Shown one piece after another: positions 1 to 60,856 of a DNA stretch of 60,856 nt (the first letter of the stretch is position 1; every line of letters begins with the position of its first letter). Where the stretch lies: positions 1-60,856 of the forward strand of contig JAAFJN010000031.1 in assembly GCA_013298845.1 (NCBI GenBank). The letters are read 5' to 3'. Origin of the DNA: Chitinophagales bacterium. GTDB lineage: Bacteria > Bacteroidota > Bacteroidia > Chitinophagales > Saprospiraceae. The notes below the pieces were generated by a model that saw nothing but the letters and a program-made list of their open reading frames with translations, did not search any database and was not told the origin of the DNA. The position numbers were made by a program, and so were the translations under genes.

Positions 1-42
1 TCGGTGTTCGGTGTTCGGTGTTCGGTGTTCGGTGTTCGGTGT
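1..42. repeat. 7-bp tandem repeat, six copies
   Basis: Six perfect head-to-tail copies of TCGGTGT open the window, so the array may continue further upstream. It lies just before the MazG-type gene. Reading through it gives an in-frame extension of that gene's open frame (VFGVRCS repeats), which is a consequence of the repeat and not a protein domain. The unit is too short for a CRISPR and there are no spacers. Confidence 0.9.
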
Positions 43-76
43 TGAACATTCCCCAAACTTTGCTGTTCCTTCCTCC

Positions 77-451
77 ATGCAACACAATTCAGACATTTCG
101 ATCAGCCAATACCAGCAAATGGTGGACGAATGGGTAAAAACCATTGGTGTCCGTTACTACGGCGAACTCACCAATACCGCCATCCTCATGGAAGAAGTAG
201 GGGAGGTGGCCCGCCTGATGGCCCGCCTGTACGGAGAACAATCGTTCAAACGCCCCGAAATGGCCCTTACCGCACACCAGGATCTGGCCGATGAAATGGC
301 AGATGTGCTCTTCGTACTCACCTGCCTCGCCAACCAAACCGGTATTGATTTAACCGCCGCTTTGCACAAGAATTTTGAAAAAAAGACCAGCCGCGACAAA
401 GAGCGCCACGCCAATAATCCCAAACTGAAATCGGGCGATACGCATGAATAA
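77..451 (+). CDS. MazG-like nucleotide pyrophosphohydrolase
   Basis: A 124-residue all-alpha NTP pyrophosphohydrolase of the MazG/dUTPase-like superfamily, expected to hydrolyse (d)NTPs to (d)NMP and pyrophosphate in the cytoplasm as house-cleaning. The metal-binding pair is visible as EEVGE (residues 39-43) and DEMAD (72-76), the classic EExxE...ExxD arrangement. Length fits single-domain MazG-like proteins. The frame is open further upstream only through the 7-bp repeat, so the ATG at 77 is preferred. The stop overlaps the start of the photolyase-family gene by 8 bp, which suggests translational coupling and possibly a shared role in nucleotide or DNA damage control. The substrate cannot be read from the sequence. 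Confidence 0.88.
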   Translation: MQHNSDISISQYQQMVDEWVKTIGVRYYGELTNTAILMEEVGEVARLMARLYGEQSFKRPEMALTAHQDLADEMADVLFVLTCLANQTGIDLTAALHKNFEKKTSRDKERHANNPKLKSGDTHE

Positions 452-1928
452 TTCCGTTGTTTGCCTCGTTTTTCCCCACCAATTATACGAACAACACCCG
501 GCCCTTGCGCCCAACCGAATGGTCATATTGGTGGAAGAATGGCTGTATTTTCACCAATACCGTTTCCACCGCCAAAAAATAGCGTTGCACCGCGCCAGTA
601 TGCAGTTTTACCGCGATGAGTTGCAGCAACAAGGCTACCAGGTGCGGTACATCAGTGCGCAGGAACCCCTTTGCGACGTTCGGCAATTGTTGCCCCAACT
701 CCAGGCTGAAGGTATTACCGAAATTCACTACGCCCGCACCACCGATAATTGGTTGGAAAAACGCCTCCGCCGGGCCGCCGGTTCAATGACGTTGGTACCC
801 GTTGAGTCGCCCAATTTTATCAATACCACGGTCGAGATCAACGATTATTTTAAACCGGGCAAAAAGTATTTTCAAACCGATTTTTACGTATTTCAGCGCA
901 AAAAACGGCGTATTTTGCTCGAAGAAGACGGTAAGCCGGCGGGTGGAAAATGGACCTTCGACACCGATAACCGCAGCAAATACCCCAAAGGCAAACGCCC
1001 GCCCAAAGTGGTATTTCCGCCGTTTAACACCTATTGGCAAGAGGCCGCCGCTTACGTGGAACGCCATTTCCCCAACGGCTACGGGCAAGTATCCACGGCG
1101 TTCAGTTATCCCGTTACCTTCGAGGAAAGCCGCCTGTGGTTAGAAGATTTTTTGGAACAACGTTTCGCCGAATTTGGTGAATTTGAAGATGCCATGGTGG
1201 CCAATGAGCGCATTTTGCACCACAGCGTACTTACGCCCATGCTCAATATTGGTTTGTTGCAACCCCAATACGTGCTGGAACGCGCCACGGAATACGCCCG
1301 ACAACACGCCGTTCCGCTCAATTCGCTGGAGGGATTTGTGCGCCAGGTACTGGGTTGGCGCGAATTTATCCGGGCCGTGTACGAGCGCGAGGGCAGTCGA
1401 CAACGCACCACCAATTATTGGGCGTTTACCCGCAAAATTCCCCCGTCATTTTGGGACGGCACCACTGGTATTCTGCCCATTGATACCGTCATTCGCAACG
1501 TATTGGACACCGGTTATTGCCACCACATCGAGCGGTTGATGGTGTTGGGGAATTTTATGTTACTCTGCGAATTTGATCCCAACGAGGTGTATCGCTGGTT
1601 TATGGAAATGTTTGTGGATGCCTACGATTGGGTGATGGTGCCCAACGTGTACGGCATGACCCAATTTGCCGACGGCGGCCTGATGACCACCAAACCGTAT
1701 ATCAGTGGCAGTAATTACCTCCTGAAAATGAGCAATTTCGAAAAAGGCCCGTGGCAAACCACCTGGGACGGCTTGTTCTGGCGATTTATGCACGTGCACC
1801 GCGATTTCTTTTTGCAAAACCCGCGATTGGGTATGTTGGTGAATACTTTTGATAAAATGGCACCCGAAAAACGCGCCGCTCACCTCGCAGCAGCGGAGGC
1901 GTTTTTGCAAAAATTAGATGGGGTGTAG
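444..1928 (+). CDS. cryptochrome/photolyase family protein (DPRP type) without iron-sulfur ligands
   Basis: A 494-residue flavoprotein of the prokaryotic (6-4) photolyase/cryptochrome group (DPRP family; PhrB of Agrobacterium is the model). These use FAD and light to repair (6-4) photoproducts or act as sensors. The N-terminal antenna-type domain covers about 5-215 and the helical FAD domain about 225-490, including GYCHHIERLMVLGNF (357-371) and FADGGLMTTKPYISG (408-422). In PhrB-type proteins three cysteines of a 4Fe-4S cluster follow this last motif; here the stretch 429-446 contains none and is short. The only cysteines are at 7, 77, 359 and 375, so no cluster is expected. Translationally coupled to the MazG-like gene by an 8-bp overlap. 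Family membership is firm; repair activity is inference. Confidence 0.9.
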   Translation: MNNSVVCLVFPHQLYEQHPALAPNRMVILVEEWLYFHQYRFHRQKIALHRASMQFYRDELQQQGYQVRYISAQEPLCDVRQLLPQLQAEGITEIHYARTTDNWLEKRLRRAAGSMTLVPVESPNFINTTVEINDYFKPGKKYFQTDFYVFQRKKRRILLEEDGKPAGGKWTFDTDNRSKYPKGKRPPKVVFPPFNTYWQEAAAYVERHFPNGYGQVSTAFSYPVTFEESRLWLEDFLEQRFAEFGEFEDAMVANERILHHSVLTPMLNIGLLQPQYVLERATEYARQHAVPLNSLEGFVRQVLGWREFIRAVYEREGSRQRTTNYWAFTRKIPPSFWDGTTGILPIDTVIRNVLDTGYCHHIERLMVLGNFMLLCEFDPNEVYRWFMEMFVDAYDWVMVPNVYGMTQFADGGLMTTKPYISGSNYLLKMSNFEKGPWQTTWDGLFWRFMHVHRDFFLQNPRLGMLVNTFDKMAPEKRAAHLAAAEAFLQKLDGV

Positions 1929-2104
1929 GAGGGATTTAGGGGGCGTTTAGTTGTTGCATGGCCACGCCCGGGACGCCTTTCGCTCAGCAGGCACAGGGTG
2001 GTTTGGCGGCGAGGGTAGTGGGGTTGGGCGAGGAAGTATAGGATAGTAGATATCCGACGGTGGTTACAGAAAAGTGGATACAATACACAAGCCCCTCGTG
2101 GACT

Positions 2105-2135
2105 AATCTGCAAAATCTGTAAGATTTGGCAGATT
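2105..2135. repeat. near-perfect hairpin, 14-bp arms
   Basis: Arms AATCTGCAAAATCT (2105-2118) and AGATTTGGCAGATT (2122-2135) pair over 14 positions with one mismatch around a 3-nt loop. There is no T-tract, so it does not look like a terminator. The inside is itself made of repeated ATCTG/AGATTT words. It could be a dispersed palindromic (REP-like) element of the genome. Confidence 0.6.
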
Positions 2136-2168
2136 TCAGCCGGAAAGATGCGCCGTAGGCACCGCAGA

Positions 2169-2261
2169 ACCAACGAGTGCCGACTAAAGCACGGCGGTTA
2201 CAGGATAATAAATGCGGTATGTGCCTTTTTTTGAAATTTCCCGGCCGCGGCACTCGGTTGT
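2169..2261. repeat. imperfect inverted repeat of about 93 bp span
   Basis: ACCAACGAGTGCCG (2169-2182) and CGGCACTCGGTTGT (2248-2261) are reverse complements at 12 of 14 positions. They could be the ends of a small palindromic or MITE-like remnant. Chance occurrence is not excluded. Confidence 0.3.
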
Positions 2262-2604
2262 AGAAAGTTATCGCGTCGCATTGGTTCAGGCTTTAGAATA
2301 TCTTTTAGGTATTCATACTTGTATTTGAGTTTGGTCAAGTTGGAAAAATATAATAAATATTGCAAAATGAAAGCAGGTATTGGCCGCAACAATGGACGAT
2401 GAATTTTTACATAAAGCGGGAATTACCCTGCCTCGGCAGAGGGTATGCTGCCTTGCCACCTGCCAAACGCTACTGGCTCCTTAACCAAGTTCTATAGAGA
2501 TACAAAAGAAACGCGAGCAAGTTTATAGATAGCATGATGTTTGGCCAAATAAAAAGCCGGGCTGGATTAATATTTGTGAAGTTAAAGTTATAGAAAAAGT
2601 AAAA

Positions 2605-2844
2605 TTAATAAATGACATACGCAATTAAATGTGGGTATGATATGTTTTTTAAGTTTTTTAGGATGAACGTTGCCACAAAAACCTGAAAAAACACTTCACT
2701 CCAAAAGTACATTTTAGGATTAGATTGTCCAATGCCAGTATAGTAACAAAACTCGAAACCAGCCCAAGTCTCCCAAATGAGGCACTTGAAATTATTAAGC
2801 ACCAAATGCAGCGCAAAAGAAATCATTAGTATAATATATATCAT
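2605..2844 (-). CDS. possible small membrane protein (weak)
   Basis: A 79-codon frame with two hydrophobic stretches (about residues 1-16 and 50-62) in AT-rich DNA. I recognise no family. No TAnnTTTG promoter or strong ribosome binding site is visible, and composition alone could produce such a hydrophobic frame. It is listed because it is the only plausible coding unit in a 970-bp gap, upstream of the AraC gene's 3' end and on the same strand. Confidence 0.22.
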   Translation of the reverse strand: MIYIILMISFALHLVLNNFKCLIWETWAGFEFCYYTGIGQSNPKMYFWSEVFFQVFVATFILKNLKNISYPHLIAYVIY

Positions 2845-2899
2845 ATTTATTTTCTATTTTTTACTCATTTTGCCTTAACAAGCAAATTTCAAGTAGCCT

Positions 2900-3787
2900 C
2901 TAATGCTGCATCCGGTATTCATTCGGCGAAACCCCCACTTTTTGTTTAAATAATCGGGTAAAATGCTGCGGATATTTGAATCCCAGGTCGTAAGCAATTG
3001 CGCTAATGGGTTTTTCCGTGTCGCGAATACGTTCTTTGGCGGTTTCCAATAATTTTAAATGGATAAATTCCAACGCCGTTTTGCCGGTTTCTTTTTTCAA
3101 CACATCGCTGAAATAATTAGCGGACAGTTGCAATGCCTGGGCAAAATAAGCCACCGACGGCAGCCCTTCCGCGCTGATTTGTTCGCCGTAAATGTAGTTG
3201 TTGAGCATCGTATCAAATTGCGCCATCAGGCTGCGATGGTGTTTTTCGCGCGTTGTAAATTGGCGGTCGTAAAACCGTGAACAGTATTTTAACAAAAGTT
3301 CGAGGTTGGCGATCATCAACGTTTTGCTGTGTTGATCCAGGTTTTGTTTCATTTCCAGCGCGATATTGGCAAAACAACCGTCTATCTGCGTTCTTTCTTG
3401 CGCCGATACGTGCAAGGCTTCGGCGGATTGATACCCAAAAAACGAATATTCGGCCATGTGCCGGGCTAATCCTGTGCCTTTTAATAAATCGGGGTGGAAA
3501 ATCAACGCCGTTCCGTAAGGTTGGTGCCATTCGCCCTCCGGTTCACTGGCAATGACCTGCCCCGGCCCAAAAAAAACGATGGTGCCCTCCGCGTAGTCGT
3601 AGTATTTCAGGCCGTAGCGCAAATCCCCGCATTTACTGTCTTTAATCACAACGGCGTAAAAGTCCAGTTTCAGTTTGGTCCGGCGGAACTTGGCGGCTTT
3701 ATTTAAATCTACCAGGCTAATCAACGGGTGAAGGGTGGGGTTATTGAATTTTTCGTTGTACTCCTCGACGGTTTTAAAATGAAGCAT
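2900..3787 (-). CDS. AraC family transcriptional regulator
   Basis: A 295-residue one-component regulator. The C-terminal third is a typical AraC/XylS double helix-turn-helix: first helix pair around LSANYFSDVLKKETGKTA, second around AIAYDLGFKYPQHFTRLFK, ending with the family hallmark GVSPNEYR. The N-terminal part, about residues 1-170, resembles the cupin-like sensor of Bacteroidota AraC proteins. The frame is open to 3859, but the ATG at 3787 fits the usual N-terminus and the added residues look like read-through. Divergent from the secreted protein gene at 3896, with about 108 bp between, so it may control that gene or the amine oxidase behind it. The ligand is unknown. Confidence 0.9.
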   Translation of the reverse strand: MLHFKTVEEYNEKFNNPTLHPLISLVDLNKAAKFRRTKLKLDFYAVVIKDSKCGDLRYGLKYYDYAEGTIVFFGPGQVIASEPEGEWHQPYGTALIFHPDLLKGTGLARHMAEYSFFGYQSAEALHVSAQERTQIDGCFANIALEMKQNLDQHSKTLMIANLELLLKYCSRFYDRQFTTREKHHRSLMAQFDTMLNNYIYGEQISAEGLPSVAYFAQALQLSANYFSDVLKKETGKTALEFIHLKLLETAKERIRDTEKPISAIAYDLGFKYPQHFTRLFKQKVGVSPNEYRMQH

Positions 3788-3866
3788 GGATGGTGTTTTT
3801 TTGACAAAGGTAAAAATGGTAAACGAATCGGTAAAATGTATAAAAAAGGGCCGGAACAACCGGTGG

Positions 3867-3874
3867 TAATTTTG
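3867..3874 (+). promoter_or_regulatory. candidate -7 promoter element TAATTTTG
   Basis: Matches the Bacteroidota -7 consensus TAnnTTTG, 22 nt before the ATG at 3896. No clear -33 TTTG is seen at the usual distance, so support is moderate. This spacing favours 3896 over 3884 as the start of the next gene. Confidence 0.4.
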
Positions 3875-3895
3875 TGCAAAATTATGAACTGCACG

Positions 3896-4669
3896 ATGCG
3901 CTATTTTGTAACCACCTTTTATTGGCTTCTTTTTTTGGCCCCGGTTAACCTCTTACGGGCACAAACCGCCGATACCACCCAATCGGTATCTACTTTTTCG
4001 GGAACCATTGGCATTACCAACAATGGTTTTTCGATTATTCCCACTTTTTCGCTCAATAGTCCGGCCGTGATCATGAATTATTTCGTTCGGAAAAAGCGCT
4101 TTAGTTTCGACCCCGATATTCGCCTCGTTCCCGATGGCAGTAAAGGCGGCCTTTTGTTCTGGTTTCGATACTACGCCATTGAGCAAAAAAAATTTAGTTT
4201 AAGACTCGGCGTTCACCCCGCTTTTTCGCTGATAAGGCGCACGGTAACCGAAAATGCCGTTGATACCAAAATTACCGAAGTATTGCGTTTTGCCGCCGGT
4301 GAAATTGTGCCCAATTACCAAATCACCAAAAATTGGGGCGTGAGTGCCGTATATTTGCACGGTTCCGGATTACAGCAACACGGCCCGCAACGGACCAATG
4401 TGTTGTTCCTGAACACCAGTATTGCCAATATTAAAGTGGCCAAACAACTGCGGTTTCAACTTGTCCCGACGGTATTTTTTTTGAACGTGGACGGCAACAC
4501 CGGTAATTATTTATCGGTGACCGGCGTATTATCGCACCAAAAATGGCCTTTTTTATTGCAATCTACCGCGAATAAAACCTTTCGTTCCAATATCCCCGGT
4601 AACCAGGATTTTATGTGGAATGTCACGCTGAGTTATCGCTTTAGCCGAAATTATACGCTAGTTCGGTAA
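3896..4669 (+). CDS. secreted, outer-membrane barrel-like protein of unknown function
   Basis: A protein of 257 residues with a signal peptide (MRYFVTTFYWLLFLAPVNLLRAQ). The remainder alternates polar and aromatic/hydrophobic residues in short strands and ends in a strand SYRFSRNYTL, as in outer-membrane beta-barrels or lipid-binding barrels of Bacteroidota. I recognise no named family. ATG 3884 is an in-frame alternative four codons earlier; longer extensions would run into the divergent araC gene and are rejected. It lies 30 bp before the FAD amine oxidase on the same strand, so the two are probably co-transcribed and may be under the AraC regulator. Confidence 0.75.
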   Translation: MRYFVTTFYWLLFLAPVNLLRAQTADTTQSVSTFSGTIGITNNGFSIIPTFSLNSPAVIMNYFVRKKRFSFDPDIRLVPDGSKGGLLFWFRYYAIEQKKFSLRLGVHPAFSLIRRTVTENAVDTKITEVLRFAAGEIVPNYQITKNWGVSAVYLHGSGLQQHGPQRTNVLFLNTSIANIKVAKQLRFQLVPTVFFLNVDGNTGNYLSVTGVLSHQKWPFLLQSTANKTFRSNIPGNQDFMWNVTLSYRFSRNYTLVR

Positions 4670-4699
4670 GTTATTCGGCGGGTCAACAAGTAAACTGCC

Positions 4700-6049
4700 A
4701 TGCAAAGACGCAAATTTATCAAAAAAAGCATCGTCCAACTGGGCACCGTTTTGGTGGCCCCCGCCGTGTTGGATTCGTGTAACAAAGAGGACACGAAGGT
4801 CAAACGGTCCGTCATCGTGATTGGAGCCGGTATTTCCGGGTTGGCCGCGGCCCGCAAACTGCAAGACGAAGGTTATCCGGTAACCATCCTGGAAGCCCAG
4901 GATCGGGTGGGTGGGCGTTTGCGCAGTAACCGCGATTTGGGCATTGCTTTTGACGAAGGCGCGAGTTGGATCCACGGTACCGACGGTAACCCGATGACTG
5001 ATTTGGCTCAAAAAGCCGGAATGACCACTTTTCATACCGTGGATGAAGACCTCGTGGCGTACGATTTGGGCGGAACCTTGATCAATGAAGCCGTTTTTGA
5101 CGAAAAAGAAGCGGCTTATTACGCGATGTTGGACACTTTAAAAAACGACGGCAACGCAACCAAAAGTTTTGAAACCGTCTTTTTGGAACGGTATCCGCAG
5201 TACGCCAACGATCGGCTTTGGCGGTTCTTTTTGTCCACTTACCTGACGTTTGATTTGGGCGATTTGGACAAAATGTCGTCGCTGTTGTACAACGAAGGTG
5301 AAGAATTTGACGGGCTTGAAAAAATAGCCACCAACGGTTACGATGCCATTCCCCGTTACCTGGCCACCGGCCTTTCGGTGCAATTGAACCAACGCGTTTC
5401 GGCGATTGATTATTCGGGCGAAAAGGTAAAAGTGACCCACAACGGCACCGTGAGCGAAGCCGATCTTGTGCTCGTCACCGTGCCATTGGGCGTTTTGAAA
5501 AAAAACAGCATCCAGTTTACGCCCGCTTTACCCGCCGCAAAACAAACCGCCATTGAAAAAATCGGCATGAATTGCGTCAATAAATTCCTCCTGACTTGGG
5601 ATACGGCCTTTTGGGACAATGTGCAATACCTCGCTTACACCCCCGAAATCAAAGACAAGTTTAACTTTTTTGTCAACGTAAAAAAGTTCCACCCCACGGT
5701 CAACGCACTCATGACTTTTGCCTACGCCGACGCTGCCCGCCTCACCGAAACCATGACCGATGCCCAGATCACCGGCGAAATTATGGCCCACCTGCGGGAT
5801 ATATACGGCAACAATATCCCCGAACCGACCGGTTTTTTGCGCACCCGCTGGAATACCAATGCGTTCACTTACGGGGCATACTCCTTCACCGCCGTGGGTA
5901 CCGAAATGCGCCATTTTGAAGATTTGGCCCGGGCCGTCAACGACAAATTGTTTTTTGCGGGCGAACACACCGAAGTGGATTATTTTTCCACGGCGCACGG
6001 TGCTTATTTGAGCGGAATCCGGGAAGCGGAGAAAATAATGGAACTTTAG
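4700..6049 (+). CDS. exported flavin monoamine oxidase family protein
   Basis: A 449-residue FAD-dependent amine oxidase-like enzyme. Residues 1-30 form an export signal that begins MQRRKFIKKS, Tat-like though with RRKF in place of RRxF, followed by a lipobox-like LDSC at 24-27. The Rossmann dinucleotide motif is GAGISG (42-47) with the acidic E65 at the end of strand 2, then the GGR motif (71-73) typical of the monoamine oxidase/polyamine oxidase superfamily. The C-terminal FAD-contact segment FFAGEHTE...TAHGAYLSG is intact. Members oxidise primary or polyamines, or L-amino acids, to imines with hydrogen peroxide release; the substrate is not readable. The position behind the AraC regulator suggests substrate-induced expression. 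Confidence 0.88.
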   Translation: MQRRKFIKKSIVQLGTVLVAPAVLDSCNKEDTKVKRSVIVIGAGISGLAAARKLQDEGYPVTILEAQDRVGGRLRSNRDLGIAFDEGASWIHGTDGNPMTDLAQKAGMTTFHTVDEDLVAYDLGGTLINEAVFDEKEAAYYAMLDTLKNDGNATKSFETVFLERYPQYANDRLWRFFLSTYLTFDLGDLDKMSSLLYNEGEEFDGLEKIATNGYDAIPRYLATGLSVQLNQRVSAIDYSGEKVKVTHNGTVSEADLVLVTVPLGVLKKNSIQFTPALPAAKQTAIEKIGMNCVNKFLLTWDTAFWDNVQYLAYTPEIKDKFNFFVNVKKFHPTVNALMTFAYADAARLTETMTDAQITGEIMAHLRDIYGNNIPEPTGFLRTRWNTNAFTYGAYSFTAVGTEMRHFEDLARAVNDKLFFAGEHTEVDYFSTAHGAYLSGIREAEKIMEL

Positions 6050-6077
6050 TACCGGGCAAATGCCGTTCGAAAGACCA

Positions 6078-6743
6078 CTAATGCTGCGCTTGTGCAATAG
6101 CCACAATGGCCCGCACTTTTTCTTCCAAAGCCGCGTAGTTTTTTTGTGCCACAATGTCTTTGGTAAATAATTTGGAACCCATTCCCAAACAAGTGGCACC
6201 CGCATCTAACCAACTTTTAATGCTGTTTTCGTCGGGAGAAACACCACCCGAAATCATGGAACGGGTCCACGGGCAGGGGCCTAAATGCGCTTTTAAAAAG
6301 GCGGGTCCCAGCACTTCACCCGGCGCAATTTTTACAATTTCGACGCCTAATTCTTCGGCGCGGCCAATTTCGGTGGACGTGGATACGCCCGGAATGACGG
6401 CCACTTTGCGGCGATTACAGGTAAAAATCACGTCTTCGCGGAGCAACGGCGTAATCACAAAATCGGCGCCCAGTTGGATAAAAAGTGCGGCCGTTCCGGT
6501 GTCTTGTATCGAACCCACCCCCAATGCCATACCCGGCAGTTCCCGGTGAATTCTTTTGCATAAAACATTAAATACTTCGTGCGCGTAGTCGGCTCGATTG
6601 GTAAATTCCAGTACCCTGGTCCCGCCCCGGTAACAAGCCGCGGCCAGTTCAAAGGCCACTTCGGGATCGGGGTGATAAAACAGCGGTACGAGGCGCGATT
6701 GGGCCAATAATTGAAGGGTTTCGATGCGTGTAAATGTTGCCAT
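6078..6743 (-). CDS. eda: 2-dehydro-3-deoxyphosphogluconate (KDPG) aldolase
   Basis: A 221-residue class I aldolase cleaving KDPG to pyruvate and glyceraldehyde 3-phosphate; many homologues also act on 4-hydroxy-2-oxoglutarate. The catalytic glutamate sits in LEFTNR (E46) and the Schiff-base lysine in EIVKIAPG (K138), with the phosphate-binding SGGVSPDEN after it. This is the last gene of the minus-strand operon uxaC-kdgK-eda, 15 bp after kdgK, and supplies the last step of hexuronate breakdown. Length is close to the family norm (about 210). Confidence 0.95.
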   Translation of the reverse strand: MATFTRIETLQLLAQSRLVPLFYHPDPEVAFELAAACYRGGTRVLEFTNRADYAHEVFNVLCKRIHRELPGMALGVGSIQDTGTAALFIQLGADFVITPLLREDVIFTCNRRKVAVIPGVSTSTEIGRAEELGVEIVKIAPGEVLGPAFLKAHLGPCPWTRSMISGGVSPDENSIKSWLDAGATCLGMGSKLFTKDIVAQKNYAALEEKVRAIVAIAQAQH

Positions 6744-6758
6744 AAATGGGTTGTATTG

Positions 6759-7751
6759 TTATCTGTTAACGCGTCCACCCGAGTGACCAGCCATCAATGC
6801 CCGCACTTCGGATTCGGAGCAAAGGTTAAAATCGCCACGCACGTAATGTTTTAGCGCGGCGGCGGCCACCGCAAATTCTACCACCTCCTGTGGTTGCGCC
6901 GACATAGTTTGGAGGCCAAAGATCAACCCCGCCATAAATGCGTCGCCGCCGCCGATGCGGTCCAACATATCGGGCAGTTCGTACGTGCGCGAGGTGTAAG
7001 TATTGGTGCGGTCGTACAAAATGCCGCAATAAGTATTGTGAGAGGCGGAAATGCCTTCGCGGCTGGTCATGGCGATGTATTGCAAACGAGGGAACCGCTC
7101 AGCCACCAACTGCAACAATTGTTGCCGGGTAGCGGCTTCAATGGCAAAATAACGATGAAAAACCGTAGCATCGCCCAATACCACATCAGTAAGTTCGATG
7201 AGTTGCGGCATGATGTCCGCTGGCGAACTATATTGCCACAGTTTTTCGCGGTAATTGAGGTCGCAGGAAACCGTAATACCCCTTTCACGGGCCATTTGCA
7301 GGGCTTCCAGTGTTGCCGCTGCGGCATCTGCGGATAAGGCCGGCGTAATACCCGACCAATGCAGCCACTGTACTTGTTCTAATGTTGTTGACCAATTAAT
7401 TTGCTTCGGTTGCAACGTAGCCATTCCCGAATTATGGCGGTCGTACAACACTTTGCTGCTGCGCCGTCCGGCACCTGCTTCTAAAAAATAAATGCCAAGT
7501 CGTTCGCCTCCCGTTACACAATGCCGGGTATCAACGCCAAAAAACGCCACTGCGCCCAGTGCCGCCCGGCCCAAATCGTTGTCGGGAACCCGGCTGACAA
7601 ATACCGTTTTTAAACCCAATTGGGCCAACGAAACCGCTACATTAGCCTCCGAACCGCCGTAAACGGCCTCAAAATGGTGGGCTTGGGTAAACCGCAAACC
7701 ATCTGGCGGGCTGAGTCGCAGCATAATTTCACCAAAACAGAGTACACTCAT
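6759..7751 (-). CDS. kdgK: 2-dehydro-3-deoxygluconokinase (PfkB family)
   Basis: A 330-residue ribokinase-like sugar kinase. It starts with the strand FGEIMLRLSPPDG typical of KDG kinases and has the PfkB signature with the catalytic base in GGGDAF (Asp270). It phosphorylates KDG to KDPG with ATP. The start codon overlaps the uxaC stop (ATGA), a sign of translational coupling, and eda follows after 15 bp, so the assignment to KDG rather than fructose or ribose rests on both sequence and context. In some Bacteroidota the enzyme has broader 2-keto-3-deoxy sugar use. Confidence 0.93.
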   Translation of the reverse strand: MSVLCFGEIMLRLSPPDGLRFTQAHHFEAVYGGSEANVAVSLAQLGLKTVFVSRVPDNDLGRAALGAVAFFGVDTRHCVTGGERLGIYFLEAGAGRRSSKVLYDRHNSGMATLQPKQINWSTTLEQVQWLHWSGITPALSADAAAATLEALQMARERGITVSCDLNYREKLWQYSSPADIMPQLIELTDVVLGDATVFHRYFAIEAATRQQLLQLVAERFPRLQYIAMTSREGISASHNTYCGILYDRTNTYTSRTYELPDMLDRIGGGDAFMAGLIFGLQTMSAQPQEVVEFAVAAAALKHYVRGDFNLCSESEVRALMAGHSGGRVNR

Positions 7752-9178
7752 GGTTTAAAAAAATAGTTTTTAGCGTTGTAATAACAAATATTGCGCACCA
7801 TTTGGCCCAATAATTCCATATCGTGGGGTAATTCGCCATTTTGAACGTCGCGCCCGATTAAATTGCACAGAATGCGCCGGAAATATTCGTGGCGTGGAAA
7901 CGACATAAAACTACGGCTATCGGTGAGCATACCCACGAAACGCGCCAATAATCCCATGTTGCTCAGGGTATTCATTTGTTTTTCCATGCCGTCTTTTTGG
8001 TCCAAAAACCACCACGCGCTGCCCCATTGGATTTTTCCAGGTACCGAACCATCGTTAAAATTGCCCACCATCGTGGCAAATACTTCGTTTTGGGCGGGGT
8101 TGAGGTTGTAAATGACCGTTTGAGCCAACTCGTTTTTTTGGTCTAAATGATCTAAAAAGCGGCTCAGCGACCGCGCCTGACTAAAATCGCCCATGCTGTC
8201 GAAACCCGTATCGGGGCCGAGTTCCTGTAACAAACGGGTGTTGTTGTTGCGCAAAGCCCCAAGGTGAAATTGTTGGGTCCAGCCCCGCGCCGCGTACGCA
8301 ACGCCCAACGCATACAGGATGGCCGATTGATATACGGCGGCTTCCTGGGTCGAAATGGCCTGCCCGCCTAATCGTTTGCTAAAAATGCGGTTGGCTTCGG
8401 CTTCGGTGAACGGTTCGGCGTACAATTGTTCCAAACCGTGGTCCGATAGGCAACAACCCGATTCGGCGAAATAATCCATTCGCTGATAGAGCACTTCCAG
8501 CAGTTCCGGGTAATTGTTTATGGTGGTTCCGGCCACGGCTCCCAACTGTTGAATATAAGGCACAAAACCTTGGTTCTCAATTAAAATAGCTTTGTCGGGT
8601 CGAAAAGCAGGTAACATCTGCACGGCTCCTCCCCGAAACGTGCGGTGTGCCTCCAGGGTATCGGTAGGGTCATCGGTGGTACAAACGATTTCTACGTTCA
8701 TTTTGGCCAAAATTCCCTGCGTGGTCATGTCGGGCCGCGCAAGTACATCGTTGGCCTGTTCGTAAATAGCGCGAGCGGTTGCGGGTTGAAGCAAGGAGTT
8801 AATGCCAAAATAACGCCTCAATTCCAGATGAGTCCAATGAAACAAAGGATTGCGCATGGTTGCGGGTACGGTGGCGGCCCACTGTTCAAATTTTTCCCAC
8901 GGTGTGGCATTGCCCGTAATAAAACGCTCGGCAACGCCATTGGTGCGCATGGCCCGCCATTTGTAATGATCGCCATCCAACCAGATTTCTGTCAGGTTAT
9001 TGAACCGGCGGTTTTCGGCAATGTCCTGTGGCGAAAGGTGGCAATGATAATCAATAATGGGCATAAGTGCCGCGTGTTCGTGGTAAAGTTCAGCGGCAAT
9101 ATCGTTTTCGAGTAAAAAATGGGTGCCCATAAAAGGTTTTGGGGCCGGGTGAGATACAGGGTTGATGTCTGAAGGCAT
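7748..9178 (-). CDS. uxaC: glucuronate/galacturonate (uronate) isomerase
   Basis: A 476-residue member of the amidohydrolase-superfamily uronate isomerases, converting D-glucuronate to D-fructuronate and D-galacturonate to D-tagaturonate. The metal HxH motif is seen in DYHCHLSP (His45, His47), followed by the conserved WLDGDHYKWRAMR and, later, the C-terminal HEYFRRILCNLIG block. The family usually has about 26-30 residues before DYHCHL, so the in-frame ATG at 9130 (start MGTHFLLEND) may be the real start; 9178 is kept as the longest frame. First gene of the operon with kdgK and eda, divergent from the DUF1080 gene across 82 bp, which probably contains both promoters. Confidence 0.96.
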   Translation of the reverse strand: MPSDINPVSHPAPKPFMGTHFLLENDIAAELYHEHAALMPIIDYHCHLSPQDIAENRRFNNLTEIWLDGDHYKWRAMRTNGVAERFITGNATPWEKFEQWAATVPATMRNPLFHWTHLELRRYFGINSLLQPATARAIYEQANDVLARPDMTTQGILAKMNVEIVCTTDDPTDTLEAHRTFRGGAVQMLPAFRPDKAILIENQGFVPYIQQLGAVAGTTINNYPELLEVLYQRMDYFAESGCCLSDHGLEQLYAEPFTEAEANRIFSKRLGGQAISTQEAAVYQSAILYALGVAYAARGWTQQFHLGALRNNNTRLLQELGPDTGFDSMGDFSQARSLSRFLDHLDQKNELAQTVIYNLNPAQNEVFATMVGNFNDGSVPGKIQWGSAWWFLDQKDGMEKQMNTLSNMGLLARFVGMLTDSRSFMSFPRHEYFRRILCNLIGRDVQNGELPHDMELLGQMVRNICYYNAKNYFFKP

Positions 9179-9260
9179 GAATGAAGTTTAAATTTTTACA
9201 TTTTTTTCCGCGTTAAAAAGAAATGAACGACATTCGCTCAATATTCAGCATATTCTAACG

Positions 9261-10643
9261 ATGAAAAAAATTAAACCGCTACTTTTTACTTTAATCACCC
9301 TCATTGGCAGCACAACGGCGTGGGCGCAAAAAACGCCGTGGGTCTCACTTTTTGACGGGAAAACCCTCAAGGGATGGACCCAAAAGGGCGGACAAGCCAA
9401 ATATTACGTCGAAAAAGGCCAAATTGTGGGCGAAACCGTGGCCAATACCCCTAACTCGTTTTTGTGTACGGAAAAAGAGTACGGCGATTTTGTGCTCGAA
9501 CTCGAACTTAAAGTGGACGATAAAATGAACTCCGGGATTCAATTCCGCAGTTTGTCCAAACCCGATTACCAGGACGGCCGCGTGCACGGGTACCAAATGG
9601 AAGTGGACCCAACGCCCCGCGCCTGGTCGGGCGGTATTTACGACGAAGGTCGCCGCGATTGGCTCTACATCCCCAATGTCAATCCAGAGGGCAAAAAAGC
9701 GTTCAAAATTGGCGATTGGAACCGCTACCGCATCGAGGCGATGGGGAATACCATCCGCACCTGGGTGAATGGCGTGCCCGTTGCTTATCTGGTGGATGAC
9801 CTCACGGCGACCGGTTTTATCGCTTTGCAGGTACATTCCATTTACGCCGATATGAAACCCGGCATGAAAATCCGGTGGCGCAATATTCGGATTCAAACCA
9901 CCGGACTAAAACCCAGTCCCACCGACCAAACGCCCGTTGTTAACCTGCTATCCAACCAATTATCGGCGCAGGAACAGGCGCAGGGTTACAAACTGCTGTT
10001 CAATGGCAAAGATCTCAGTGGCTGGCGCGTGGCCCGTTCCACCGAAGCCCCCAACCAGCGTTGGAGCGTGGCCGATGGCGAAATTCGCGTGCGTAAATCC
10101 GATGGTTCCGAAACCGGCAACGACATTGTGACCACCGAAAATTTCGCGGCTTTTGAACTGGTATTTGATTTTAACCTCAGCGAAGGTGCTAATTCGGGGG
10201 TGAAATATTTTGTCAATGAACAGTTCGACTCCGGCGGAAAATCGGGGATTGGGCTGGAATACCAACTCCTCGACGACGAACGCCACCCCGACGCCAAAAT
10301 GGGCGTGGTGGGCAACCGTACCCTGGCCAGTTTGTACGATTTAATTCCCTCCGAAAAATTGGAAAAACGGTTTCAGCGGCCCATTGGCGCGTGGAACCAG
10401 GGCCGTATTCAGGTGTACCCGAACAACAAAGTGGTGTATTGGCTCAATGGTTTTAAAGTGCTGGAATACGAACGCAAATCGAATATTTTTAAAGCATTGG
10501 TGGCGCGCAGCAAATACGAAAAATTTGAAGGTTTTGGCTTGAACGATGCCGGGCCAATTCTTTTGCAAGACCACGGCGACGCGGTGCGTTTTAAAAATGT
10601 TAAAATTCGGGAATTAAAATCATCGCCCGTTTGTAGCGAATAA
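9261..10643 (+). CDS. secreted protein with two DUF1080 (3-keto-disaccharide hydrolase-like) domains
   Basis: A 460-residue exported protein: signal peptide 1-22 ending AWAQ, first DUF1080 domain about 27-215 and second about 238-455. Both begin with the family hallmark LFDGK/LFNGKDLSGW and contain the central lectin-like sandwich motifs (SGIQFRS in the first, NSGVKYF in the second, and GYQMEVD/GLEYQLLDD). DUF1080 proteins have been linked to hydrolysis or elimination of 3-keto-glycosides. The next gene encodes a Tat-exported Gfo/Idh/MocA oxidoreductase of the type that could make the 3-keto group, and the third an acidic-sugar transporter, so a periplasmic pathway releasing uronic acids from glycosides is a reasonable inference. 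Most DUF1080 proteins have a single domain; the tandem form is less common. Confidence 0.88.
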   Translation: MKKIKPLLFTLITLIGSTTAWAQKTPWVSLFDGKTLKGWTQKGGQAKYYVEKGQIVGETVANTPNSFLCTEKEYGDFVLELELKVDDKMNSGIQFRSLSKPDYQDGRVHGYQMEVDPTPRAWSGGIYDEGRRDWLYIPNVNPEGKKAFKIGDWNRYRIEAMGNTIRTWVNGVPVAYLVDDLTATGFIALQVHSIYADMKPGMKIRWRNIRIQTTGLKPSPTDQTPVVNLLSNQLSAQEQAQGYKLLFNGKDLSGWRVARSTEAPNQRWSVADGEIRVRKSDGSETGNDIVTTENFAAFELVFDFNLSEGANSGVKYFVNEQFDSGGKSGIGLEYQLLDDERHPDAKMGVVGNRTLASLYDLIPSEKLEKRFQRPIGAWNQGRIQVYPNNKVVYWLNGFKVLEYERKSNIFKALVARSKYEKFEGFGLNDAGPILLQDHGDAVRFKNVKIRELKSSPVCSE

Positions 10644-10688
10644 GTTTTCAGTAATACACCCTATTTACATTTATTTTTAGAAAAAAAC

Positions 10689-12029
10689 ATGCCGAACCGC
10701 AGAACATTTATCAAAAGTACGGCGCTCGCCACGGGTGCCTTTGCCATGAGTGCAAAAAGTTACGCCCGCATTATGGGGGCTAACGACCGGGTACGCGTGG
10801 GCGTAGTTGGTTTTTCGGACCGTTTTAAATCCTCTTTGTTGCCGCCCTTTGTGGATGTACACAAAAAAATGAACTTCGAAATAGTGGCTTTGTCCGACAT
10901 CTGGAACCGCCGCCGCGACGAAGGGAAGGCCCATTTGGAGCAGAAATTGGGCAATAAAATTCAGGTATTTAACAACAACGAAGCCCTCTACGATGCCAAA
11001 ATGGTGGATGCCGTGTTCATTTCCACCGCCGATTTTCAACACGCCATACACACCATCGAAGCCGTGCAGGCCGGTTGCGATACCTACACCGAAAAACCAT
11101 TGGCCGAAACCATGGCCGATGCCCGTGCGGTGTTAAAAGCCGTGCGCGACAGCAAAAAAATTGTGCAAATTGGTTCCCAACGGCGCAGCGCCGAAAACTA
11201 CCACGAGGCCGCAAATTTTATCCAAAAGGGCGAATTTGGCCCCATTGTGATGGTCGAATTGATGTGGAACGTGAACCAACCCGGTCGTTGGCGGCGTCCG
11301 GCTTTGGTCAAAGACCTCAAAGAAAGTGACGTGGATTGGAAACGTTTTTTGATAAACCGGCCTTTTGAAGCGTTTGATCCGCGCAAATACCTGGAATATC
11401 GCCTGTTTTGGCCCTATTCTTCCGGTATTCCCGGCCAATGGATGAGCCACCAAATTGATACCGTGCACTGGTTTTCGGGGTTGTCGCATCCGCGCAGCGC
11501 AGTGGCCAACGGCGGTATTTACCAATGGAAAGACGGCCGCAAAAACGCCGATACCCTCGCCGTGGTGTTCGATTACGGCCCGGCCAATGACCCCACTTCG
11601 GGTTTTCAGGTGCAGTTTACTTCGCGTTTTTCCAATTCGGCGGGCGAAACCAAAGAACTGTACTACTCCAACGCGGGCATGATTAACCTCGATACCAACG
11701 AAATCAGCGATTTGGGCGGGTTGCGCGATTGGGAAGCCTCGGCAATGGGCCTAAAACCCAATTTGCTCAAACCCCGCAAATTGGAAGGCGCTAAAGTGGC
11801 CTACGATGCCAATACCGGAGGCGATAACCATTCGTATGCCCACGTGAAAAACTGGTTGGAATGCGTGCGTTCGCGCCAGCAACCCAATGCGCCCGTGGAG
11901 GCCGGTTACCAACATTCCATCGCGAATATGATGGCAAATGCCGCCTATCGCACGGGCCAAAAAGTAACTTTTGACGAAAAAAAGCAAGAGGTATTGGTGG
12001 GTGGAAAACCGTGGAAACCTTTTAAATAA
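10689..12029 (+). CDS. Tat-exported Gfo/Idh/MocA family oxidoreductase
   Basis: A 446-residue NAD(P)-dependent dehydrogenase. The N-terminus MPNRRTFIKSTALATGAFAMS is a twin-arginine signal, so it acts folded in the periplasm with tightly bound cofactor. The Rossmann start is VRVGVVGFSDR, where the usual second and third glycines of GxGxxG are altered; the family motif EKPLAETM follows, with the catalytic lysine expected in EKP. The C-terminal domain has the TGGDNHSYAHVKNWLECVRSR segment split over substrate and cofactor sites, common in Bacteroidota members. Between DUF1080 and MFS genes with 45- and 11-bp gaps, so one operon. A role in 3-oxidation of a glycoside is inference. Confidence 0.9.
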   Translation: MPNRRTFIKSTALATGAFAMSAKSYARIMGANDRVRVGVVGFSDRFKSSLLPPFVDVHKKMNFEIVALSDIWNRRRDEGKAHLEQKLGNKIQVFNNNEALYDAKMVDAVFISTADFQHAIHTIEAVQAGCDTYTEKPLAETMADARAVLKAVRDSKKIVQIGSQRRSAENYHEAANFIQKGEFGPIVMVELMWNVNQPGRWRRPALVKDLKESDVDWKRFLINRPFEAFDPRKYLEYRLFWPYSSGIPGQWMSHQIDTVHWFSGLSHPRSAVANGGIYQWKDGRKNADTLAVVFDYGPANDPTSGFQVQFTSRFSNSAGETKELYYSNAGMINLDTNEISDLGGLRDWEASAMGLKPNLLKPRKLEGAKVAYDANTGGDNHSYAHVKNWLECVRSRQQPNAPVEAGYQHSIANMMANAAYRTGQKVTFDEKKQEVLVGGKPWKPFK

Positions 12030-12040
12030 TCCTTTATACC

Positions 12041-13324
12041 ATGCAACAAATTGGTAAATATCGGTGGGTGATTTGCGCGCTGTTGTTTTTTGCAACCACC
12101 ATTAATTATTTGGACCGCGCCATTATTTCGTTGGTCAAAGAATATCTGGACGAAGAGTTCAAATGGTCCAAATCCGATTACGCCAACGTGACGGTGGCGT
12201 TTCAGTTGTCGTACGCATTGGCAATGGTGTTTGTGGGGCGATTAATTGACCGTTTGGGCACCAAATTAGGGTACGCTCTTTCGCTCATTTCGTGGAGTAT
12301 TGCCGCGATGGGGCATTTTTTGGTGGGTAGCAATTTTGGGTTTTACCTGGCGCGCATTGGTTTGGGTATTACCGAATCGGGGAATTTTCCGGCGGCGATA
12401 AAAACCGTTTCCGAGTGGTTTCCGAAAAAAGAACGCGCTTTTGCCACCGGGATTCTTAATTCCGGGGCCAATATCGGGGCGGTAATTGCGCCGTTGATTG
12501 TGCCATTTATCGCCCTGGCCTACGGTTGGCGGCTTACGTTTGTGATTGTGGGTGCGGCAGGTTTGCTTTGGTTGGTATTTTGGTTTTGGCTCTACGAAAC
12601 GCCCAAACGCCAAAAACGGTTGAGCCAGGAAGAGTACAATTATATCCACAGCGACCTCGATGAGCAGGCCGCCGCCGCCGAAAAACCCATGCATTGGCGC
12701 GAAGCATTGCGTTATCGCCAGTCGTGGGCCTACGCTTTGGGCAAATTTTTAACCGATGGGATTTGGTGGTTTTATCTGTTCTGGTTGCCCGATTTTTTAA
12801 AAGAACAATACCATTTATCCAAAACAGCACTGGCCTTGCCCGTGGCTGCCGTGTATATTTTGGCCACCGTTGGTTCGGTAGCGGGTGGTTGGTTGCCCAT
12901 GTATTTTATCGGGAAAGGTTGGCCGGTATTTCGCGCCCGCAAAACCGCCATGCTCTTGTACGCCTGCTGCGCGTTGCCCGTGTTGCTGGCGCAAGTGGCC
13001 GGTGGGTACAATATGTGGTACGCCATTTTGGTCATTGGGTTTGCCACGGGCGCGCACCAGGCCTGGAGTGCCAATATTTACACCACGGTCAGCGACGCTT
13101 TGCCCAAGTCTGCCGTGGGTTTTGTCATTGGTTTTGGCGGCATGATGGGTACTTTGGGTGCCGTGATGGTGTCGAAAGTAGCCGGTTGGTTATTTGACCA
13201 TTACAAGGCGTTGGGCCACATCGAAACGGGGTACTACATCATGTTTTTGGTGAGCGGATTGGCCTATTTAACGGCCTGGACCGGAATGCATTTACTGGTG
13301 CCGAAGGAGCGTTTACGCGGTTAA
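12041..13324 (+). CDS. MFS transporter, hexuronate (ExuT)-like
   Basis: A 427-residue inner-membrane carrier with about 12 hydrophobic segments, of the anion:cation symporter family that includes ExuT. The start RWVICALLFFATTINYLDRAIIS is typical for these hexuronate/phthalate-type carriers, and the loop 2-3 MFS motif appears as GRLIDRLGTKLGY. Third gene of the plus-strand operon with DUF1080 and Gfo/Idh/MocA, and flanked by uxaC-kdgK-eda and uxuA-uxuB, so glucuronate or galacturonate import is the likely job. Convergent with the lipoprotein gene; a 45-bp copy of the uxuB 3' end begins 8 bp after its stop. Confidence 0.9.
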   Translation: MQQIGKYRWVICALLFFATTINYLDRAIISLVKEYLDEEFKWSKSDYANVTVAFQLSYALAMVFVGRLIDRLGTKLGYALSLISWSIAAMGHFLVGSNFGFYLARIGLGITESGNFPAAIKTVSEWFPKKERAFATGILNSGANIGAVIAPLIVPFIALAYGWRLTFVIVGAAGLLWLVFWFWLYETPKRQKRLSQEEYNYIHSDLDEQAAAAEKPMHWREALRYRQSWAYALGKFLTDGIWWFYLFWLPDFLKEQYHLSKTALALPVAAVYILATVGSVAGGWLPMYFIGKGWPVFRARKTAMLLYACCALPVLLAQVAGGYNMWYAILVIGFATGAHQAWSANIYTTVSDALPKSAVGFVIGFGGMMGTLGAVMVSKVAGWLFDHYKALGHIETGYYIMFLVSGLAYLTAWTGMHLLVPKERLRG

Positions 13325-13331
13325 TAAGCCC

Positions 13332-13376
13332 TTCACACCCCGCTCCACGCCGAAAAACCGCCGTCCACGGGAATAA
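13332..13376. repeat. 45-bp direct repeat, copy 1 (duplicate of uxuB 3' end)
   Basis: Identical at all 45 positions to 14160-14204, the last codons and stop of the SDR gene (reverse strand encodes ...IPVDGGFSAWSGV-stop). It is detached from any reading frame here. The two copies flank a 783-bp segment with the lipoprotein gene and a fossil sorting domain, so they look like the trace of an insertion or duplication. Confidence 0.92.
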
Positions 13377-13378
13377 GT

Positions 13379-13421
13379 CCCGGCGAAATGGCCGAATACT
13401 TGCATTGGCCGTTTCGCCGGG
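13379..13421. repeat. hairpin with 15-bp arms between convergent genes
   Basis: CCCGGCGAAATGGCC (13379-13393) and GGCCGTTTCGCCGGG (13407-13421) pair over 15 positions with one mismatch around a 13-nt loop. There is no T-run on either side, so it is at best an atypical bidirectional terminator. It sits directly next to repeat copy 1, so it may instead be the end of the inserted element. Confidence 0.65.
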
Positions 13422-13434
13422 TAGTCTACCAAGA

Positions 13435-13974
13435 CTATTGTACTTTTATATGAAAAATCCCGTTGGTAAAACGAATGGTATCTTGTTGCCCATATAAACT
13501 TACATCGTTACCGTAATAGTTAACCACAGTGACATTGAATTTTCCCTGTATGGTCTGTTTCTCACTATCGTATTCAATTATTTCAATGAAGTCATCGGGT
13601 AGGCCTTTACTTTCGTAAATGGCGCGAATTTCATCTAAAACGTTAAAGAACAAGTTGCCGTTTAATACGTCCAAACCCGTTCCCAATTTATACGTACCAA
13701 TTTTGAGCGGAAATTGATGAATAGACAATTGTTCTGTCAGTGCATTTCCTGCAATAAGGCGATCTTTAGTATATAATCCACAATAATTATCCTCTTTAAA
13801 GGCATTGCCTAAGTAGTTAATACGAACACCATTTCTATCATAAGCAATGCGGCCCAGTTCAATAATTGGCGGTGGTGGATCAACTGGTTTAGGCGGTATG
13901 GGTTCTTCTTCTTTTTTGCAAAAAGAAAAAACAATGACGAATAATAATAGTATGTATGATGATATGTGTTTCAT
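13435..13974 (-). CDS. small lipoprotein of unknown function
   Basis: A 179-residue protein with a lipoprotein signal (MKHISSYILLLFVIVFSFCKKEEE, predicted lipidated Cys19) followed by a Pro-rich linker (PIPPKPVDPPPP, about 26-37) and a domain rich in beta-type residues. I do not recognise the family; small Bacteroidota lipoproteins of this layout are common. Its DNA is clearly more AT-rich than the surrounding uronate genes, and it interrupts a metabolic locus between two 45-bp repeats, so acquisition from elsewhere is likely. Its ATG lies three bases after the stop of the fossil T9SS domain. Confidence 0.72.
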   Translation of the reverse strand: MKHISSYILLLFVIVFSFCKKEEEPIPPKPVDPPPPIIELGRIAYDRNGVRINYLGNAFKEDNYCGLYTKDRLIAGNALTEQLSIHQFPLKIGTYKLGTGLDVLNGNLFFNVLDEIRAIYESKGLPDDFIEIIEYDSEKQTIQGKFNVTVVNYYGNDVSLYGQQDTIRFTNGIFHIKVQ

Positions 13975-13977
13975 GGG

Positions 13978-14082
13978 TTATATTTTTATGAATTTTATGT
14001 TTTGTAGTTTCCCTTCCGCCACGATACGGATGTGATAGATACCGTTAGGCAAATGGGCAATGTGTAAGGTATTGATAGTTAA
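13978..14082 (-). pseudogene. fossil type IX secretion C-terminal sorting domain
   Basis: On the minus strand 34 codons read LTINTLHIAHLPNGIYHIRI (first 20 residues) and end GKLQNIKFIKI before TAA at 13980-13978. This is the end of a type A Por-secretion tail: the LPNGIYxIRI core and the basic Kxx-K terminus are diagnostic. An in-frame TAA stands directly before it (14085-14083) and there is no start codon, so the cargo part of the gene is gone. It now lies in the 5' leader of the lipoprotein gene, ending three bases before its ATG. Confidence 0.78.
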
Positions 14083-14089
14083 TTAATTG

Positions 14090-14118
14090 CAAATTTACAC
14101 TAAATATTTTATTGCAAA
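14090..14118 (-). promoter_or_regulatory. Bacteroidota-type promoter of the lipoprotein gene
   Basis: Read on the minus strand: TTTG (14118-14115), 17-bp spacer, TAAATTTG (14097-14090). Both boxes match the -33/-7 consensus. Transcription would start near 14083 and carry the fossil sorting domain as a leader of about 110 nt. Confidence 0.55.
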
Positions 14119-14159
14119 AGAAAAATGTCGTTATTTTTTAAAAATGTTTCATTAACCTT

Positions 14160-14204
14160 TTCACACCCCGCTCCACGCCGAAAAACCGCCGTCCACGGGA
14201 ATAA
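14160..14204. repeat. 45-bp direct repeat, copy 2 (within uxuB 3' end)
   Basis: The functional copy: it contains the last codons and the TGA stop of the SDR gene. Identical over 45 bp to 13332-13376; identity stops sharply at both edges (T/C on the left, T/G on the right). Confidence 0.92.
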
Positions 14205-14991
14205 TGGTGCCCGTGACAAACCGCGACGCATCGGAGCAGAGCCATATACAGGTACCGACCAGTTCTTCCGGTTCGCCAAAACGCCCCACGGGCGTATTGC
14301 GCAGGACCGTCGCGCCGCGTTCGGTGGGGCTGCCATCTGGTTGGGTGAGCAACGCCCGGTTTTGTTCCGTTACAAAGAACCCCGGCGCAATGGCATTTAC
14401 TCGAATGTTTTCGCCTAATTTGGTCGCAATTTCCACCGCCAACCAGCGCGTGAACGCATCCACCGCCGCTTTGGCCGCCGAATAACCCATAATACGGGTA
14501 ATGGCCCGGTTGGCCGCCATGGACGAAATATTAATGATGCTGCCGCCCCGGCCCTGCGCGGCCATTACTTTGCCAAAGACCAGCGAGGGCAACACTGTAC
14601 CGTCTAAATTTAGCCCCATTACTTGTTGGAATTGGCCAAAATCTAAATCGTCAAACACATTTTGGTGCGGTTGAATATTGGCCCCTGGCATATTGCCGCC
14701 CGCGCCGTTGATTAAAACATCAATTTGGCCCCAGACGGCCAGCACTTGGTCGCGGGCCTGTTCCAACTCGGCCCGGTGGGTAACATCGGCGATGAACGGC
14801 AACGCCTCACCACCGCTGGCTTGAATATCGTTGACAACTGCCTGGGTTTTTTCGGGATTTCGGCCCAAAATGCCCACTTTTGCTCCGCGTTCGGCTAATG
14901 CCCGGGCCATAGCACTGCACAATACGCCATTGCCGCCGGTAATAACCACGACTTTGCCGTGTACACTAAAAAGAGGGTCGTTATTGTTCAT
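14161..14991 (-). CDS. uxuB: D-mannonate oxidoreductase (fructuronate reductase), SDR type
   Basis: A 276-residue short-chain dehydrogenase reducing D-fructuronate to D-mannonate with NAD(P)H. The cofactor motif is TGGNGVLC (18-25), the NAG motif appears as NGAGG (95-99), and the catalytic Ser (156/157), Tyr170 and Lys174 are in place (YSAAK). This is the SDR type of mannonate oxidoreductase known from Bacillus and Bacteroidota and is unrelated to the long-chain UxuB of E. coli; the symbol is used for function. It follows uxuA after 12 bp on the same strand, which decides the assignment. Its last 45 bp are duplicated at 13332. Confidence 0.88.
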   Translation of the reverse strand: MNNNDPLFSVHGKVVVITGGNGVLCSAMARALAERGAKVGILGRNPEKTQAVVNDIQASGGEALPFIADVTHRAELEQARDQVLAVWGQIDVLINGAGGNMPGANIQPHQNVFDDLDFGQFQQVMGLNLDGTVLPSLVFGKVMAAQGRGGSIINISSMAANRAITRIMGYSAAKAAVDAFTRWLAVEIATKLGENIRVNAIAPGFFVTEQNRALLTQPDGSPTERGATVLRNTPVGRFGEPEELVGTCIWLCSDASRFVTGTIIPVDGGFSAWSGV

Positions 14992-15003
14992 GTTTTTTTT
15001 GTT

Positions 15004-16176
15004 TTATTGTTCAAGCATTTTGCCCAGTCCCATTTCCAGCCCGCGTAACTCGGCCAATCCTTTTAACCGGCCAATGGCGGAATAACCGGCAAACGTTTTT
15101 TTATTCAAATCATCGAGCATTTGGTGGCCGTGGTCGGGGCGCATCGGAATGGCCTTGCCCCGGCGTTGCATCAGTTGAATAATTTCGGTCATAACGGCCA
15201 CCATATCCGTATCGCCGTCCAAGTGATCGGCCTCAAAAAAGTTGCCATCGGCATCGCGGCGGGTATTGCGCAAATGCAGGAAATGAACCCGGTCGCCAAA
15301 CCGCTGCAACATGCGGGGGACGGCATTGTCGGGGTGCGCACCGAGGGAACCGGTACAAAAACACAAACCGTTGGCCGCTATCGGTACGGCTGCCAGCAAA
15401 TCTGCAAGGTCTTGTTCGGTACTCACTACCCGGGGCAAACCCAGCACGGGATACGGCGGATCATCGGGGTGAATGGCCAGTTGCAGGCCGCATTCTTCGG
15501 CAACCGGGGCCACTTCGGCCAAAAAATCGTACAAGTGTTTTTTGAGCAACGCCGCGTCAATGTGGCGGTATTTGTCCAATTCGGCCAGTACCTGATCGGG
15601 GGTAAACGCCTCGGTGCTGCCAGGCAAACCCAATAACAGGTTGTCGAACAGTTTTTTTTGTTCAGCCGGGTTCAGCGAAGCCAGTTTTTGCCGCGCCGTT
15701 TCCAATTCCGTTTCCGAATAATCGGCGGCGGCGTTGGGCCTTTTTAACAAAAACACATCGAACGCCACAAAAGCCGCTTTTTCGAACCGCAAAGCCAACG
15801 CGCCGGATGGCATCGGGTAAGCAATATCGGTGCGTAGCCAGTCCAGCACCGGCATAAAATTATAAGTTACCACTTTTAAGCCACACGCTGCAATATTGCG
15901 CAGACTGGTTGTATAGTGTTCCATGTAGGTCCGCCATTGGCCCGTTTGCCGTTTAATATCGTCGTGGACGGGCAGGCTTTCGATCACCGTCCAGGTCATA
16001 CCTTCGGCTTCGATCAATTGTTGGCGTTTTTTTATTTCGGCCACCGGCCATATTTCACCGTAAGGAATATGGTGCAGGGCGGTGACCACTCCGGCGCAAC
16101 CCGCCTGCCGGATATCGCGCAGGCTCACCGCATCGTTCGGGCCGTACCAGCGCATGGTTTGGTGTAGTTTAATCAT
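15004..16176 (-). CDS. uxuA: mannonate dehydratase
   Basis: A 390-residue Fe/Mn-dependent TIM-barrel dehydratase turning D-mannonate into 2-keto-3-deoxygluconate. The N-terminal QTMRWYGPNDAVSL and the metal-site segments AIHPDDPPYPVLGLPRV, FCTGSLG, FLHLRNTRRD and MRPDHGHQM are those of the UxuA family. The ATG at 16176 (start MIKLHQTMRWYG) matches the family; the frame is open six codons further. First gene of the uxuA-uxuB pair, convergent with the DUF1080-Gfo/Idh-MFS operon. Length matches E. coli UxuA (394). Confidence 0.95.
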   Translation of the reverse strand: MIKLHQTMRWYGPNDAVSLRDIRQAGCAGVVTALHHIPYGEIWPVAEIKKRQQLIEAEGMTWTVIESLPVHDDIKRQTGQWRTYMEHYTTSLRNIAACGLKVVTYNFMPVLDWLRTDIAYPMPSGALALRFEKAAFVAFDVFLLKRPNAAADYSETELETARQKLASLNPAEQKKLFDNLLLGLPGSTEAFTPDQVLAELDKYRHIDAALLKKHLYDFLAEVAPVAEECGLQLAIHPDDPPYPVLGLPRVVSTEQDLADLLAAVPIAANGLCFCTGSLGAHPDNAVPRMLQRFGDRVHFLHLRNTRRDADGNFFEADHLDGDTDMVAVMTEIIQLMQRRGKAIPMRPDHGHQMLDDLNKKTFAGYSAIGRLKGLAELRGLEMGLGKMLEQ

Positions 16177-16555
16177 ACCACAAAGAGACGACAAAATTTG
16201 GTTTTTTCTTAGTTTTGGAGGCGGATGTTTCGCTTTGAGATGTCATCCACTTCGTACCTCCGGGATGCACATCTCGTCGCGGGACAGACGATGGCCGGGG
16301 AAAATCTTTTGTCTGAGGTCTTCCATATAAAGTCTTTTACCCTTAATTTTTGGGGATGTTTATAAAAAGTTCTTTTTTTATACCGCGTATTCAATAATTG
16401 TCCTACATTTAATCCGAGAATTTTACATTTTTACCAAACAAAATTTTTAACTAATGAACAATGTTGTTCGTTTATATTCATCGGTGACTAAAGGAAAATG
16501 ATGCTATTTGTTTTGTTTTAGCCACCGCACTTTTCACCTAACCTTTTTTTGGTCT
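16177..16555. other. divergent intergenic region of 379 bp, uxuA / EF-G-like
   Basis: Must hold the promoters of both flanking genes. It contains an imperfect hairpin (GAGATGTCATCC at 16237-16248 against GGATGCACATCTC at 16263-16275, one bulged base) and a perfect 6-2-6 palindrome GAACAATGTTGTTC (16456-16469), which could be an operator. I see no exact TTTG/TAnnTTTG pair and no coding capacity. Confidence 0.5.
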
Positions 16556-18694
16556 ATGGCAACTTATGACACCAGCAAAATCCGGAACGTCGTCCTGGTA
16601 GGACACGCCGGTTGTGGAAAAACCACCTTTGCAGAAACCATGCTTTTTGAAGCAAAAGCCATCACCCGCCGCGGCAGTGTAACCGAGGGAAATACCCAAA
16701 GTGATTACACCTCCGTTGAACAGGCCCGCGGCCATTCCCTGTTCGCTTCGGTATTACACGTCTCCTGGAAAGACACCAAAATCAATATCCTCGATACGCC
16801 GGGGTTAGATGATTTTGTGGGAGAAGTCGTTACCGCCTTAAAAGTAGCCGATACCGCCATCGTGCTGCTCAATGCCAAAAGCGGCGTGGAAGTGGGGACG
16901 GAAATTATTTGGGAATACGTGGATCAGTTTGATACACCTTCCATTTTTGTCATTAACCAATTAGACCACGAAAAGGCGGATTTCGACACCACGCTGGAAC
17001 AAGCCATCAACCGTTTTGGCAGCCGCGTATTGCCCATGCAGTTTCCGGTGAATCAGGGCACGGGTTTTAACGCCATTGTAGATGCCCTCCGAATGGTGAT
17101 GTACGAGTTTCCCGCTTCGGGGGGCAAACCGGAGAAAAAAGCCATTCCCGCCGAACATTTAGAACGGGCTACTGCCTTACACGCGGCGTTGGTGGAAGCC
17201 GCCGCCGAAAACGACGAGGGTCTGATGGAGAAATTTTTTGATGCCGGCACCCTCGACGAAGAAGAATTGGCGCGGGGCTTGTCCATCGGCTTGGCGCACC
17301 ACCAGTTTTTTCCGGTGTTTTGCGCCTCCGGGCTGAAGGACATGGGCAGCGGCCGGATCATGGGTTTTATCCACGATATTTGCCCAAGTCCCTCCGACCG
17401 CCCGGCCGCTAAATTGGAAAACGGCGGCTCCAAGCCCTGCGACCCCGGTGCGCGGCCCTGCGTCTTTATTTTTAAAACGGTCAACGAACCCAAAGTAGGG
17501 GTAGTGTCTTATTTTAAAGTGTATTCGGGTGCCTTAAAATCGGGGGATGAACTCGTGAACGCCGATAACAGTGCCGTTGAACGTTTTGCACAATTGTACG
17601 AAAGTGAGGGTAAAAACCGCGATGCCGTGCCCGAGTTACGCGCCGGTGACATTGGTTGCGTGGTGAAACTCAAAGGTTCGCACACCAACCAAACCCTCAA
17701 CGCCAAGGGCAGCGAAACCAAAATTGAACGGATTCACTTCCCGGCACCGCGCATTCGGATGGCCGTGGTGCCGCCCAGTAAATCGGACGTGGAAAAAATG
17801 GCCCACGCGTTGCACGCCATTCGCGAAGAAGATCCCACTTTGCACGTGGAGCAAAGTGTTGAACTCAAACAAACCATCATCGAAGGGCAGGGCGAAATGC
17901 ATCTTGATATTGTGCGGTTCAAGGCCGAACAGAATTTTGGGGTACACCTTGAATTTATTGAGCCGCGTATTCCGTACCGCGAGACCATTCAGCGCGAATC
18001 CAACAAAGATTATCGCCACAAAAAGCAATCGGGTGGGGCGGGGCAATTTGCCGAAGTGCACATGCGCGTGGAGCCTTATTACGAAGGAATGCCCGCGCCG
18101 CAGGGGCTTACGGTGAAAAACATCGAAGTGGAAGACCTCAAATGGGGCGGTAAGTTTTCGTTCTGTTGGGCCATTGTGGGCGGTTCCATCGACGCGCGTT
18201 TTATCAATGCCATTAAAAAAGGAATTTACGCCAAATTGGAAGAAGGGCCGCTGACCGGTTCGTATTGCCGCGATGTCCGCGTGTCCATTTACGACGGTAA
18301 AATGCACCCCGTGGACTCTAATGATATGGCGTTCCAAATTGCCGGCACCTACGCCTTTAAAGAAAATTTCCTGATGGCTCAGCCCCAGTTGCTGGAACCC
18401 ATTTACGATTTGGAAGTGATGTGCGACGCCGAAGTGATGGGTAGCGTGATGGGTGATTTGCAAACGCGCCGGGCGATCATCATGGGGATGGACGCCGAAG
18501 GCCATTATCAATTAATTAAAGCCAAAGTTCCGTTAAAAGAACTGCACAAATACTCTTCTACTTTAAGAGCGTTAACGCAGGGAAAGGCCAAATTTAGTAT
18601 TGCTTTTTCCGATTATGCCCCGGTTCCGGCTGATTTGCAGGCTAAATTAGCCGCAGAATATGCTAAACACGCCCACGACGAGCATGAGCATTGA
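16556..18694 (+). CDS. elongation factor G-like GTPase (EF-G paralogue)
   Basis: A 712-residue translational GTPase with the five-domain layout of EF-G. G1 is GHAGCGKTT (16-24), G3 DTPG (80-83) and G4 NQLD (134-137). Canonical EF-G has AHIDAGKTT/GHVDHGKTT and NKxD, so this belongs to the EF-G2/FusA2-like branch and is unlikely to be the main translocase, whose gene would be expected with rpsL-rpsG. Domain IV is present (YRHKKQSGGAGQFAEVHM) as is the C-terminal domain with YSSTLRALTQGKAKFS. The upstream extension to 16508 has no family support; ATG 16556 gives MATYDTSKIRNVVLVGH. Such paralogues may help in ribosome recycling or stress; the role here is unknown. Confidence 0.88.
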   Translation: MATYDTSKIRNVVLVGHAGCGKTTFAETMLFEAKAITRRGSVTEGNTQSDYTSVEQARGHSLFASVLHVSWKDTKINILDTPGLDDFVGEVVTALKVADTAIVLLNAKSGVEVGTEIIWEYVDQFDTPSIFVINQLDHEKADFDTTLEQAINRFGSRVLPMQFPVNQGTGFNAIVDALRMVMYEFPASGGKPEKKAIPAEHLERATALHAALVEAAAENDEGLMEKFFDAGTLDEEELARGLSIGLAHHQFFPVFCASGLKDMGSGRIMGFIHDICPSPSDRPAAKLENGGSKPCDPGARPCVFIFKTVNEPKVGVVSYFKVYSGALKSGDELVNADNSAVERFAQLYESEGKNRDAVPELRAGDIGCVVKLKGSHTNQTLNAKGSETKIERIHFPAPRIRMAVVPPSKSDVEKMAHALHAIREEDPTLHVEQSVELKQTIIEGQGEMHLDIVRFKAEQNFGVHLEFIEPRIPYRETIQRESNKDYRHKKQSGGAGQFAEVHMRVEPYYEGMPAPQGLTVKNIEVEDLKWGGKFSFCWAIVGGSIDARFINAIKKGIYAKLEEGPLTGSYCRDVRVSIYDGKMHPVDSNDMAFQIAGTYAFKENFLMAQPQLLEPIYDLEVMCDAEVMGSVMGDLQTRRAIIMGMDAEGHYQLIKAKVPLKELHKYSSTLRALTQGKAKFSIAFSDYAPVPADLQAKLAAEYAKHAHDEHEH

Positions 18695-18789
18695 TTTGTT
18701 AAAGTTATAATAAAACCAAGCGGCGGTGCTTGATATTTCATTGGGCATCGCCGACTTTTGCGGCCATTATTAACCAAACAAATTTTTGT

Positions 18790-19428
18790 ATGAAGCAAAA
18801 ACTTCTTTTTCTGATTCCTTTTTTTGCCATTTTGGCCACCACGGTTTCTTTTGCCCAAAATGAAACCCACCGCAGTACGATCTCTGCTACTGCCGGTTTG
18901 AATTTATTTCAGGTGCTCAACCTTATAGATGGGGCCTTGTCCGATAGCCTTGGTACGGAGGTGAACATCAAAGCAACGGGTTCTTACGGCCTTACCTACG
19001 ATTATGCCTTTACCAATTGGTTTAGCCTTGGCGGTGCAGTGGGTTTTAATACCATTGGTGTTGATGCGCCCAACGTTGAAATTGACCGCGACAATGGTAC
19101 AACCTACAATGGGGCCATTGATTTTAGGGCTTCCCGTACCAATATCGCGCTTCGTCCACTTTTCCACTACGGAAATAAAGGTCGAATTGATATGTATTCC
19201 GGTTTCCGGGTTGGCGCAAGTATTTGGACCTCTAAATTAACTGCTGACGGTGATTTAGCCCCGGAAGATCTTGATTTGCCAGGGTTTAGAGGCGCTGGAG
19301 CGAATTTGGGCCTCCAATTTATTCCTTTTGGTTTCCGTGGTTACGTGACCGAAAACATTGGTTTGGGTTTTGAATTTGCCGTTGGTCCAACTCACTACGC
19401 GGCGCTGCAACTCAACTACCGCATGTAA
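18790..19428 (+). CDS. outer-membrane beta-barrel protein
   Basis: A protein of 212 residues with a signal peptide (MKQKLLFLIPFFAILATTVSFAQ) and eight or so amphipathic strands ending in HYAALQLNYRM, the pattern of small outer-membrane barrels (OmpA/OmpW-like, porin family beta-barrel type) in Bacteroidota. Cannot be assigned to a specific function. The frame is open 20 codons upstream, but the ATG at 18790 starts the signal peptide. It lies 95 bp after the EF-G-like gene; a GACTTTTGCGG element at 18758 resembles the window's -7 promoter motif. Confidence 0.78.
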   Translation: MKQKLLFLIPFFAILATTVSFAQNETHRSTISATAGLNLFQVLNLIDGALSDSLGTEVNIKATGSYGLTYDYAFTNWFSLGGAVGFNTIGVDAPNVEIDRDNGTTYNGAIDFRASRTNIALRPLFHYGNKGRIDMYSGFRVGASIWTSKLTADGDLAPEDLDLPGFRGAGANLGLQFIPFGFRGYVTENIGLGFEFAVGPTHYAALQLNYRM

Positions 19429-19602
19429 TAAAACGGCGCGGTTGCCCTGATAATGGGTTATTGTTCGGTATTTAAAAGAGATTGGCCAAAAATTTGGCCG
19501 GGAATAGCGAAGCAATCGTTGATTTAACGATATTTGCGTTCAACTTTTGTATACACCGTTCAATAACCCATTTTTTTGTCATTAACGCAACCTCGTACAA
19601 CA

Positions 19603-20490
19603 ATGACCCGACGTTCCGCTATCAAAACCCTAAGTTCGGCCACTGCGGCGGCCCTCCTCTCCGAAAACCTTTCTGCGCGTATGGCCGCCTCCGATGCGGC
19701 TTTGGACGGGCAGGATTTTGCCGATAAAATTAACCATTCGGCCTGTCGCTGGTGTTACAGCGATATTTCCCTGGATGATCTTTGCAAAAAAGGCAAAGAA
19801 ATTGGTCTTCAGGCCATTGACTTGCTGGAGCCCTCCGAATGGGCAACTGCCCAAAAATACGGCCTCACGTGCAGTATGGTTTTTTCGCAGCCCAAAGGAT
19901 ACGGTATTCCCAATGGTTTTAACCGCTTTGAAAACCACGATACCCTCGTAAAACACTACGAAGATCTTATTCCCAAAATGGCCAATGCCGGTCTGGACAA
20001 AGTGATTTGTTTTTCCGGCAACCGCAATGGCCTCGATGATGAGTTGGGGATTCAAATTTGCGCCGTGGGCCTCAAACGCCTCATGCCACTGGCCGAAAAA
20101 TACAAAGTAACCATCATTATGGAGTTGCTCAACTCTAAAGTGGACCACGCCGATTACCAGTGCGACCACACCGCCTGGGGCGTTGAACTGGCCAAATCCA
20201 TTGGTTCCGAAAATTTCAAACTCCTCTACGATATTTACCACATGCAAATAATGGAGGGCGACGTTATTCGCACTATTCGGGATTCGAACAAATACATTGG
20301 GCACTACCACACCGGTGGTGTACCCGGTCGCAACGAAATTGACGAAAGCCAGGAATTATACTACCCGGCCATTATGAAAGCCATTGTTGAAACCGGGCAC
20401 AAAGGTTTTGTTGCGCAAGAGTTTATTCCTAAAAATACCGATAAATTGGCCTCTTTGGAGAAATGCGTGAAAATTTGCGCAGTAAAATAA
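19603..20490 (+). CDS. exported hydroxypyruvate isomerase-like TIM-barrel protein
   Basis: A 295-residue member of the sugar phosphate isomerase/epimerase (AP endonuclease 2-like) superfamily, closest in appearance to hydroxypyruvate isomerases. A Tat-like signal MTRRSAIKTLSSATAAALL implies periplasmic location. Metal ligands appear in IIMELLNSKVDH, LLYDIYHMQIMEGD, GHYHTGGVPGRNE and AQEFIP. Family members isomerise or epimerise small sugars and sugar acids; secreted Bacteroidota versions often occur with Gfo/Idh/MocA and DUF1080 genes. It is about 6 kb from such a set in this window, but a link is speculation. ATG 19603 is preferred over the 9-codon longer frame because it starts the signal. 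Confidence 0.82.
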   Translation: MTRRSAIKTLSSATAAALLSENLSARMAASDAALDGQDFADKINHSACRWCYSDISLDDLCKKGKEIGLQAIDLLEPSEWATAQKYGLTCSMVFSQPKGYGIPNGFNRFENHDTLVKHYEDLIPKMANAGLDKVICFSGNRNGLDDELGIQICAVGLKRLMPLAEKYKVTIIMELLNSKVDHADYQCDHTAWGVELAKSIGSENFKLLYDIYHMQIMEGDVIRTIRDSNKYIGHYHTGGVPGRNEIDESQELYYPAIMKAIVETGHKGFVAQEFIPKNTDKLASLEKCVKICAVK

Positions 20491-20498
20491 AATTAAAA

Positions 20499-20529
20499 TT
20501 GGTTGGTTAAGGGGAACTATTTACCTTTA
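20499..20529 (+). promoter_or_regulatory. candidate promoter of the tRNA gene
   Basis: TTG (20499-20501), 20-bp spacer, TACCTTTA (20522-20529), one base off the TAnnTTTG consensus. A start near 20536 would precede the tRNA by about 50 nt. Confidence 0.45.
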
Positions 20530-20586
20530 CGCCTCGTTTTTTAGTTGTATTGCTAAACGTCCTTTAGCGTTCAACTCAAAAACAGA

Positions 20587-20660
20587 GGGCCCATAGCTCA
20601 GGTGGTTAGAGCGGCTGACTCATAATCAGATGGTCGCGGGTTCAATTCCTGCTGGGCCCA
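20587..20660 (+). tRNA. tRNA with anticodon CAT (Met, or Ile2)
   Basis: A full cloverleaf: acceptor GGGCCCA/TGGGCCC, D-arm AGCTC...GAGC, anticodon loop CTCATAA with CAT at 20621-20623, T-arm GCGGG TTCAATT CCTGC, discriminator A, and an encoded CCA at 20661-20663. With CAT it is either elongator tRNA-Met or the lysidine-modified tRNA-Ile2; the sequence alone does not settle this. It is not an initiator, since the 1-72 pair is a normal G-C. Followed by a strong terminator. Confidence 0.93.
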
Positions 20661-20671
20661 CCAACATAAAG

Positions 20672-20703
20672 CGCTGCTTCGTTCAACGAGGTGGCGTTTT
20701 TTT
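20672..20703 (+). terminator. rho-independent terminator after the tRNA
   Basis: CGCTGCTTCG (20672-20681) pairs with CGAGGTGGCG (20687-20696) over 10 positions including G-U pairs, loop TTCAA, followed by seven T. Confidence 0.8.
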
Positions 20704-20705
20704 AT

Positions 20706-20713
20706 TACTTTTG
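20706..20713 (+). promoter_or_regulatory. candidate -7 element TACTTTTG of nadE
   Basis: Exact match to TAnnTTTG, just after the tRNA terminator and 59 nt before the nadE ATG. A -33 box is not evident. Confidence 0.4.
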
Positions 20714-20772
20714 TCCCGAAGTACCTCAGGTATACGGAGTCGAAATAAACTTCAACCAATTCAACGCGTATT

Positions 20773-22410
20773 ATGAAAATTGCAATGGCTCAACTCAATT
20801 ACCACATCGGTAATTTTGAAGGAAATTTAAATAAAATGCTGGCTTCCGTCGAAGAGGCCCGCCAGCAGGGTGCGGATATTGTGATGTTTGGCGAATTGTC
20901 GGTGTGTGGTTATCCGACCCGCGATTTTTTGGAATTTGACGATTTTATCCGCCGTTGTCAGACTTCCGTGGACGCACTCCGGGCCGTGAGCCACGGTATC
21001 GCCATTGTGGTGGGCGCACCTACCCGTAACCCCGTGGCGGCGGGCAAAGATTTGTACAATTCCGCCTATTTCCTGTACGATGGCGAAATATTGGGCGTAC
21101 AGCACAAAGCATTGCTGCCTACGTACGATATTTTTGACGAATATCGCTATTTTGAACCCGCTACCGAATTTAACGTCATCGAATTTAAAGGCAAAAAAAT
21201 CGCCCTTTCGGTGTGTGAAGATATTTGGAACGTGGGCAACGAAAATCCGTTGTACACCATTTGTCCCCTCGACGAAATGATGCCCCAACAACCCGATTTT
21301 ATCCTCAATATCTCGGCGTCACCCTTCAATTATGCCCACGCCGAGGCGCGTATTCACGTGGTGCGGACCAATATCGAGCGGTACAAAATCCCGATGTTTT
21401 ACACCAACCACACGGGTTCTCAAACCGATGTGGTGTTCGACGGCGGCAGCATCGTGATGTCGCCCGACGGCAAAGTATTTGACGAAATGCCTTATTTTGA
21501 AGAATGTTTGCGGGTGTACGACCTCGATGCGGTGGTAAAAGGCGGGTTGGATCGGCCACAACCCAAAGATAAAATACGCCTCATCCACGATGCATTGGTG
21601 GAGGGTATTAAAGATTATTTCGCCAAATTAGGTTTTAAAAAGGCTATTTTGGGGTTATCCGGCGGCATTGATTCGGCACTCACCGTAGTGCTGGCGGTAC
21701 GTGCGCTCGGAGCCGAAAACGTTCGGGTATTGCTCATGCCCAGCCAGTTCAGCAGCGACCACTCGGTAAACGATGCGCGGGTATTGGCCCAAAATCTGGG
21801 CGTACAATACGACCTCATCCCCATTCAACCCATGTACGAAGCCTTTGAAGCCGCGTTGAAAAATCAATTTTGGGCGCATGCCTTCAACGTTACCGAGGAA
21901 AATATCCAGGCGCGGGTTCGGGGGACTTTACTCATGGCGATGAGCAATAAATACGGCAATATTTTGCTACACACCACCAACAAAAGTGAAATGTCGGTGG
22001 GGTATGGCACCTTGTACGGCGACATGTGCGGAGGTTTGGCGGTTTTAGGCGACGTTTATAAAACCGAAGTGTACGAGTTGGCGCGTTACGTGAACAAAGA
22101 CCGGGAAATTATTCCGCTCAGTTCCATCGAAAAGCCACCGAGCGCCGAACTTCGACCCGGCCAAAAAGATTCGGATTCGTTGCCGCCGTACGATATTTTG
22201 GACAAATTATTGTTCCAATACATCGAATGCCGCCAAGGGCCAAATGAACTAATCGCCCTGGGTTTTGAGGAGTCTTTGGTAAAAAGAGTGCTCCGGATGG
22301 TAAATATCAACGAATTTAAACGCGAACAGGCCGCGCCTGTGATTCGGGTGAGTACCAAGGCCTTCGGTATGGGGCGCCGGATGCCGATTGTGGGAAAATA
22401 CCTTTCCTAG
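20773..22410 (+). CDS. nadE: glutamine-dependent NAD+ synthetase
   Basis: A 545-residue two-domain enzyme making NAD from deamido-NAD, ATP and glutamine. The N-terminal nitrilase-type glutaminase has the Glu-Lys-Cys triad at E41 (FGELSVCGYP), K112 (QHKALLPTYD) and C148 (ALSVCEDIW). The C-terminal synthetase domain has the PP-loop SGGIDS (296-301) and the conserved KPPSAELRPGQKDSDSLPPYDILD segment. Length fits the bacterial glutamine-dependent type. The O-antigen ligase-like gene starts 8 bp after the stop, so the two are probably co-transcribed. Confidence 0.97.
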   Translation: MKIAMAQLNYHIGNFEGNLNKMLASVEEARQQGADIVMFGELSVCGYPTRDFLEFDDFIRRCQTSVDALRAVSHGIAIVVGAPTRNPVAAGKDLYNSAYFLYDGEILGVQHKALLPTYDIFDEYRYFEPATEFNVIEFKGKKIALSVCEDIWNVGNENPLYTICPLDEMMPQQPDFILNISASPFNYAHAEARIHVVRTNIERYKIPMFYTNHTGSQTDVVFDGGSIVMSPDGKVFDEMPYFEECLRVYDLDAVVKGGLDRPQPKDKIRLIHDALVEGIKDYFAKLGFKKAILGLSGGIDSALTVVLAVRALGAENVRVLLMPSQFSSDHSVNDARVLAQNLGVQYDLIPIQPMYEAFEAALKNQFWAHAFNVTEENIQARVRGTLLMAMSNKYGNILLHTTNKSEMSVGYGTLYGDMCGGLAVLGDVYKTEVYELARYVNKDREIIPLSSIEKPPSAELRPGQKDSDSLPPYDILDKLLFQYIECRQGPNELIALGFEESLVKRVLRMVNINEFKREQAAPVIRVSTKAFGMGRRMPIVGKYLS

Positions 22411-22418
22411 TCAACGCC

Positions 22419-23603
22419 ATGAACTGGCCCCGATGGTTATTTGTATGCTTATGTGCTGTTTTACCCTGGTCCACCGACGTTGAACTGTTGGCCGGGGTAC
22501 ACGTCGTTTTTCCGGCCGAACCTTTAGCGGGAGTAATCGCTGTTTGGGTTTTGCGCCAAATAACGCTAAAAAAAGTAGTTTTTCCTCCGCTAATAGGGGC
22601 AATTGCCTTGCCACTTTGGGTTTGGGCCTGGGTTTCCGCTTTGTTTTCGAGTATGCCGTTGGTTTCGGTGAAGTATATGCTGGTGGCCACCGTGCACGCG
22701 GTGGCATTTCTGGGGTTTTCATTGTTGGATAGGGAAGGGGCGAAAAAAGGGTTGTGGGCCTTTGCGCTCAGTGTTGCCGGTGTTACCTTGTACATGGTTG
22801 CTCGTTTCGGGGTTTATTTTCATTTTCGGTCGGATCAGGCCAATTTGGCTCCCATGCCTTTTTTCGACGACCACACTGTGTACGCGGCGGTCGTGGTACT
22901 GTTGATCTTGCTCACCCCGTACGTACGGTGGGGCTGGTACCTGTTTCCGGTGTTTATGGTTGGTTTAGTGTGTTCCACCGGTAGGGCCGCGTGGTTATCG
23001 TTGATATTGGCGTTGTTGGGTGGCGCTATCGTGCTGGCGTTGCGGCAGCATCGGGTGTGGTTATTTGGATTGTTGTTGGTGGGTGTTTTTGTTGCTTGTT
23101 GGGGATTTGGTTGGCAAAATATCCCTTTTTTTATGGGGAAGGACACCTCGTCGGCGGAGCGGTGGAATCGTTATCAGGCGGCTTTGCTGATGATAAAAGA
23201 GCGTCCTGTGGTGGGTTTTGGCCCCGGTACGTACCAATTTCAGTATATTCCGTACCAGGATAGTGCACAAATGACGCGCATTAGTGTTCAAACGCCGGTA
23301 TTATCGCGGAACCCGTCCAATTACGGCCGTGGCGGTGGGGCGCATTCCGAATTTTTTCAGGTGTTGTCCGAAAGCGGGTGGATCGGTTTTTTGTTATTGT
23401 TGGGTTTTGTATTGGGACCGCTGGTATTGGGGCCGTTGGGTCATAACCGCGCATTGGTATTTGCCTGGTTGAGTTACTGGATTCACGGTGTTTTTAATCA
23501 GTTTTTACACGATCCCAAAATATCTTTTTTAATTTGGTTCGTGTTTGCCGGTTTTTTTGTGGTAGAAAAAGAGGTTGAAAAAAGCGCAAAAAGAAAATTT
23601 TAG
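22419..23603 (+). CDS. O-antigen ligase family (Wzy/WaaL-like) membrane protein
   Basis: A 394-residue polytopic membrane protein with about ten hydrophobic helices. The large external loop between about 240 and 310 contains ERPVVGFGPGTYQFQY and, after it, the family hallmark around GGGAHSEFFQVLSESGWIGF (an H-S-E-x-x-x-x-x-x-E-x-G pattern typical of PF04932 ligases/polymerases). Such proteins transfer or polymerise lipid-linked glycans at the periplasmic face. No glycosyltransferase cluster is nearby, so whether it is a ligase, a polymerase or a protein O-glycosylating enzyme is open. Confidence 0.82.
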   Translation: MNWPRWLFVCLCAVLPWSTDVELLAGVHVVFPAEPLAGVIAVWVLRQITLKKVVFPPLIGAIALPLWVWAWVSALFSSMPLVSVKYMLVATVHAVAFLGFSLLDREGAKKGLWAFALSVAGVTLYMVARFGVYFHFRSDQANLAPMPFFDDHTVYAAVVVLLILLTPYVRWGWYLFPVFMVGLVCSTGRAAWLSLILALLGGAIVLALRQHRVWLFGLLLVGVFVACWGFGWQNIPFFMGKDTSSAERWNRYQAALLMIKERPVVGFGPGTYQFQYIPYQDSAQMTRISVQTPVLSRNPSNYGRGGGAHSEFFQVLSESGWIGFLLLLGFVLGPLVLGPLGHNRALVFAWLSYWIHGVFNQFLHDPKISFLIWFVFAGFFVVEKEVEKSAKRKF

Positions 23604-23640
23604 CCTTTTCTAACGCTTTGAAAATTAATTAGTTATAAAA

Positions 23641-23684
23641 TTTGTCTCCAAACACATTGGGATGTAAGCCGCCGGGGAGACAAA
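23641..23684. repeat. stem-loop, 9-bp perfect arms, 26-nt loop
   Basis: TTTGTCTCC and GGAGACAAA pair perfectly. It lies 38 bp after the O-antigen ligase gene, with A-rich sequence following, so a terminator role is weak. It could be part of a structured RNA or simply an mRNA 3' end. Confidence 0.45.
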
Positions 23685-23800
23685 AATGATAAAAGCGGTA
23701 TAGTTTTTGACTTTGTTCATTGGTGAAGCCAACAAAAAAAACACGATCGTCTTTTTTGTTAAAATTGCTTGGTTTCATAGTCGGAACAAAAAAATGGATA

Positions 23801-23808
23801 TATCTTTG
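23801..23808 (+). promoter_or_regulatory. candidate -7 element TATCTTTG
   Basis: Exact TAnnTTTG match about 205 nt before the SprB-repeat gene. No good -33 TTTG at the normal distance. Confidence 0.35.
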
Positions 23809-24013
23809 TCACACCAAAATACTCCCCCCTAATTGTTTTTAATACGTACACACCCCATCTTTGGTTGCCCCTCCCCTGTACTGGAAAGTGACTTTTTAGC
23901 CCTTCTTGTATCTTAATTGACAGAGGTTTGTCACTTGACATTCTGTTGACGCAACTTAATCCAGTATCTCTCATTAATTTCCGATTATCAAAACTTTATT
24001 CACCGCTTTTCCC

Positions 24014-27000
24014 ATGCGACGATTCTTTACAACGTTCACAAATCAACTTGGTATCATGTTCGCGGCACTGATACTCTTGTCTGGCATTTCTGCAAATGCC
24101 CAAATCACAGTTTCCGCAACCAGTACCAACATTACGTGCTTTGGCGCTAACAACGGTACTGCAACAGCCCTTGCGTCAGGTGGATGGGCTCCCTACACTT
24201 ACCAATGGAGCACCGGTGCTACCACTGCTACCATTTCCGGCCTCGCGCCCGGTTCTTACACCGTAACTGTTACGGATATTGATCTGGCTTTTGGGGTGGC
24301 AATTGTTAATGTGAGCCAACCTCCACAATTGGGGGTAACAACGTTTAGCCAAAGCCAAATTTGTGATATAGTACCCGATGGTTATGCCTGGGCTGTTCCA
24401 TTTGGCGGTACACCTCCTTATACCTACACTTGGAGCAACGGCGGCACTACGGCTCAAATTACTGGATTGCCCGCTGGGACCTATACAGTGACTGTAACCG
24501 ACCAAAATAACTGTACCACTGTAGGCAGTGTTAACGTGTTGGTGTTTGGTAACGAAGGTCTCTGGATCGGTGACTCTATCATTGGAATTACGTGTTTTCA
24601 GGCCAACAACGGTATGATTTTCAGTATGCCGATGTCGGGTACACCGCCTTACACTTATTTGTGGAGCACTGGTGCAACCACCATGAAAGTGAATGGTTTA
24701 GGCCCTGGTTCTTACACTGTTACCGTAACCGACGCCAACGGCTGCCAAGGCTCTTATATTTCAGTGTTAACGCAACCAACGGACTTAACCGTTACGCAAA
24801 ATGCCACGCCGGCGCTTTGTACCAACAACGGTACGGCCAGCGTAACGCCCAACGGCGGAACTGCTCCTTACAGCATCGTATGGAGCAACGGCCAAACGAA
24901 TTTTACCATCTCCAACCTCGCGCCCGGTAACTATTCGGCTACCATCACGGACGCCAATAATTGCAAAGAATTCACAACAATCACGGTAACCGGTAACGGA
25001 ACGGGCCTCGTTTTACAAGGAACCGTACAAGTTCTGGCGGGTTGTAATATTGGTGGCTCGGCTACCGTTTCCATCACCAACGGTACTGGCCCTTTCACGT
25101 ATCTTTGGAGTAATGGTCAAACAACCGCCGTTGCTACGAACCTGCCCGTGGGCAATAACTCGGTTACTGTAACCGATGTTAGTTCTGGCTGTAGTGGTAC
25201 CGCAATTGTGAATGTTGCGCAGGCTACCCCGATTATCACGACCATTATCGCTACGACCAACGCTACTTGTGCTACCGGTGGTACCGCCACGGTAAGTGCT
25301 TCGGGTGGAATTTCGCCGTACACCTACCTGTGGAATAACGGTCAAACAACGGCTACTGCCATTAATTTGACGGCTGGCACTTACACCGTAACAGTAACTG
25401 ATGCTACAGGTTGTATCAAAACGGCTACGGCAACGATATTACAAACACAAGGCCCCAGCGTTACTGCTCAGGTAACCGTAAATGCAACTTGTACAACCGG
25501 AGCAACCGCTACTGCAACAGCTACCGGAGGCGGATCTCCTTATACTTATCTTTGGAGCAATGGCCAAACAACGGCTACTGCAACCAACCTCGCTCCAGGT
25601 GTACGTACCGTTACGGTGACGGATGCCAATGGTTGTGCCGCTTCGGCCAGCGTAACGGTTACCCAACCAACTGCTCCAACCGTAAGTGCGTCGGTTTCGA
25701 CCAATGCGACCTGCCTCGTTGGTGGCTCGGCTACTGCAACGGCTTCTGGTGGTGCTACTCCTTATACTTTTAAATGGAGCAATAACGCTACCACCGCTAC
25801 CATTACCAATTTGGCACCCGGTACATACACCGTAACGGTAACCGCTAATAACGGTTGCACGGCAACAGCCAGCGTTATTTTGATTCCGCCGGTTATTCCA
25901 ACTGTTGTTATCACAGCGTCTTCCAGTTCCAACTGTTCACAGCCGGGTAGTGCAACTGCACTGGCGACTGGTGTTGGTGGTGGATTTACGTACTTGTGGA
26001 GCAATGGCGAAACTACTGCAACGGCAGTTAACCTCATTTCGGCCATTTATACCGTTACGGCTACCGCTTCTAATGGTTGTACTGCCACTGCTACGGTAAG
26101 CATCGCACAAACCAACAATGGCATCACCGTAGGTGACTACGTGTGGTACGATAACGATCAGGATGGTTTCCAGGCACCCGGCGAATTGAACTCTGGTGTA
26201 AATGGTGTTACTGTAATGTTGATTGGCCCGGGAGCCGATGGCTTCTTTGGTACAAACGACGACGTGACTTTGCAAACCACAACCACCAATGCCGTAGGTT
26301 TTTACCAATTCACCTGCGTTACCCCCGGTAACTATATCGTGATGTTTAGTGGTATCCCAACTGGTTATGAATTTACCAAAAAAGATGCAGTTATAAATGA
26401 TTGTAAAGACAGCGATGCCGGAGCCAATGGTAAAACGGTTTCCTTTACCGTTACTGCGGGTCAGGCTAATATCGTTTGTATTGACGCTGGTATCCACACG
26501 ATTTGCCAAAACGTAACCTATCCGGGCGCTATTTGCTGCGATCAAACCATTTGTGCGGGTGATACGCCAGCCCTTTTGTTCGAAAACGCCGCTCCGGTGG
26601 GTGGTTCCGGTCCGCTTCAGTACCTCTGGATGGAATATGTTCAGGTAGGACAATCACCACCATCGTGGATTGGTATTCCCGGGACTGACAGCCCCACTTA
26701 TCAGCCTGGTCCATTGACCAAAACGTCTTATTTTATGCGTTGTGTACGCCGCGATGGTTGCGAACTTTTCCTGGAAACCAATATTGTAACCATTACAGTA
26801 TTACCTTCAGGAGCACCTGGTTGCGGTGGCTTTACTGGCGAGGTTGGGGTTAATTCTGTACCCGGTGGAAGTTCAGTTATTGTAAACTGGGAAACTTACC
26901 CCGAAAGCGATCAGTATGAATACACGGTTCAGCATTCCGTAAATGCTACAACCTGGGAAAATGTTGGTCTGGTACAGGGTAAAAACAATGGTCTTGGTAA

Positions 27001-27376
27001 CAAATACAATTACGTTCACCAAACACCGGTAAGCGGTATGAATTTCTACCGTATTATGCGTACCGATAATGGCGCTGGAGTCCTGCATTCCGAAATGGCC
27101 AATATCGAAATGGCGTTGTACGGTGAAGACGCTGTATCGGTGTACCCTAACCCGTTCAAAACTGCGTTATACGTAAAAAATATCTCTAAATACGACGGTG
27201 ATGTGGAAGTTACTTTATCTACCGCTAATGGTGCAGTAATCAACACGGTTATTTTACCAAAAGGCACGTTAGATATCAAAACCTTGGGTGGCGAAAATCT
27301 GCCCGCCGGTATGTACTTCGCCCGTATCCGCTTTAGCAATGGAGATGTAAAAACCGTTAAAATTACAAAAATGTAA
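24014..27376 (+). CDS. SprB-repeat surface protein with type IX sorting domain
   Basis: A 1120-residue secreted adhesin-like protein. A signal peptide ending SANAQ is followed by nine tandem repeats of about 74 residues (roughly 29-700), each with a Cys near its start, a PYTYLWSNGQTT-type centre and a GTYTVTVTDxNGC end, the SprB repeat known from Flavobacterium gliding adhesins. An SdrD B-like domain follows (starts GDYVWYDNDQDGFQAPGE, with a Ca-binding-like DxDxDG). A Cys-rich segment and a fibronectin-like region lead to a type A T9SS C-terminal sorting domain (VYPNPF...LPAGMYFARI...KTVKITKM). It should be exported by the Por system and anchored or released at the surface. Gliding, adhesion or cell contact are possible roles. 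A strong terminator follows. Confidence 0.93.
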   Translation: MRRFFTTFTNQLGIMFAALILLSGISANAQITVSATSTNITCFGANNGTATALASGGWAPYTYQWSTGATTATISGLAPGSYTVTVTDIDLAFGVAIVNVSQPPQLGVTTFSQSQICDIVPDGYAWAVPFGGTPPYTYTWSNGGTTAQITGLPAGTYTVTVTDQNNCTTVGSVNVLVFGNEGLWIGDSIIGITCFQANNGMIFSMPMSGTPPYTYLWSTGATTMKVNGLGPGSYTVTVTDANGCQGSYISVLTQPTDLTVTQNATPALCTNNGTASVTPNGGTAPYSIVWSNGQTNFTISNLAPGNYSATITDANNCKEFTTITVTGNGTGLVLQGTVQVLAGCNIGGSATVSITNGTGPFTYLWSNGQTTAVATNLPVGNNSVTVTDVSSGCSGTAIVNVAQATPIITTIIATTNATCATGGTATVSASGGISPYTYLWNNGQTTATAINLTAGTYTVTVTDATGCIKTATATILQTQGPSVTAQVTVNATCTTGATATATATGGGSPYTYLWSNGQTTATATNLAPGVRTVTVTDANGCAASASVTVTQPTAPTVSASVSTNATCLVGGSATATASGGATPYTFKWSNNATTATITNLAPGTYTVTVTANNGCTATASVILIPPVIPTVVITASSSSNCSQPGSATALATGVGGGFTYLWSNGETTATAVNLISAIYTVTATASNGCTATATVSIAQTNNGITVGDYVWYDNDQDGFQAPGELNSGVNGVTVMLIGPGADGFFGTNDDVTLQTTTTNAVGFYQFTCVTPGNYIVMFSGIPTGYEFTKKDAVINDCKDSDAGANGKTVSFTVTAGQANIVCIDAGIHTICQNVTYPGAICCDQTICAGDTPALLFENAAPVGGSGPLQYLWMEYVQVGQSPPSWIGIPGTDSPTYQPGPLTKTSYFMRCVRRDGCELFLETNIVTITVLPSGAPGCGGFTGEVGVNSVPGGSSVIVNWETYPESDQYEYTVQHSVNATTWENVGLVQGKNNGLGNKYNYVHQTPVSGMNFYRIMRTDNGAGVLHSEMANIEMALYGEDAVSVYPNPFKTALYVKNISKYDGDVEVTLSTANGAVINTVILPKGTLDIKTLGGENLPAGMYFARIRFSNGDVKTVKITKM

Positions 27377-27395
27377 TTCTAACCGATAGGAATAC

Positions 27396-27440
27396 AAAAA
27401 GCCCCGTTTTTAAGCAAAAACTTAAAAGCGGGGCTTTTTT
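27396..27440. terminator. strong bidirectional terminator
   Basis: AAAAAGCCCCGTTTTTAAG (27396-27414) pairs with the sequence at 27421-27439 over 19 positions with a single mismatch, loop CAAAAA, flanked by A-run and T-run. It serves both the SprB-repeat gene and the convergent Nudix gene. Confidence 0.92.
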
Positions 27441-27472
27441 GTATGAATAAACTAGTAGCAAGCCGAGGGGTA

Positions 27473-28099
27473 CTATTGCGTCATTCCGCATTCAATCACA
27501 TCCAAAATGCTGCGGTACACCGATGGATTGGATGCTACCCAAACTTTGGGGTCCACCCATTCAATCCGTTCGATGTCTTCTTCCGTTTGCGGAACCACTT
27601 TGGTATCGGCGGTGCGCATGGCATACCACCACGTTTTTTTCAGGATGCGTTCTCCTTTTTGGGTGTAAGTATGCCAAGAATCCATCAGATGCGCGCCCAG
27701 TTCGAGGTGTTGTAATCCGGTTTCTTCGTTTACTTCGCGAACGGCGGCTTCTTCGGGACTTTCTCCCGGATCAATTTTCCCTTTAGGCATATCCCAACTA
27801 CCCCGGCGATAAAATACCAGTAGTTGGTGGTCGGCGTTTAAAACATAACCACCGGCGGCTTCAAGAATAGTGAAACAAGACTTGAAATCGGCCCAAAGTG
27901 CCTCCGGGTTGTCGGCATAAAGCACAACGGCGGTGACATTTGGCTTTTTATCTAACATGTCAAGGTATTGTTTTATTTGTTTTCTCTTGCCCAAATAAGG
28001 CGCATTGTAGGCATTTTTGTCCATTATAAGACCCAAATCACCCGTAGAATCCGGGGTTCCCATATAAAATGGTACACCGTTTACATAGACTTTATACAT
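27473..28099 (-). CDS. Nudix hydrolase
   Basis: A 208-residue Nudix protein. The 23-residue box GX5EX7REUXEEXGU is complete at residues 107-129 (G107, E113, R121-E122, E125-E126, G128). The domain runs from about 80 to 205. The first 75 residues are an extra N-terminal region without a family I recognise, which makes the protein longer than simple MutT-type enzymes. It hydrolyses a nucleoside diphosphate linked to some moiety, or an NTP; the substrate is open. Divergent from pyrE over 68 bp. Confidence 0.88.
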   Translation of the reverse strand: MYKVYVNGVPFYMGTPDSTGDLGLIMDKNAYNAPYLGKRKQIKQYLDMLDKKPNVTAVVLYADNPEALWADFKSCFTILEAAGGYVLNADHQLLVFYRRGSWDMPKGKIDPGESPEEAAVREVNEETGLQHLELGAHLMDSWHTYTQKGERILKKTWWYAMRTADTKVVPQTEEDIERIEWVDPKVWVASNPSVYRSILDVIECGMTQ

Positions 28100-28167
28100 T
28101 TTCGCGAAAATTTAACCCCGCAAATGTATAGAATACCGTTCTTTGCGCCCGAATTAATTTAATACTT

Positions 28168-28812
28168 ATGAATAACGCTCGAAATTACGCTGCCAAGGTT
28201 GCGCGCCACCTGTTAGAGATTAAAGCTGTTAAACTCAGTCCGAACGAACCATTCACTTGGGCTTCGGGTATTTTGTCTCCTATTTATTGCGATAACCGCG
28301 TTGCGTTATCCTATCCTGCTGTGCGCAATTTCTTGAAACAATGCCTGAAAGAGGCTTCCGAAAACTTTGAATTTAACACGGTTGCCGGGGTAGCCACTGC
28401 CGGTATTCCACACGGCACCCTGCTCGCCGACGCTTTGGGAGATCCGTTTGTGTACGTGCGCGCCTCCGCTAAAGACCACGGACGCAAAAACCTCATTGAA
28501 GGGGAACTTCCCCAAAACGCCAAAGTGTTGGTGGTAGAAGACCTCATCAGTACGGGTGGAAGTTGCCTTAAAGTGGTAGAAGCCCTGCAAGCCGCCGGTG
28601 CCGAAGTAAGTGGGGTTATGGCTATTTTTGAATATGGTTTTGACCAGGCTAAAAAAGAATTTGCCGACCATCATGTACCATACCACACCTTAACGGATTA
28701 CGATACGTTGGTAAAAGAAGCAGTTGCTATTGGTTATATTACCGAAAATGACCTCGCTACATTGCACAAATGGCGCGAAAATCCCAAAGGTTGGGCACCG
28801 CTATACGCTTAA
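28168..28812 (+). CDS. pyrE: orotate phosphoribosyltransferase
   Basis: A 214-residue type I phosphoribosyltransferase joining orotate and PRPP to OMP in pyrimidine synthesis. The PRPP-binding motif is VVEDLISTGGS (122-132), the flexible-loop lysines are in KDHGRKNLIEG (102-112), and GVATAGIPHG (74-83) is the orotate-side loop. Length matches the family. An ORF of an integral membrane protein lies convergent, its stop 3 bp past the pyrE stop. Confidence 0.96.
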   Translation: MNNARNYAAKVARHLLEIKAVKLSPNEPFTWASGILSPIYCDNRVALSYPAVRNFLKQCLKEASENFEFNTVAGVATAGIPHGTLLADALGDPFVYVRASAKDHGRKNLIEGELPQNAKVLVVEDLISTGGSCLKVVEALQAAGAEVSGVMAIFEYGFDQAKKEFADHHVPYHTLTDYDTLVKEAVAIGYITENDLATLHKWRENPKGWAPLYA

Positions 28813-28815
28813 ATC

Positions 28816-29721
28816 TTACTCTTTTAGTTTCCACCAGTACCAGCCTGCCAGGGCCAAAGCCGCAATAAGTCCGCCGGGAACAATGGCCGACATGGTGCCC
28901 ACTGACCCAATGGCACCTCCGTAAATGCGTTGGCGGCCGGGTGCCCAGGCGTTGTATTTATACGCGGTGAATAAAGCCAAAATCGCTTCGTAATTAAGGA
29001 TGGTATAAACAACCAATGGCCACCAACTTGCCTGAAACAACAAAAAATACAGGCCGGTCGGGATGAGCCATAAGTACAACCAACGAGCATTGGCCCGCCA
29101 GCGCCGTATGGTGTCTTGTTTTGAAACCGGAAGCAAGGCAAACGGCTCCAAATATTCAAATGCCGCCGGCAATGAAGCCAATGGCAATGTGACGCCCACG
29201 GCGTAAAACCCGATGTGAATGGGTGAACAGGCGATTAATAACGCCGAAAAAACGTACATGGGCCACTGGGTGCGTAGTATCAGTCGCCATTCCATGGCCT
29301 GAGGCGGCAGCCAATGGAGCGGTAGTTTGTTGCGTTCCGTTTGTTGCATTTTGATAAATGCCGGGGGCAGAATAACCCAAACTAAACCACTAAATGCCGC
29401 AACTGCCGCTGATAAATGCAGTTGTACCAGCGGAATCAGGGCTAAAAATGCGCTAATACCGGTGTAATCGGTGAGTGTATAGTGCCAAACGGGCTGTTTC
29501 CCTTTTTGTAAAAATAGCGCATCGGTACGCAGTAAATGGACAAGCCCAATACCACCAAATGATAATACGCCGAGGGTGATCGCATCTGCGTTGACCATAA
29601 AAACAATTCCCCGACTCCAAAAGGGGAATGTAATGAGTACCAAAACGGCCAGGATTCCCCACCCGGCGGTGTGCAACAGGCGGATAATTTGCCTGACTCT
29701 AAACTGAAACCAAAATATCAT
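28816..29721 (-). CDS. polytopic membrane protein of unknown function
   Basis: A 301-residue protein with seven or eight predicted membrane helices (for example about 20-36, 43-60, 84-116, 153-180, 208-228, 232-252, 275-295). I recognise no family motif. A positively charged N-terminus and the KLKE C-terminus fit an inner-membrane protein. Convergent with pyrE and divergent from the M17 peptidase gene, so it appears to be a monocistronic unit. Confidence 0.7.
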   Translation of the reverse strand: MIFWFQFRVRQIIRLLHTAGWGILAVLVLITFPFWSRGIVFMVNADAITLGVLSFGGIGLVHLLRTDALFLQKGKQPVWHYTLTDYTGISAFLALIPLVQLHLSAAVAAFSGLVWVILPPAFIKMQQTERNKLPLHWLPPQAMEWRLILRTQWPMYVFSALLIACSPIHIGFYAVGVTLPLASLPAAFEYLEPFALLPVSKQDTIRRWRANARWLYLWLIPTGLYFLLFQASWWPLVVYTILNYEAILALFTAYKYNAWAPGRQRIYGGAIGSVGTMSAIVPGGLIAALALAGWYWWKLKE

Positions 29722-29800
29722 AATGAAGCAGCAAATATACTGGAGATGAAATAAATTCCTAAAAATGTCGCGTTTTTCGTGAATCCTTTCTAAAAAGTGG

Positions 29801-29808
29801 TACTTTTG
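29801..29808 (+). promoter_or_regulatory. candidate -7 element TACTTTTG of the aminopeptidase operon
   Basis: Exact TAnnTTTG match extended to TACTTTTGCGG, 66 nt before the GTG start at 29875. No clear -33 box. Confidence 0.45.
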
Positions 29809-29874
29809 CGGGTGATGCTTATCATAATTATACCTTTTCCAAATGGGTTGTTTTAATCACTATAGACAGGAATC

Positions 29875-31311
29875 GTGAAAAAAATTACGCTGACCACTTC
29901 GGTTGCGTCGAAAGCCGACGATCATATTATTATCATAGCCGACAAAGACCATATTGAGCATTTGTCGGCGCACCTTGGAACGGATGAACTGAGTTTTCTT
30001 CGTTCTGCACAAGCCAAAGAGGTGCGTTCCTTTTTCTTTCCACGTGCCCAGGGCTGTGTGTTGGTGCGTATCCTTAAAGGTGATAAAAATACTTATATCG
30101 CCGATGAAGATGCCCGGTTATCCGGCGCCGATACCCTCCGGGAAGTATTGGCCTACAAAATGGAAACCGTGCGGGTGTTAGAATACTCCAATAGCCGCCA
30201 TATTCTTTCGTTTGTGGAAGGCATGGCATTAGCGGCATTTCAACTACTGAAGTATTTTGACCAACCCGATAAAAAAGCACACTCGCTTAAAACCATTGTT
30301 GTTGAGGGCGTTGAACCTGATAAGGTAGCCGAATTAGACGCAATTGTTGATGGGGTGTGCCACGCTCGCCGTTTGCTCAATGAGCCTTTTTCGTACTTAA
30401 ATACGCCTCAATTGGCCCAGGAAGCCACTGATTTGGCTAATCAATACGGTTTTAGCGTAGAGGTTATGGGTAAAGACAAAATTGAAGCCCTGAAAATGGG
30501 CGGGCTGCTTTCCGTAAACCGGGCCAGTAAAGTACCACCTTGTTTTATCGTTTTAGAGTGGATACCCATTGATCCCCGTAACAACCAACCGGTTGTTTTG
30601 GTGGGCAAAGGCGTGGTGTACGATACCGGTGGTTACAGTATTAAACCCAGCGACGGTATGGAGTACATGAAAAGTGATATGGGCGGTGCCGCTGCGGTTA
30701 TTGGTACTTTTATTGCGGCTGCCCGCAACAAATTACCCGTGCATTTGGTGGGCTTAATTCCCGTGACCGATAACCTGGTCAGTGCCGACGCGATTGTTCC
30801 CGGCGATATTATCCGAATGGCCAACGGCACCACCGTAGAAGTAATGAATACCGATGCCGAAGGGCGTTTGATTCTGGCGGATGCCCTGCATTACGCCAAA
30901 AAATACCAACCAGATTTGGTCATTGATTACGCGACACTCACCGGAGCCGCCGTGCGGGCTTTGGGAAATCAGGCCATTTGTTATATGGGCAGCGCTTCGC
31001 AAAAGGTGAAACAAACCCTCGAAACCAGTGGTTTCCGAACCTATGAGCGCTTGGTGGAAATGCCGCTTTGGCGCGAATACGCCGATGAACTAAAAAGCAA
31101 TACCGCCGATTTGCGCAATGTTGGTGGTCCAACTGCCGGTGCCATAACGGCGGGTAAATTTCTCGAATATTTTACCGAAGGATATCCCTGGTTACACCTC
31201 GACATTGCCGGACCGGCATTTGTAAAAGTACCCACGGGTTATAAAACCAAAGAAGGAACGGGTGTAGGCGTTCGCCTCACCTACGATTTTTTAAAACAAT
31301 ATTATTTGTAA
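29875..31311 (+). CDS. M17 leucyl aminopeptidase family protein
   Basis: A 478-residue cytosolic di-zinc aminopeptidase removing N-terminal residues from peptides. The C-terminal catalytic domain shows the metal ligands in VGKGVVYDTGGYSIKPSDGMEYMKSDMGGAA and the signature NTDAEGRLILADAL; the N-terminal macro-like domain is about 1-150. The GTG at 29875 is used as start because no ATG lies near and the reading frame begins with a plausible KKITLTTSVASK strand. First of a likely operon with pdxA (7 bp gap) and ppgK (56 bp gap). Confidence 0.93.
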   Translation: MKKITLTTSVASKADDHIIIIADKDHIEHLSAHLGTDELSFLRSAQAKEVRSFFFPRAQGCVLVRILKGDKNTYIADEDARLSGADTLREVLAYKMETVRVLEYSNSRHILSFVEGMALAAFQLLKYFDQPDKKAHSLKTIVVEGVEPDKVAELDAIVDGVCHARRLLNEPFSYLNTPQLAQEATDLANQYGFSVEVMGKDKIEALKMGGLLSVNRASKVPPCFIVLEWIPIDPRNNQPVVLVGKGVVYDTGGYSIKPSDGMEYMKSDMGGAAAVIGTFIAAARNKLPVHLVGLIPVTDNLVSADAIVPGDIIRMANGTTVEVMNTDAEGRLILADALHYAKKYQPDLVIDYATLTGAAVRALGNQAICYMGSASQKVKQTLETSGFRTYERLVEMPLWREYADELKSNTADLRNVGGPTAGAITAGKFLEYFTEGYPWLHLDIAGPAFVKVPTGYKTKEGTGVGVRLTYDFLKQYYL

Positions 31312-31318
31312 AAAATAC

Positions 31319-32416
31319 ATGAGCAATATTACAATTGGTATCACTTGTGGCGATATTAATGGTATCGGTTTAGAAATTATCCTCAAAGCGATTGCCATCC
31401 AAAAAGCAGGACACCGCTACAAAACGGTTGTTTACGGAAATACAAAAGTAGCGGCTTACCACAAAAATATTATTTCTCAGGACAATATCCAGTTCCACAC
31501 CATTAATGCACCCGCCGAAGCCGAATTGGGGCGGGTTAACTTTATTAATTGCTGGAACGACAATGTAAATATCACATTGGGTAAACCCAGCGATGTAAGT
31601 GGACAATGCGCACGCCTGGCGTTGGAACGCGCCGTTAAAGATTTTAAATCGGGCGCGATTGATGCCTTGGTAACCGCGCCAATTAATAAAAAAGCCATGC
31701 AAATGGCCGAATTCCCGTTCATTGGTCACACCGAATTTATCACTTCCGAAATGGGGGCTAAAGATTCGCTTATGCTGATGGTGAGTGATAACTTGCGGGT
31801 AGGGGTAGCCACCAACCATTTGCCGGTGAAAGAGGTAGCCGCCGCCATCACCAAAGAAAAACTGGTGCGCAAGATTCAAATTATGAACGAAACCTTAAAA
31901 GTGGATTTTGGCATTGATAAACCGGTGATTGCGGTTTTAGGGCTTAATCCGCACGCGGGTGATGAGGGCGCTATTGGTAAAGAAGATGAAACTATTGTTC
32001 GCCCGGCCGTTGAAGATGCCAAAAACAAAGGCATTTTGGCTTTTGGTCCCTTCCCGGCGGATGGATTCTTCGGCTCCGGCCAGTTTAATAAGTTTGACGG
32101 TATTTTAGCCATGTACCATGATCAGGGTTTGGTACCCTTCAAAGTGTTGGCCTTTGGTGAAGGCGTAAACTATACAGCGGGTTTGGCTTCCGTCCGGACT
32201 TCTCCCGACCACGGAACCGCGTATGATATTGCCGGAAAAGGAGAGGCTGATCCTTCTTCTTTTATCAAAGCATTGTATCTTGCTGCCGATATTGTTAAAA
32301 ACCGAAACGAATACCTCGATATGCGCTCCAATTCCTTGGAACGCCGTAAACAAAAAGCCCTCACGGACGAAACCGGTGCCGATGAAGAAATTGTTGCGGT
32401 TATTCCCGAGGAGTAA
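31319..32416 (+). CDS. pdxA: 4-hydroxythreonine-4-phosphate dehydrogenase
   Basis: A 365-residue enzyme of the deoxyxylulose 5-phosphate-dependent pyridoxal phosphate pathway, oxidising 4-phosphohydroxy-L-threonine with NAD. Family motifs are clear: ITCGDINGIGLEI at the N-terminus (the GDPxGIG position), TAPINKKA, GHTEFI, GLNPHAGDEGAIG and YHDQGLVPFK, with metal-binding His residues in the last three. It is some 30 residues longer than E. coli PdxA, with an acidic tail DETGADEEIVAVIPEE. Follows the aminopeptidase by 7 bp. Confidence 0.95.
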   Translation: MSNITIGITCGDINGIGLEIILKAIAIQKAGHRYKTVVYGNTKVAAYHKNIISQDNIQFHTINAPAEAELGRVNFINCWNDNVNITLGKPSDVSGQCARLALERAVKDFKSGAIDALVTAPINKKAMQMAEFPFIGHTEFITSEMGAKDSLMLMVSDNLRVGVATNHLPVKEVAAAITKEKLVRKIQIMNETLKVDFGIDKPVIAVLGLNPHAGDEGAIGKEDETIVRPAVEDAKNKGILAFGPFPADGFFGSGQFNKFDGILAMYHDQGLVPFKVLAFGEGVNYTAGLASVRTSPDHGTAYDIAGKGEADPSSFIKALYLAADIVKNRNEYLDMRSNSLERRKQKALTDETGADEEIVAVIPEE

Positions 32417-32472
32417 TGCCCAATGGTTTTGTGTATTCACCCCATTAACCCACAAGTATTAATACAATAAAA

Positions 32473-33213
32473 ATGGATCAGATTTTAGGTATTGACGTTG
32501 GTGCGTCTGGTATTAAAGGTGCGCTTGTTGATTTAAAAAAAGGGAAATTGTCGGGAGAACGCTTTCGCGTGCCCACACCGCAACCCGCTACGCCAGAGGC
32601 AATGGCCGAGGCATTTGCCGAAATTGTGCGTTATTTTAACTACAGTGGCCCCATTGGTTGTGGTTTCCCCAGTATTGTAAAAAATGGTGTTTGCCTATCG
32701 GCTGCCAATATTGATCAGGCCTGGATCGGTGCCAATATCGAAGAAGTATTTGGTAAAGCCAGTGGTTGCCGGGTTTATGCCACCAATGACGCCGATGCGG
32801 CAGGTATTGCAGAAATGCGGCATGGGGTCGGACAAGGTGAAAATGGCCTCGTTTTTTTAATTACCATTGGTTCGGGTCTTGGCTCGGCGTTGTTTTACAA
32901 AGGAATGATGATTCCCAATACGGAGTTAGGGCATTTGTTGTGGACCAATAATAAAGTGGCGGAGCAATGGTGCTCTTCGGGCGCGCGCGAGCGGCTCAAA
33001 ATTGGCCGTAAAGAGTGGGCACGCCGATTCAACGAATACCTGCACCACCTGGAACGGTTATTCACACCCGATTTGATTATTCTGGGCGGTGGTGAAAGTA
33101 AATTCTTTGACCAGTACCAACAATTTTTTGACGTAAAAGCCCGGGTAATTCCGGCCCAATTGCTCAATAACGCCGGTATCATTGGCGCGGCGGCTTACGC
33201 GGCGGAGCAATAA
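32473..33213 (+). CDS. ppgK: polyphosphate glucokinase (ROK family)
   Basis: A 246-residue ROK-fold sugar kinase. The start [16 protein letters not shown] is the phosphate loop of strictly polyphosphate-dependent glucokinases; [16 protein letters not shown] holds the catalytic Asp, and [20 protein letters not shown] and [12 protein letters not shown] follow the PPGK pattern. It phosphorylates glucose using polyphosphate and perhaps ATP. The ROK zinc-site CxCGxxGC is lacking, as in PPGK. Likely co-transcribed with pdxA. Confidence 0.9.
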
Positions 33214-33231
33214 TCCGGCATCATAAAGGCG

Positions 33232-34611
33232 CTATTTCACCCGAAGCCGTTGCCCAATTTTGATGTTGTCGTTTTGCAAGTTATTGATCTTTCGGATATT
33301 ATCTACCGGCGTGCCGTATTTGCGCGAGATACTCATCAGGGTTTCGCCTTTCTCTACTTCGTGAAAAATGACGCGTCCAACGGTGCGTTCTTCGGTGAAG
33401 TTTTGGGCACTCACGACTTCTGTAAAACGCTCAATAACTATTTCTTCGCTTTCCGGAGCCGACTTCACCTGTCGGGTACTATAACTGTACGCAAAGCGAT
33501 CCATGTTAAACTCGGTATCCAATACCTGATTCAGATGTGCGGTGTTGCGGGCATTTACCGGAAACTCACTAACGACCGGGATCATCGGCGGTTTTTTGTT
33601 TTTGGGTTTTTGTGGTACCGGCGAAGTGATTTTTTTCTTTGCAATCGCCATTTTTTCGCCATTTAAAGGGTTGCCTTTTAAACGAACCTTGGCTTTTAAT
33701 GCGGGTTCCTGAACGTCATTAATCCCATTCATGTCGCGCAACGCTTTTTCTTTTATCCCAAATAATTGACCAATTTCAAACATGGATTTGCCTTCGTGGG
33801 AAAAGTAAAATTCTAATTCGGTGGTCTCCCAAGCGTCTTTCTTTTCTTCTAAAAAAACGGGAGTGCCGTGCGTAAGTACGGTGTTCCTGAGCCATTTGTC
33901 TTCGTTATGCCGCAAGAGCGTACCGGCATCCAAATTGCAGGCCCGCGCTATTTCGGCTGGTGTTTCTCCTTCCAGCGACCTTACCATACGCAAGTCGTTC
34001 ACAAATACAATTCGTTTATTGGCGGGTACTTTTTTCCGTTCCTCCCAGGCGCGATAATCAATTTCGTGCAGGCGGTAACGCTCAATGTGTTCGATAATTC
34101 GGGCCGAATAGTGGCCAACGGGGGAATAGCCAGAGGCTTGTAAACCCGTTCCCCAGGCAACATAGTCCAGTGGATCAAGCAAAAAAAGGCCGCCGTATCG
34201 GTTGTATTTCTGCGGATCTCTTAAAAAGTCACTGTGATCGGAGAAATTTTGGGCGGGATCTTTGTACGAACGAAAGCAAGATTTAACGGGGTCGCCGCTT
34301 TGGTCAAATTCATCGTCGTGTTTGTAAGTGCGTTCACCGTACCATCGGTCGCCACATTTCATTCCAAAGTGATTATTGGCAGTGCGGGCCAAAAAACTGG
34401 TCCCCGCTCCGGTTTCCAACAAACCTTGTGCCAGCGTAATACTGGCCGGAATACCACTTTTGTACATCTCCAGGATGGCGAGATCTTTGTATGTCTCAAT
34501 GTACGCAATGCGCTGTTTGTCCAGCGAATCCATTCTACCCTGGGTGACTTTTTGGCTAAAAATGGATGATGATAAAAATGTCAGAAATAGCGAGATAAAC
34601 AATGTCCTCAT
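33232..34611 (-). CDS. secreted peptidoglycan hydrolase: glucosaminidase plus LysM
   Basis: A 459-residue exported protein. After a signal peptide (MRTLFISLFLTFLSSSIFSQ) comes a FlgJ/LytF-type N-acetylglucosaminidase domain (about 30-180): ASITLAQGLLETGAGTSFLA with the catalytic Glu, then NNHFGMKCGDRWYGERTYKHDDE. Two weaker LysM-like segments lie around 215-330. A basic Lys/Pro-rich linker leads to a clear C-terminal LysM (FHEVEKGETLMSISRKYGTPVDNIRKINN) ending at the stop. It should cleave cell-wall glycan and bind it through LysM, for growth or division. The frame extends 48 codons upstream, but 34611 starts the signal peptide. Confidence 0.92.
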   Translation of the reverse strand: MRTLFISLFLTFLSSSIFSQKVTQGRMDSLDKQRIAYIETYKDLAILEMYKSGIPASITLAQGLLETGAGTSFLARTANNHFGMKCGDRWYGERTYKHDDEFDQSGDPVKSCFRSYKDPAQNFSDHSDFLRDPQKYNRYGGLFLLDPLDYVAWGTGLQASGYSPVGHYSARIIEHIERYRLHEIDYRAWEERKKVPANKRIVFVNDLRMVRSLEGETPAEIARACNLDAGTLLRHNEDKWLRNTVLTHGTPVFLEEKKDAWETTELEFYFSHEGKSMFEIGQLFGIKEKALRDMNGINDVQEPALKAKVRLKGNPLNGEKMAIAKKKITSPVPQKPKNKKPPMIPVVSEFPVNARNTAHLNQVLDTEFNMDRFAYSYSTRQVKSAPESEEIVIERFTEVVSAQNFTEERTVGRVIFHEVEKGETLMSISRKYGTPVDNIRKINNLQNDNIKIGQRLRVK

Positions 34612-34829
34612 GTCGAAAAGGCAAATAACAGATGATAATCGGTGTATAGACGGAGTTTTGTAGGGGAGTAACACGATGAATACACCAAGGTTTGAATTAT
34701 AAAATACGTTGTTGTTGAGAAAACACAGCGCTGTATTGAAATTCGGGGCAAACATACGACCTTTGTGTTAGATTTCAGATATGCTCTAATTACTCAACCA
34801 ACCTTTATCGTTTCTTATTTATCCGAATT

Positions 34830-35480
34830 ATGCGCCAATTGGTTTTGCTTTTAATTTTGATGGGATGTACGCATCTTATTTTTGCCCAAGTTACCATTGT
34901 CCGATCCTTCCCTAACGATACCATTGACCTTAATTGCACTGGTTGCTCCAGTCAAATTACGGCGATTGCCCTTGTAAAAGGCCAACAAAGTATTCCCATT
35001 AATTTGGATAAACCCGTAATGCGCAACCTCCTGCATTGGGAGTACTACGACGATATTTCCAAAGAAAAAGTCATTATGGCCGACCGGCCATTGTGGGCCG
35101 AGGGCACGCAATTGGTAGATTTGGAGCCGGAAGAGGCCATTATTTCCTGGCATATTAATCTGGTATTCACTGATTCACTGCAACGGAAGTACCAATTTTT
35201 TTTGGTACTATCGGGTGTTAATCGGCAGGAAATGCGGACACTTCCCCTGGAAACGACCTTTGACCCGGATACTTACGCCATTTTCCGGTTCTCCGCCATT
35301 GCTCAACGAACCAACCCCGATACCCATCAAAAAGAAACCTACGATTGTGTGGACGGGACGTGCATTTTGGAAAAAATGGACACCAAAACCGGACTGCTCG
35401 ACGGTTATTTTTCCTTTACGGGCAGTCGGGTGGGTTTGGAGCATAAAATTGTGTTTTTGAACGGAAAAGTGAAGCGCTAA
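34830..35480 (+). CDS. secreted protein of unknown function
   Basis: A 216-residue protein with a signal peptide (MRQLVLLLILMGCTHLIFAQ). The MGC could also be read as a lipobox, but the FAQ cleavage site is the better fit. The mature part is predicted mainly beta, with four cysteines (two in NCTGC, two in DCVDGTC), suggesting disulfides. No known family recognised. Convergent with the acyl-CoA dehydrogenase gene, 7 bp apart. Confidence 0.7.
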   Translation: MRQLVLLLILMGCTHLIFAQVTIVRSFPNDTIDLNCTGCSSQITAIALVKGQQSIPINLDKPVMRNLLHWEYYDDISKEKVIMADRPLWAEGTQLVDLEPEEAIISWHINLVFTDSLQRKYQFFLVLSGVNRQEMRTLPLETTFDPDTYAIFRFSAIAQRTNPDTHQKETYDCVDGTCILEKMDTKTGLLDGYFSFTGSRVGLEHKIVFLNGKVKR

Positions 35481-35487
35481 TTTCCGT

Positions 35488-37281
35488 TTACATCAATAAT
35501 TCCTCTTCACCCGGTAGCGTCAGGTACGTTGTTTCCAGCAGCCGCGTTGCCAATCCCTGCGTTTTGGGTAATTCGTAGTGGAAATAATACCGCATGGTGT
35601 GGATTTTGCTTTTGTGGAAAAGATGCTCGTCGCCGGATGTACCAGACAAAGCATTTTCCGAGACCAAAGCCATTTTCAACCATTGCCATCCCATGGTAAT
35701 TAAAGAAAAATACTCCATAAATAAGGTTGCGTCGCTGAGAAACCGCTCTTGATCGCCTTCTTTGGCAATACCCAACAAGTGGCCTGTTACCCCTTGTAAT
35801 TCCGTTAATGCTGTTTCCAAACGCTGCGCGTAAGGAGCCAGTGTTTCGTGTCGGGTGGCCTCTTGTATGGTTGCCGTAACGGTTTCCAGATAAACTTTGG
35901 CGGCTGTACCGTTTTGCATGGTGACTTTCCGACCCAATAAATCTAAACTTTGAATGCCGGTTGTTCCTTCGTAAATGGGCATAATACGCGCATCGCGGTA
36001 ATATTGCTGCAACGGAAAATCGTAACAATAGCCCGCTCCACCCAATGTTTGTAAACCCGCGCTAATGGCCTGACAGCCGTATTCAGAAGGGTAGGTTTTG
36101 CACACCGGTATCAAAATTTCCAGCAACAAGTGCGCGCGTTCCTGGGCTTCACCAGTAGCCACGTGGCTAAGGTCCTGAAGTTTGGCGCATTCAAAAATGA
36201 GGGATAAAGACGACTCTACCACGGCTTTTTGGAAAAACAACATGCGGCGTACGTCGGGGTGGTTAATAATCAGGGTAGGAGGGAGGCTCATGTCTTTTTC
36301 GTTCAACCTGCGGCCCTGCGGACGTTCATTGGCGTATTTAAGCGAGGCGTAATAGGCCGCGGTTGCAGTAGAAACCGCCGTTAGTCCCACCCCAATGCGC
36401 GCTTCGTTCATCATTTGGAACATGTACGTTAGTCCTTTATTGGGTTCACCCACCAGATAACCTTCACAAATGCCCTGCTCTCCAAACATCAAATGGGTAG
36501 TAGTATAGGTTTTTTGACCAATTTTACCGTAGTTACCCGCTGTAGTTACGTTATTTGGGCTAAGATTTCCATCGGCAGCGGGTTTTAATTTGGGTACCAC
36601 AAACAAGGATATGCCTTTGGTGCCCGCCGGTGCGCCCTCTATCCGCGCCAACAAAAGGTGCACCACGTTTTCGGTGCAGTTATGGTCCCCGGCGGAGATA
36701 TAAATTTTTTGCCCCGAAATATGGTAAACGCCCGGCTGATCGGTGGGCTTGGCCCCGGTTTTAATATCCGACAGCGATGATCCTGCCTGAGGTTCGGTGA
36801 GTGCCATGGTACCTTGCCACTCGCCGCTGTACATTTTGGGAATATAAGTATCAATCAGGTGTTGTGCGCAAAAGTTGGTAATTAACCGCGACGCTCCGGT
36901 GGTGAGCGTGATGTAGCCCACTACGCCGTTGTTGGCGGCGTGGAAAAAGTGCGTGGCGGCGTTAAAAATTAATTCGGGCATCTGCATACCGCCGTGTTCA
37001 TGCAGCGCAGTGGCGCCTACCCAGCCCCCTTCTGCGCCCTTGCGGATGATATTTCGGAGTTGTGGGTGTACCCGGATGGTCCCATTTTCGTAATGTACAC
37101 CGTAGTGGTCCATCTCCACAAAATAAGGGTACATTTCGGTATCCGCCAGATCTTTGGCGGCTTGAATCATCATATCAATGGTTTCCCGATGGTAATCGGC
37201 AAAGTGCGGGTATTGGGCCAACGATTCGGCGTTGTGAACCTCATGCAAGAGGTAGCGGACATTTTGTAAAGAAGCGTACAT
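35488..37281 (-). CDS. acyl-CoA dehydrogenase (long form)
   Basis: A 597-residue FAD-dependent acyl-CoA dehydrogenase of the long type that includes 3-methylmercaptopropionyl-CoA dehydrogenase (DmdC) and related beta-oxidation enzymes. Typical segments: GWVGATALHEHGGMQMPEL, MALTEPQAGSSLSDI (flavin site), GQKIYISAGDHN, and the C-terminal YRDARIMPIYEGTTGIQSLDL, which contains the catalytic-base glutamate of this branch. It adds about 150 C-terminal residues as the long forms do. Acyl chain preference cannot be told. Confidence 0.92.
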   Translation of the reverse strand: MYASLQNVRYLLHEVHNAESLAQYPHFADYHRETIDMMIQAAKDLADTEMYPYFVEMDHYGVHYENGTIRVHPQLRNIIRKGAEGGWVGATALHEHGGMQMPELIFNAATHFFHAANNGVVGYITLTTGASRLITNFCAQHLIDTYIPKMYSGEWQGTMALTEPQAGSSLSDIKTGAKPTDQPGVYHISGQKIYISAGDHNCTENVVHLLLARIEGAPAGTKGISLFVVPKLKPAADGNLSPNNVTTAGNYGKIGQKTYTTTHLMFGEQGICEGYLVGEPNKGLTYMFQMMNEARIGVGLTAVSTATAAYYASLKYANERPQGRRLNEKDMSLPPTLIINHPDVRRMLFFQKAVVESSLSLIFECAKLQDLSHVATGEAQERAHLLLEILIPVCKTYPSEYGCQAISAGLQTLGGAGYCYDFPLQQYYRDARIMPIYEGTTGIQSLDLLGRKVTMQNGTAAKVYLETVTATIQEATRHETLAPYAQRLETALTELQGVTGHLLGIAKEGDQERFLSDATLFMEYFSLITMGWQWLKMALVSENALSGTSGDEHLFHKSKIHTMRYYFHYELPKTQGLATRLLETTYLTLPGEEELLM

Positions 37282-37405
37282 GTGTGCGGGTAAAGTTATT
37301 TAGCGCGTAAATGTAGTTTGAAATTACGAAAGATTGACGCACCCAGGCCGCAGAGTATTGAGGAATTGTATTACCATTGTGTTTCTTTTTTTAACTTATC
37401 GTACA

Positions 37406-38722
37406 ATGACGCATTTTATCGTTTCTTTTAGCACCCTGTTCTTTGGAGTATGGGCGTTTTCCTTTTTTAAAAAACCTACCGAGGTGGCTCTAACCTCCAA
37501 TATGCCCATGTGTTATCAGGTAAATAACCTGAACAACAAAGGGCTTATTCAACCGGTCACCCAATTCACAACGGCGACATCCGTACTTTTTGACAGTGAT
37601 ACGGCCAAAACTTACGCAATGCCTTTGTTGGCAACAACCCCGAAAGGCGAAATTATTCTTTCCTGGACCGAACGCGACGACCAAGGTATGATTTCATTTT
37701 GTATGGCAACGTCTTCCGATAAAGGCCAGTCTTTTTCTGCTCCAAAAATAATTTACACCGGAGCGGGAGTGGGCAATAGCCGATTATTCAGAGCCAAAGT
37801 ACTGGCCAAAAAAGACGGCACATTGGTAGCCTTGTACTCCAATCGCCCCGACGCCAAGCCCGTGGCTGGTCCACCCGGTCGTGGTGGCCGTGGAGGTGGT
37901 CGTTCTTCCGAACTGGTATTTGCTGAATCAAAAGACGGTGGGAATACCTGGAGCAGTCCACTGGCTGTGGATAACGATCCCACAAAAGGGCTTTTACGTG
38001 GCTTTTTTGACGCGGTTGTACTGCCCAACGATGAAATTGCAATTGCTTATTTAAAAGATGTAAAAGGCAGTACCAAACACGAAGAGCGCGACTTGCGATT
38101 GGTACTTTCTAAAAATGGTGTATTCCAACCCGAAAAATGCATTGATGCCGTGGTCTGCGATTGTTGCAATATCAATATGTTGGTGGATGCTGCCGGAGAT
38201 TTGCACGTGTACTACCGCGATAACAACGATGACGTACGCGATATTGCCCGACTTACTTCCTCCGATAATGGGGACACTTTTAAGAACAGTCAGATTGTCC
38301 ACCCCGATGGTTGGAAAATTATGGGATGTCCCCACAGTGGTGCTACCTCCGTGCCAATGGGCAAAAGTGCACTGATAGCCTGGTTTTCGGGTACGGAGTC
38401 GGAACCGGGATTGCGGTTGGCCACCCAAGAAGGGAAGCGGCTGTTGATGGTAAGTGAACCATCGGCCAAAAACCACGCATTGTTGGCCAATGCAGAAGAA
38501 GCCATTATGTTGTGGGAACAAAACCAAACCGGCTCAGAAATGACGCAGGTAGTGTACCAGACGGTAAAAGGTGATCAGGTGTCGGTTCCGGTGGGTATCA
38601 ACAACACTCAGGATGCAACCAATGTAACGGGGCTGCTCATTAACCATCAGGTTATCATAGCGCACGAAGTAAAGCGTTCCAATAAGAAAAACGGTTTGGC
38701 CGTTTCAACGGTGAAGATATAG
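37406..38722 (+). CDS. secreted BNR/sialidase-fold protein
   Basis: A 438-residue exported beta-propeller. The signal peptide (MTHFIVSFSTLFFGVWAFSFF) is followed by Asp-boxes SSDKGQSF, SKDGGNTW and SSDNGDTF, one per propeller blade, as in sialidase/BNR proteins. A Gly/Arg-rich insert GPPGRGGRGGGRSSE occurs near 160, and a Cys cluster CDCC near 260. The arginine triad of true sialidases is not evident, so exo-sialidase activity is doubtful. ATG 37406 starts the signal; the 24-codon upstream extension is rejected. Confidence 0.82.
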   Translation: MTHFIVSFSTLFFGVWAFSFFKKPTEVALTSNMPMCYQVNNLNNKGLIQPVTQFTTATSVLFDSDTAKTYAMPLLATTPKGEIILSWTERDDQGMISFCMATSSDKGQSFSAPKIIYTGAGVGNSRLFRAKVLAKKDGTLVALYSNRPDAKPVAGPPGRGGRGGGRSSELVFAESKDGGNTWSSPLAVDNDPTKGLLRGFFDAVVLPNDEIAIAYLKDVKGSTKHEERDLRLVLSKNGVFQPEKCIDAVVCDCCNINMLVDAAGDLHVYYRDNNDDVRDIARLTSSDNGDTFKNSQIVHPDGWKIMGCPHSGATSVPMGKSALIAWFSGTESEPGLRLATQEGKRLLMVSEPSAKNHALLANAEEAIMLWEQNQTGSEMTQVVYQTVKGDQVSVPVGINNTQDATNVTGLLINHQVIIAHEVKRSNKKNGLAVSTVKI

Positions 38723-38753
38723 GCAGGGCCAATGCGTCGGCTTGGCCCCGTTG

Positions 38754-39062
38754 CTACAACGCAATGTACACTTGCCCGTCAATATCCCACCAAAGTGTAA
38801 CGGCAGGGTAGTGGACCATGATATTGGCAAATACGATGTGGTAGTCGGAGACATATATATTATAGGTATCAGCGGGCGTTCGGTAATAGGCCAACATGCG
38901 TTTGAGCACAGATTCAGGGATGCGGGTGTCCCACGCCAGGTTGCGCAGCGTGAGTTGGTACTCCGATTGTTCGAGAGTAACCAGGTAATATTCCAGTAAA
39001 CGCGACAAAAAAGCCGTGTTTTGGATGGTTTTGGGGTAGAGCCGACGCATTTTAAATGTCAT
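38754..39062 (-). CDS. conserved-looking small protein of unknown function
   Basis: A 102-residue protein rich in Leu, Tyr and Trp. The N-terminal half looks helical (YPKTIQNTAFLSRLLEYYLVTLEQSEYQ) and the C-terminal half strand-rich. I recognise no family, but the frame fills the gap between BNR and rpsJ exactly and its composition is protein-like. ATG 39050 is an alternative four codons later. Convergent with the BNR gene and divergent from rpsJ. Confidence 0.6.
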   Translation of the reverse strand: MTFKMRRLYPKTIQNTAFLSRLLEYYLVTLEQSEYQLTLRNLAWDTRIPESVLKRMLAYYRTPADTYNIYVSDYHIVFANIMVHYPAVTLWWDIDGQVYIAL

Positions 39063-39095
39063 TGAAATTTTTTTGAAAAAAAAGATAAGTTTTTC

Positions 39096-39127
39096 TTGTC
39101 TGTTCGGGAACTATTTAATTACCTTTG
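39096..39127 (+). promoter_or_regulatory. main promoter of the S10-spc-alpha ribosomal cluster
   Basis: TTG (39096-39098), 21-bp spacer, TACCTTTG (39120-39127): a good Bacteroidota -33/-7 promoter. Transcription should start near 39134 and give a leader of about 75 nt before rpsJ. Confidence 0.7.
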
Positions 39128-39208
39128 CACCCGCTTTTAGAGGGGATATCAACGAAATGATATTTGGCCGACAAAGGTAAAAAGTTCTATAAAACATTTT
39201 CATTGGTA

Positions 39209-39517
39209 ATGAATCAGAAAATTCGCATTAAATTACGCTCTTACGACTACAATTTGGTAGACAAATCTACTGAAAAAATCGTAAAAACAGTGCGTGCGAG
39301 TGGTGCAATGGTAACTGGTCCGATTCCGCTGCCAACCGAGAAAGAAGTATTCACAGTATTGCGTTCTCCGCACGTGAATAAGAAAGCTCGCGAGCAGTTC
39401 CAGTTGCGCACCCACAAGCGCTTAATTGAAATCTACACACCCACCCAAAAAACGGTGGATGCACTCTCCAAATTGGAACTCCCGAGTGGCGTTGATATTC
39501 AGGTTAAGCTCACTTAA
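39209..39517 (+). CDS. rpsJ: 30S ribosomal protein S10
   Basis: 102 residues; also the NusE antitermination factor. [20 protein letters not shown] and [19 protein letters not shown] are family-typical. ATG 39209 is chosen over an upstream in-frame TTG (39164), which would add 15 non-family residues. First gene of the cluster: rpsL, rpsG and fusA, often just upstream in Bacteroidota, are not here. An unusual 212-bp gap separates it from rplC. Confidence 0.97.
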
Positions 39518-39549
39518 TCGCAAAAATACGCACAATTAATTTTCTGAAA

Positions 39550-39557
39550 TAAGTTTG
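39550..39557 (+). promoter_or_regulatory. candidate -7 element TAAGTTTG between rpsJ and rplC
   Basis: Exact TAnnTTTG match 33 nt after the rpsJ stop, without a good -33 box. If active it would make a separate transcript with a leader of about 165 nt for rplC and the genes behind it. Confidence 0.35.
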
Positions 39558-39618
39558 GTGTTTCCGGTATTTGTCAAAGTGTCTTGATACTTGTTTTTCA
39601 TGATAACTGATGCCACCG

Positions 39619-39652
39619 AAAGCGATTCCGATAACACGGAAAGACGCTTTTT
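39619..39652 (+). promoter_or_regulatory. attenuator-like hairpin in the rpsJ-rplC gap
   Basis: Outer stem AAAGCG (39619-39624)/CGCTTT (39645-39650) and inner stem TTCCG (39626-39630)/CGGAA (39637-39641) with loop ATAACA, followed by five T. It looks like an intrinsic terminator placed inside an operon, 78 nt before the rplC start. It could be an attenuation or r-protein feedback site. Confidence 0.6.
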
Positions 39653-39729
39653 GTGTATCTTGACCTTACCTGCCTTATTTATTTCGCATTTCGCAAACAA
39701 CAATCGTTAACTAAATATACACAACGACA

Positions 39730-40350
39730 GTGAACGGTCTGATTGGTAAAAAACTTGGAATGACCAGCGTTTATGACAGCACAGGTAAAAATGTTGCCTG
39801 CACTGTAATCGAACTAGGTCCATGTGTGGTAACGCAAGTCCTCACAACTGATAACGATGGTTACTCCGCCCTTCAATTGGCTTACGGAGAACGCAAAGTT
39901 AAAAATACACCTGCTGCCCTTATCGGCCATTTTGACAAGGCAGGCGTAACTCCTAAAGCGGAAGTACTTGAATTCCGCGATATGAACCTCAACAAATCAC
40001 TCGGTGATACTATTACCGTAGAAGAAGTTTTCGCAGAAGGCGACAAAGTGAGTGTTGTAGGTACATCAAAAGGTAAAGGCTTTCAGGGTGTTGTTCGCCG
40101 CCACGGTTTTGGTGGTGTAATGCAACAAACACACGGTCAGCACAACCGCCTCCGCGCCCCCGGTTCTTTGGGTAACTCCTCTTTCGCTGCGAAAGTAATG
40201 AAAGGAATGAGAATGGCCGGTCAAATGGGCAATGTAAACGTGAAAGTTCGCCGCCTTAAAGTGGTTAAAATTTTCGCTGATCAAAATCTTATCTTAATTA
40301 AAGGCGCAGTTCCAGGTCATAAAGGTGCTGTAGTCGTAATTGAAAAATAA
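39730..40350 (+). CDS. rplC: 50S ribosomal protein L3
   Basis: 206 residues, nucleating 23S rRNA folding near the peptidyl transferase centre. [15 protein letters not shown] at the start, then [19 protein letters not shown] and [18 protein letters not shown] in the long internal loop. A GTG start codon at 39730 fits the family start exactly. The glutamine methylated by PrmB in other bacteria corresponds to the region after GHFD...MQQTHGQHN. Confidence 0.97.
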
Positions 40351-40367
40351 TTCATCAGGTACAAACA

Positions 40368-40994
40368 ATGAAACTCACGGTATATAACATACAAGGTCAA
40401 GACACAGGCCGCTCGGTTGAACTTCCGGCAAATGTGTTCGGCATTGAGCCGCATGAGCACAGTGTGTGGCTTGATGTGAAACGCTACCTTAACGCACAGC
40501 GCCAAGGTACGCACAAATCAAAAGAGCGTTGGGAAATGAGTGGTTCTACACGCAAGTTGCACCGTCAGAAAGGTACTGGTGGCTCCCGTAAAGGTGACAT
40601 CAACAGCCCGACGTTCCGCGGTGGTGCTCGTGTATTCGGTCCTCGCCCACGTAATTACGATATTAAAGTAAACGCAAAAGTTAAAACACTTGCTCGCCGT
40701 AGCGCACTTTCTGCCAAAGCAGCAACCGGTAGTATCATTATTGTGGAAGATTTCACTTTTGATGCACCAAAAACCAAAGCGTTTCAGCAAATTCTTTCAG
40801 CATTGAATGTTGCAGACAAAAAGCCATTAACCGTTACTCCAGAGTACGACAAAATGGTCTATCTCTCTGCCCGCAATATCAACAAATCAGATATTGCACC
40901 TGCCTCCGACCTGAGTACTTATCAGATTATGAACGCAGGAGCAATCGTGATTGCTGAAAGTGCAATCGCTAAAATCAACGAATCTTGCTCATAA
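40368..40994 (+). CDS. rplD: 50S ribosomal protein L4
   Basis: 208 residues; lines the exit tunnel with its loop (WEMSGSTRKLHRQKGTGGSRKGD, PTFRGGARVFGPRPR). In E. coli L4 is the feedback repressor of the S10 operon; an analogous site here, if any, might be the hairpin at 39619. 17 bp after rplC. Confidence 0.97.
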   Translation: MKLTVYNIQGQDTGRSVELPANVFGIEPHEHSVWLDVKRYLNAQRQGTHKSKERWEMSGSTRKLHRQKGTGGSRKGDINSPTFRGGARVFGPRPRNYDIKVNAKVKTLARRSALSAKAATGSIIIVEDFTFDAPKTKAFQQILSALNVADKKPLTVTPEYDKMVYLSARNINKSDIAPASDLSTYQIMNAGAIVIAESAIAKINESCS

Positions 40995-41017
40995 ACTCAA
41001 ATCGAGGCTAAAGTATC

Positions 41018-41320
41018 ATGATTAAGCAAATTCTGATCAAACCGGTCATTACGGAAAAATCAACTAAAATGTCTGATAAAAACAACGTCTATACTTTCGT
41101 TGTAGCAAAATCAGCCAACAAAATTGAGATTCGTAAAGCCGTCGAAGATATGTTCAACGTAAGTGTGGCCAACGTTAATACCGCAATTATGCCGGGTAAA
41201 CCAAAGTCACGCAGCACTAAAACCACCATCGTGCGTGGTACAAAGTCTTCTTATAAAAAGGCTTTTGTTACCCTCACTCCGGGTGAAACTATTAACATCT
41301 TCGGCAATACAGAAGAGTAA
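41018..41320 (+). CDS. rplW: 50S ribosomal protein L23
   Basis: 100 residues; sits at the tunnel exit and docks trigger factor and SRP. IKPVITEKSTKMSDKNNVYTF and the FNVSVANVNTAIMPGKPK loop are typical. In line after L4 by 23 bp. Confidence 0.96.
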   Translation: MIKQILIKPVITEKSTKMSDKNNVYTFVVAKSANKIEIRKAVEDMFNVSVANVNTAIMPGKPKSRSTKTTIVRGTKSSYKKAFVTLTPGETINIFGNTEE

Positions 41321-41340
41321 TTGTTAAATTATTAATAATA

Positions 41341-42168
41341 ATGGCAGTTAAGAAATTCAACCCCGTTTCCCCCGGTTCTCGCTTTCGCGTAGCGATTGAC
41401 CGTTCGGATCTCACTAAGGGTGCAACACCAGAAAAGTCACTTTTATTGACAATTGGTAGCACCGGTGGCCGTAACTCCGACGGACGCCGTACTACCCGCT
41501 ATCGTGGCGGTGGTCACAAACGTCGTTATCGCGTTATTGATTTCAAACGTGACAAAGAGGGCGTAGCAACGGTAGACAGTATTCAATACGATCCAAACCG
41601 CACTGCATTTATTGCGTTAGTAATGTATGCAGATGGCGAAAAAAGTTATATCCTTGCTCCAAAAGGTTTGAAAGCAGGAGATCAGATAGTTTCTGGAAAA
41701 GGTGTTGCACCTGAAACTGGTAACTGTATGTACTTCTCTGAAATTCCTTTGGGTGCCTTTATCCACAATGTCGAAATGCGCCCAGGCGCAGGTGGTGCAT
41801 TGGTACGCAGCGCTGGTAATTCAGCCCTTATGATGGGCCGCGAAGACCGTTACGCTGTAGTACGCATGCCTTCCGGTGAGGTTCGCCGTATCTTGTTGAC
41901 ATGCCGTGCTACTATCGGTGTGTTGAGCAATCAGGACCATAACCTCGAAATCATGGGTAAAGCGGGCCGTAACCGCTGGAAAGGCTGGCGTCCACGTAAC
42001 CGTCCTGTGGCGATGAACCCTGTGGATCACCCGATGGGTGGTGGTGAGGGTCGCGCATCCGGTGGTCACCCACGTAGCCGTAAAGGTATTCCTTCTAAAG
42101 GTCTGAAAACGCGTAGCCGCACAAAAGCGTCAAATGCGTTGATTATCAGCCGCAAGAAGAAATCATAA
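41341..42168 (+). CDS. rplB: 50S ribosomal protein L2
   Basis: 275 residues; binds 23S rRNA near the peptidyl transferase centre and aids subunit joining. KRRYRVIDFKRDK, EIPLGAFIHNVEMRPGAGG and the functional C-terminal loop NPVDHPMGGGEGRASGGHPRS with its conserved histidine are all present. Confidence 0.98.
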   Translation: MAVKKFNPVSPGSRFRVAIDRSDLTKGATPEKSLLLTIGSTGGRNSDGRRTTRYRGGGHKRRYRVIDFKRDKEGVATVDSIQYDPNRTAFIALVMYADGEKSYILAPKGLKAGDQIVSGKGVAPETGNCMYFSEIPLGAFIHNVEMRPGAGGALVRSAGNSALMMGREDRYAVVRMPSGEVRRILLTCRATIGVLSNQDHNLEIMGKAGRNRWKGWRPRNRPVAMNPVDHPMGGGEGRASGGHPRSRKGIPSKGLKTRSRTKASNALIISRKKKS

Positions 42169-42209
42169 TTCAATTATTTTCATTTTCACTAATAACTGGG
42201 TAAAAAAAT

Positions 42210-42476
42210 ATGCCTCGTTCGCTGAAAAAAGGCCCTTATGTCCACCACTCGTTGTTGGCAAAAGTGGAAAAAGCAAAACAGAATACCCGCAAGCAGGTTA
42301 TCAAAACCTGGAGCCGCGCTTCAATGATCATCCCTGACATGGTGGGTGAAACCATTGCTGTGCACAATGGTAAAACATTTGTACCCGTTCTCGTTACTGA
42401 GAACATGGTAGGTCATAAATTGGGTGAATTCTCTCCAACCCGCAACTTCCGCGGTCACGGGGGCAATAAGAAATAA
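42210..42476 (+). CDS. rpsS: 30S ribosomal protein S19
   Basis: 88 residues in the 30S head. [16 protein letters not shown] and [17 protein letters not shown] are family hallmarks. Only 3 bp separate its stop from the rplV start. Confidence 0.97.
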
Positions 42477-42479
42477 AAC

Positions 42480-42839
42480 ATGGAAGCTGTAGCTAAACTT
42501 AGTAACTGTCCTATGTCTCCACGCAAGATGCGTTTGGTTGTGGACAATATTCGCGGCAAACGTGTGGAAGATGCACTTGTCATTCTGAAGTACACGAACA
42601 AGGAAGCCGCTGTGTGGTTGGAAAAACTCCTCCTTTCTGCGATCAATAACTGGACACAGAAAGCCGAGACAGATTCCGATGATTATGAACTCTATATCAA
42701 AACCGCTATGGTTGATCCAGGAGGCATTATTTATCGCTTTCTCCCAGCGCCTCAGGGTCGTGCATACCGTGTGCGTAAGCGCCGCAATCACGTAACTATC
42801 GTTGTTGCTAACAAAGTTGCACTTGATTCTGAAGCTTAA
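42480..42839 (+). CDS. rplV: 50S ribosomal protein L22
   Basis: 119 residues; tunnel-wall protein. SPRKMRLVVDNIRGKRVEDAL at the start and a beta-hairpin ending RAYRVRKRRNHVTIVV. Starts 3 bp after rpsS. Confidence 0.96.
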   Translation: MEAVAKLSNCPMSPRKMRLVVDNIRGKRVEDALVILKYTNKEAAVWLEKLLLSAINNWTQKAETDSDDYELYIKTAMVDPGGIIYRFLPAPQGRAYRVRKRRNHVTIVVANKVALDSEA

Positions 42840-42889
42840 TCTGAATCTGTAAATCACTCTCAAACAAATCGCTCAAACGCTCAACAATA

Positions 42890-43846
42890 ATGGGTCAAAA
42901 AGCAAATCCAATTGGCAACCGTTTAGGTATTATCCGTGGTTGGGATTCTAACTGGTTCGCCGATAAAGACTACGGTCTCAAAGTGGTAGAAGACGAAAAA
43001 ATTCGTTCTTATCTCCGCACACGTAAACCAAAAACGGCTACCAACGATCCACGCGATCGCAATAAGCCGGTTCAAAACGGCATTAGCCGTGTGGTAATCG
43101 AGCGCACAATGAAACGTGTAACGGTTACTATCCATACTAGCCGTCCCGGTATTATCATCGGTAAAGGTGGCCAAGAGGTTGATATGATCAAAGAAGAGTT
43201 GAAAATGCTCACCAAAAAGGATGTGCAAATCAACATTTTTGAGATTCGTAAGCCAGAATTGGATGCCAACGTTGTAGGTGACCAAATCGCAAAGCAAATC
43301 GAAGGTCGTGCTAACTATCGTCGTGCCATCAAAGCGGCTATCCAAGCCACTATGCGTGCCGGCGGTGAAGGTATCAAAATTCGTATTGGTGGTCGTTTGG
43401 CAGGTGCCGAGATTGCTCGTACCGAAGAATACAAAGAAGGTCGTACTCCATTGCACACTTTCCGCGCTGATATTGACTACGCAAACGTTGAAGCCCTTAC
43501 TGTTTACGGTAAAATCGGTATCAAAGTTTGGTTGTTCAAAGGCGAGGTTTTGCAGAAGCGTGAATTGACTCCATTTGCAGCCGCTGAAGGCACAGGTGGT
43601 GAACGCGGAAGCAACGACCGTCGTGGCGGTGGTGATCGTGGCGGAGATCGTCGCGGCGGCGGAGATCGCCGTGGTGGTGGTGATCGTCGCGGTGGAAGCG
43701 GTGGCGGAGAACGTCGCGGTGGCGGCGGCGGTGATCGTCGCGGTACTGGTGGCGGAGAACGTCGCGGTGGTGGCGGTGGTGATCGTCGTGGTACTGGTGG
43801 CGGCGGAGAACGTCGCGGTGGTACCGGTGGCGGTGATCGCTCATAA
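42890..43846 (+). CDS. rpsC: 30S ribosomal protein S3 with Arg/Gly-rich C-terminal tail
   Basis: 318 residues; the usual S3 has about 210-240. The core (1-233) has the type II KH domain with [15 protein letters not shown] and the C-terminal domain ending [15 protein letters not shown]. From about residue 234 (43589-43843) follow 85 residues almost only of Gly, Arg, Asp, Glu, Thr and Ser, in units such as [16 protein letters not shown]. The DNA is a degenerate repeat, so slippage may vary its length. S3 lines the mRNA entry channel and has helicase function; a basic disordered tail there could contact mRNA, which is inference. Confidence 0.96.
43589..43843 (+). repeat. degenerate tandem repeat coding the S3 tail
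   Basis: Short GGTGGCGGAGAACGTCGC / GGTGGTGATCGTCGC-type units repeat through the 3' end of rpsC, with mixed codons, so the protein pattern is kept while the DNA drifts. The antisense frame (43536-43844) is a shadow of it. Confidence 0.85.
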
Positions 43847-43873
43847 TTGAGTTACCAAATTATTAACGGAGTA

Positions 43874-43902
43874 TTGCAAAATTGATTTTGATAATTTTGC
43901 AA
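43874..43902. repeat. 10-bp perfect hairpin overlapping the rplP promoter
   Basis: TTGCAAAATT (43874-43883) and AATTTTGCAA (43893-43902) with a 9-nt loop. No T-run follows. It overlaps the -33 box of the internal promoter, so it could be an operator or an mRNA processing signal after rpsC. Confidence 0.55.
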
Positions 43903-43917
43903 CTCGTCGTACATTTG
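43887..43917 (+). promoter_or_regulatory. internal ribosomal promoter before rplP
   Basis: TTTG (43887-43890), 19-bp spacer, TACATTTG (43910-43917), an exact match to the Bacteroidota consensus in both boxes and spacing. The start would be near 43924, giving a leader of about 67 nt for rplP. It lies in a 144-bp gap, large for this cluster. Confidence 0.6.
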
Positions 43918-43990
43918 CAGCCCTCTTGCAAAAGCAATGGCTGTTACTTTTCTAAGTAATTGATTGACAGGTATTTAACACATAATAAAG

Positions 43991-44410
43991 ATGTTACAGC
44001 CAAGACGTACTAAATATCGCAAGCAACACAAAGGCCGCAATACCGGTCTGGCATACAAAGGAAGTTCAATTTCCTTCGGTACATTTGCTCTTAAAGCATT
44101 GGACTTTAGCCGGATCACAAGCCGTCAATTGGAGTCTGCTCGTATCGCCCTCACACGTAACATGAAACGTGAAGGTAAAGTCTGGATTCGTATCTTCCCA
44201 GACAAACCCATTACATCCAAGCCAGCCGAGGTACGTATGGGTAAAGGTAAAGGTGCAGTAGATCACTACGTGGCCCAAGTGCAACCAGGTCGCATTATCT
44301 TCGAAATCGAAGGTGTAAGCGAAGAAATTGCATATGAGTCACTTCGTCTGGCCGCTCAGAAATTGCCAATACTTTGTAAGGCAATTACGCGCCACGACTT
44401 CGAAGGATAA
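43991..44410 (+). CDS. rplP: 50S ribosomal protein L16
   Basis: 139 residues; organises the A-site tRNA elbow region. [17 protein letters not shown] and [25 protein letters not shown] are diagnostic. It may be transcribed from the internal promoter at 43887. Confidence 0.97.
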
Positions 44411-44419
44411 AATAAACTT

Positions 44420-44436
44420 CGGTGCTTTTTGCACCG
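44420..44436 (+). repeat. small hairpin between rplP and rpmC
   Basis: CGGTGC (44420-44425) and GCACCG (44431-44436) around TTTTT. Too weak and without a following T-run for a terminator; possibly an mRNA structure modulating rpmC translation. Confidence 0.4.
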
Positions 44437-44457
44437 GTATTAAACAAATCTATAGCA

Positions 44458-44718
44458 ATGGCTAAGGAAAAATTGGAACTTGCTGGCGTTAGCGTCGAAG
44501 AATTGCAAGCAAAACTCGGTTCATTAACTACTGAATTGAACAGCATGAAATTTGACCATGCTGTGAAAGGCTTGGGCAATCCAATGGAACTGCGTTCTAT
44601 GCGCCGCGATATTGCACGTTTAAATACAGAGTTGCGCCAGCGCGAACTCACGTCAATGTCGGCTGAAAGTCTTGAAATGCGTTCAAAAATTCGCGCGCGT
44701 CGCCGCCGCCAAAAATAA
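44458..44718 (+). CDS. rpmC: 50S ribosomal protein L29
   Basis: 86 residues, an alpha-helical hairpin near the exit tunnel. [24 protein letters not shown] and [18 protein letters not shown] match the family. Longer than the usual 60-70 because of an N-terminal [10 protein letters not shown] and a basic C-terminal tail [13 protein letters not shown] 44458 is chosen over an upstream in-frame start. Confidence 0.92.
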
Positions 44719-44729
44719 ATTATTTAACA

Positions 44730-44987
44730 ATGGAAGTACGTAACCTTCGCAAGCAAAAAATCGGCGTTGTCGTATCCGATAAAATGGATAAAACCATCTC
44801 AGTGATGGTAGAACGCCGCCTGATGCACCCGCTTTACGGTAAATTCGTAAAGCGTTCCAAGAAGTTCTTCGCACACGATGAAGAGAATACCTGCAAGGTA
44901 GGCGACAAAGTGCGCATCATGGAGACACGCCCACTCAGCAAGAACAAGTGCTGGCGTTTGGTAGAAGTTCTTGAACGCGCTAAATAA
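44730..44987 (+). CDS. rpsQ: 30S ribosomal protein S17
   Basis: 85 residues; OB-fold primary binder of 16S r[22 protein letters not shown] and [19 protein letters not shown] are typical. Confidence 0.96.
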
Positions 44988-45010
44988 AACATTTTTAAAA
45001 AGAAGAAGTC

Positions 45011-45376
45011 ATGATTCAGCAAGAATCTCGCTTGAATGTAGCCGATAATTCCGGCGCTAAAGAAGTGCTCTGCATCCGTGTATTGGGCAGCACCCGCCAG
45101 CGTTACGCCTCTGTAGGTGATAAAATCGTGGTAACGGTTAAAGACGCATCTCCAGGCGGTGTTAAGAAAGGTACAGTATCAAAGGCTGTAATTGTTCGCA
45201 CAAAGAAGGAAATCCGTCGTCGCGATGGTTCTTACATCCGCTTTGACGATAATGCAGTGGTATTGTTAAATGCTTCTGACGAACCACGCGGATCTCGTAT
45301 CTTCGGTCCGGTTGCTCGTGAATTGCGCGATAAGGACTATATGCGTATCGTTTCACTCGCACCAGAAGTTCTCTAA
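45011..45376 (+). CDS. rplN: 50S ribosomal protein L14
   Basis: 121 residues at the subunit interface. [21 protein letters not shown], and the end [23 protein letters not shown], are nearly invariant in the family. Confidence 0.97.
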
Positions 45377-45418
45377 TATTAAAGGCATCAACTGCTATAA
45401 AATCAGCAAGTTTTTACA

Positions 45419-45760
45419 ATGGCCACTAAACAGAAAGTTAAACGCTTTAAACTTAAGCAAAATATCCGTACGGGTGATACCGTATTGGTACTTGCCGGTG
45501 ACGACAAGGGCAAAACAGGCACTGTTGTTGCTGTTCAACTCGATAAGCAACGCGCTATCGTAGAAGGCGTTAATATCGTGAAAAAACACGTGAAAGGTAC
45601 ACAGGAGCAAGAAGGCGGTATCCAAGAGATGCCAGCGCCTATCCACCTCTCCAACCTTTCTCTAATAGACCCAAAAACGGGTGGTGCTACCCGTGTAAGT
45701 CGTAAAACTGTGGACGGTAAAAACGTTCGCGTATCAAAGAAATCAGGAAATATCATCTAG
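45419..45760 (+). CDS. rplX: 50S ribosomal protein L24
   Basis: 113 residues; assembly initiator. The KOW motif is [20 protein letters not shown], followed by [20 protein letters not shown]. Its TAG stop is 2 bp from the rplE ATG. Confidence 0.96.
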
Positions 45761-45762
45761 TG

Positions 45763-46314
45763 ATGAAATACGAAGCTCGTCTCAAAACGAAATATAAAAA
45801 GGAAGTTGTGCCTGCAATGATGCAGCAATTCAACTACTCCTCTGTGATGCAGGTTCCGAAATTGGAAAAAATTTGCATCAACCAGGGTATCGGTGATGCA
45901 ACCGGCGATAAAAAGCTGATCGATGTTGCAGTAAACGAACTCACTACCATCGCAGGTCAAAAAGCCGTTCCAACGAAAGCGAAGAAGTCAGTTTCTAACT
46001 TCAAACTTCGTGAAGGTATGCCAATCGGTGTGCGTGTAACCCTTCGTGGCGAGCGCATGTACGAATTCCTGGATCGCTTTTTTAGCATTTCGCTGCCACG
46101 CGTTCGTGACTTCCGCGGCGTAAACGACAAATCATTCGATGGTCGTGGTAATTTTAGCATGGGTATCACCGAACAAATCATTTACCCTGAAATCGACATC
46201 GACAAAATCGGTAAGATCATGGGTATGGACATCTCGTTTGTTACCACTGCAAAAACTGATGCCGAAGCATTTGCATTGCTCAAAGAATTGGGTATGCCTT
46301 TTGTTAAGCGTTAA
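45763..46314 (+). CDS. rplE: 50S ribosomal protein L5
   Basis: 183 residues; binds 5S rRNA in the central protuberance. [16 protein letters not shown] and [21 protein letters not shown] are present. ATG 45763 is preferred to a GTG at 45760 that overlaps the rplX stop. Confidence 0.96.
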
Positions 46315-46351
46315 TTCTTATAGCAAAACATTCAATCGCTTATACTAAGTA

Positions 46352-46621
46352 ATGGCTAAGAAATCTATTATCGCCCGCGAACACAAGCGCGCCCGCATGG
46401 TAGCAAAGTACGCTGACCTCCGCAAAAAATTGAAAGAGGAAGGAGACTACGAAGCGTTGGACAAACTCCCACGCAATGCTAACCCATGCCGCCAGCATAA
46501 TCGCTGTATGCTCACTGGTCGCCCTAAGGGATATATGCGTAAGTTCGGTATTTGCCGCGTTAAGTTCCGCCAAATGGCACTTGATGGCAAAATCCCCGGT
46601 ATTACGAAAGCCTCCTGGTAA
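46352..46621 (+). CDS. rpsN: 30S ribosomal protein S14, zinc-free long form
   Basis: 89 residues. [35 protein letters not shown] is arranged as in the long form: there is no CxxC pair, so zinc binding is not expected despite three cysteines. The end [10 protein letters not shown] is invariant. Confidence 0.95.
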
Positions 46622-46710
46622 TCAGCCCAGGTTCAATTAAACGGGTAGAACTGACTTTTTAATTAGTCAAAGCTATTCATTCGTTAATTCAATCAATAAA
46701 GACAAATATA

Positions 46711-47118
46711 ATGCAAGTCACCGATCCGATAGCAGATTATCTGACCCGAATCCGCAACGCACAGTTGGCGGGTCATCGCATCGTGGAGATTCCCGCTTCC
46801 AAATTGAAGAAGCGCATCACGGAGATTTTGTTCGAGCAGGGTTATATCCTCAAATATACCTTCGATGCAGACGCTGCACACAAGCAGGGCCTCATTAAAA
46901 TCGCTCTTAAATATGATCCGGTATCAAAAAAACCGGTTATCCAAAAATTAACACGTGTAAGCCGTCCGGGTTTGCGTAAATTTGCGGGTTCCACGGAAAT
47001 TCCACGTGTTATCAATGGTTTGGGTATCATGATCGTTTCTACTTCAAGAGGCGTAATGACCGACAAACAAGCAAGAGAACATAACGTAGGTGGCGAATTG
47101 TTGTGCTACGTTTACTAA
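46711..47118 (+). CDS. rpsH: 30S ribosomal protein S8
   Basis: 135 residues; 16S rRNA central-domain binder and spc-operon repressor in E. coli. DPIADYLTRIRNAQLAGH, and the C-terminal IVSTSRGVMTDKQAREHNVGGELLCYVY, are typical. Confidence 0.96.
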   Translation: MQVTDPIADYLTRIRNAQLAGHRIVEIPASKLKKRITEILFEQGYILKYTFDADAAHKQGLIKIALKYDPVSKKPVIQKLTRVSRPGLRKFAGSTEIPRVINGLGIMIVSTSRGVMTDKQAREHNVGGELLCYVY

Positions 47119-47178
47119 TAGTATTGAACTCGTTTCAATCACTTCAACATATTCAACATTAATTAACTGAGTCTAATT

Positions 47179-47739
47179 ATGTCTCGTATTGGTAAACTTC
47201 CGATTTCACTACCCACTAAAGTAGATATTTCGGTCGCATCTGATAATACAATTACGGTTAAAGGCCCGAAAGGCGCACTTTCTCAGAAAGTAGACGCCGA
47301 TATCACAATGGCTGTTGAAGACGGTAAACTAGTTGTTACTCGTCCAACCGACCAAAAGCGTCATCGTGCTATGCATGGTCTCTACCGTGCATTGATCAAT
47401 AATATGGTGGTAGGTGTTAGCGAAGGCTATACCAGAGAAATGGAAGTAATTGGTGTAGGTTACCGCGTAGAAAATGCCGGTAATCTCCTTACTCTTACTA
47501 TCGGTTATTCTCACCCCGTTATTTTTGCAATCCCTTCAGAAATTAAAGTGACTACGGCAATGGAAAAAGGTTCCGCTCCGTTGATTCGCCTTGAAGGTAT
47601 TGACAAAGAGTTACTTGGTCAGGTTTGCGCTAAAATCCGGTCCTTCCGTAAGCCAGAGCCTTACAAAGGAAAGGGTATTATGTTCAAAGGCGAAATTATT
47701 CGTCGTAAGGCTGGTAAAACTGCTGGTGGTAAAAAATAA
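47179..47739 (+). CDS. rplF: 50S ribosomal protein L6
   Basis: 186 residues; two similar alpha/beta domains. MSRIGKLPISLPTKVDI and EPYKGKGIMFKGEIIRRKAGKTAGGKK are diagnostic. Confidence 0.97.
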   Translation: MSRIGKLPISLPTKVDISVASDNTITVKGPKGALSQKVDADITMAVEDGKLVVTRPTDQKRHRAMHGLYRALINNMVVGVSEGYTREMEVIGVGYRVENAGNLLTLTIGYSHPVIFAIPSEIKVTTAMEKGSAPLIRLEGIDKELLGQVCAKIRSFRKPEPYKGKGIMFKGEIIRRKAGKTAGGKK

Positions 47740-47792
47740 TCATAACTGAAACGGCCCCGGTCGGTATCGGGTCGGGTTAATTATATAAAACA

Positions 47793-48134
47793 ATGAAACG
47801 TACTAAACAAGAAAGTCGTAAGCGGATTCACAATCGTATCCGTAATAAGATTAAAGGTACTTCAGAGCGTCCACGCCTTTGCGTTTATCGCTCTAATAAA
47901 TCCATCTACTGCCAAATCATTGACGATTTGAAGGGAGAAACGATTGCTTCTGCTTCATCTCTCAAGGCTTCTGGTCCTGGTTTGGAACAAGCCGTAGCAG
48001 TAGGTAAAGAAATTGCGGAAAAAGCAGTTGCAGCCGGTGTTAAAGCGGTTGTTTTTGACCGCGGTGGTTATCTATATCATGGTCGTGTGAAGGCTTTGGC
48101 CGACAGCGCCCGCGAAGGTGGTCTTCACTTTTAA
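47793..48134 (+). CDS. rplR: 50S ribosomal protein L18
   Basis: 113 residues; 5S rRNA binder. [20 protein letters not shown], and the end [26 protein letters not shown], are typical. Confidence 0.96.
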
Positions 48135-48168
48135 TTATTCGTCCACCAGCTCAATCAATTTTTGAATA

Positions 48169-48696
48169 ATGGCTAAGCAAAATAACGACAAATCAAACGC
48201 TGCTTCAATGGAGGCATCTGAGTTCAAAGAGAAATTAGTTGCACTCAATCGCGTTGCTAAAGTAACTAAAGGTGGTCGTACGTTCACTTTCGCAGCTGTA
48301 GTGGTTGTTGGTGATGGTAAAGGTACCATCGGTCAGGGTCTTGGAAAAGCCCGTGAGGTATCCGAAGCGATCTCCAAAGCACAAAAAGATGCTGAAAAAA
48401 ATATGGTGAAAGTACCAATTATCAACGGTACGATCCCACACGAGGCCCACGGCAAATTTGACGCAGGTCGCGTGTTTATCAAACCCGCTGCTCACGGTAC
48501 TGGTGTAATTGCCGGTGGTGCCATGCGCGCTGTGTTTGAAATGGTAGGTGTTCACGACGTTTTGGCTAAATCTCAGGGTTCTTCTAACGCACACAACGTT
48601 GTTAAAGCAACTATTGAGGCACTTAAAAACCTCCGCAGCCCTGCTGATGTGGCTCGCCAACGCGGTATTTCAATGGAAAAACTCTTCAACGGCTAA
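48169..48696 (+). CDS. rpsE: 30S ribosomal protein S5
   Basis: 175 residues; decoding fidelity. The dsRBD-like segment [22 protein letters not shown] and [16 protein letters not shown] are conserved. Confidence 0.97.
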
Positions 48697-48700
48697 TACC

Positions 48701-48877
48701 ATGAGCAAAATTAAAATCACACTCGTTAAAAGTCCGATTGACAAGAGCAAGCGGCAGAAAGATACGCTCAAAGCTTTAGGCTTCCGTAAAGTGAACCAAA
48801 CAGTAGAGCGTGAAGACAATCCACAAACATTGGGCATGATCCGTGTAGTGGCACACCTTGTTCAGGTTACTGCCTGA
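48701..48877 (+). CDS. rpmD: 50S ribosomal protein L30
   Basis: 58 residues. [35 protein letters not shown] is the L30 pattern. ATG 48701 lies 4 bp after the rpsE stop. A longer in-frame frame from 48548 overlaps rpsE and is not the gene. Confidence 0.95.
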
Positions 48878-48919
48878 TCAAATTCTTATTCAAGAACATT
48901 ATTAAACATTAGATAAATA

Positions 48920-49366
48920 ATGGAACTCGGTAAACTCAGCCCGGCATCAGGCTCTGTTAAAAATGGTAAGCGCATCGGTCGCGGTCAAGGTTCAGGACGC
49001 GGTGGTACTTCCACACGTGGTCACAAAGGGGACAAAGCGCGTTCTGGCGCCAAAGAAAAGCGTCACTTCGAAGGTGGTCAAACACCTATGCAGCGTCGTC
49101 TGCCGAAGCGTGGTTTCAAAAATATCAACCGCGTAGAATATACTCCCGTAAACCTTACTCTTCTGGAAAAATTAGTTCAGAAGTCTGGCTCAACGGTGTT
49201 CAATGCTCAATCATTCGTTGATTTGGGCGTTGCGAAGGCATCGGCTTCGGTTAAAATTCTTGGAACTGGTAAACTCACTTCCAAAGTTGAGGTTAGTGTA
49301 GCGGCAATTTCTGAGTCCGCACGCACTGCTATTGAATCACTCGGTGGTACTGTAAACATCGCCTAA
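48920..49366 (+). CDS. rplO: 50S ribosomal protein L15
   Basis: 148 residues; late assembly protein. GRGQGSGRGGTSTRGHKGDKAR, and FEGGQTPMQRRLPKRGF, are signatures of the family. Confidence 0.97.
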   Translation: MELGKLSPASGSVKNGKRIGRGQGSGRGGTSTRGHKGDKARSGAKEKRHFEGGQTPMQRRLPKRGFKNINRVEYTPVNLTLLEKLVQKSGSTVFNAQSFVDLGVAKASASVKILGTGKLTSKVEVSVAAISESARTAIESLGGTVNIA

Positions 49367-49383
49367 ACTAATCTGTTGACGTA

Positions 49384-50751
49384 ATGAAATTCTTTACGGT
49401 CATTAAAAATATCTGGAGTATTAAAGAACTCCGCGAACGCATCCTGTTCACACTTGCCCTCCTCATGATTTATCGTGTGGGTACTTGGGTGGTATTACCC
49501 GGTGTTGTACCTAAAGCCCTTAAAAATTACGGTGGTGATAATACTACCGGTGATCTTTTAGGTCTTGTAAATACATTCACGGGTGGTGCATTTGACAATG
49601 CTGCTATCTTCGCCTTGGGTGTTATGCCTTATATTACTGCTTCAATTATTGTGCAGTTGTTGGGCTTTGCTATTCCTTACTTCCAGAAATTACAAACTCA
49701 GGAAGGTGAAAGTGGTCGCAAGAAACTCAATCAGATTACACGGGTGCTGACAATTGCCATTGCATTGGTACAGGCTGGTGGCTATCTCCAGATGGTACGT
49801 AGTATGCCAGGTGCAGTTTCTCCTAACATTTTGGATGGTCTTTTCTGGTTCTCCAATTTGATTATTCTTACGGCGGGTACTATCTTCTGTATGTGGTTGG
49901 GAGAAAGAATCACGGATAAAGGTATCGGTAATGGTATTTCTCTGATCATTCAGGCTGGTATTATTGCCCGTTTACCTCAGGCTTTTGTCTTCGAATTCCA
50001 AAATCTATTTGGAGATAACCGTATTTTCCTGTTTATTGTTGAGATGATCGCTTTCTTTGTAATTGTGATGCTCACTGTATTGGTTATTCAAGGTGTACGC
50101 CGAATTCCGTTACAGTTTGCCAAACGAATGGTAGGTCGTACCGGTTCATCTATGCCTCAGGCCAGTGCACGGGATTATTTGCCCTTAAAAGTGAACTCTG
50201 CGGGTGTTATGCCCATCATTTTTGCTCAGGCTTTAATGTTCCTTCCGGCTACTGCGATTTCTTATTTCAGTGGTAGCGGTGCCGCAAATACAGGTCGAAT
50301 TCAAGTATTCAACGATATATATTCTTTGGGTTACAACGTTGCGTTTTTCCTTTTGATCGTAGTATTCACTTATGTTTATACTGCATTGATGATTAATCCA
50401 ACGAATTACTCAGAGCACCTCAAGCGTAGTAATGCATTCATCCCTGGGGTTAAACCAGGAGAATCCACTGCAGAATACATTGATACCATTATGACTCGCA
50501 TTACTTTGCCGGGTGCTATATTCCTTGGTATTCTTGGTATCTTGCCTTCTATTGCTGCAACAATGGGTGTTAACCAACAATTTGCTTTGTTCTTTGGTGG
50601 TACCACACTGTTGATTATGGTTGGTGTAGCATTGGATACGTTACAGGTGATTGAAAGTTATTTGTTGACTTCTAAATACGATGGTCTGATTAAGTCTGGC
50701 CGTATTCAGGGTCGCTCTACTCAGGGCGTACAGGTAGGTCAACCTCAGTAA
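49384..50751 (+). CDS. secY: preprotein translocase subunit SecY
   Basis: 455 residues, ten membrane helices forming the Sec channel. IYRVGTWVVLPGV (helix 1), the plug region LLGLVNTFTGGAFDNAAIFALG, GYLLQ-like lateral gate, and VKPGESTAEYIDTIMTR in cytosolic loop 5 are visible. Follows rplO by 17 bp; adk, common after secY in Proteobacteria and Firmicutes, is missing. Confidence 0.97.
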   Translation: MKFFTVIKNIWSIKELRERILFTLALLMIYRVGTWVVLPGVVPKALKNYGGDNTTGDLLGLVNTFTGGAFDNAAIFALGVMPYITASIIVQLLGFAIPYFQKLQTQEGESGRKKLNQITRVLTIAIALVQAGGYLQMVRSMPGAVSPNILDGLFWFSNLIILTAGTIFCMWLGERITDKGIGNGISLIIQAGIIARLPQAFVFEFQNLFGDNRIFLFIVEMIAFFVIVMLTVLVIQGVRRIPLQFAKRMVGRTGSSMPQASARDYLPLKVNSAGVMPIIFAQALMFLPATAISYFSGSGAANTGRIQVFNDIYSLGYNVAFFLLIVVFTYVYTALMINPTNYSEHLKRSNAFIPGVKPGESTAEYIDTIMTRITLPGAIFLGILGILPSIAATMGVNQQFALFFGGTTLLIMVGVALDTLQVIESYLLTSKYDGLIKSGRIQGRSTQGVQVGQPQ

Positions 50752-50795
50752 TATTGTTTGGGGGCAGGGCCTTATAAACGTAGTCAAAAAGATAA

Positions 50796-51647
50796 ATGGG
50801 ATATTTTTCAGGTTCCTCTGGCAAAAATGTTTTTTACAAAACGAATGAAGAAGTAGAATTGATTCGCAATTCATGTCTTCTCGTGTGTAAAACACTTGCC
50901 CATGTTGCCTCCATTGTTAAGCCTGGTATAACCGGGCTTCAGATTGATAAAGCGGCGGAAGAGTTTATTAAGGATCATGGTGCGCGTCCGGCTTTTAAGG
51001 GCTATGGCTCCCCTGATAATCCTTTTCCGGGCACCTTGTGTATCTCATACAATAATATTGTGGTACACGGCATTCCTGGTGATCGTCCTTTTGAAGAGAC
51101 AGATATTATATCTTGTGATTGTGGTGTTGAGTGGAATGGTTATTATGGTGACGCGGCTTACACATTTGCAATGAATGCAGTAGAAGCAGAGACCATAGAA
51201 TTATTGCAAGTCACGTATGCATCATTGTATCAGGGAATAAAATACGCGACGGTAGGAAATAGAGTAGAGGATATTTCATTCGCTATTCAAGATTACACCG
51301 AGCGGAAACATAAATACGGCGTAGTACGGGAGTTAGTTGGACACGGATTGGGTAAATCACTTCATGAAGATCCACAAGTTCCAAACTACGGCAGACGCGG
51401 AAAAGGTATAGTGTTGCGGGATGGTTTAGTATTAGCCATTGAGCCAATGATCAACCTGAAGTCACGTGATGTATATCAGGAAAACGATGGATGGACGATA
51501 AAAACCCGTGATGGAAAACCCAGTGCACACTACGAACACAGTGTAGTTGTACGGAAAGGACAGGCGGATATTCTCTCAAATCACGAATTTATTCTGGAGG
51601 CGATAAAAAATAATCCAGAAATGCAGATTATATTGCCAAAAAGATAG
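50796..51647 (+). CDS. map: type I methionine aminopeptidase
   Basis: 283 residues; removes initiator methionine. Metal ligands are D108 and D119 (CDCGVEWNGYYGDAAYTF), H183 (GHGLG), E216 (IEPM) and E247 (HYEHSVVV). Slightly longer than E. coli MAP (264), with an N-terminal MGYFSGSSGKNVFYKT. Between secY and infA, a position shared with other Bacteroidota and Gram-positive bacteria. Confidence 0.96.
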   Translation: MGYFSGSSGKNVFYKTNEEVELIRNSCLLVCKTLAHVASIVKPGITGLQIDKAAEEFIKDHGARPAFKGYGSPDNPFPGTLCISYNNIVVHGIPGDRPFEETDIISCDCGVEWNGYYGDAAYTFAMNAVEAETIELLQVTYASLYQGIKYATVGNRVEDISFAIQDYTERKHKYGVVRELVGHGLGKSLHEDPQVPNYGRRGKGIVLRDGLVLAIEPMINLKSRDVYQENDGWTIKTRDGKPSAHYEHSVVVRKGQADILSNHEFILEAIKNNPEMQIILPKR

Positions 51648-51654
51648 ACCTTTG
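51647..51654 (+). promoter_or_regulatory. candidate -7 element GACCTTTG before infA
   Basis: One base off TAnnTTTG and extended to GACCTTTGCAGCCC, which resembles the rplP promoter (TACATTTGCAGCCC). It overlaps the map stop codon and would give infA a leader of about 30 nt. No clear -33 box. Confidence 0.3.
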
Positions 51655-51692
51655 CAGCCCGAAATAAAAAAGCGGGTATTTTAAGCGAATAT

Positions 51693-51911
51693 ATGTCTAA
51701 AGAAGAATTAATTAAAGAAGATGGCGTAGTGGATGAGGCCCTCTCGAACGCGAATTTCAAAGTTCGCCTTGAAAATGGCCACATTGTACTTGCAACAATT
51801 TCCGGAAAAATGCGGATGCACTACATTCGTATCTTGCCAGGAGATAAAGTATCAGTGGAGATGTCTCCGTATGATCTTACTCGCGGACGCATCATCTATC
51901 GCTACAAATAA
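51693..51911 (+). CDS. infA: translation initiation factor IF-1
   Basis: 72 residues, an OB fold blocking the A site during initiation. [50 protein letters not shown] are near invariant. Confidence 0.96.
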
Positions 51912-51940
51912 TTTAGTTAAACATTTTATAAACAACAAAT

Positions 51941-52057
51941 ATGAAAGTCAGACCGTCCATTAAAAAGCGTTCTGCTGATTGCAAAATCGTTCGCCGGAAG
52001 GGGAAATTATATGTAATCAACAAGAAGAACCCTAAGTTTAAACAACGTCAGGGTTAA
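51941..52057 (+). CDS. rpmJ: 50S ribosomal protein L36, zinc-free form
   Basis: 38 residues: starts [19 protein letters not shown] and ends NPKFKQRQG. The zinc-binding version has CxxC...C...H; here only one Cys remains, the third Cys position reads Asn and the His position Phe, so zinc cannot be bound. 29 bp after infA. Confidence 0.95.
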
Positions 52058-52096
52058 TCTCTTTCTGTCAAACATCCTAATATATAATTACACAAT

Positions 52097-52474
52097 ATGG
52101 CACGTATTGCAGGTGTTGATTTGCCACGTAATAAAAGAGGCATTATTGGTCTCACGTACATTTACGGTATCGGCCTTTCTACTTCTCGGCTTATCCTGGA
52201 AAAAGCAGGAATGGACGAAAGCACAAAGGTAGAGAACTGGACGGACGAGAATATCAAAGCGATCACGATGATCATCGCTGATGAGTTCAAAACAGAAGGA
52301 CAATTGCGTTCTGAAGTTCAATTGAGCATCAAGCGTTTGATGGATATCGCTTGCTATCGCGGTTTGCGTCATCGTAAAGGTTTGCCCCTTCGCGGTCAGC
52401 GTACCCGTACGAACGCCCGTACCCGTAAAGGTAAGCGTAAAACAGTGGCAAACAAGAAAAAAGCAACTAAGTAA
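52097..52474 (+). CDS. rpsM: 30S ribosomal protein S13
   Basis: 125 residues in the head, contacting the P-site t[28 protein letters not shown] and [22 protein letters not shown] are conserved. Confidence 0.97.
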
Positions 52475-52532
52475 ACAACGGTGGCTGTGGGTATATTACC
52501 AGGCAGCATAACACCGCCTTTTATTAAATAAA

Positions 52533-52925
52533 ATGGCAAAAGGTTCAGCAAAAAAAGTTGTTAAGCGTAAAGTAAAAGTAACCCCCGATGGGTTGGCTTT
52601 TATCCAAGCGAGCTTTAACAATATTATCATCTCCATCACCAATAAGCAAGGTGAGGTAGTATCTTGGGCAAGTGCAGGTAAAGCGGGTTTCCGCGGTTCT
52701 AAAAAGAACACGCCATATGCAGCACAGATTGCAGCAAACGACGCTGCAAAAACCGCCTACGAAGCAGGTATGCGTACTATTGAGGTCTTTGTAAAAGGCC
52801 CGGGTTCAGGTCGTGAGTCCGCCATCCGCGCTATTGACCAATCTGGTATCAAAGTGCAGGTTATCAATGACGTAACGCCAATGCCACACAACGGTTGCCG
52901 CCCTCCAAAGCGTCGCCGCGTTTAA
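52533..52925 (+). CDS. rpsK: 30S ribosomal protein S11
   Basis: 130 residues in the platform. [31 protein letters not shown] and [18 protein letters not shown] are conserved. Confidence 0.97.
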
Positions 52926-52960
52926 TAAGTTATCCATTTTAAACTAGATCAATATAGATA

Positions 52961-53575
52961 ATGGCTCGTTATACCGGACCAACTACTAAGAAATCTCGTT
53001 CCTTTGGCGAATCGCTCTATGGTTACGATAAATATTTTGAAAAGCGCAAATATCCACCCGGACAGCATGGTCAGTCCCGTAAGCGCAAGGCTGGTTCAGA
53101 CTATGCCCGTCAGTTGGCTGAGAAGCAGAAAGCAAAGTACACGTATGGTATTTTGGAGAAGCAGTTTTGGCTCACTTTCGTAAGTGCTACTCGTCGCCAT
53201 GGTGTAACCGGTGAATGGTTGCTCCAATTGCTCGAAGCGCGTTTGGATAATACTGTTTTTCGCTTGGGTATTTCCCCAACACGTCGCGGTGCGCGTCAGT
53301 TGGTATCTCACCGCCATATCACAGTGAATGGTAACCTCGTGAATATTCCTTCTTATTCTCTTAAGCCAGGTGACGTTATCGGCGTTCGTGGTAAGTCTAA
53401 GGGTTTGGATATTGTAACAACGCACGTGGGCGCTAAAACGAACAATGTTCGCCAATTCGGTTGGTTGGAGTGGAATCCTGACAAAATGCAGGGTGTATTC
53501 CTCGCTTACCCCCAGCGCGACCAGATTCCTGAGAAACTCAACGAGCAGTTGATCGTAGAATTGTACTCTAAGTAA
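52961..53575 (+). CDS. rpsD: 30S ribosomal protein S4
   Basis: 204 residues; 16S rRNA assembly initiator with an S4 RNA-binding domain at about 95-160 ([24 protein letters not shown]). The zinc-type N-terminal CxxC is lacking ([12 protein letters not shown]). In E. coli S4 represses the alpha operon; a paired region follows this gene. Confidence 0.97.
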
Positions 53576-53596
53576 TAATTATATACTCGGACAGGG

Positions 53597-53680
53597 GTTG
53601 TGTAAAGGATTTTCGCCCGTTTTGGTTTGTTTATTCGATTTTTTCGGTAAACATACTCAATCAGGTGGCCTTTACGCAAC
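53597..53680 (+). promoter_or_regulatory. long-range paired region in the rpsD-rpoA gap
   Basis: GTTGTGTAAAGG (53597-53608) pairs with CCTTTACGCAAC (53669-53680) over 12 positions with one G-U, and a nested 6-bp stem TGTTTA/TAAACA (53628-53633/53648-53653) lies inside. The gap of 206 bp is the second largest in the cluster. A -7-like AACTTTTG (53709-53716) follows, so it may separate rpoA-rplQ as its own transcription unit. Confidence 0.45.
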
Positions 53681-53781
53681 TCCATTTTCGCGTATAGTTA
53701 CTTTCAGGAACTTTTGCGGCCTAACCCCCGTTGTAATAACCAAATCACACCCTCTCAAATAAGGAGTTTTCCAATTTACAT

Positions 53782-54789
53782 ATGAGTATTCTCAATTTTC
53801 AAAAGCCTGATAAAATTCTGCTTCAAAAAGCAACTGACTTTGAAGGCACTTTTGAATTTAAGCCATTAGAGCCAGGTTTTGGCCAAACAGTAGGTAATTC
53901 TTTGCGCCGTGTGCTGCTTTCTTCTTTGGAAGGCTATGCCATCAGTGCAATCCGAATTGGCGGTGTTGATCATGAATTCGCTACTATTAAAGGTGTAGTG
54001 GAAGACGTGGTGGATATCGTATTGAACCTCAAGCAGGTACGCCTCAAATCTCTTGCCAATGATGCTGATACCCCATTGGGACATACAGAACGCATCTTTA
54101 TGACCGTTTATGGTAAAGAAGAATTTCGCGCAGGTGAAATTGACACTGCCAATAACGTGTTTAAGGTGATGAACCCTGATCTCCTGATTTGTCGTATGGA
54201 ACCTTCTGTTACTTTGGAACTGGAGTTTACCATCACGAAAGGTCGTGGTTACGCTCCTGCTGATGAAGGTGCTCCTAAAGATGCCCCAATTGGTGTTATT
54301 CCAATTGATGCCATTTATACGCCCATCAAAAACGTTGCTTACAAAGTGGAAAATACCCGCGTAGGCCAACGTACTGACTACGAAAAACTCACGATTGACG
54401 TAAAAACGGACGGTACTATCCACCCGGAAGACGCCATCCGTGAAGCCAGCCGGATTTTAATCCAACACTTGATGTTGATTACCGACGAAAATATCACATT
54501 CGATACTCGTCCTAGTCCAGAAGAAAGTGTAGTGGATGAACATATCCTGCACATGCGCAAGTTACTCAAGACTTCTTTGGAAGACCTTGACCTGAGCGTA
54601 CGTGCTTATAACTGTCTTAAAGCCGCGAAGATTAACTCTTTGGCCGAGATGGTTCGTTACGATACCCATGAATTGCTCAAGTTCCGCAATTTTGGTAAAA
54701 AATCGTTGGTAGAAATTGAAGAGTTGTTGCAAGATAAAGGTCTTACTTTTGGTATGGATCTGTCTAAATACAAACTCGACGAAGAATAA
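53782..54789 (+). CDS. rpoA: RNA polymerase alpha subunit
   Basis: 335 residues. The N-terminal assembly domain (about 1-235) has FEFKPLEPGFGQTVGNSLRRVLLSSLEGYA, and the C-terminal DNA-contacting domain (about 255-320) has LSVRAYNCLKAAKINSLAEMV and FRNFGKKSLVEIEELL. Length is normal. Confidence 0.98.
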   Translation: MSILNFQKPDKILLQKATDFEGTFEFKPLEPGFGQTVGNSLRRVLLSSLEGYAISAIRIGGVDHEFATIKGVVEDVVDIVLNLKQVRLKSLANDADTPLGHTERIFMTVYGKEEFRAGEIDTANNVFKVMNPDLLICRMEPSVTLELEFTITKGRGYAPADEGAPKDAPIGVIPIDAIYTPIKNVAYKVENTRVGQRTDYEKLTIDVKTDGTIHPEDAIREASRILIQHLMLITDENITFDTRPSPEESVVDEHILHMRKLLKTSLEDLDLSVRAYNCLKAAKINSLAEMVRYDTHELLKFRNFGKKSLVEIEELLQDKGLTFGMDLSKYKLDEE

Positions 54790-54878
54790 CTGTTATTTAT
54801 TTTTTCACAAGTGTAGTAACTGTGTAGCGCGTAAAAGCTGCTCCGGTGCTACCACCTAAACAAGGTACATTATCATCC

Positions 54879-55487
54879 ATGAGACACGGAGATAAAATTA
54901 ACAACCTCGGACGTACAGCAAGTCACCGCCGTGCGTTATTGGCCAACATGGCGAATTCTTTGATTCAACACAAGCGTATCACAACAACATTGGCAAAAGC
55001 GAAAGCATTACGCCGTTATTTTGAGCCGCTCGTGACTAAAGCCAAAGATAATTCAACCCACTCACGCCGCGTAGTGTTCAGTTACCTCCAAAACAAAGAA
55101 GCAATTCAGGAACTTTTTAGTACTGTTGCTGCTAAAGTTGGAGATCGTCCTGGTGGTTATGTTCGTATCATCAAATTAGGCTTCCGTCGTGGTGACGGTG
55201 CCGATATGGCCCTGATCGAACTGGTAGACTTTAACGAAGTGTACAACATCAAAGACAAAGACGCAGGTAAGAAAAAGACCCGTCGTAGCCGCCGTACTTC
55301 AAAAGCGGCGGAAGCCGCTCCTAAGGCTGCTGTTGCTGCTCCTGTAGTAGAAGCCGCTCCAGTTGTTGAAGAAGTTGCTGCCGAAGTAGAAGAAGTAGTA
55401 GAAACACCCGTTGTTGATGCTACCGAAACTATCACTCCTGAAGCACCTGCTGCTGAAGAAGAGAAAAAAGAAGGCGAAGACGCTTAA
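54879..55487 (+). CDS. rplQ: 50S ribosomal protein L17 with Ala/Glu-rich tail
   Basis: 202 residues, against 115-130 usual. The core (1-128) begins [24 protein letters not shown] and ends [22 protein letters not shown] basic stretch [12 protein letters not shown] is followed by about 60 residues dominated by Ala, Glu, Val and Pro (55305-55484), probably disordered and strongly acidic. ATG 54879 is chosen by family start. Confidence 0.96.
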
Positions 55488-55505
55488 AAATTCAAAACAA
55501 AGTAG

Positions 55506-55513
55506 TACCTTTG
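55506..55513 (+). promoter_or_regulatory. candidate promoter element TACCTTTG of tRNA-Ala
   Basis: Exact TAnnTTTG, extended to TACCTTTGCGGCG, 18 nt before the tRNA and 18 nt after rplQ. No clear -33 box. Confidence 0.5.
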
Positions 55514-55531
55514 CGGCGCTACTTTGTTACT

Positions 55532-55604
<73 letters not shown>

Positions 55605-55605
55605 C

Positions 55606-55637
55606 AAAGCCACAATCGAAAGGTTGTGGCTTTTTTT
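55606..55637 (+). terminator. rho-independent terminator after tRNA-Ala
   Basis: AAAGCCACAA (55606-55615) and TTGTGGCTTT (55624-55633) form a perfect 10-bp stem with loop TCGAAAGG, followed by T-run to 55637. Confidence 0.92.
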
Positions 55638-55785
55638 ATGCCTATTTTGACATTTTAGATACTCAATGATTAGCCTGATAAGGCGAAACTTTTCGACCAA
55701 CCCTCCACAATCGTATAAAATTCAATTTTCCCCCAAAAAAATCCCTTCCACTGGCGACCTTTGTGCGGTAATTTTACTCTATACT

Positions 55786-56400
55786 ATGATTTCAAATGGT
55801 GAAGCATTGAGTGATCAGGAAAGAATTGACGCAATTCGGCAGGGTGGAACGTCACGTGATGGGCAATGGCGCATTATCGTGTTAACTTGGGGGCAATATT
55901 GCTGCCAAACAGTTATGCGCACAACCGGTTGTGATCAAAGCCTGGCCCAAGAAGGTTTTTCAATTGCGGTAGTTGGGGTGGATAAACGCATTCGGAGTTC
56001 GGAAGGGTACGATTTTTTAACATCAGCAACCCTGAAGACGTACCTGACAGCTTCTTCCATTTACGCGGTTAACCGACTATTGCACGCCGCCAGTCGTCAT
56101 ATCGTGGATGCTTCAACATTAGCCGAGGAAGCCGCTTTTGAACAAGTTGATCAATGGATTTCGCAGGATGCCTGTCGGTTGGTCATGGAAAAAGCCCTGG
56201 AGGGTATTGGTGAAAAAAGTAAAAAAATCTTGTTGTTGTTTAACGATGGATTCTCCATGAAAGAAATTGCCGCTGAAATGGGTTTTGACAATGAAACTAC
56301 CGCTCGTAAAGAAAAGTACAAAGCCCAGGAAAAATTTAAAAGACATCTGGCGGATAATCCACATTTTATTACTTTGCTGAAAGAAAACTGCTATGGATAA
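55786..56400 (+). CDS. ECF-like RNA polymerase sigma factor
   Basis: 204 residues. The C-terminal region 4 is clear: VMEKALEGIGEKSKKILLLFNDGFSMKEIAAEMGFDNETTARKEKYKAQEKFKRHL is a sigma-70 region 4 helix-turn-helix; below 20 residues the key words are FSMKEIAAEMGF and TTARKEKYKAQ. Region 2 is weaker (LTWGQYCCQTVMRTTG to YAVNRLL), as in many Bacteroidota ECF factors. ATG 55786 fits; the frame is open 40 codons further, over a GACCTTTG promoter-like element at 55756-55763. Its stop overlaps the next gene's start by 8 bp, so sigma and anti-sigma-like proteins are translationally coupled. Confidence 0.8.
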   Translation: MISNGEALSDQERIDAIRQGGTSRDGQWRIIVLTWGQYCCQTVMRTTGCDQSLAQEGFSIAVVGVDKRIRSSEGYDFLTSATLKTYLTASSIYAVNRLLHAASRHIVDASTLAEEAAFEQVDQWISQDACRLVMEKALEGIGEKSKKILLLFNDGFSMKEIAAEMGFDNETTARKEKYKAQEKFKRHLADNPHFITLLKENCYG

Positions 56401-57298
56401 TTACCAATTGGCCGATCGGGTTGAGGCGTGGATGCAGGGCCGATTAACGACGGCACAAATAACCGAATTACGCAACGCTATGGCCAATGACCCGGCAATG
56501 GCGCGGGAAGTAGAATTACACCGCCTTACCGTACAGGCCGGTACTTTTTTAGCCAATCAACGCTTGAAAAACAACGTTTTGGAATGGCTTCAACGCCCTT
56601 CTGAGCCTGTTCCGGCGACGGAGGAGGTGGTTGTCAACGCTTGGCGTAAATGGACTATTATTGTCGCGGCCATTGCGTTGCTGCTGTTCCTGTGGGCGGC
56701 CCTGGAATACGGTAATATTCGGCAGGAACAGCAAAAAAACTGGCAATTAGAGCAGGAAAACCGCCGTTTGCAAGAATTGTTGGAACAAGAAGACCGGGTG
56801 CCAACCGCTCCTTCTGTACCCGACGATTCTATTTCTATCAAACCTTCAACGGAGAAAAAATCGGGGGGGACCGGTGTGGTCTTTAGTCCAATGGCGTATT
56901 ACGTTCCACCCGCCGATTTGGGTGGGGTGTTGCGCCGCAATGATACGGCCCCAACAGTGGCGCAATCGCTGGACCTGGGCGTTGCGGCGTTTAAAAACGG
57001 AAAATTCAAAACCGCCGAACGGTACGCCCGGCAGGTATTAACCACCGATGCGTCGCAAAGAGAGGCACTCCGGCTGTTGGCTTTTGCCCAGTTTCGGCAG
57101 GGGAAATTTTTGGAAGCCAGTCACGCATTTAGCGGCTTGTCGACCATTTACCCGAGTAAAAAAGAAGAGGCCGAATGGCACTTATTATTGTGTTACCGGG
57201 CTTTAAACGACGGCAAAACGGCGTATAAAGCCTTGTTAAAACGTATTTTAGCCAATCCGGACCACGCTTTTTACGCCAATGCGCAACAACTAAAATAA
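56393..57298 (+). CDS. membrane anti-sigma-like protein with periplasmic TPR domain
   Basis: 301 residues. The N-terminal part (1-70) resembles zinc-free anti-sigma domains: ADRVEAWMQGRLTTAQITELRNAM. One membrane helix lies at about 87-105 (WTIIVAAIALLLFLWAALEYG), then a short coiled coil (107-134), a Ser/Pro/Lys-rich linker, and a C-terminal TPR-like region (about 190-301) with FKNGKFKTAERYARQVLTTD and FRQGKFLEASHAFSGL. The layout fits a cytosolic sigma-binding domain coupled to a periplasmic sensor. It overlaps the sigma gene by 8 bp. Its TAA is directly followed by the stop of the convergent CHAT gene, with no base between. Confidence 0.75.
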   Translation: MDNYQLADRVEAWMQGRLTTAQITELRNAMANDPAMAREVELHRLTVQAGTFLANQRLKNNVLEWLQRPSEPVPATEEVVVNAWRKWTIIVAAIALLLFLWAALEYGNIRQEQQKNWQLEQENRRLQELLEQEDRVPTAPSVPDDSISIKPSTEKKSGGTGVVFSPMAYYVPPADLGGVLRRNDTAPTVAQSLDLGVAAFKNGKFKTAERYARQVLTTDASQREALRLLAFAQFRQGKFLEASHAFSGLSTIYPSKKEEAEWHLLLCYRALNDGKTAYKALLKRILANPDHAFYANAQQLK

Positions 57299-60286
57299 CT
57301 ATTCTACCAACACAAACCCGGCCCACATTTCGGGGTCTTTGTATTTCTTTTTCATATCGAGTTGGGCGTGGTGAAACGCCGTGGGGATGTCCATTTTTTC
57401 GGTTAAATAAAGCCGGTAGAACAGCGTCATCAGTTCTTCGGTGGCGGCATCGGGAACGGCCCAAAGGCTGATGAGCAGGTAACGCGCACCGGCAACCTTA
57501 AAGGCGCGTTGCAAGCCAAAAACGCCCTCGTGCCCCATTTCAGTCCCTAAACCCGTGTTGCAGGCCGATAATACCACCAATTCGGTATTGGGCAGTGATA
57601 AAGCACTTACTTCGTAGGCGGTGAGCACGCCATCTTCCATGTTGTTTTCCAATGGTTTTTGGGTTTTGCGCGCAAAATTGGCACCCGCCAAATACAGCCC
57701 CGAACGCAAATAAGGATGAATATCAATTTGCGGGATAAGACTGTTGGAAACCGGGCTGAACTTTGTTGTTTGCCGTTTGATGATTTTATTTTGCGAAAAA
57801 CCATGCGTCGCTACGTGAATAATTCGGGGCGAGGTGGTTGAACGGCCGGCGAATGTTTTAAATGCCTCTTCGGTGGCGGAAAAGCCGGATAAGGCTTTGA
57901 CGCTGTAATTGGGCGTTAAGAGTTGTTGGATTTTGCCAATTTCGGAAAGTGTGGCCGGTAAATAGGGGAGTGGTTGCTGATTTTGGGTGGAATCTTCTTC
58001 ATTGTACCATATTTGTGACCAGTCACCCCGGTATAACACGCCGTTTTCGGTATTTTTTTGAATAATAGCCGCTTTATCAGCCTCGTATTGGATACCTCCA
58101 AATAATAAAGCGGTTTGGTTATGGGTGGTTAATGGCGTTGGGGTGAGGGCCAATTGGCGGGTAGAGTTGAGCCGCACTAATTTGTATTGGTCAATCAGGC
58201 ATTTTTGCCCGGTTTCATTCAGGGCAATGGCATTTAGGTTGATATTGTGCATTAATCCACTGGGCGCGTAATAAACGGTGTGCACCTCTTTTAGCAGCGA
58301 TTCCAAGGGTTTCCACAACAGGTGATACAAAGAGGTGGCGCTTCCCAACCAATAAGCCACGTCTTTATTGTTGTTTAATCGCTCTTCCAACGTTTTCTGA
58401 TTGCATAACGGGATAAAATAAGGTTGTTTGTGGCCGGGAAGTAATACCAATGCTGCGTACAAGATGGTATCGGTATCGTAAGTGCGGAAGTAGCGATAAT
58501 TGATAAATTCGATGGCGGCTTCCCCGGTTCGGAGGGATTCTTGTACCTCTTGCCAAACGGGAATGCGGTTGTTTTGCCTAAGTGCCGGAATTTTTTGGAT
58601 CAACAAACGTTCGATCGCGTCGGTTTTTTGTTCCAACTCCAAAACATCTCCTCGTTCTCTGGCTGGTTTGAGGTATTCATCGGCGAGGCGGTGACGCGCT
58701 ACCTGCCAGCGGGTGTACAATGCTTTGGTGCTGCTGTCGGCCTGAGCGATGAAGTGGGCCAATTGACGGTTATAATCGAGCAAAAAACCGTTGAAAAACA
58801 AGGCATTGTCGTAACTCAATTCGGCCATGTTGGGGGTTAGCGAACGGTGGGCGTAAGAGTAAATAAGGGCAGAATAACGTTCCAAATTGTTCAGGTAAAG
58901 CAACATTTGTCGTTCCGAACTACTCGCGGCATACTCGGTTAAAATATCTCTCGACAATCGAAACGTTTCTTTAGCCCATTTTTCGGCAACGTCCGGTTGG
59001 TTGTTAAACTGGTATTGAAGAAAAAGATTTTGTGTGCTGGTGCAGTGGTCGGGGTGCCGCTCCCCTAATGTATTTCGGCGCACTTGGTACACTTTTTCAA
59101 ACAGTGGCGTTGATTTTTCGTACATACCACGGTTGAAATAATACAGGGCCAAATTTTGTTGAAACGTTATGTAAGCAGGGTGTTCTTCACCGACGGTTGC
59201 TTTTTTAAGGTCTAATGCCTGAAAGTACAATTTTTCGGCCTCCGTCATGCGCTCTTCAGATTCACGCAGCATGGCCAGGTTTTCCAACAAGGTAGGGTAA
59301 TCGGGGTGTTGCAATAAGTTAGCGGCTGCCGCAAGTTCAAAAGTTTTATCAAATATGCTGTCGGCTTGCTGGCAAAATCCCGCCTGACCGTACAAAAGAG
59401 CCAGGTTTCCGAGGTTAAAAATATATTCCGGGTGTTTGGTACCCAGGGTTTGTTCCTGAATGGACAAAATTTCTTTGTATAGCGGTTCCGATTTGGTATG
59501 GTTGTCTTCCAAAAGGAAAAGCCCGGCCAATCCGTTGAGGTATTTGGCGTAATCGGGGTGGCTTTTCCCGGTTGCGGCGGCCTGAATGTCTTTGGCATCC
59601 GTGAACAGTTGTTCGGCGGCGGTATATTTTCCCTGGGCCATGAGCAACAGCCCCAGATTATACAAGCCTTGTGCGTAATCGGGGTGGTTTTTGCCCGGGT
59701 TTACGGCTCTAATCTCCACGATGGTCTGGTTAAGCGGCTCGGCCTGGGGGTATTTTCCCATTTTTAGATAAAGGGTCGCCAACCCGTTTAGGGCAATCGC
59801 ATAGTCGGGATGCCGGTTGCCCACTGCATTTTCCATAATGTTTTTTACCCGTAAAAACAGCGGTTCGGCTTCATCAAAGCGGCCGTTGTTCATGTACATC
59901 ATGGCCAGGTTATAGGTGGAGCGACCGTAATCGGGGTGGTTGGTGCCCAGTATTTTTCCGCGCCATTCGATGGCTTCCAGGTAGTTGATTTCTGCTTTGT
60001 CGAATACTTGGGTGTTGTAATAAATTCCGCCCAGCCAGTTCGATGCGGCCGCGTAACGCGGGTTTTGTTTACCCAATTTTTCGGCGGCCGTTTGTTGGGC
60101 CTCCAAAGCCAGGGGTAATGCGGTATCGTATTGTCGCGCCCGAAGAAACTTGACCGCCAGAGCGTTGAGGCTATCCACTTTTTTTTCAAAAAAGAGCGTA
60201 TCGGCGGCCGTTTGGGCGGATAATGTTACCGCAAAAAGAAAAAATACAACTGCATAAACCGGGCGTTTTTTTGGTAAAATGTCCAT
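57299..60286 (-). CDS. exported TPR-CHAT caspase-like protease
   Basis: 995 residues. Signal peptide 1-25 (PVYAVVFFLFAVTLSAQ), then about nine kinesin-light-chain-type TPRs of 42 residues (about 55-430) marked by repeated HPDYA/HPEYI words, a helical middle (430-690), and a C-terminal CHAT domain (about 700-995). The catalytic dyad is His828 in IHVATHGF and Cys909 in LVVLSACNTGLG, both present, and SLWAVPDAATEELM follows as in active members. CHAT proteins are clan CD peptidases related to caspases and separase. The signal peptide puts it in the periplasm or outside. Convergent with the sigma/anti-sigma pair, stop against stop. Confidence 0.9.
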   Translation of the reverse strand: MDILPKKRPVYAVVFFLFAVTLSAQTAADTLFFEKKVDSLNALAVKFLRARQYDTALPLALEAQQTAAEKLGKQNPRYAAASNWLGGIYYNTQVFDKAEINYLEAIEWRGKILGTNHPDYGRSTYNLAMMYMNNGRFDEAEPLFLRVKNIMENAVGNRHPDYAIALNGLATLYLKMGKYPQAEPLNQTIVEIRAVNPGKNHPDYAQGLYNLGLLLMAQGKYTAAEQLFTDAKDIQAAATGKSHPDYAKYLNGLAGLFLLEDNHTKSEPLYKEILSIQEQTLGTKHPEYIFNLGNLALLYGQAGFCQQADSIFDKTFELAAAANLLQHPDYPTLLENLAMLRESEERMTEAEKLYFQALDLKKATVGEEHPAYITFQQNLALYYFNRGMYEKSTPLFEKVYQVRRNTLGERHPDHCTSTQNLFLQYQFNNQPDVAEKWAKETFRLSRDILTEYAASSSERQMLLYLNNLERYSALIYSYAHRSLTPNMAELSYDNALFFNGFLLDYNRQLAHFIAQADSSTKALYTRWQVARHRLADEYLKPARERGDVLELEQKTDAIERLLIQKIPALRQNNRIPVWQEVQESLRTGEAAIEFINYRYFRTYDTDTILYAALVLLPGHKQPYFIPLCNQKTLEERLNNNKDVAYWLGSATSLYHLLWKPLESLLKEVHTVYYAPSGLMHNINLNAIALNETGQKCLIDQYKLVRLNSTRQLALTPTPLTTHNQTALLFGGIQYEADKAAIIQKNTENGVLYRGDWSQIWYNEEDSTQNQQPLPYLPATLSEIGKIQQLLTPNYSVKALSGFSATEEAFKTFAGRSTTSPRIIHVATHGFSQNKIIKRQTTKFSPVSNSLIPQIDIHPYLRSGLYLAGANFARKTQKPLENNMEDGVLTAYEVSALSLPNTELVVLSACNTGLGTEMGHEGVFGLQRAFKVAGARYLLISLWAVPDAATEELMTLFYRLYLTEKMDIPTAFHHAQLDMKKKYKDPEMWAGFVLVE

Positions 60287-60497
60287 TACTTAGTGTGTTG
60301 TTTTTTATTATATAGCATGAAAATAAAACACTTATTAGATAGGTTGGCCATAGGAACACGTTGAGCAAAGGTTGTCATTTTTTTTCAAAAAAATTCAAAT
60401 GGGCGCGACGTTTTTTCAATGCCATTACTCTAAACAGTATTTGCATTTGCCCCGCTACACCATTTCTGGTGATAACCTCTACAATTAAAACAATTTT
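60287..60497. other. divergent intergenic region, CHAT / Gly-rich protein
   Basis: A 211-bp gap that must contain both promoters. On the plus strand TGCATTTGCCCC (from 60441) resembles the window's -7 motif, 50 nt before the ATG at 60498. No clear consensus pair on the minus strand. Confidence 0.4.
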
Positions 60498-60856
60498 ATG
60501 AAAAAATGCTACCTGTATTTATTGGTTGCCAGCCTGCTTTTTTTGCAAAAAAGTGAGGTTTTTGCCCAAACATACGACTCCGGAACCAAAAAAGCGGCCT
60601 CCGCCGTGGAGACCCTAAAAGGTTTGTTACCCGGGCAAGATGAAACCGGTACTGGTACATCTGATCCCAATACCGGATCGGGTGATACAGGTGGTTCCGG
60701 GAGTAATACGGGTGGCACCGGCGGCACAGGTGGTACTGGCGGCGGCACAGGTGGTACCGGTGGCGGCACTGGTGGTACTGGCGGCGGCACAGGTGGTTCC
60801 GGCGGCGGCACCGGCGGTTCCGGCGGCGGCACAGGTGGTACTGGCGGCGGCACGGG
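60498..60856 (+). CDS. secreted Gly-rich heptad-repeat protein (3' end outside window)
   Basis: Starts MKKCYLYLLVASLLFLQKSEVFAQ, a clear signal peptide, then a linker (TYDSGTKKAASAVETLKGLL) and Asp/Gly/Thr/Ser sequence leading into units of seven residues, T/S-GGGTGG, repeated about six times up to the window end (119 codons seen, no stop). The 21-bp DNA unit is GC-rich and variable at third positions. Function unknown; it could be a surface protein with a spacer or stalk. Divergent from the TPR-CHAT gene. Confidence 0.72.
   Translation, partial: MKKCYLYLLVASLLFLQKSEVFAQTYDSGTKKAASAVETLKGLLPGQDETGTGTSDPNTGSGDTGGSGSNTGGTGGTGGTGGGTGGTGGGTGGTGGGTGGSGGGTGGSGGGTGGTGGGT
60725..60856 (+). repeat. 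21-bp tandem repeat coding Gly-rich heptads
   Basis: Units of the type GGTACTGGCGGCGGCACA+GGT repeat about six times and reach the window edge. The antisense Pro/Val-rich frame (60509-60853) is its shadow. Confidence 0.85.

Follow-up and report, generated by a model that had tools for sequence, protein, structure and literature searches.

A recurrent module of a sigma factor, a membrane anti-sigma-like protein and an exported CHAT protease as a candidate proteolytic switch in Saprospiraceae-type bacteria

Near the end of a 60,856-nucleotide stretch of Chitinophagales bacterium DNA (contig JAAFJN010000031.1, hereafter the window), genes for a sigma factor, a membrane-spanning protein and a CHAT protease lie side by side, which raises the question whether the protease controls the sigma factor by cutting the membrane protein. 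This had been proposed in the initial annotation, with contacts between tetratricopeptide repeats (TPRs) as a possible means of recognition. The gene layout described there was borne out: a sigma factor gene is followed by an overlapping gene for a single-pass anti-sigma-like protein, which abuts a convergent gene for a predicted exported TPR-CHAT protease (Table 1). The sigma ORF and the 301-aa anti-sigma-like ORF share 8 bases and, as the TAA codon of the latter ends at 57298 and the CHAT stop codon begins at 57299, there are zero bases between these two genes. An in-frame ATG at 55666 is an alternative start, giving a sigma protein of 244 aa. The genes just upstream of the module resemble ribosomal-protein genes when inspected by eye.

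Table 1. Positions in the window of the genes of the module and of their predicted features.
Feature	Coordinates	Strand	Description or basis
ECF-like sigma-70 family factor gene	55786..56400	+	204 aa from that ATG; TIGR02937 match, relatives, neighbourhoods
Single-pass anti-sigma-like protein gene	56393..57298	+	301 aa: cytosolic domain, TM, linker, periplasmic TPRs
Anti-sigma-like N-terminal domain	56393..56647	+	About residues 1-85; NF052375 in family; co-varies with sigma
Transmembrane segment	56651..56704	+	Residues 87-104
Periplasmic linker of anti-sigma-like protein	56705..56968	+	Sequence comparison
Candidate cleavage site R181-R182, GGVLR|RND	56933..56938	+	Conserved linker Arg
TPR ectodomain of anti-sigma-like protein	56969..57262	+	About residues 193-290; Pfam TPR matches
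Exported TPR-CHAT protease gene (predicted)	57299..60286	-	995 aa
Signal peptide-like N terminus of CHAT, MDILPKKRPVYAVVFFLFAVTLSAQ	60212..60286	-	Sequence
CHAT protease domain	57305..58342	-	Pfam CHAT match
E782, presumed first acid of CHAT S1 (Arg) pocket	57941..57943	-	
Catalytic H828 of CHAT	57803..57805	-	Dyad
Catalytic C909 of CHAT	57560..57562	-	Dyad
D946, presumed second acid of CHAT S1 (Arg) pocket, motif SLWxVxD	57449..57451	-	

The window CHAT protein is a predicted protease, a His-Cys dyad peptidase of the PF12770 family. It scored 177.6 bits against PF12770, above the curated cut-off of 24, and TPR_12/TPR_10 repeats precede the CHAT domain in this 995-aa protein, the N terminus of which is signal-peptide-like. 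Its dyad (H828 and C909) is intact; in the 61 triad CHATs the catalytic His is kept throughout and the Cys in 60, the exception being a truncated protein. The window sigma protein matched TIGR02937 (E 1.4e-9) with 37.7 bits, below the cut-off of 42.9, and the anti-sigma-like protein, which has a single hydrophobic segment (residues 87-104), matched the NCBIfam 'anti-sigma factor' model NF052375 weakly (E 1.8e-4, 21.6 bits, cut-off 100). Both predicted assignments are made firmer by relatives: TIGR02937 was matched by all ten sigma relatives scanned, seven of them above the cut-off, whereas among 24 anti-sigma relatives NF052375 was found in 19 (E <= 0.01) and zf-HC2 in six (E <= 0.05). In 41 of 41 neighbourhoods, and in 79 of 82 cases of a larger set, the anti-sigma gene is preceded by a sigma gene. 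The C-terminal TPR pair of the anti-sigma-like protein gave Pfam matches below the TPR cut-offs (best E 2.9e-5). None of the three module proteins was matched by PADLOC. In searches of the PDB, chains named CHAT domain protein matched the CHAT protein weakly, except 8rot, and nothing convincing was found with the sigma protein. With the anti-sigma family profile, the 60 matches listed of 194 were proteins with TPRs or comparable repeats, or designed proteins, and no chain named Csx30 was among them.

The three genes form a recurrent module in Saprospiraceae-type bacteria. In ten well-assembled genomes of the genus, picked for few contigs and including that of the window, 46 of the 91 CHAT domain matches lay within 5 kb of an anti-sigma match, against about 1.7 expected if genes were placed uniformly. 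These units are matches rather than whole genes; all 91 CHAT rows were taken, together with the 71 anti-sigma rows having a model start <= 12 and E <= 1e-6. The linkage was present at least once in each of the ten genomes and in all four orientations. Since G007 is a near relative of G009, the count was also made without G007, leaving 42 of 84 CHAT matches linked (1.6 expected). A hand-chosen list of 65 anti-sigma rows, three of them short of the N terminus and with some weak N-terminal rows omitted, gave 49 of 91 (1.5 expected). A CHAT gene was also found within 2.5 kb in 26 of 41 anti-sigma neighbourhoods picked before the CHAT list was seen, a non-random sample drawn from 40 anti-sigma matches, beside some of which a CHAT gene had already been noticed. 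The other regions were fetched for CHAT or anti-sigma matches, so that the larger orientation tally is enriched by design. With 46 matches linked for fewer than two expected, chance adjacency was rejected, and the co-occurrence on which the initial annotation depends was thus found in other genomes.

The remaining 45 of the 91 CHAT matches have no anti-sigma neighbour, and therefore CHATs have other jobs as well; by the profile models used, such a neighbour was absent at all 66 CHAT loci L084-L149. Both counts also suit another explanation, in which the CHAT gene is a target (effector) of the sigma factor, kept adjacent for co-regulation and without action on the anti-sigma protein, while some other factor activates sigma. 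Linkage in four orientations likewise fits a regulator beside its target. The two explanations differ in what they predict for the co-variation of the three proteins.

Across 47 non-redundant triads, the ectodomain of the anti-sigma protein co-varies with CHAT (r 0.326, reached by none of 1000 global and none of 1000 within-genome shuffles) and its predicted cytosolic part with sigma (r 0.170; 8 and 21 of 1000, respectively), whereas sigma does not co-vary with CHAT (r -0.015; 585 and 647 of 1000). The signal between sigma and the cytosolic part bears indirectly on a possible binding and inhibition of sigma by the anti-sigma-like protein. As sigma and CHAT do not co-vary, block inheritance of the whole triad was rejected as the cause of the ectodomain-CHAT signal, which also persists inside each CHAT type (0 of 2000 and 13 of 2000 shuffles). 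The domain-specific pattern is not perfectly clean: in all 61 triads the correlation of cytosolic domain and CHAT was reached by 3 of 1000 within-genome but 117 of 1000 global shuffles, and in type L (n=13) that of sigma and cytosolic domain was non-significant (225 of 2000) and that of sigma and ectodomain significant (45 of 2000). If CHAT were simply an effector of sigma, it would not be expected to co-vary with the ectodomain but not with sigma, nor would the linker residue be expected to follow the protease pocket (see below); we consider this explanation unlikely.

A cut by CHAT would require both partners on the same side of the membrane. A signal-peptide-like N terminus was found in 52 of 67 adjacent CHATs, against 6 of 79 sigma proteins and 2 of 67 internal CHAT stretches used as controls, and by a hydropathy rule 72 of 82 anti-sigma proteins have at least one TM-like segment, 71 of them exactly one. 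CHAT and the anti-sigma ectodomain are thus predicted to share a compartment, as had been supposed. Signal peptides are, however, general across this class of CHATs (58 of 64 in L084-L149), and the signal peptide was therefore rejected as evidence specific to the module.

Where such a cut might fall is suggested by the ectodomain alignment, the sole majority-Arg column of which lies in the linker and corresponds to R181/R182 in the window. The Arg is present in 41 of 47 aligned CHAT-linked proteins versus 4 of 14 CHAT-less ones (L056 and three more; Fisher 5.6e-5), the CHAT-linked set being 48 proteins not classed as type L, of which the 7 outside set 1 (defined below) were counted without typing. 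When sites were located by a model of the flanks only, with the Arg position blanked, 18 of the 37 held-out ones proved to carry Arg, against a background of 5.4%. The site residue most often precedes Gly, Ser or Asp. The Arg is kept before TPR and non-TPR ectodomains and is mostly missing in TPR-bearing CHAT-less relatives. This distribution speaks against a structural cap ahead of the ectodomain, as the Arg would be if the genes clustered without functional contact. Such clustering might be favoured by the multicopy nature of both CHAT and anti-sigma genes in these genomes, but it is largely refuted by the linkage excess, the co-variation and the residue-pocket results, and we regard it as highly improbable. 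Recognition through TPR-TPR contacts is not supported as a rule, since a TPR match is lacking in at least 5 of the 20 type-L partners in set 1, among which 8 odd-looking proteins were scanned. The interpretation given in the initial annotation therefore stands in part: the recurrent module, the shared predicted compartment, the ectodomain-CHAT co-variation and a candidate site uphold it, and TPR-TPR contacts as a general mode of recognition find no support.

The linker residue was compared with the presumed Arg pocket of CHAT in three sets of triads, all residue calls being made by eye. Set 1 comprised 61 of the 82 anti-sigma proteins (CHAT within 3.1 kb and longer than 600 aa, sigma found, G-labelled genomes), of which 59 were scored, L170 being ambiguous and L032 truncated; for L161 (T), L160 (R) and L057 (K) the residue was settled once the CHAT columns were already visible. 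Set 2 came from 80 regions with 39 anti-sigma proteins and 34 distinct adjacent CHATs, the nearest anti-sigma protein being taken where a CHAT had two (L275, L277); its calls were read before the pocket columns and noted only after them, and L275, first 'no clear Arg', was later entered as Thr. Set 3 comprised 23 pairs, retained up to 4.8 kb apart (L283), of which 17 were scored after L295 and L297 (truncated) and L193, L289, L298 and L301 (ambiguous) were dropped. Its calls were recorded before the pocket columns, the E782 residues of the L231 and L287 CHATs being already in the non-adjacent tally; L191, L193 and L231 belong to loci retrieved at an earlier stage, whose anti-sigma gene was at first overlooked.

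In the held-out triads, which include close relatives of set-1 members (e.g. L205/L160, L258/L179), the D946 position was acidic in 43 of 43 cases with a basic linker residue versus 1 of 8 without (p 6.9e-8, or 3.1e-6 with one related lineage collapsed). Over all 110 triads both acids were kept in 89 of 94 basic versus 6 of 16 non-basic cases (p 3.9e-7), E782 having been picked post hoc as a pocket acid in set 1. Within set 1, D946 was non-discriminating, being lost in none of the 8 non-basic triads and in one Arg-type triad (L169), and 5 of the 8 non-basic triads retained both acids. In set 3 alone the test of both acids together was non-significant (p 0.13): four Arg-type triads (L191, L288, L296, L299) had lost E782 and the Leu-type L292 had kept both. 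Independent pocket-loss pairs numbered 2 on strongly supported branches and 7 on all branches. Since both acids are also the rule in CHATs without an anti-sigma neighbour (E in 50 of 51, D in 47 of 51), only their co-variation counts. Where the linker residue is Met, Leu or another residue, CHAT thus tends to lack a presumed Arg-pocket acid, which supports the linker as the place of a candidate cut site whose identity, with exceptions, appears to track the presumed protease pocket.

The same co-variation would be expected if the site were a pseudosubstrate, i.e. if the ectodomain were a securin-like inhibitor or docking partner holding the Arg unproductively in the active site, so that the anti-sigma protein controlled CHAT. 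CHAT resembles separase, which is described as restrained by securin (PMC9729208). On the other hand, the site residue behaves like the P1 residue of a substrate (Arg, or Met or Leu as the pocket changes), it sits in a linker rather than in a folded inhibitor and is mostly followed by Gly, Ser or Asp, and the Csx29/Csx30 pair is a precedent for cleavage. We hold such an inhibitor to be quite unlikely.

The best reading of the locus, and a probable one, is that periplasmic CHAT cuts the neighbouring anti-sigma protein after the linker Arg and that sigma is thereby freed. The module would then act as a switch that works by proteolysis and leads from the envelope to the nucleoid. The ECF-type sigma factor would be kept inactive by the cytosolic part of the one-TM protein until the exported TPR-CHAT protease is triggered by a signal perceived by its own TPR region; CHAT would cut the linker in the periplasm, behind its conserved Arg (R181 or R182 in the window), and the ectodomain would be shed. 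If RseA and RsiW are a guide, the part left in the membrane might become the substrate of a site-2 protease, for which the genome encodes two M50 candidates (PF02163 matches), and sigma would be released. We infer the cleavage, the order of events, the sigma release and the signal from what can be read in the sequences, namely the genes and their recurrent linkage, the intact His-Cys dyad, the conservation of the linker residue and the residue-pocket and ectodomain-CHAT co-variation.

The nearest known arrangement is that of the type III-E Craspase, in which, as in the module, genes for a TPR-CHAT protease (Csx29), a sigma inhibitor (Csx30) and an ECF-like sigma factor (CASP-sigma/RpoE) adjoin. 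According to the descriptions in PMC10028731 and PMC9729208, Csx29 is activated by Cas7-11 together with target RNA, the cut in Csx30 follows L407 or falls between residues 427 and 429, its cleavage has been proposed to relieve sigma inhibition, and the separase Arg-pocket residue D2151 corresponds to K670 in Scalindua Csx29. Unlike in Craspase, the window CHAT is predicted to be exported and the inhibitor to span the membrane, Arg predominates at the site and the acidic pocket residues are retained, and no CRISPR partner was seen at the locus beside the module. The Craspase TPR-CHAT is cytoplasmic and is not known to have an export signal, from which the window CHAT differs by its signal-peptide-like N terminus. 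The RseA/DegS/RseP and RsiW-type pathways (summarised in PMC10028731) share with the proposed switch a membrane anti-sigma protein, a periplasmic first cut (proposed here) and site-2 proteases (candidates here). Their first cut is made by a PDZ serine protease or another general envelope protease, whereas here it would be made by a dedicated, locus-encoded cysteine protease of the caspase/separase type. In CalpL/CalpT of type III CRISPR systems, a sigma-factor inhibitor is likewise the target of a protease, CalpL being a cytoplasmic Lon-SAVED protease activated by cyclic oligoadenylate. In EACC2-caspase systems, a caspase-fold gene has an ECF sigma gene and a gene for a DUF1822 TPR protein as neighbours; they are described as conflict-type systems directed against invaders, which have EACC2 and C-terminal domains that vary, and, unlike for the module, a membrane anti-sigma protein or cut site does not figure in the part of that description used here (PMC8195603).

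CHAT proteases are common in these bacteria. To our knowledge, substrates have been identified for few of them, CRISPR and gasdermin loci aside. The module provides dozens of CHATs with a candidate substrate, for which both the residue cut and the pocket are predicted. If the switch operates as proposed, the expansion of CHATs in these genomes would be explained in part. More tentatively, each genome may run parallel, insulated CHAT-to-sigma lines, kept apart by the fit of the ectodomain and by the match of residue and pocket (an acidic pocket going with Arg and an altered one with Met or Leu), with Craspase as a captured cytosolic offshoot of a wider CHAT-anti-sigma logic. With the switch as proposed for the module, proteases of the caspase/separase type would join the enzymes that initiate transmembrane sigma-factor signalling, and the logic of Csx29/Csx30 would gain a non-CRISPR setting.

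The sigma-70 family, anti-sigma-like and TPR-CHAT genes described in the initial annotation were all re-found as open reading frames (ORFs) at the same coordinates, which bear out both the overlap of the first two genes and the contact between the stop codons of the last two. The H828/C909 dyad, the TPRs and the export-signal-like N terminus ascribed to the CHAT protein were likewise confirmed, and its CHAT domain scored 177.6 bits, far above the cut-off of 24. The sigma and anti-sigma proteins of the window both fell below the curated cut-offs, but relatives lend support to their assignments: all 10 scanned sigma relatives match TIGR02937, 7 of them above cut-off, and the NCBIfam anti-sigma model is matched at E <= 0.01 by 19/24 relatives of the anti-sigma protein. 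By eye, the genes upstream of the module resemble ribosomal-protein genes.

Features of the module and its surroundings in the window
Feature	Position	Strand	Remarks
tRNA-Ala	55532-55605		upstream of sigma gene
Candidate alternative sigma start	55666-55785		in-frame upstream ATG; +40 residues, reaching the stretch after tRNA-Ala
Sigma-70 family gene	55786-56400	+	ORF; overlaps the 301-aa gene by 8 bases
Anti-sigma-like gene, 301 aa	56393-57298	+	ORF; stop abuts that of the opposite-strand gene
TPR-CHAT gene, 995 aa	57299-60286	-	ORF; TPRs, CHAT domain, H828/C909
Secreted-protein gene, 5' part	60498-60854		Gly-Thr-rich repeats; runs past the window end

Recurrence in other genomes, which the initial annotation had asked for, was found in ten well-assembled genomes of the window's genus, counting the window's own, each of which has at least one CHAT/anti-sigma pair. 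In these genomes 46/91 CHAT matches have an anti-sigma match no more than 5 kb away, against 1.7 expected under uniform placement, and 45/71 anti-sigma matches have a CHAT within this distance; the pairs are codirectional downstream (15), codirectional upstream (5), convergent (15) or divergent (11). Among 40 anti-sigma homologue neighbourhoods and the window, picked before the CHAT list was known, a sigma gene adjoins the anti-sigma gene in 41/41 and a CHAT gene lies within 2.5 kb in 26/41. Within the same taxonomic order, triads also occur beyond the window's family (genomes G046, G037 and G052). The best-matching titled CHAT loci are Saprospiraceae MAGs in 12/13 cases, the remaining one being named Bacteroidota. 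An anti-sigma neighbour was detected in 5 of the 79 titled CHAT loci (L071, L079, L081, L082 and L083, all Saprospiraceae) and in 0/66 of the loci L084-L149, with search models trained on the window's order and mostly on one genus, so that distant triads could be missed. L085 and L099, from the loci lacking this neighbour, are likewise titled Saprospiraceae, and L092 and L139 have a sigma match alone. CHAT genes also occur in tandem arrays of three or four matches (L232, G033:C208; L165, G021:C26), and at G009:C3:100799-101851 (L185) an open anti-sigma gene adjoins a CHAT stretch that several stop codons interrupt, apparently a decayed copy.

The compartments predicted by simple hydropathy rules agree with the initial proposal that the CHAT protein and the anti-sigma ectodomain meet in the periplasm. 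Of the adjacent CHATs whose N terminus is complete, 52/67 are export-like, against 6/79 sigma proteins and 2/67 internal CHAT stretches used as controls. A TM-like segment is present in 72/82 anti-sigma proteins, and nine of the remaining ten score 1.34-1.60 with a threshold of 1.6. Since 58/64 CHATs of L084-L149 are export-like as well, export is general for such CHATs and the match is permissive evidence.

Co-variation was analysed by correlating distance matrices, based on large and partly saturated sequence distances, for 61 triads and then for 47 non-redundant ones, with global and within-genome shuffles. For the 47 triads, the ectodomain correlated with the CHAT domain (r 0.326; 0/1000 shuffles as high in both schemes) and the cytosolic domain with sigma (r 0.170; 8/1000 global, 21/1000 within-genome), whereas sigma and CHAT did not co-vary (r -0.015; 585/1000 and 647/1000). 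The ectodomain-CHAT correlation was also seen under a stricter cut (n=25, r 0.365; 5 and 44 of 1000), with Spearman ranks (0 and 1 shuffles as high), when restricted to the genus (n=39; 0 and 1) and within both CHAT types (type S, n=34, 0/2000; type L, n=13, 13/2000). Less fitting were a weaker sigma-cytosolic domain signal in the genus alone (20 and 95 of 1000), a cytosolic domain-CHAT result of 117/1000 globally but 3/1000 within genomes for all 61 triads and, in type L, values of 225/2000 for sigma-cytosolic domain and 45/2000 for sigma-ectodomain. Overall, this is the pattern that binding of sigma on the cytosolic side and action of CHAT in the periplasm would be expected to leave. Two other explanations, in which CHAT is merely a target gene of the sigma factor or the ectodomain serves CHAT as a securin-like pseudosubstrate, account for this co-variation less well or omit part of it.

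An alignment of 48 CHAT-linked ectodomains, either of type S or not assigned to a type, with those of 14 CHAT-less proteins contains a single linker column with a majority of Arg, immediately N-terminal to the folded ectodomain. Arg occupies this candidate cut site in 41/47 linked proteins with a residue there (the others have 4 Met, 1 Lys and 1 Leu), and the next residue is most commonly Gly, Ser or Asp. Among the CHAT-less proteins 4/14 have the Arg (Fisher 5.6e-5); one of these four, L056, apparently has a CHAT gene that the contig end interrupts. Most type L partners share the motif, including L164, L173, L174, L176 and L177, which were among eight odd-looking partners scanned and have no TPR match; by eye, their ectodomains appear beta-rich. 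A flank-only model with the site residue blanked returned Arg at 18/37 held-out sites against a background of 5.4%, and at the remaining ones its best position was mostly other than the site picked by eye. Seven CHAT-less sigma/anti-sigma pairs (L036, L039, L043, L045, L047, L052 and L059) adjoin a conserved secreted-protein gene of ~241 codons (MKKLFLLP...YMHYIGQ type), and their anti-sigma genes may form one clade. Their linkers mostly lack Arg, L059 having one, and they may therefore be activated in another way.

PMC4357240 and PMC4626109 describe, for Arg-cutting clan CD peptidases, an acidic residue that lies where helix 1 begins or close by (gingipain D163, MALT1 D365, Glu/Asp in separases) and, for MALT1 (E500, loop 5) and separase, a second acid; PMC9729208 gives separase D2151 as the residue recognising P1 Arg. 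Judged by position and motif, two acids of the window CHAT are placed like these: E782, which precedes the His by 46 residues, and D946, which follows the Cys by 37 and belongs to SLWxVxD. The SLWxVxD Asp had been put forward as a candidate prior to the tests, and E782 emerged from a column scan. Among 59 scored triads of set 1, E782 was lost in 3/8 CHATs with a non-basic partner site and 0/51 with a basic one, and D946 did not discriminate (0/8 versus 1/51). In the held-out set 2 (n=34), the three acid-losing CHATs were the three whose nearest partner lacks the Arg (p 1.7e-4). Set 3, mostly of weaker CHATs with residue calls recorded beforehand (17 scored of 23), showed D946 loss in 4/5 non-basic and 0/12 basic cases (p 0.0021), with E782 lost in 4/12 Arg-type cases, one Leu-type case retaining both acids, and p 0.13 for both acids together. 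In the combined held-out sets, D946 was acidic in 43/43 basic and 1/8 non-basic cases (p 6.9e-8, which becomes 3.1e-6 when one related lineage is collapsed). In the same sets, the two acids were kept together in 39/43 and 1/8, and E782 alone gave p 0.068; D946 is thus the better supported acid and E782 the weaker one. For all 110 triads, both acids were present in 89/94 basic and 6/16 non-basic cases (p 3.9e-7). A quick tree of the CHATs from set 1 and set 2 requires 7 changes to account for loss of the pocket, with only 2 independent pairs on strongly supported branches. CHATs without an anti-sigma neighbour mostly retain the acids too (E782 50/51, D946 47/51). Near two contig ends of G022, a CHAT lacking both acids (L270, C16) and a Met-type second anti-sigma gene (L277, C126) may belong to one broken divergent triad.

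PDB chains that bear the name CHAT domain protein, which we take to be Craspase entries, have Ser at the D946 position of a profile alignment. According to PMC9729208, K670 takes the place of separase D2151 in the Craspase CHAT protein Csx29, and both residues are consistent with Csx29 not cutting at Arg. The present module would work like the Csx29/Csx30/CASP-sigma switch described in PMC10028731 and PMC9729208 but differs from it in compartment, topology and apparent specificity; unlike in the Csx29 system, no adjacent CRISPR partner was seen among the neighbouring ORFs read by eye. RseA-type proteolysis is a further parallel, although the first protease would here be of a new kind. Among the best-ranked open-access matches, no title or abstract describes the module.

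We therefore consider it likely that CHAT is the site-1 protease of the neighbouring anti-sigma protein. The first cut would fall in the linker, at R181 or R182 in the window protein, after which the M50 proteases of the genome could complete the processing; the long TPR region of CHAT would be the obvious sensor of the trigger. The module is real, recurrent and testable.
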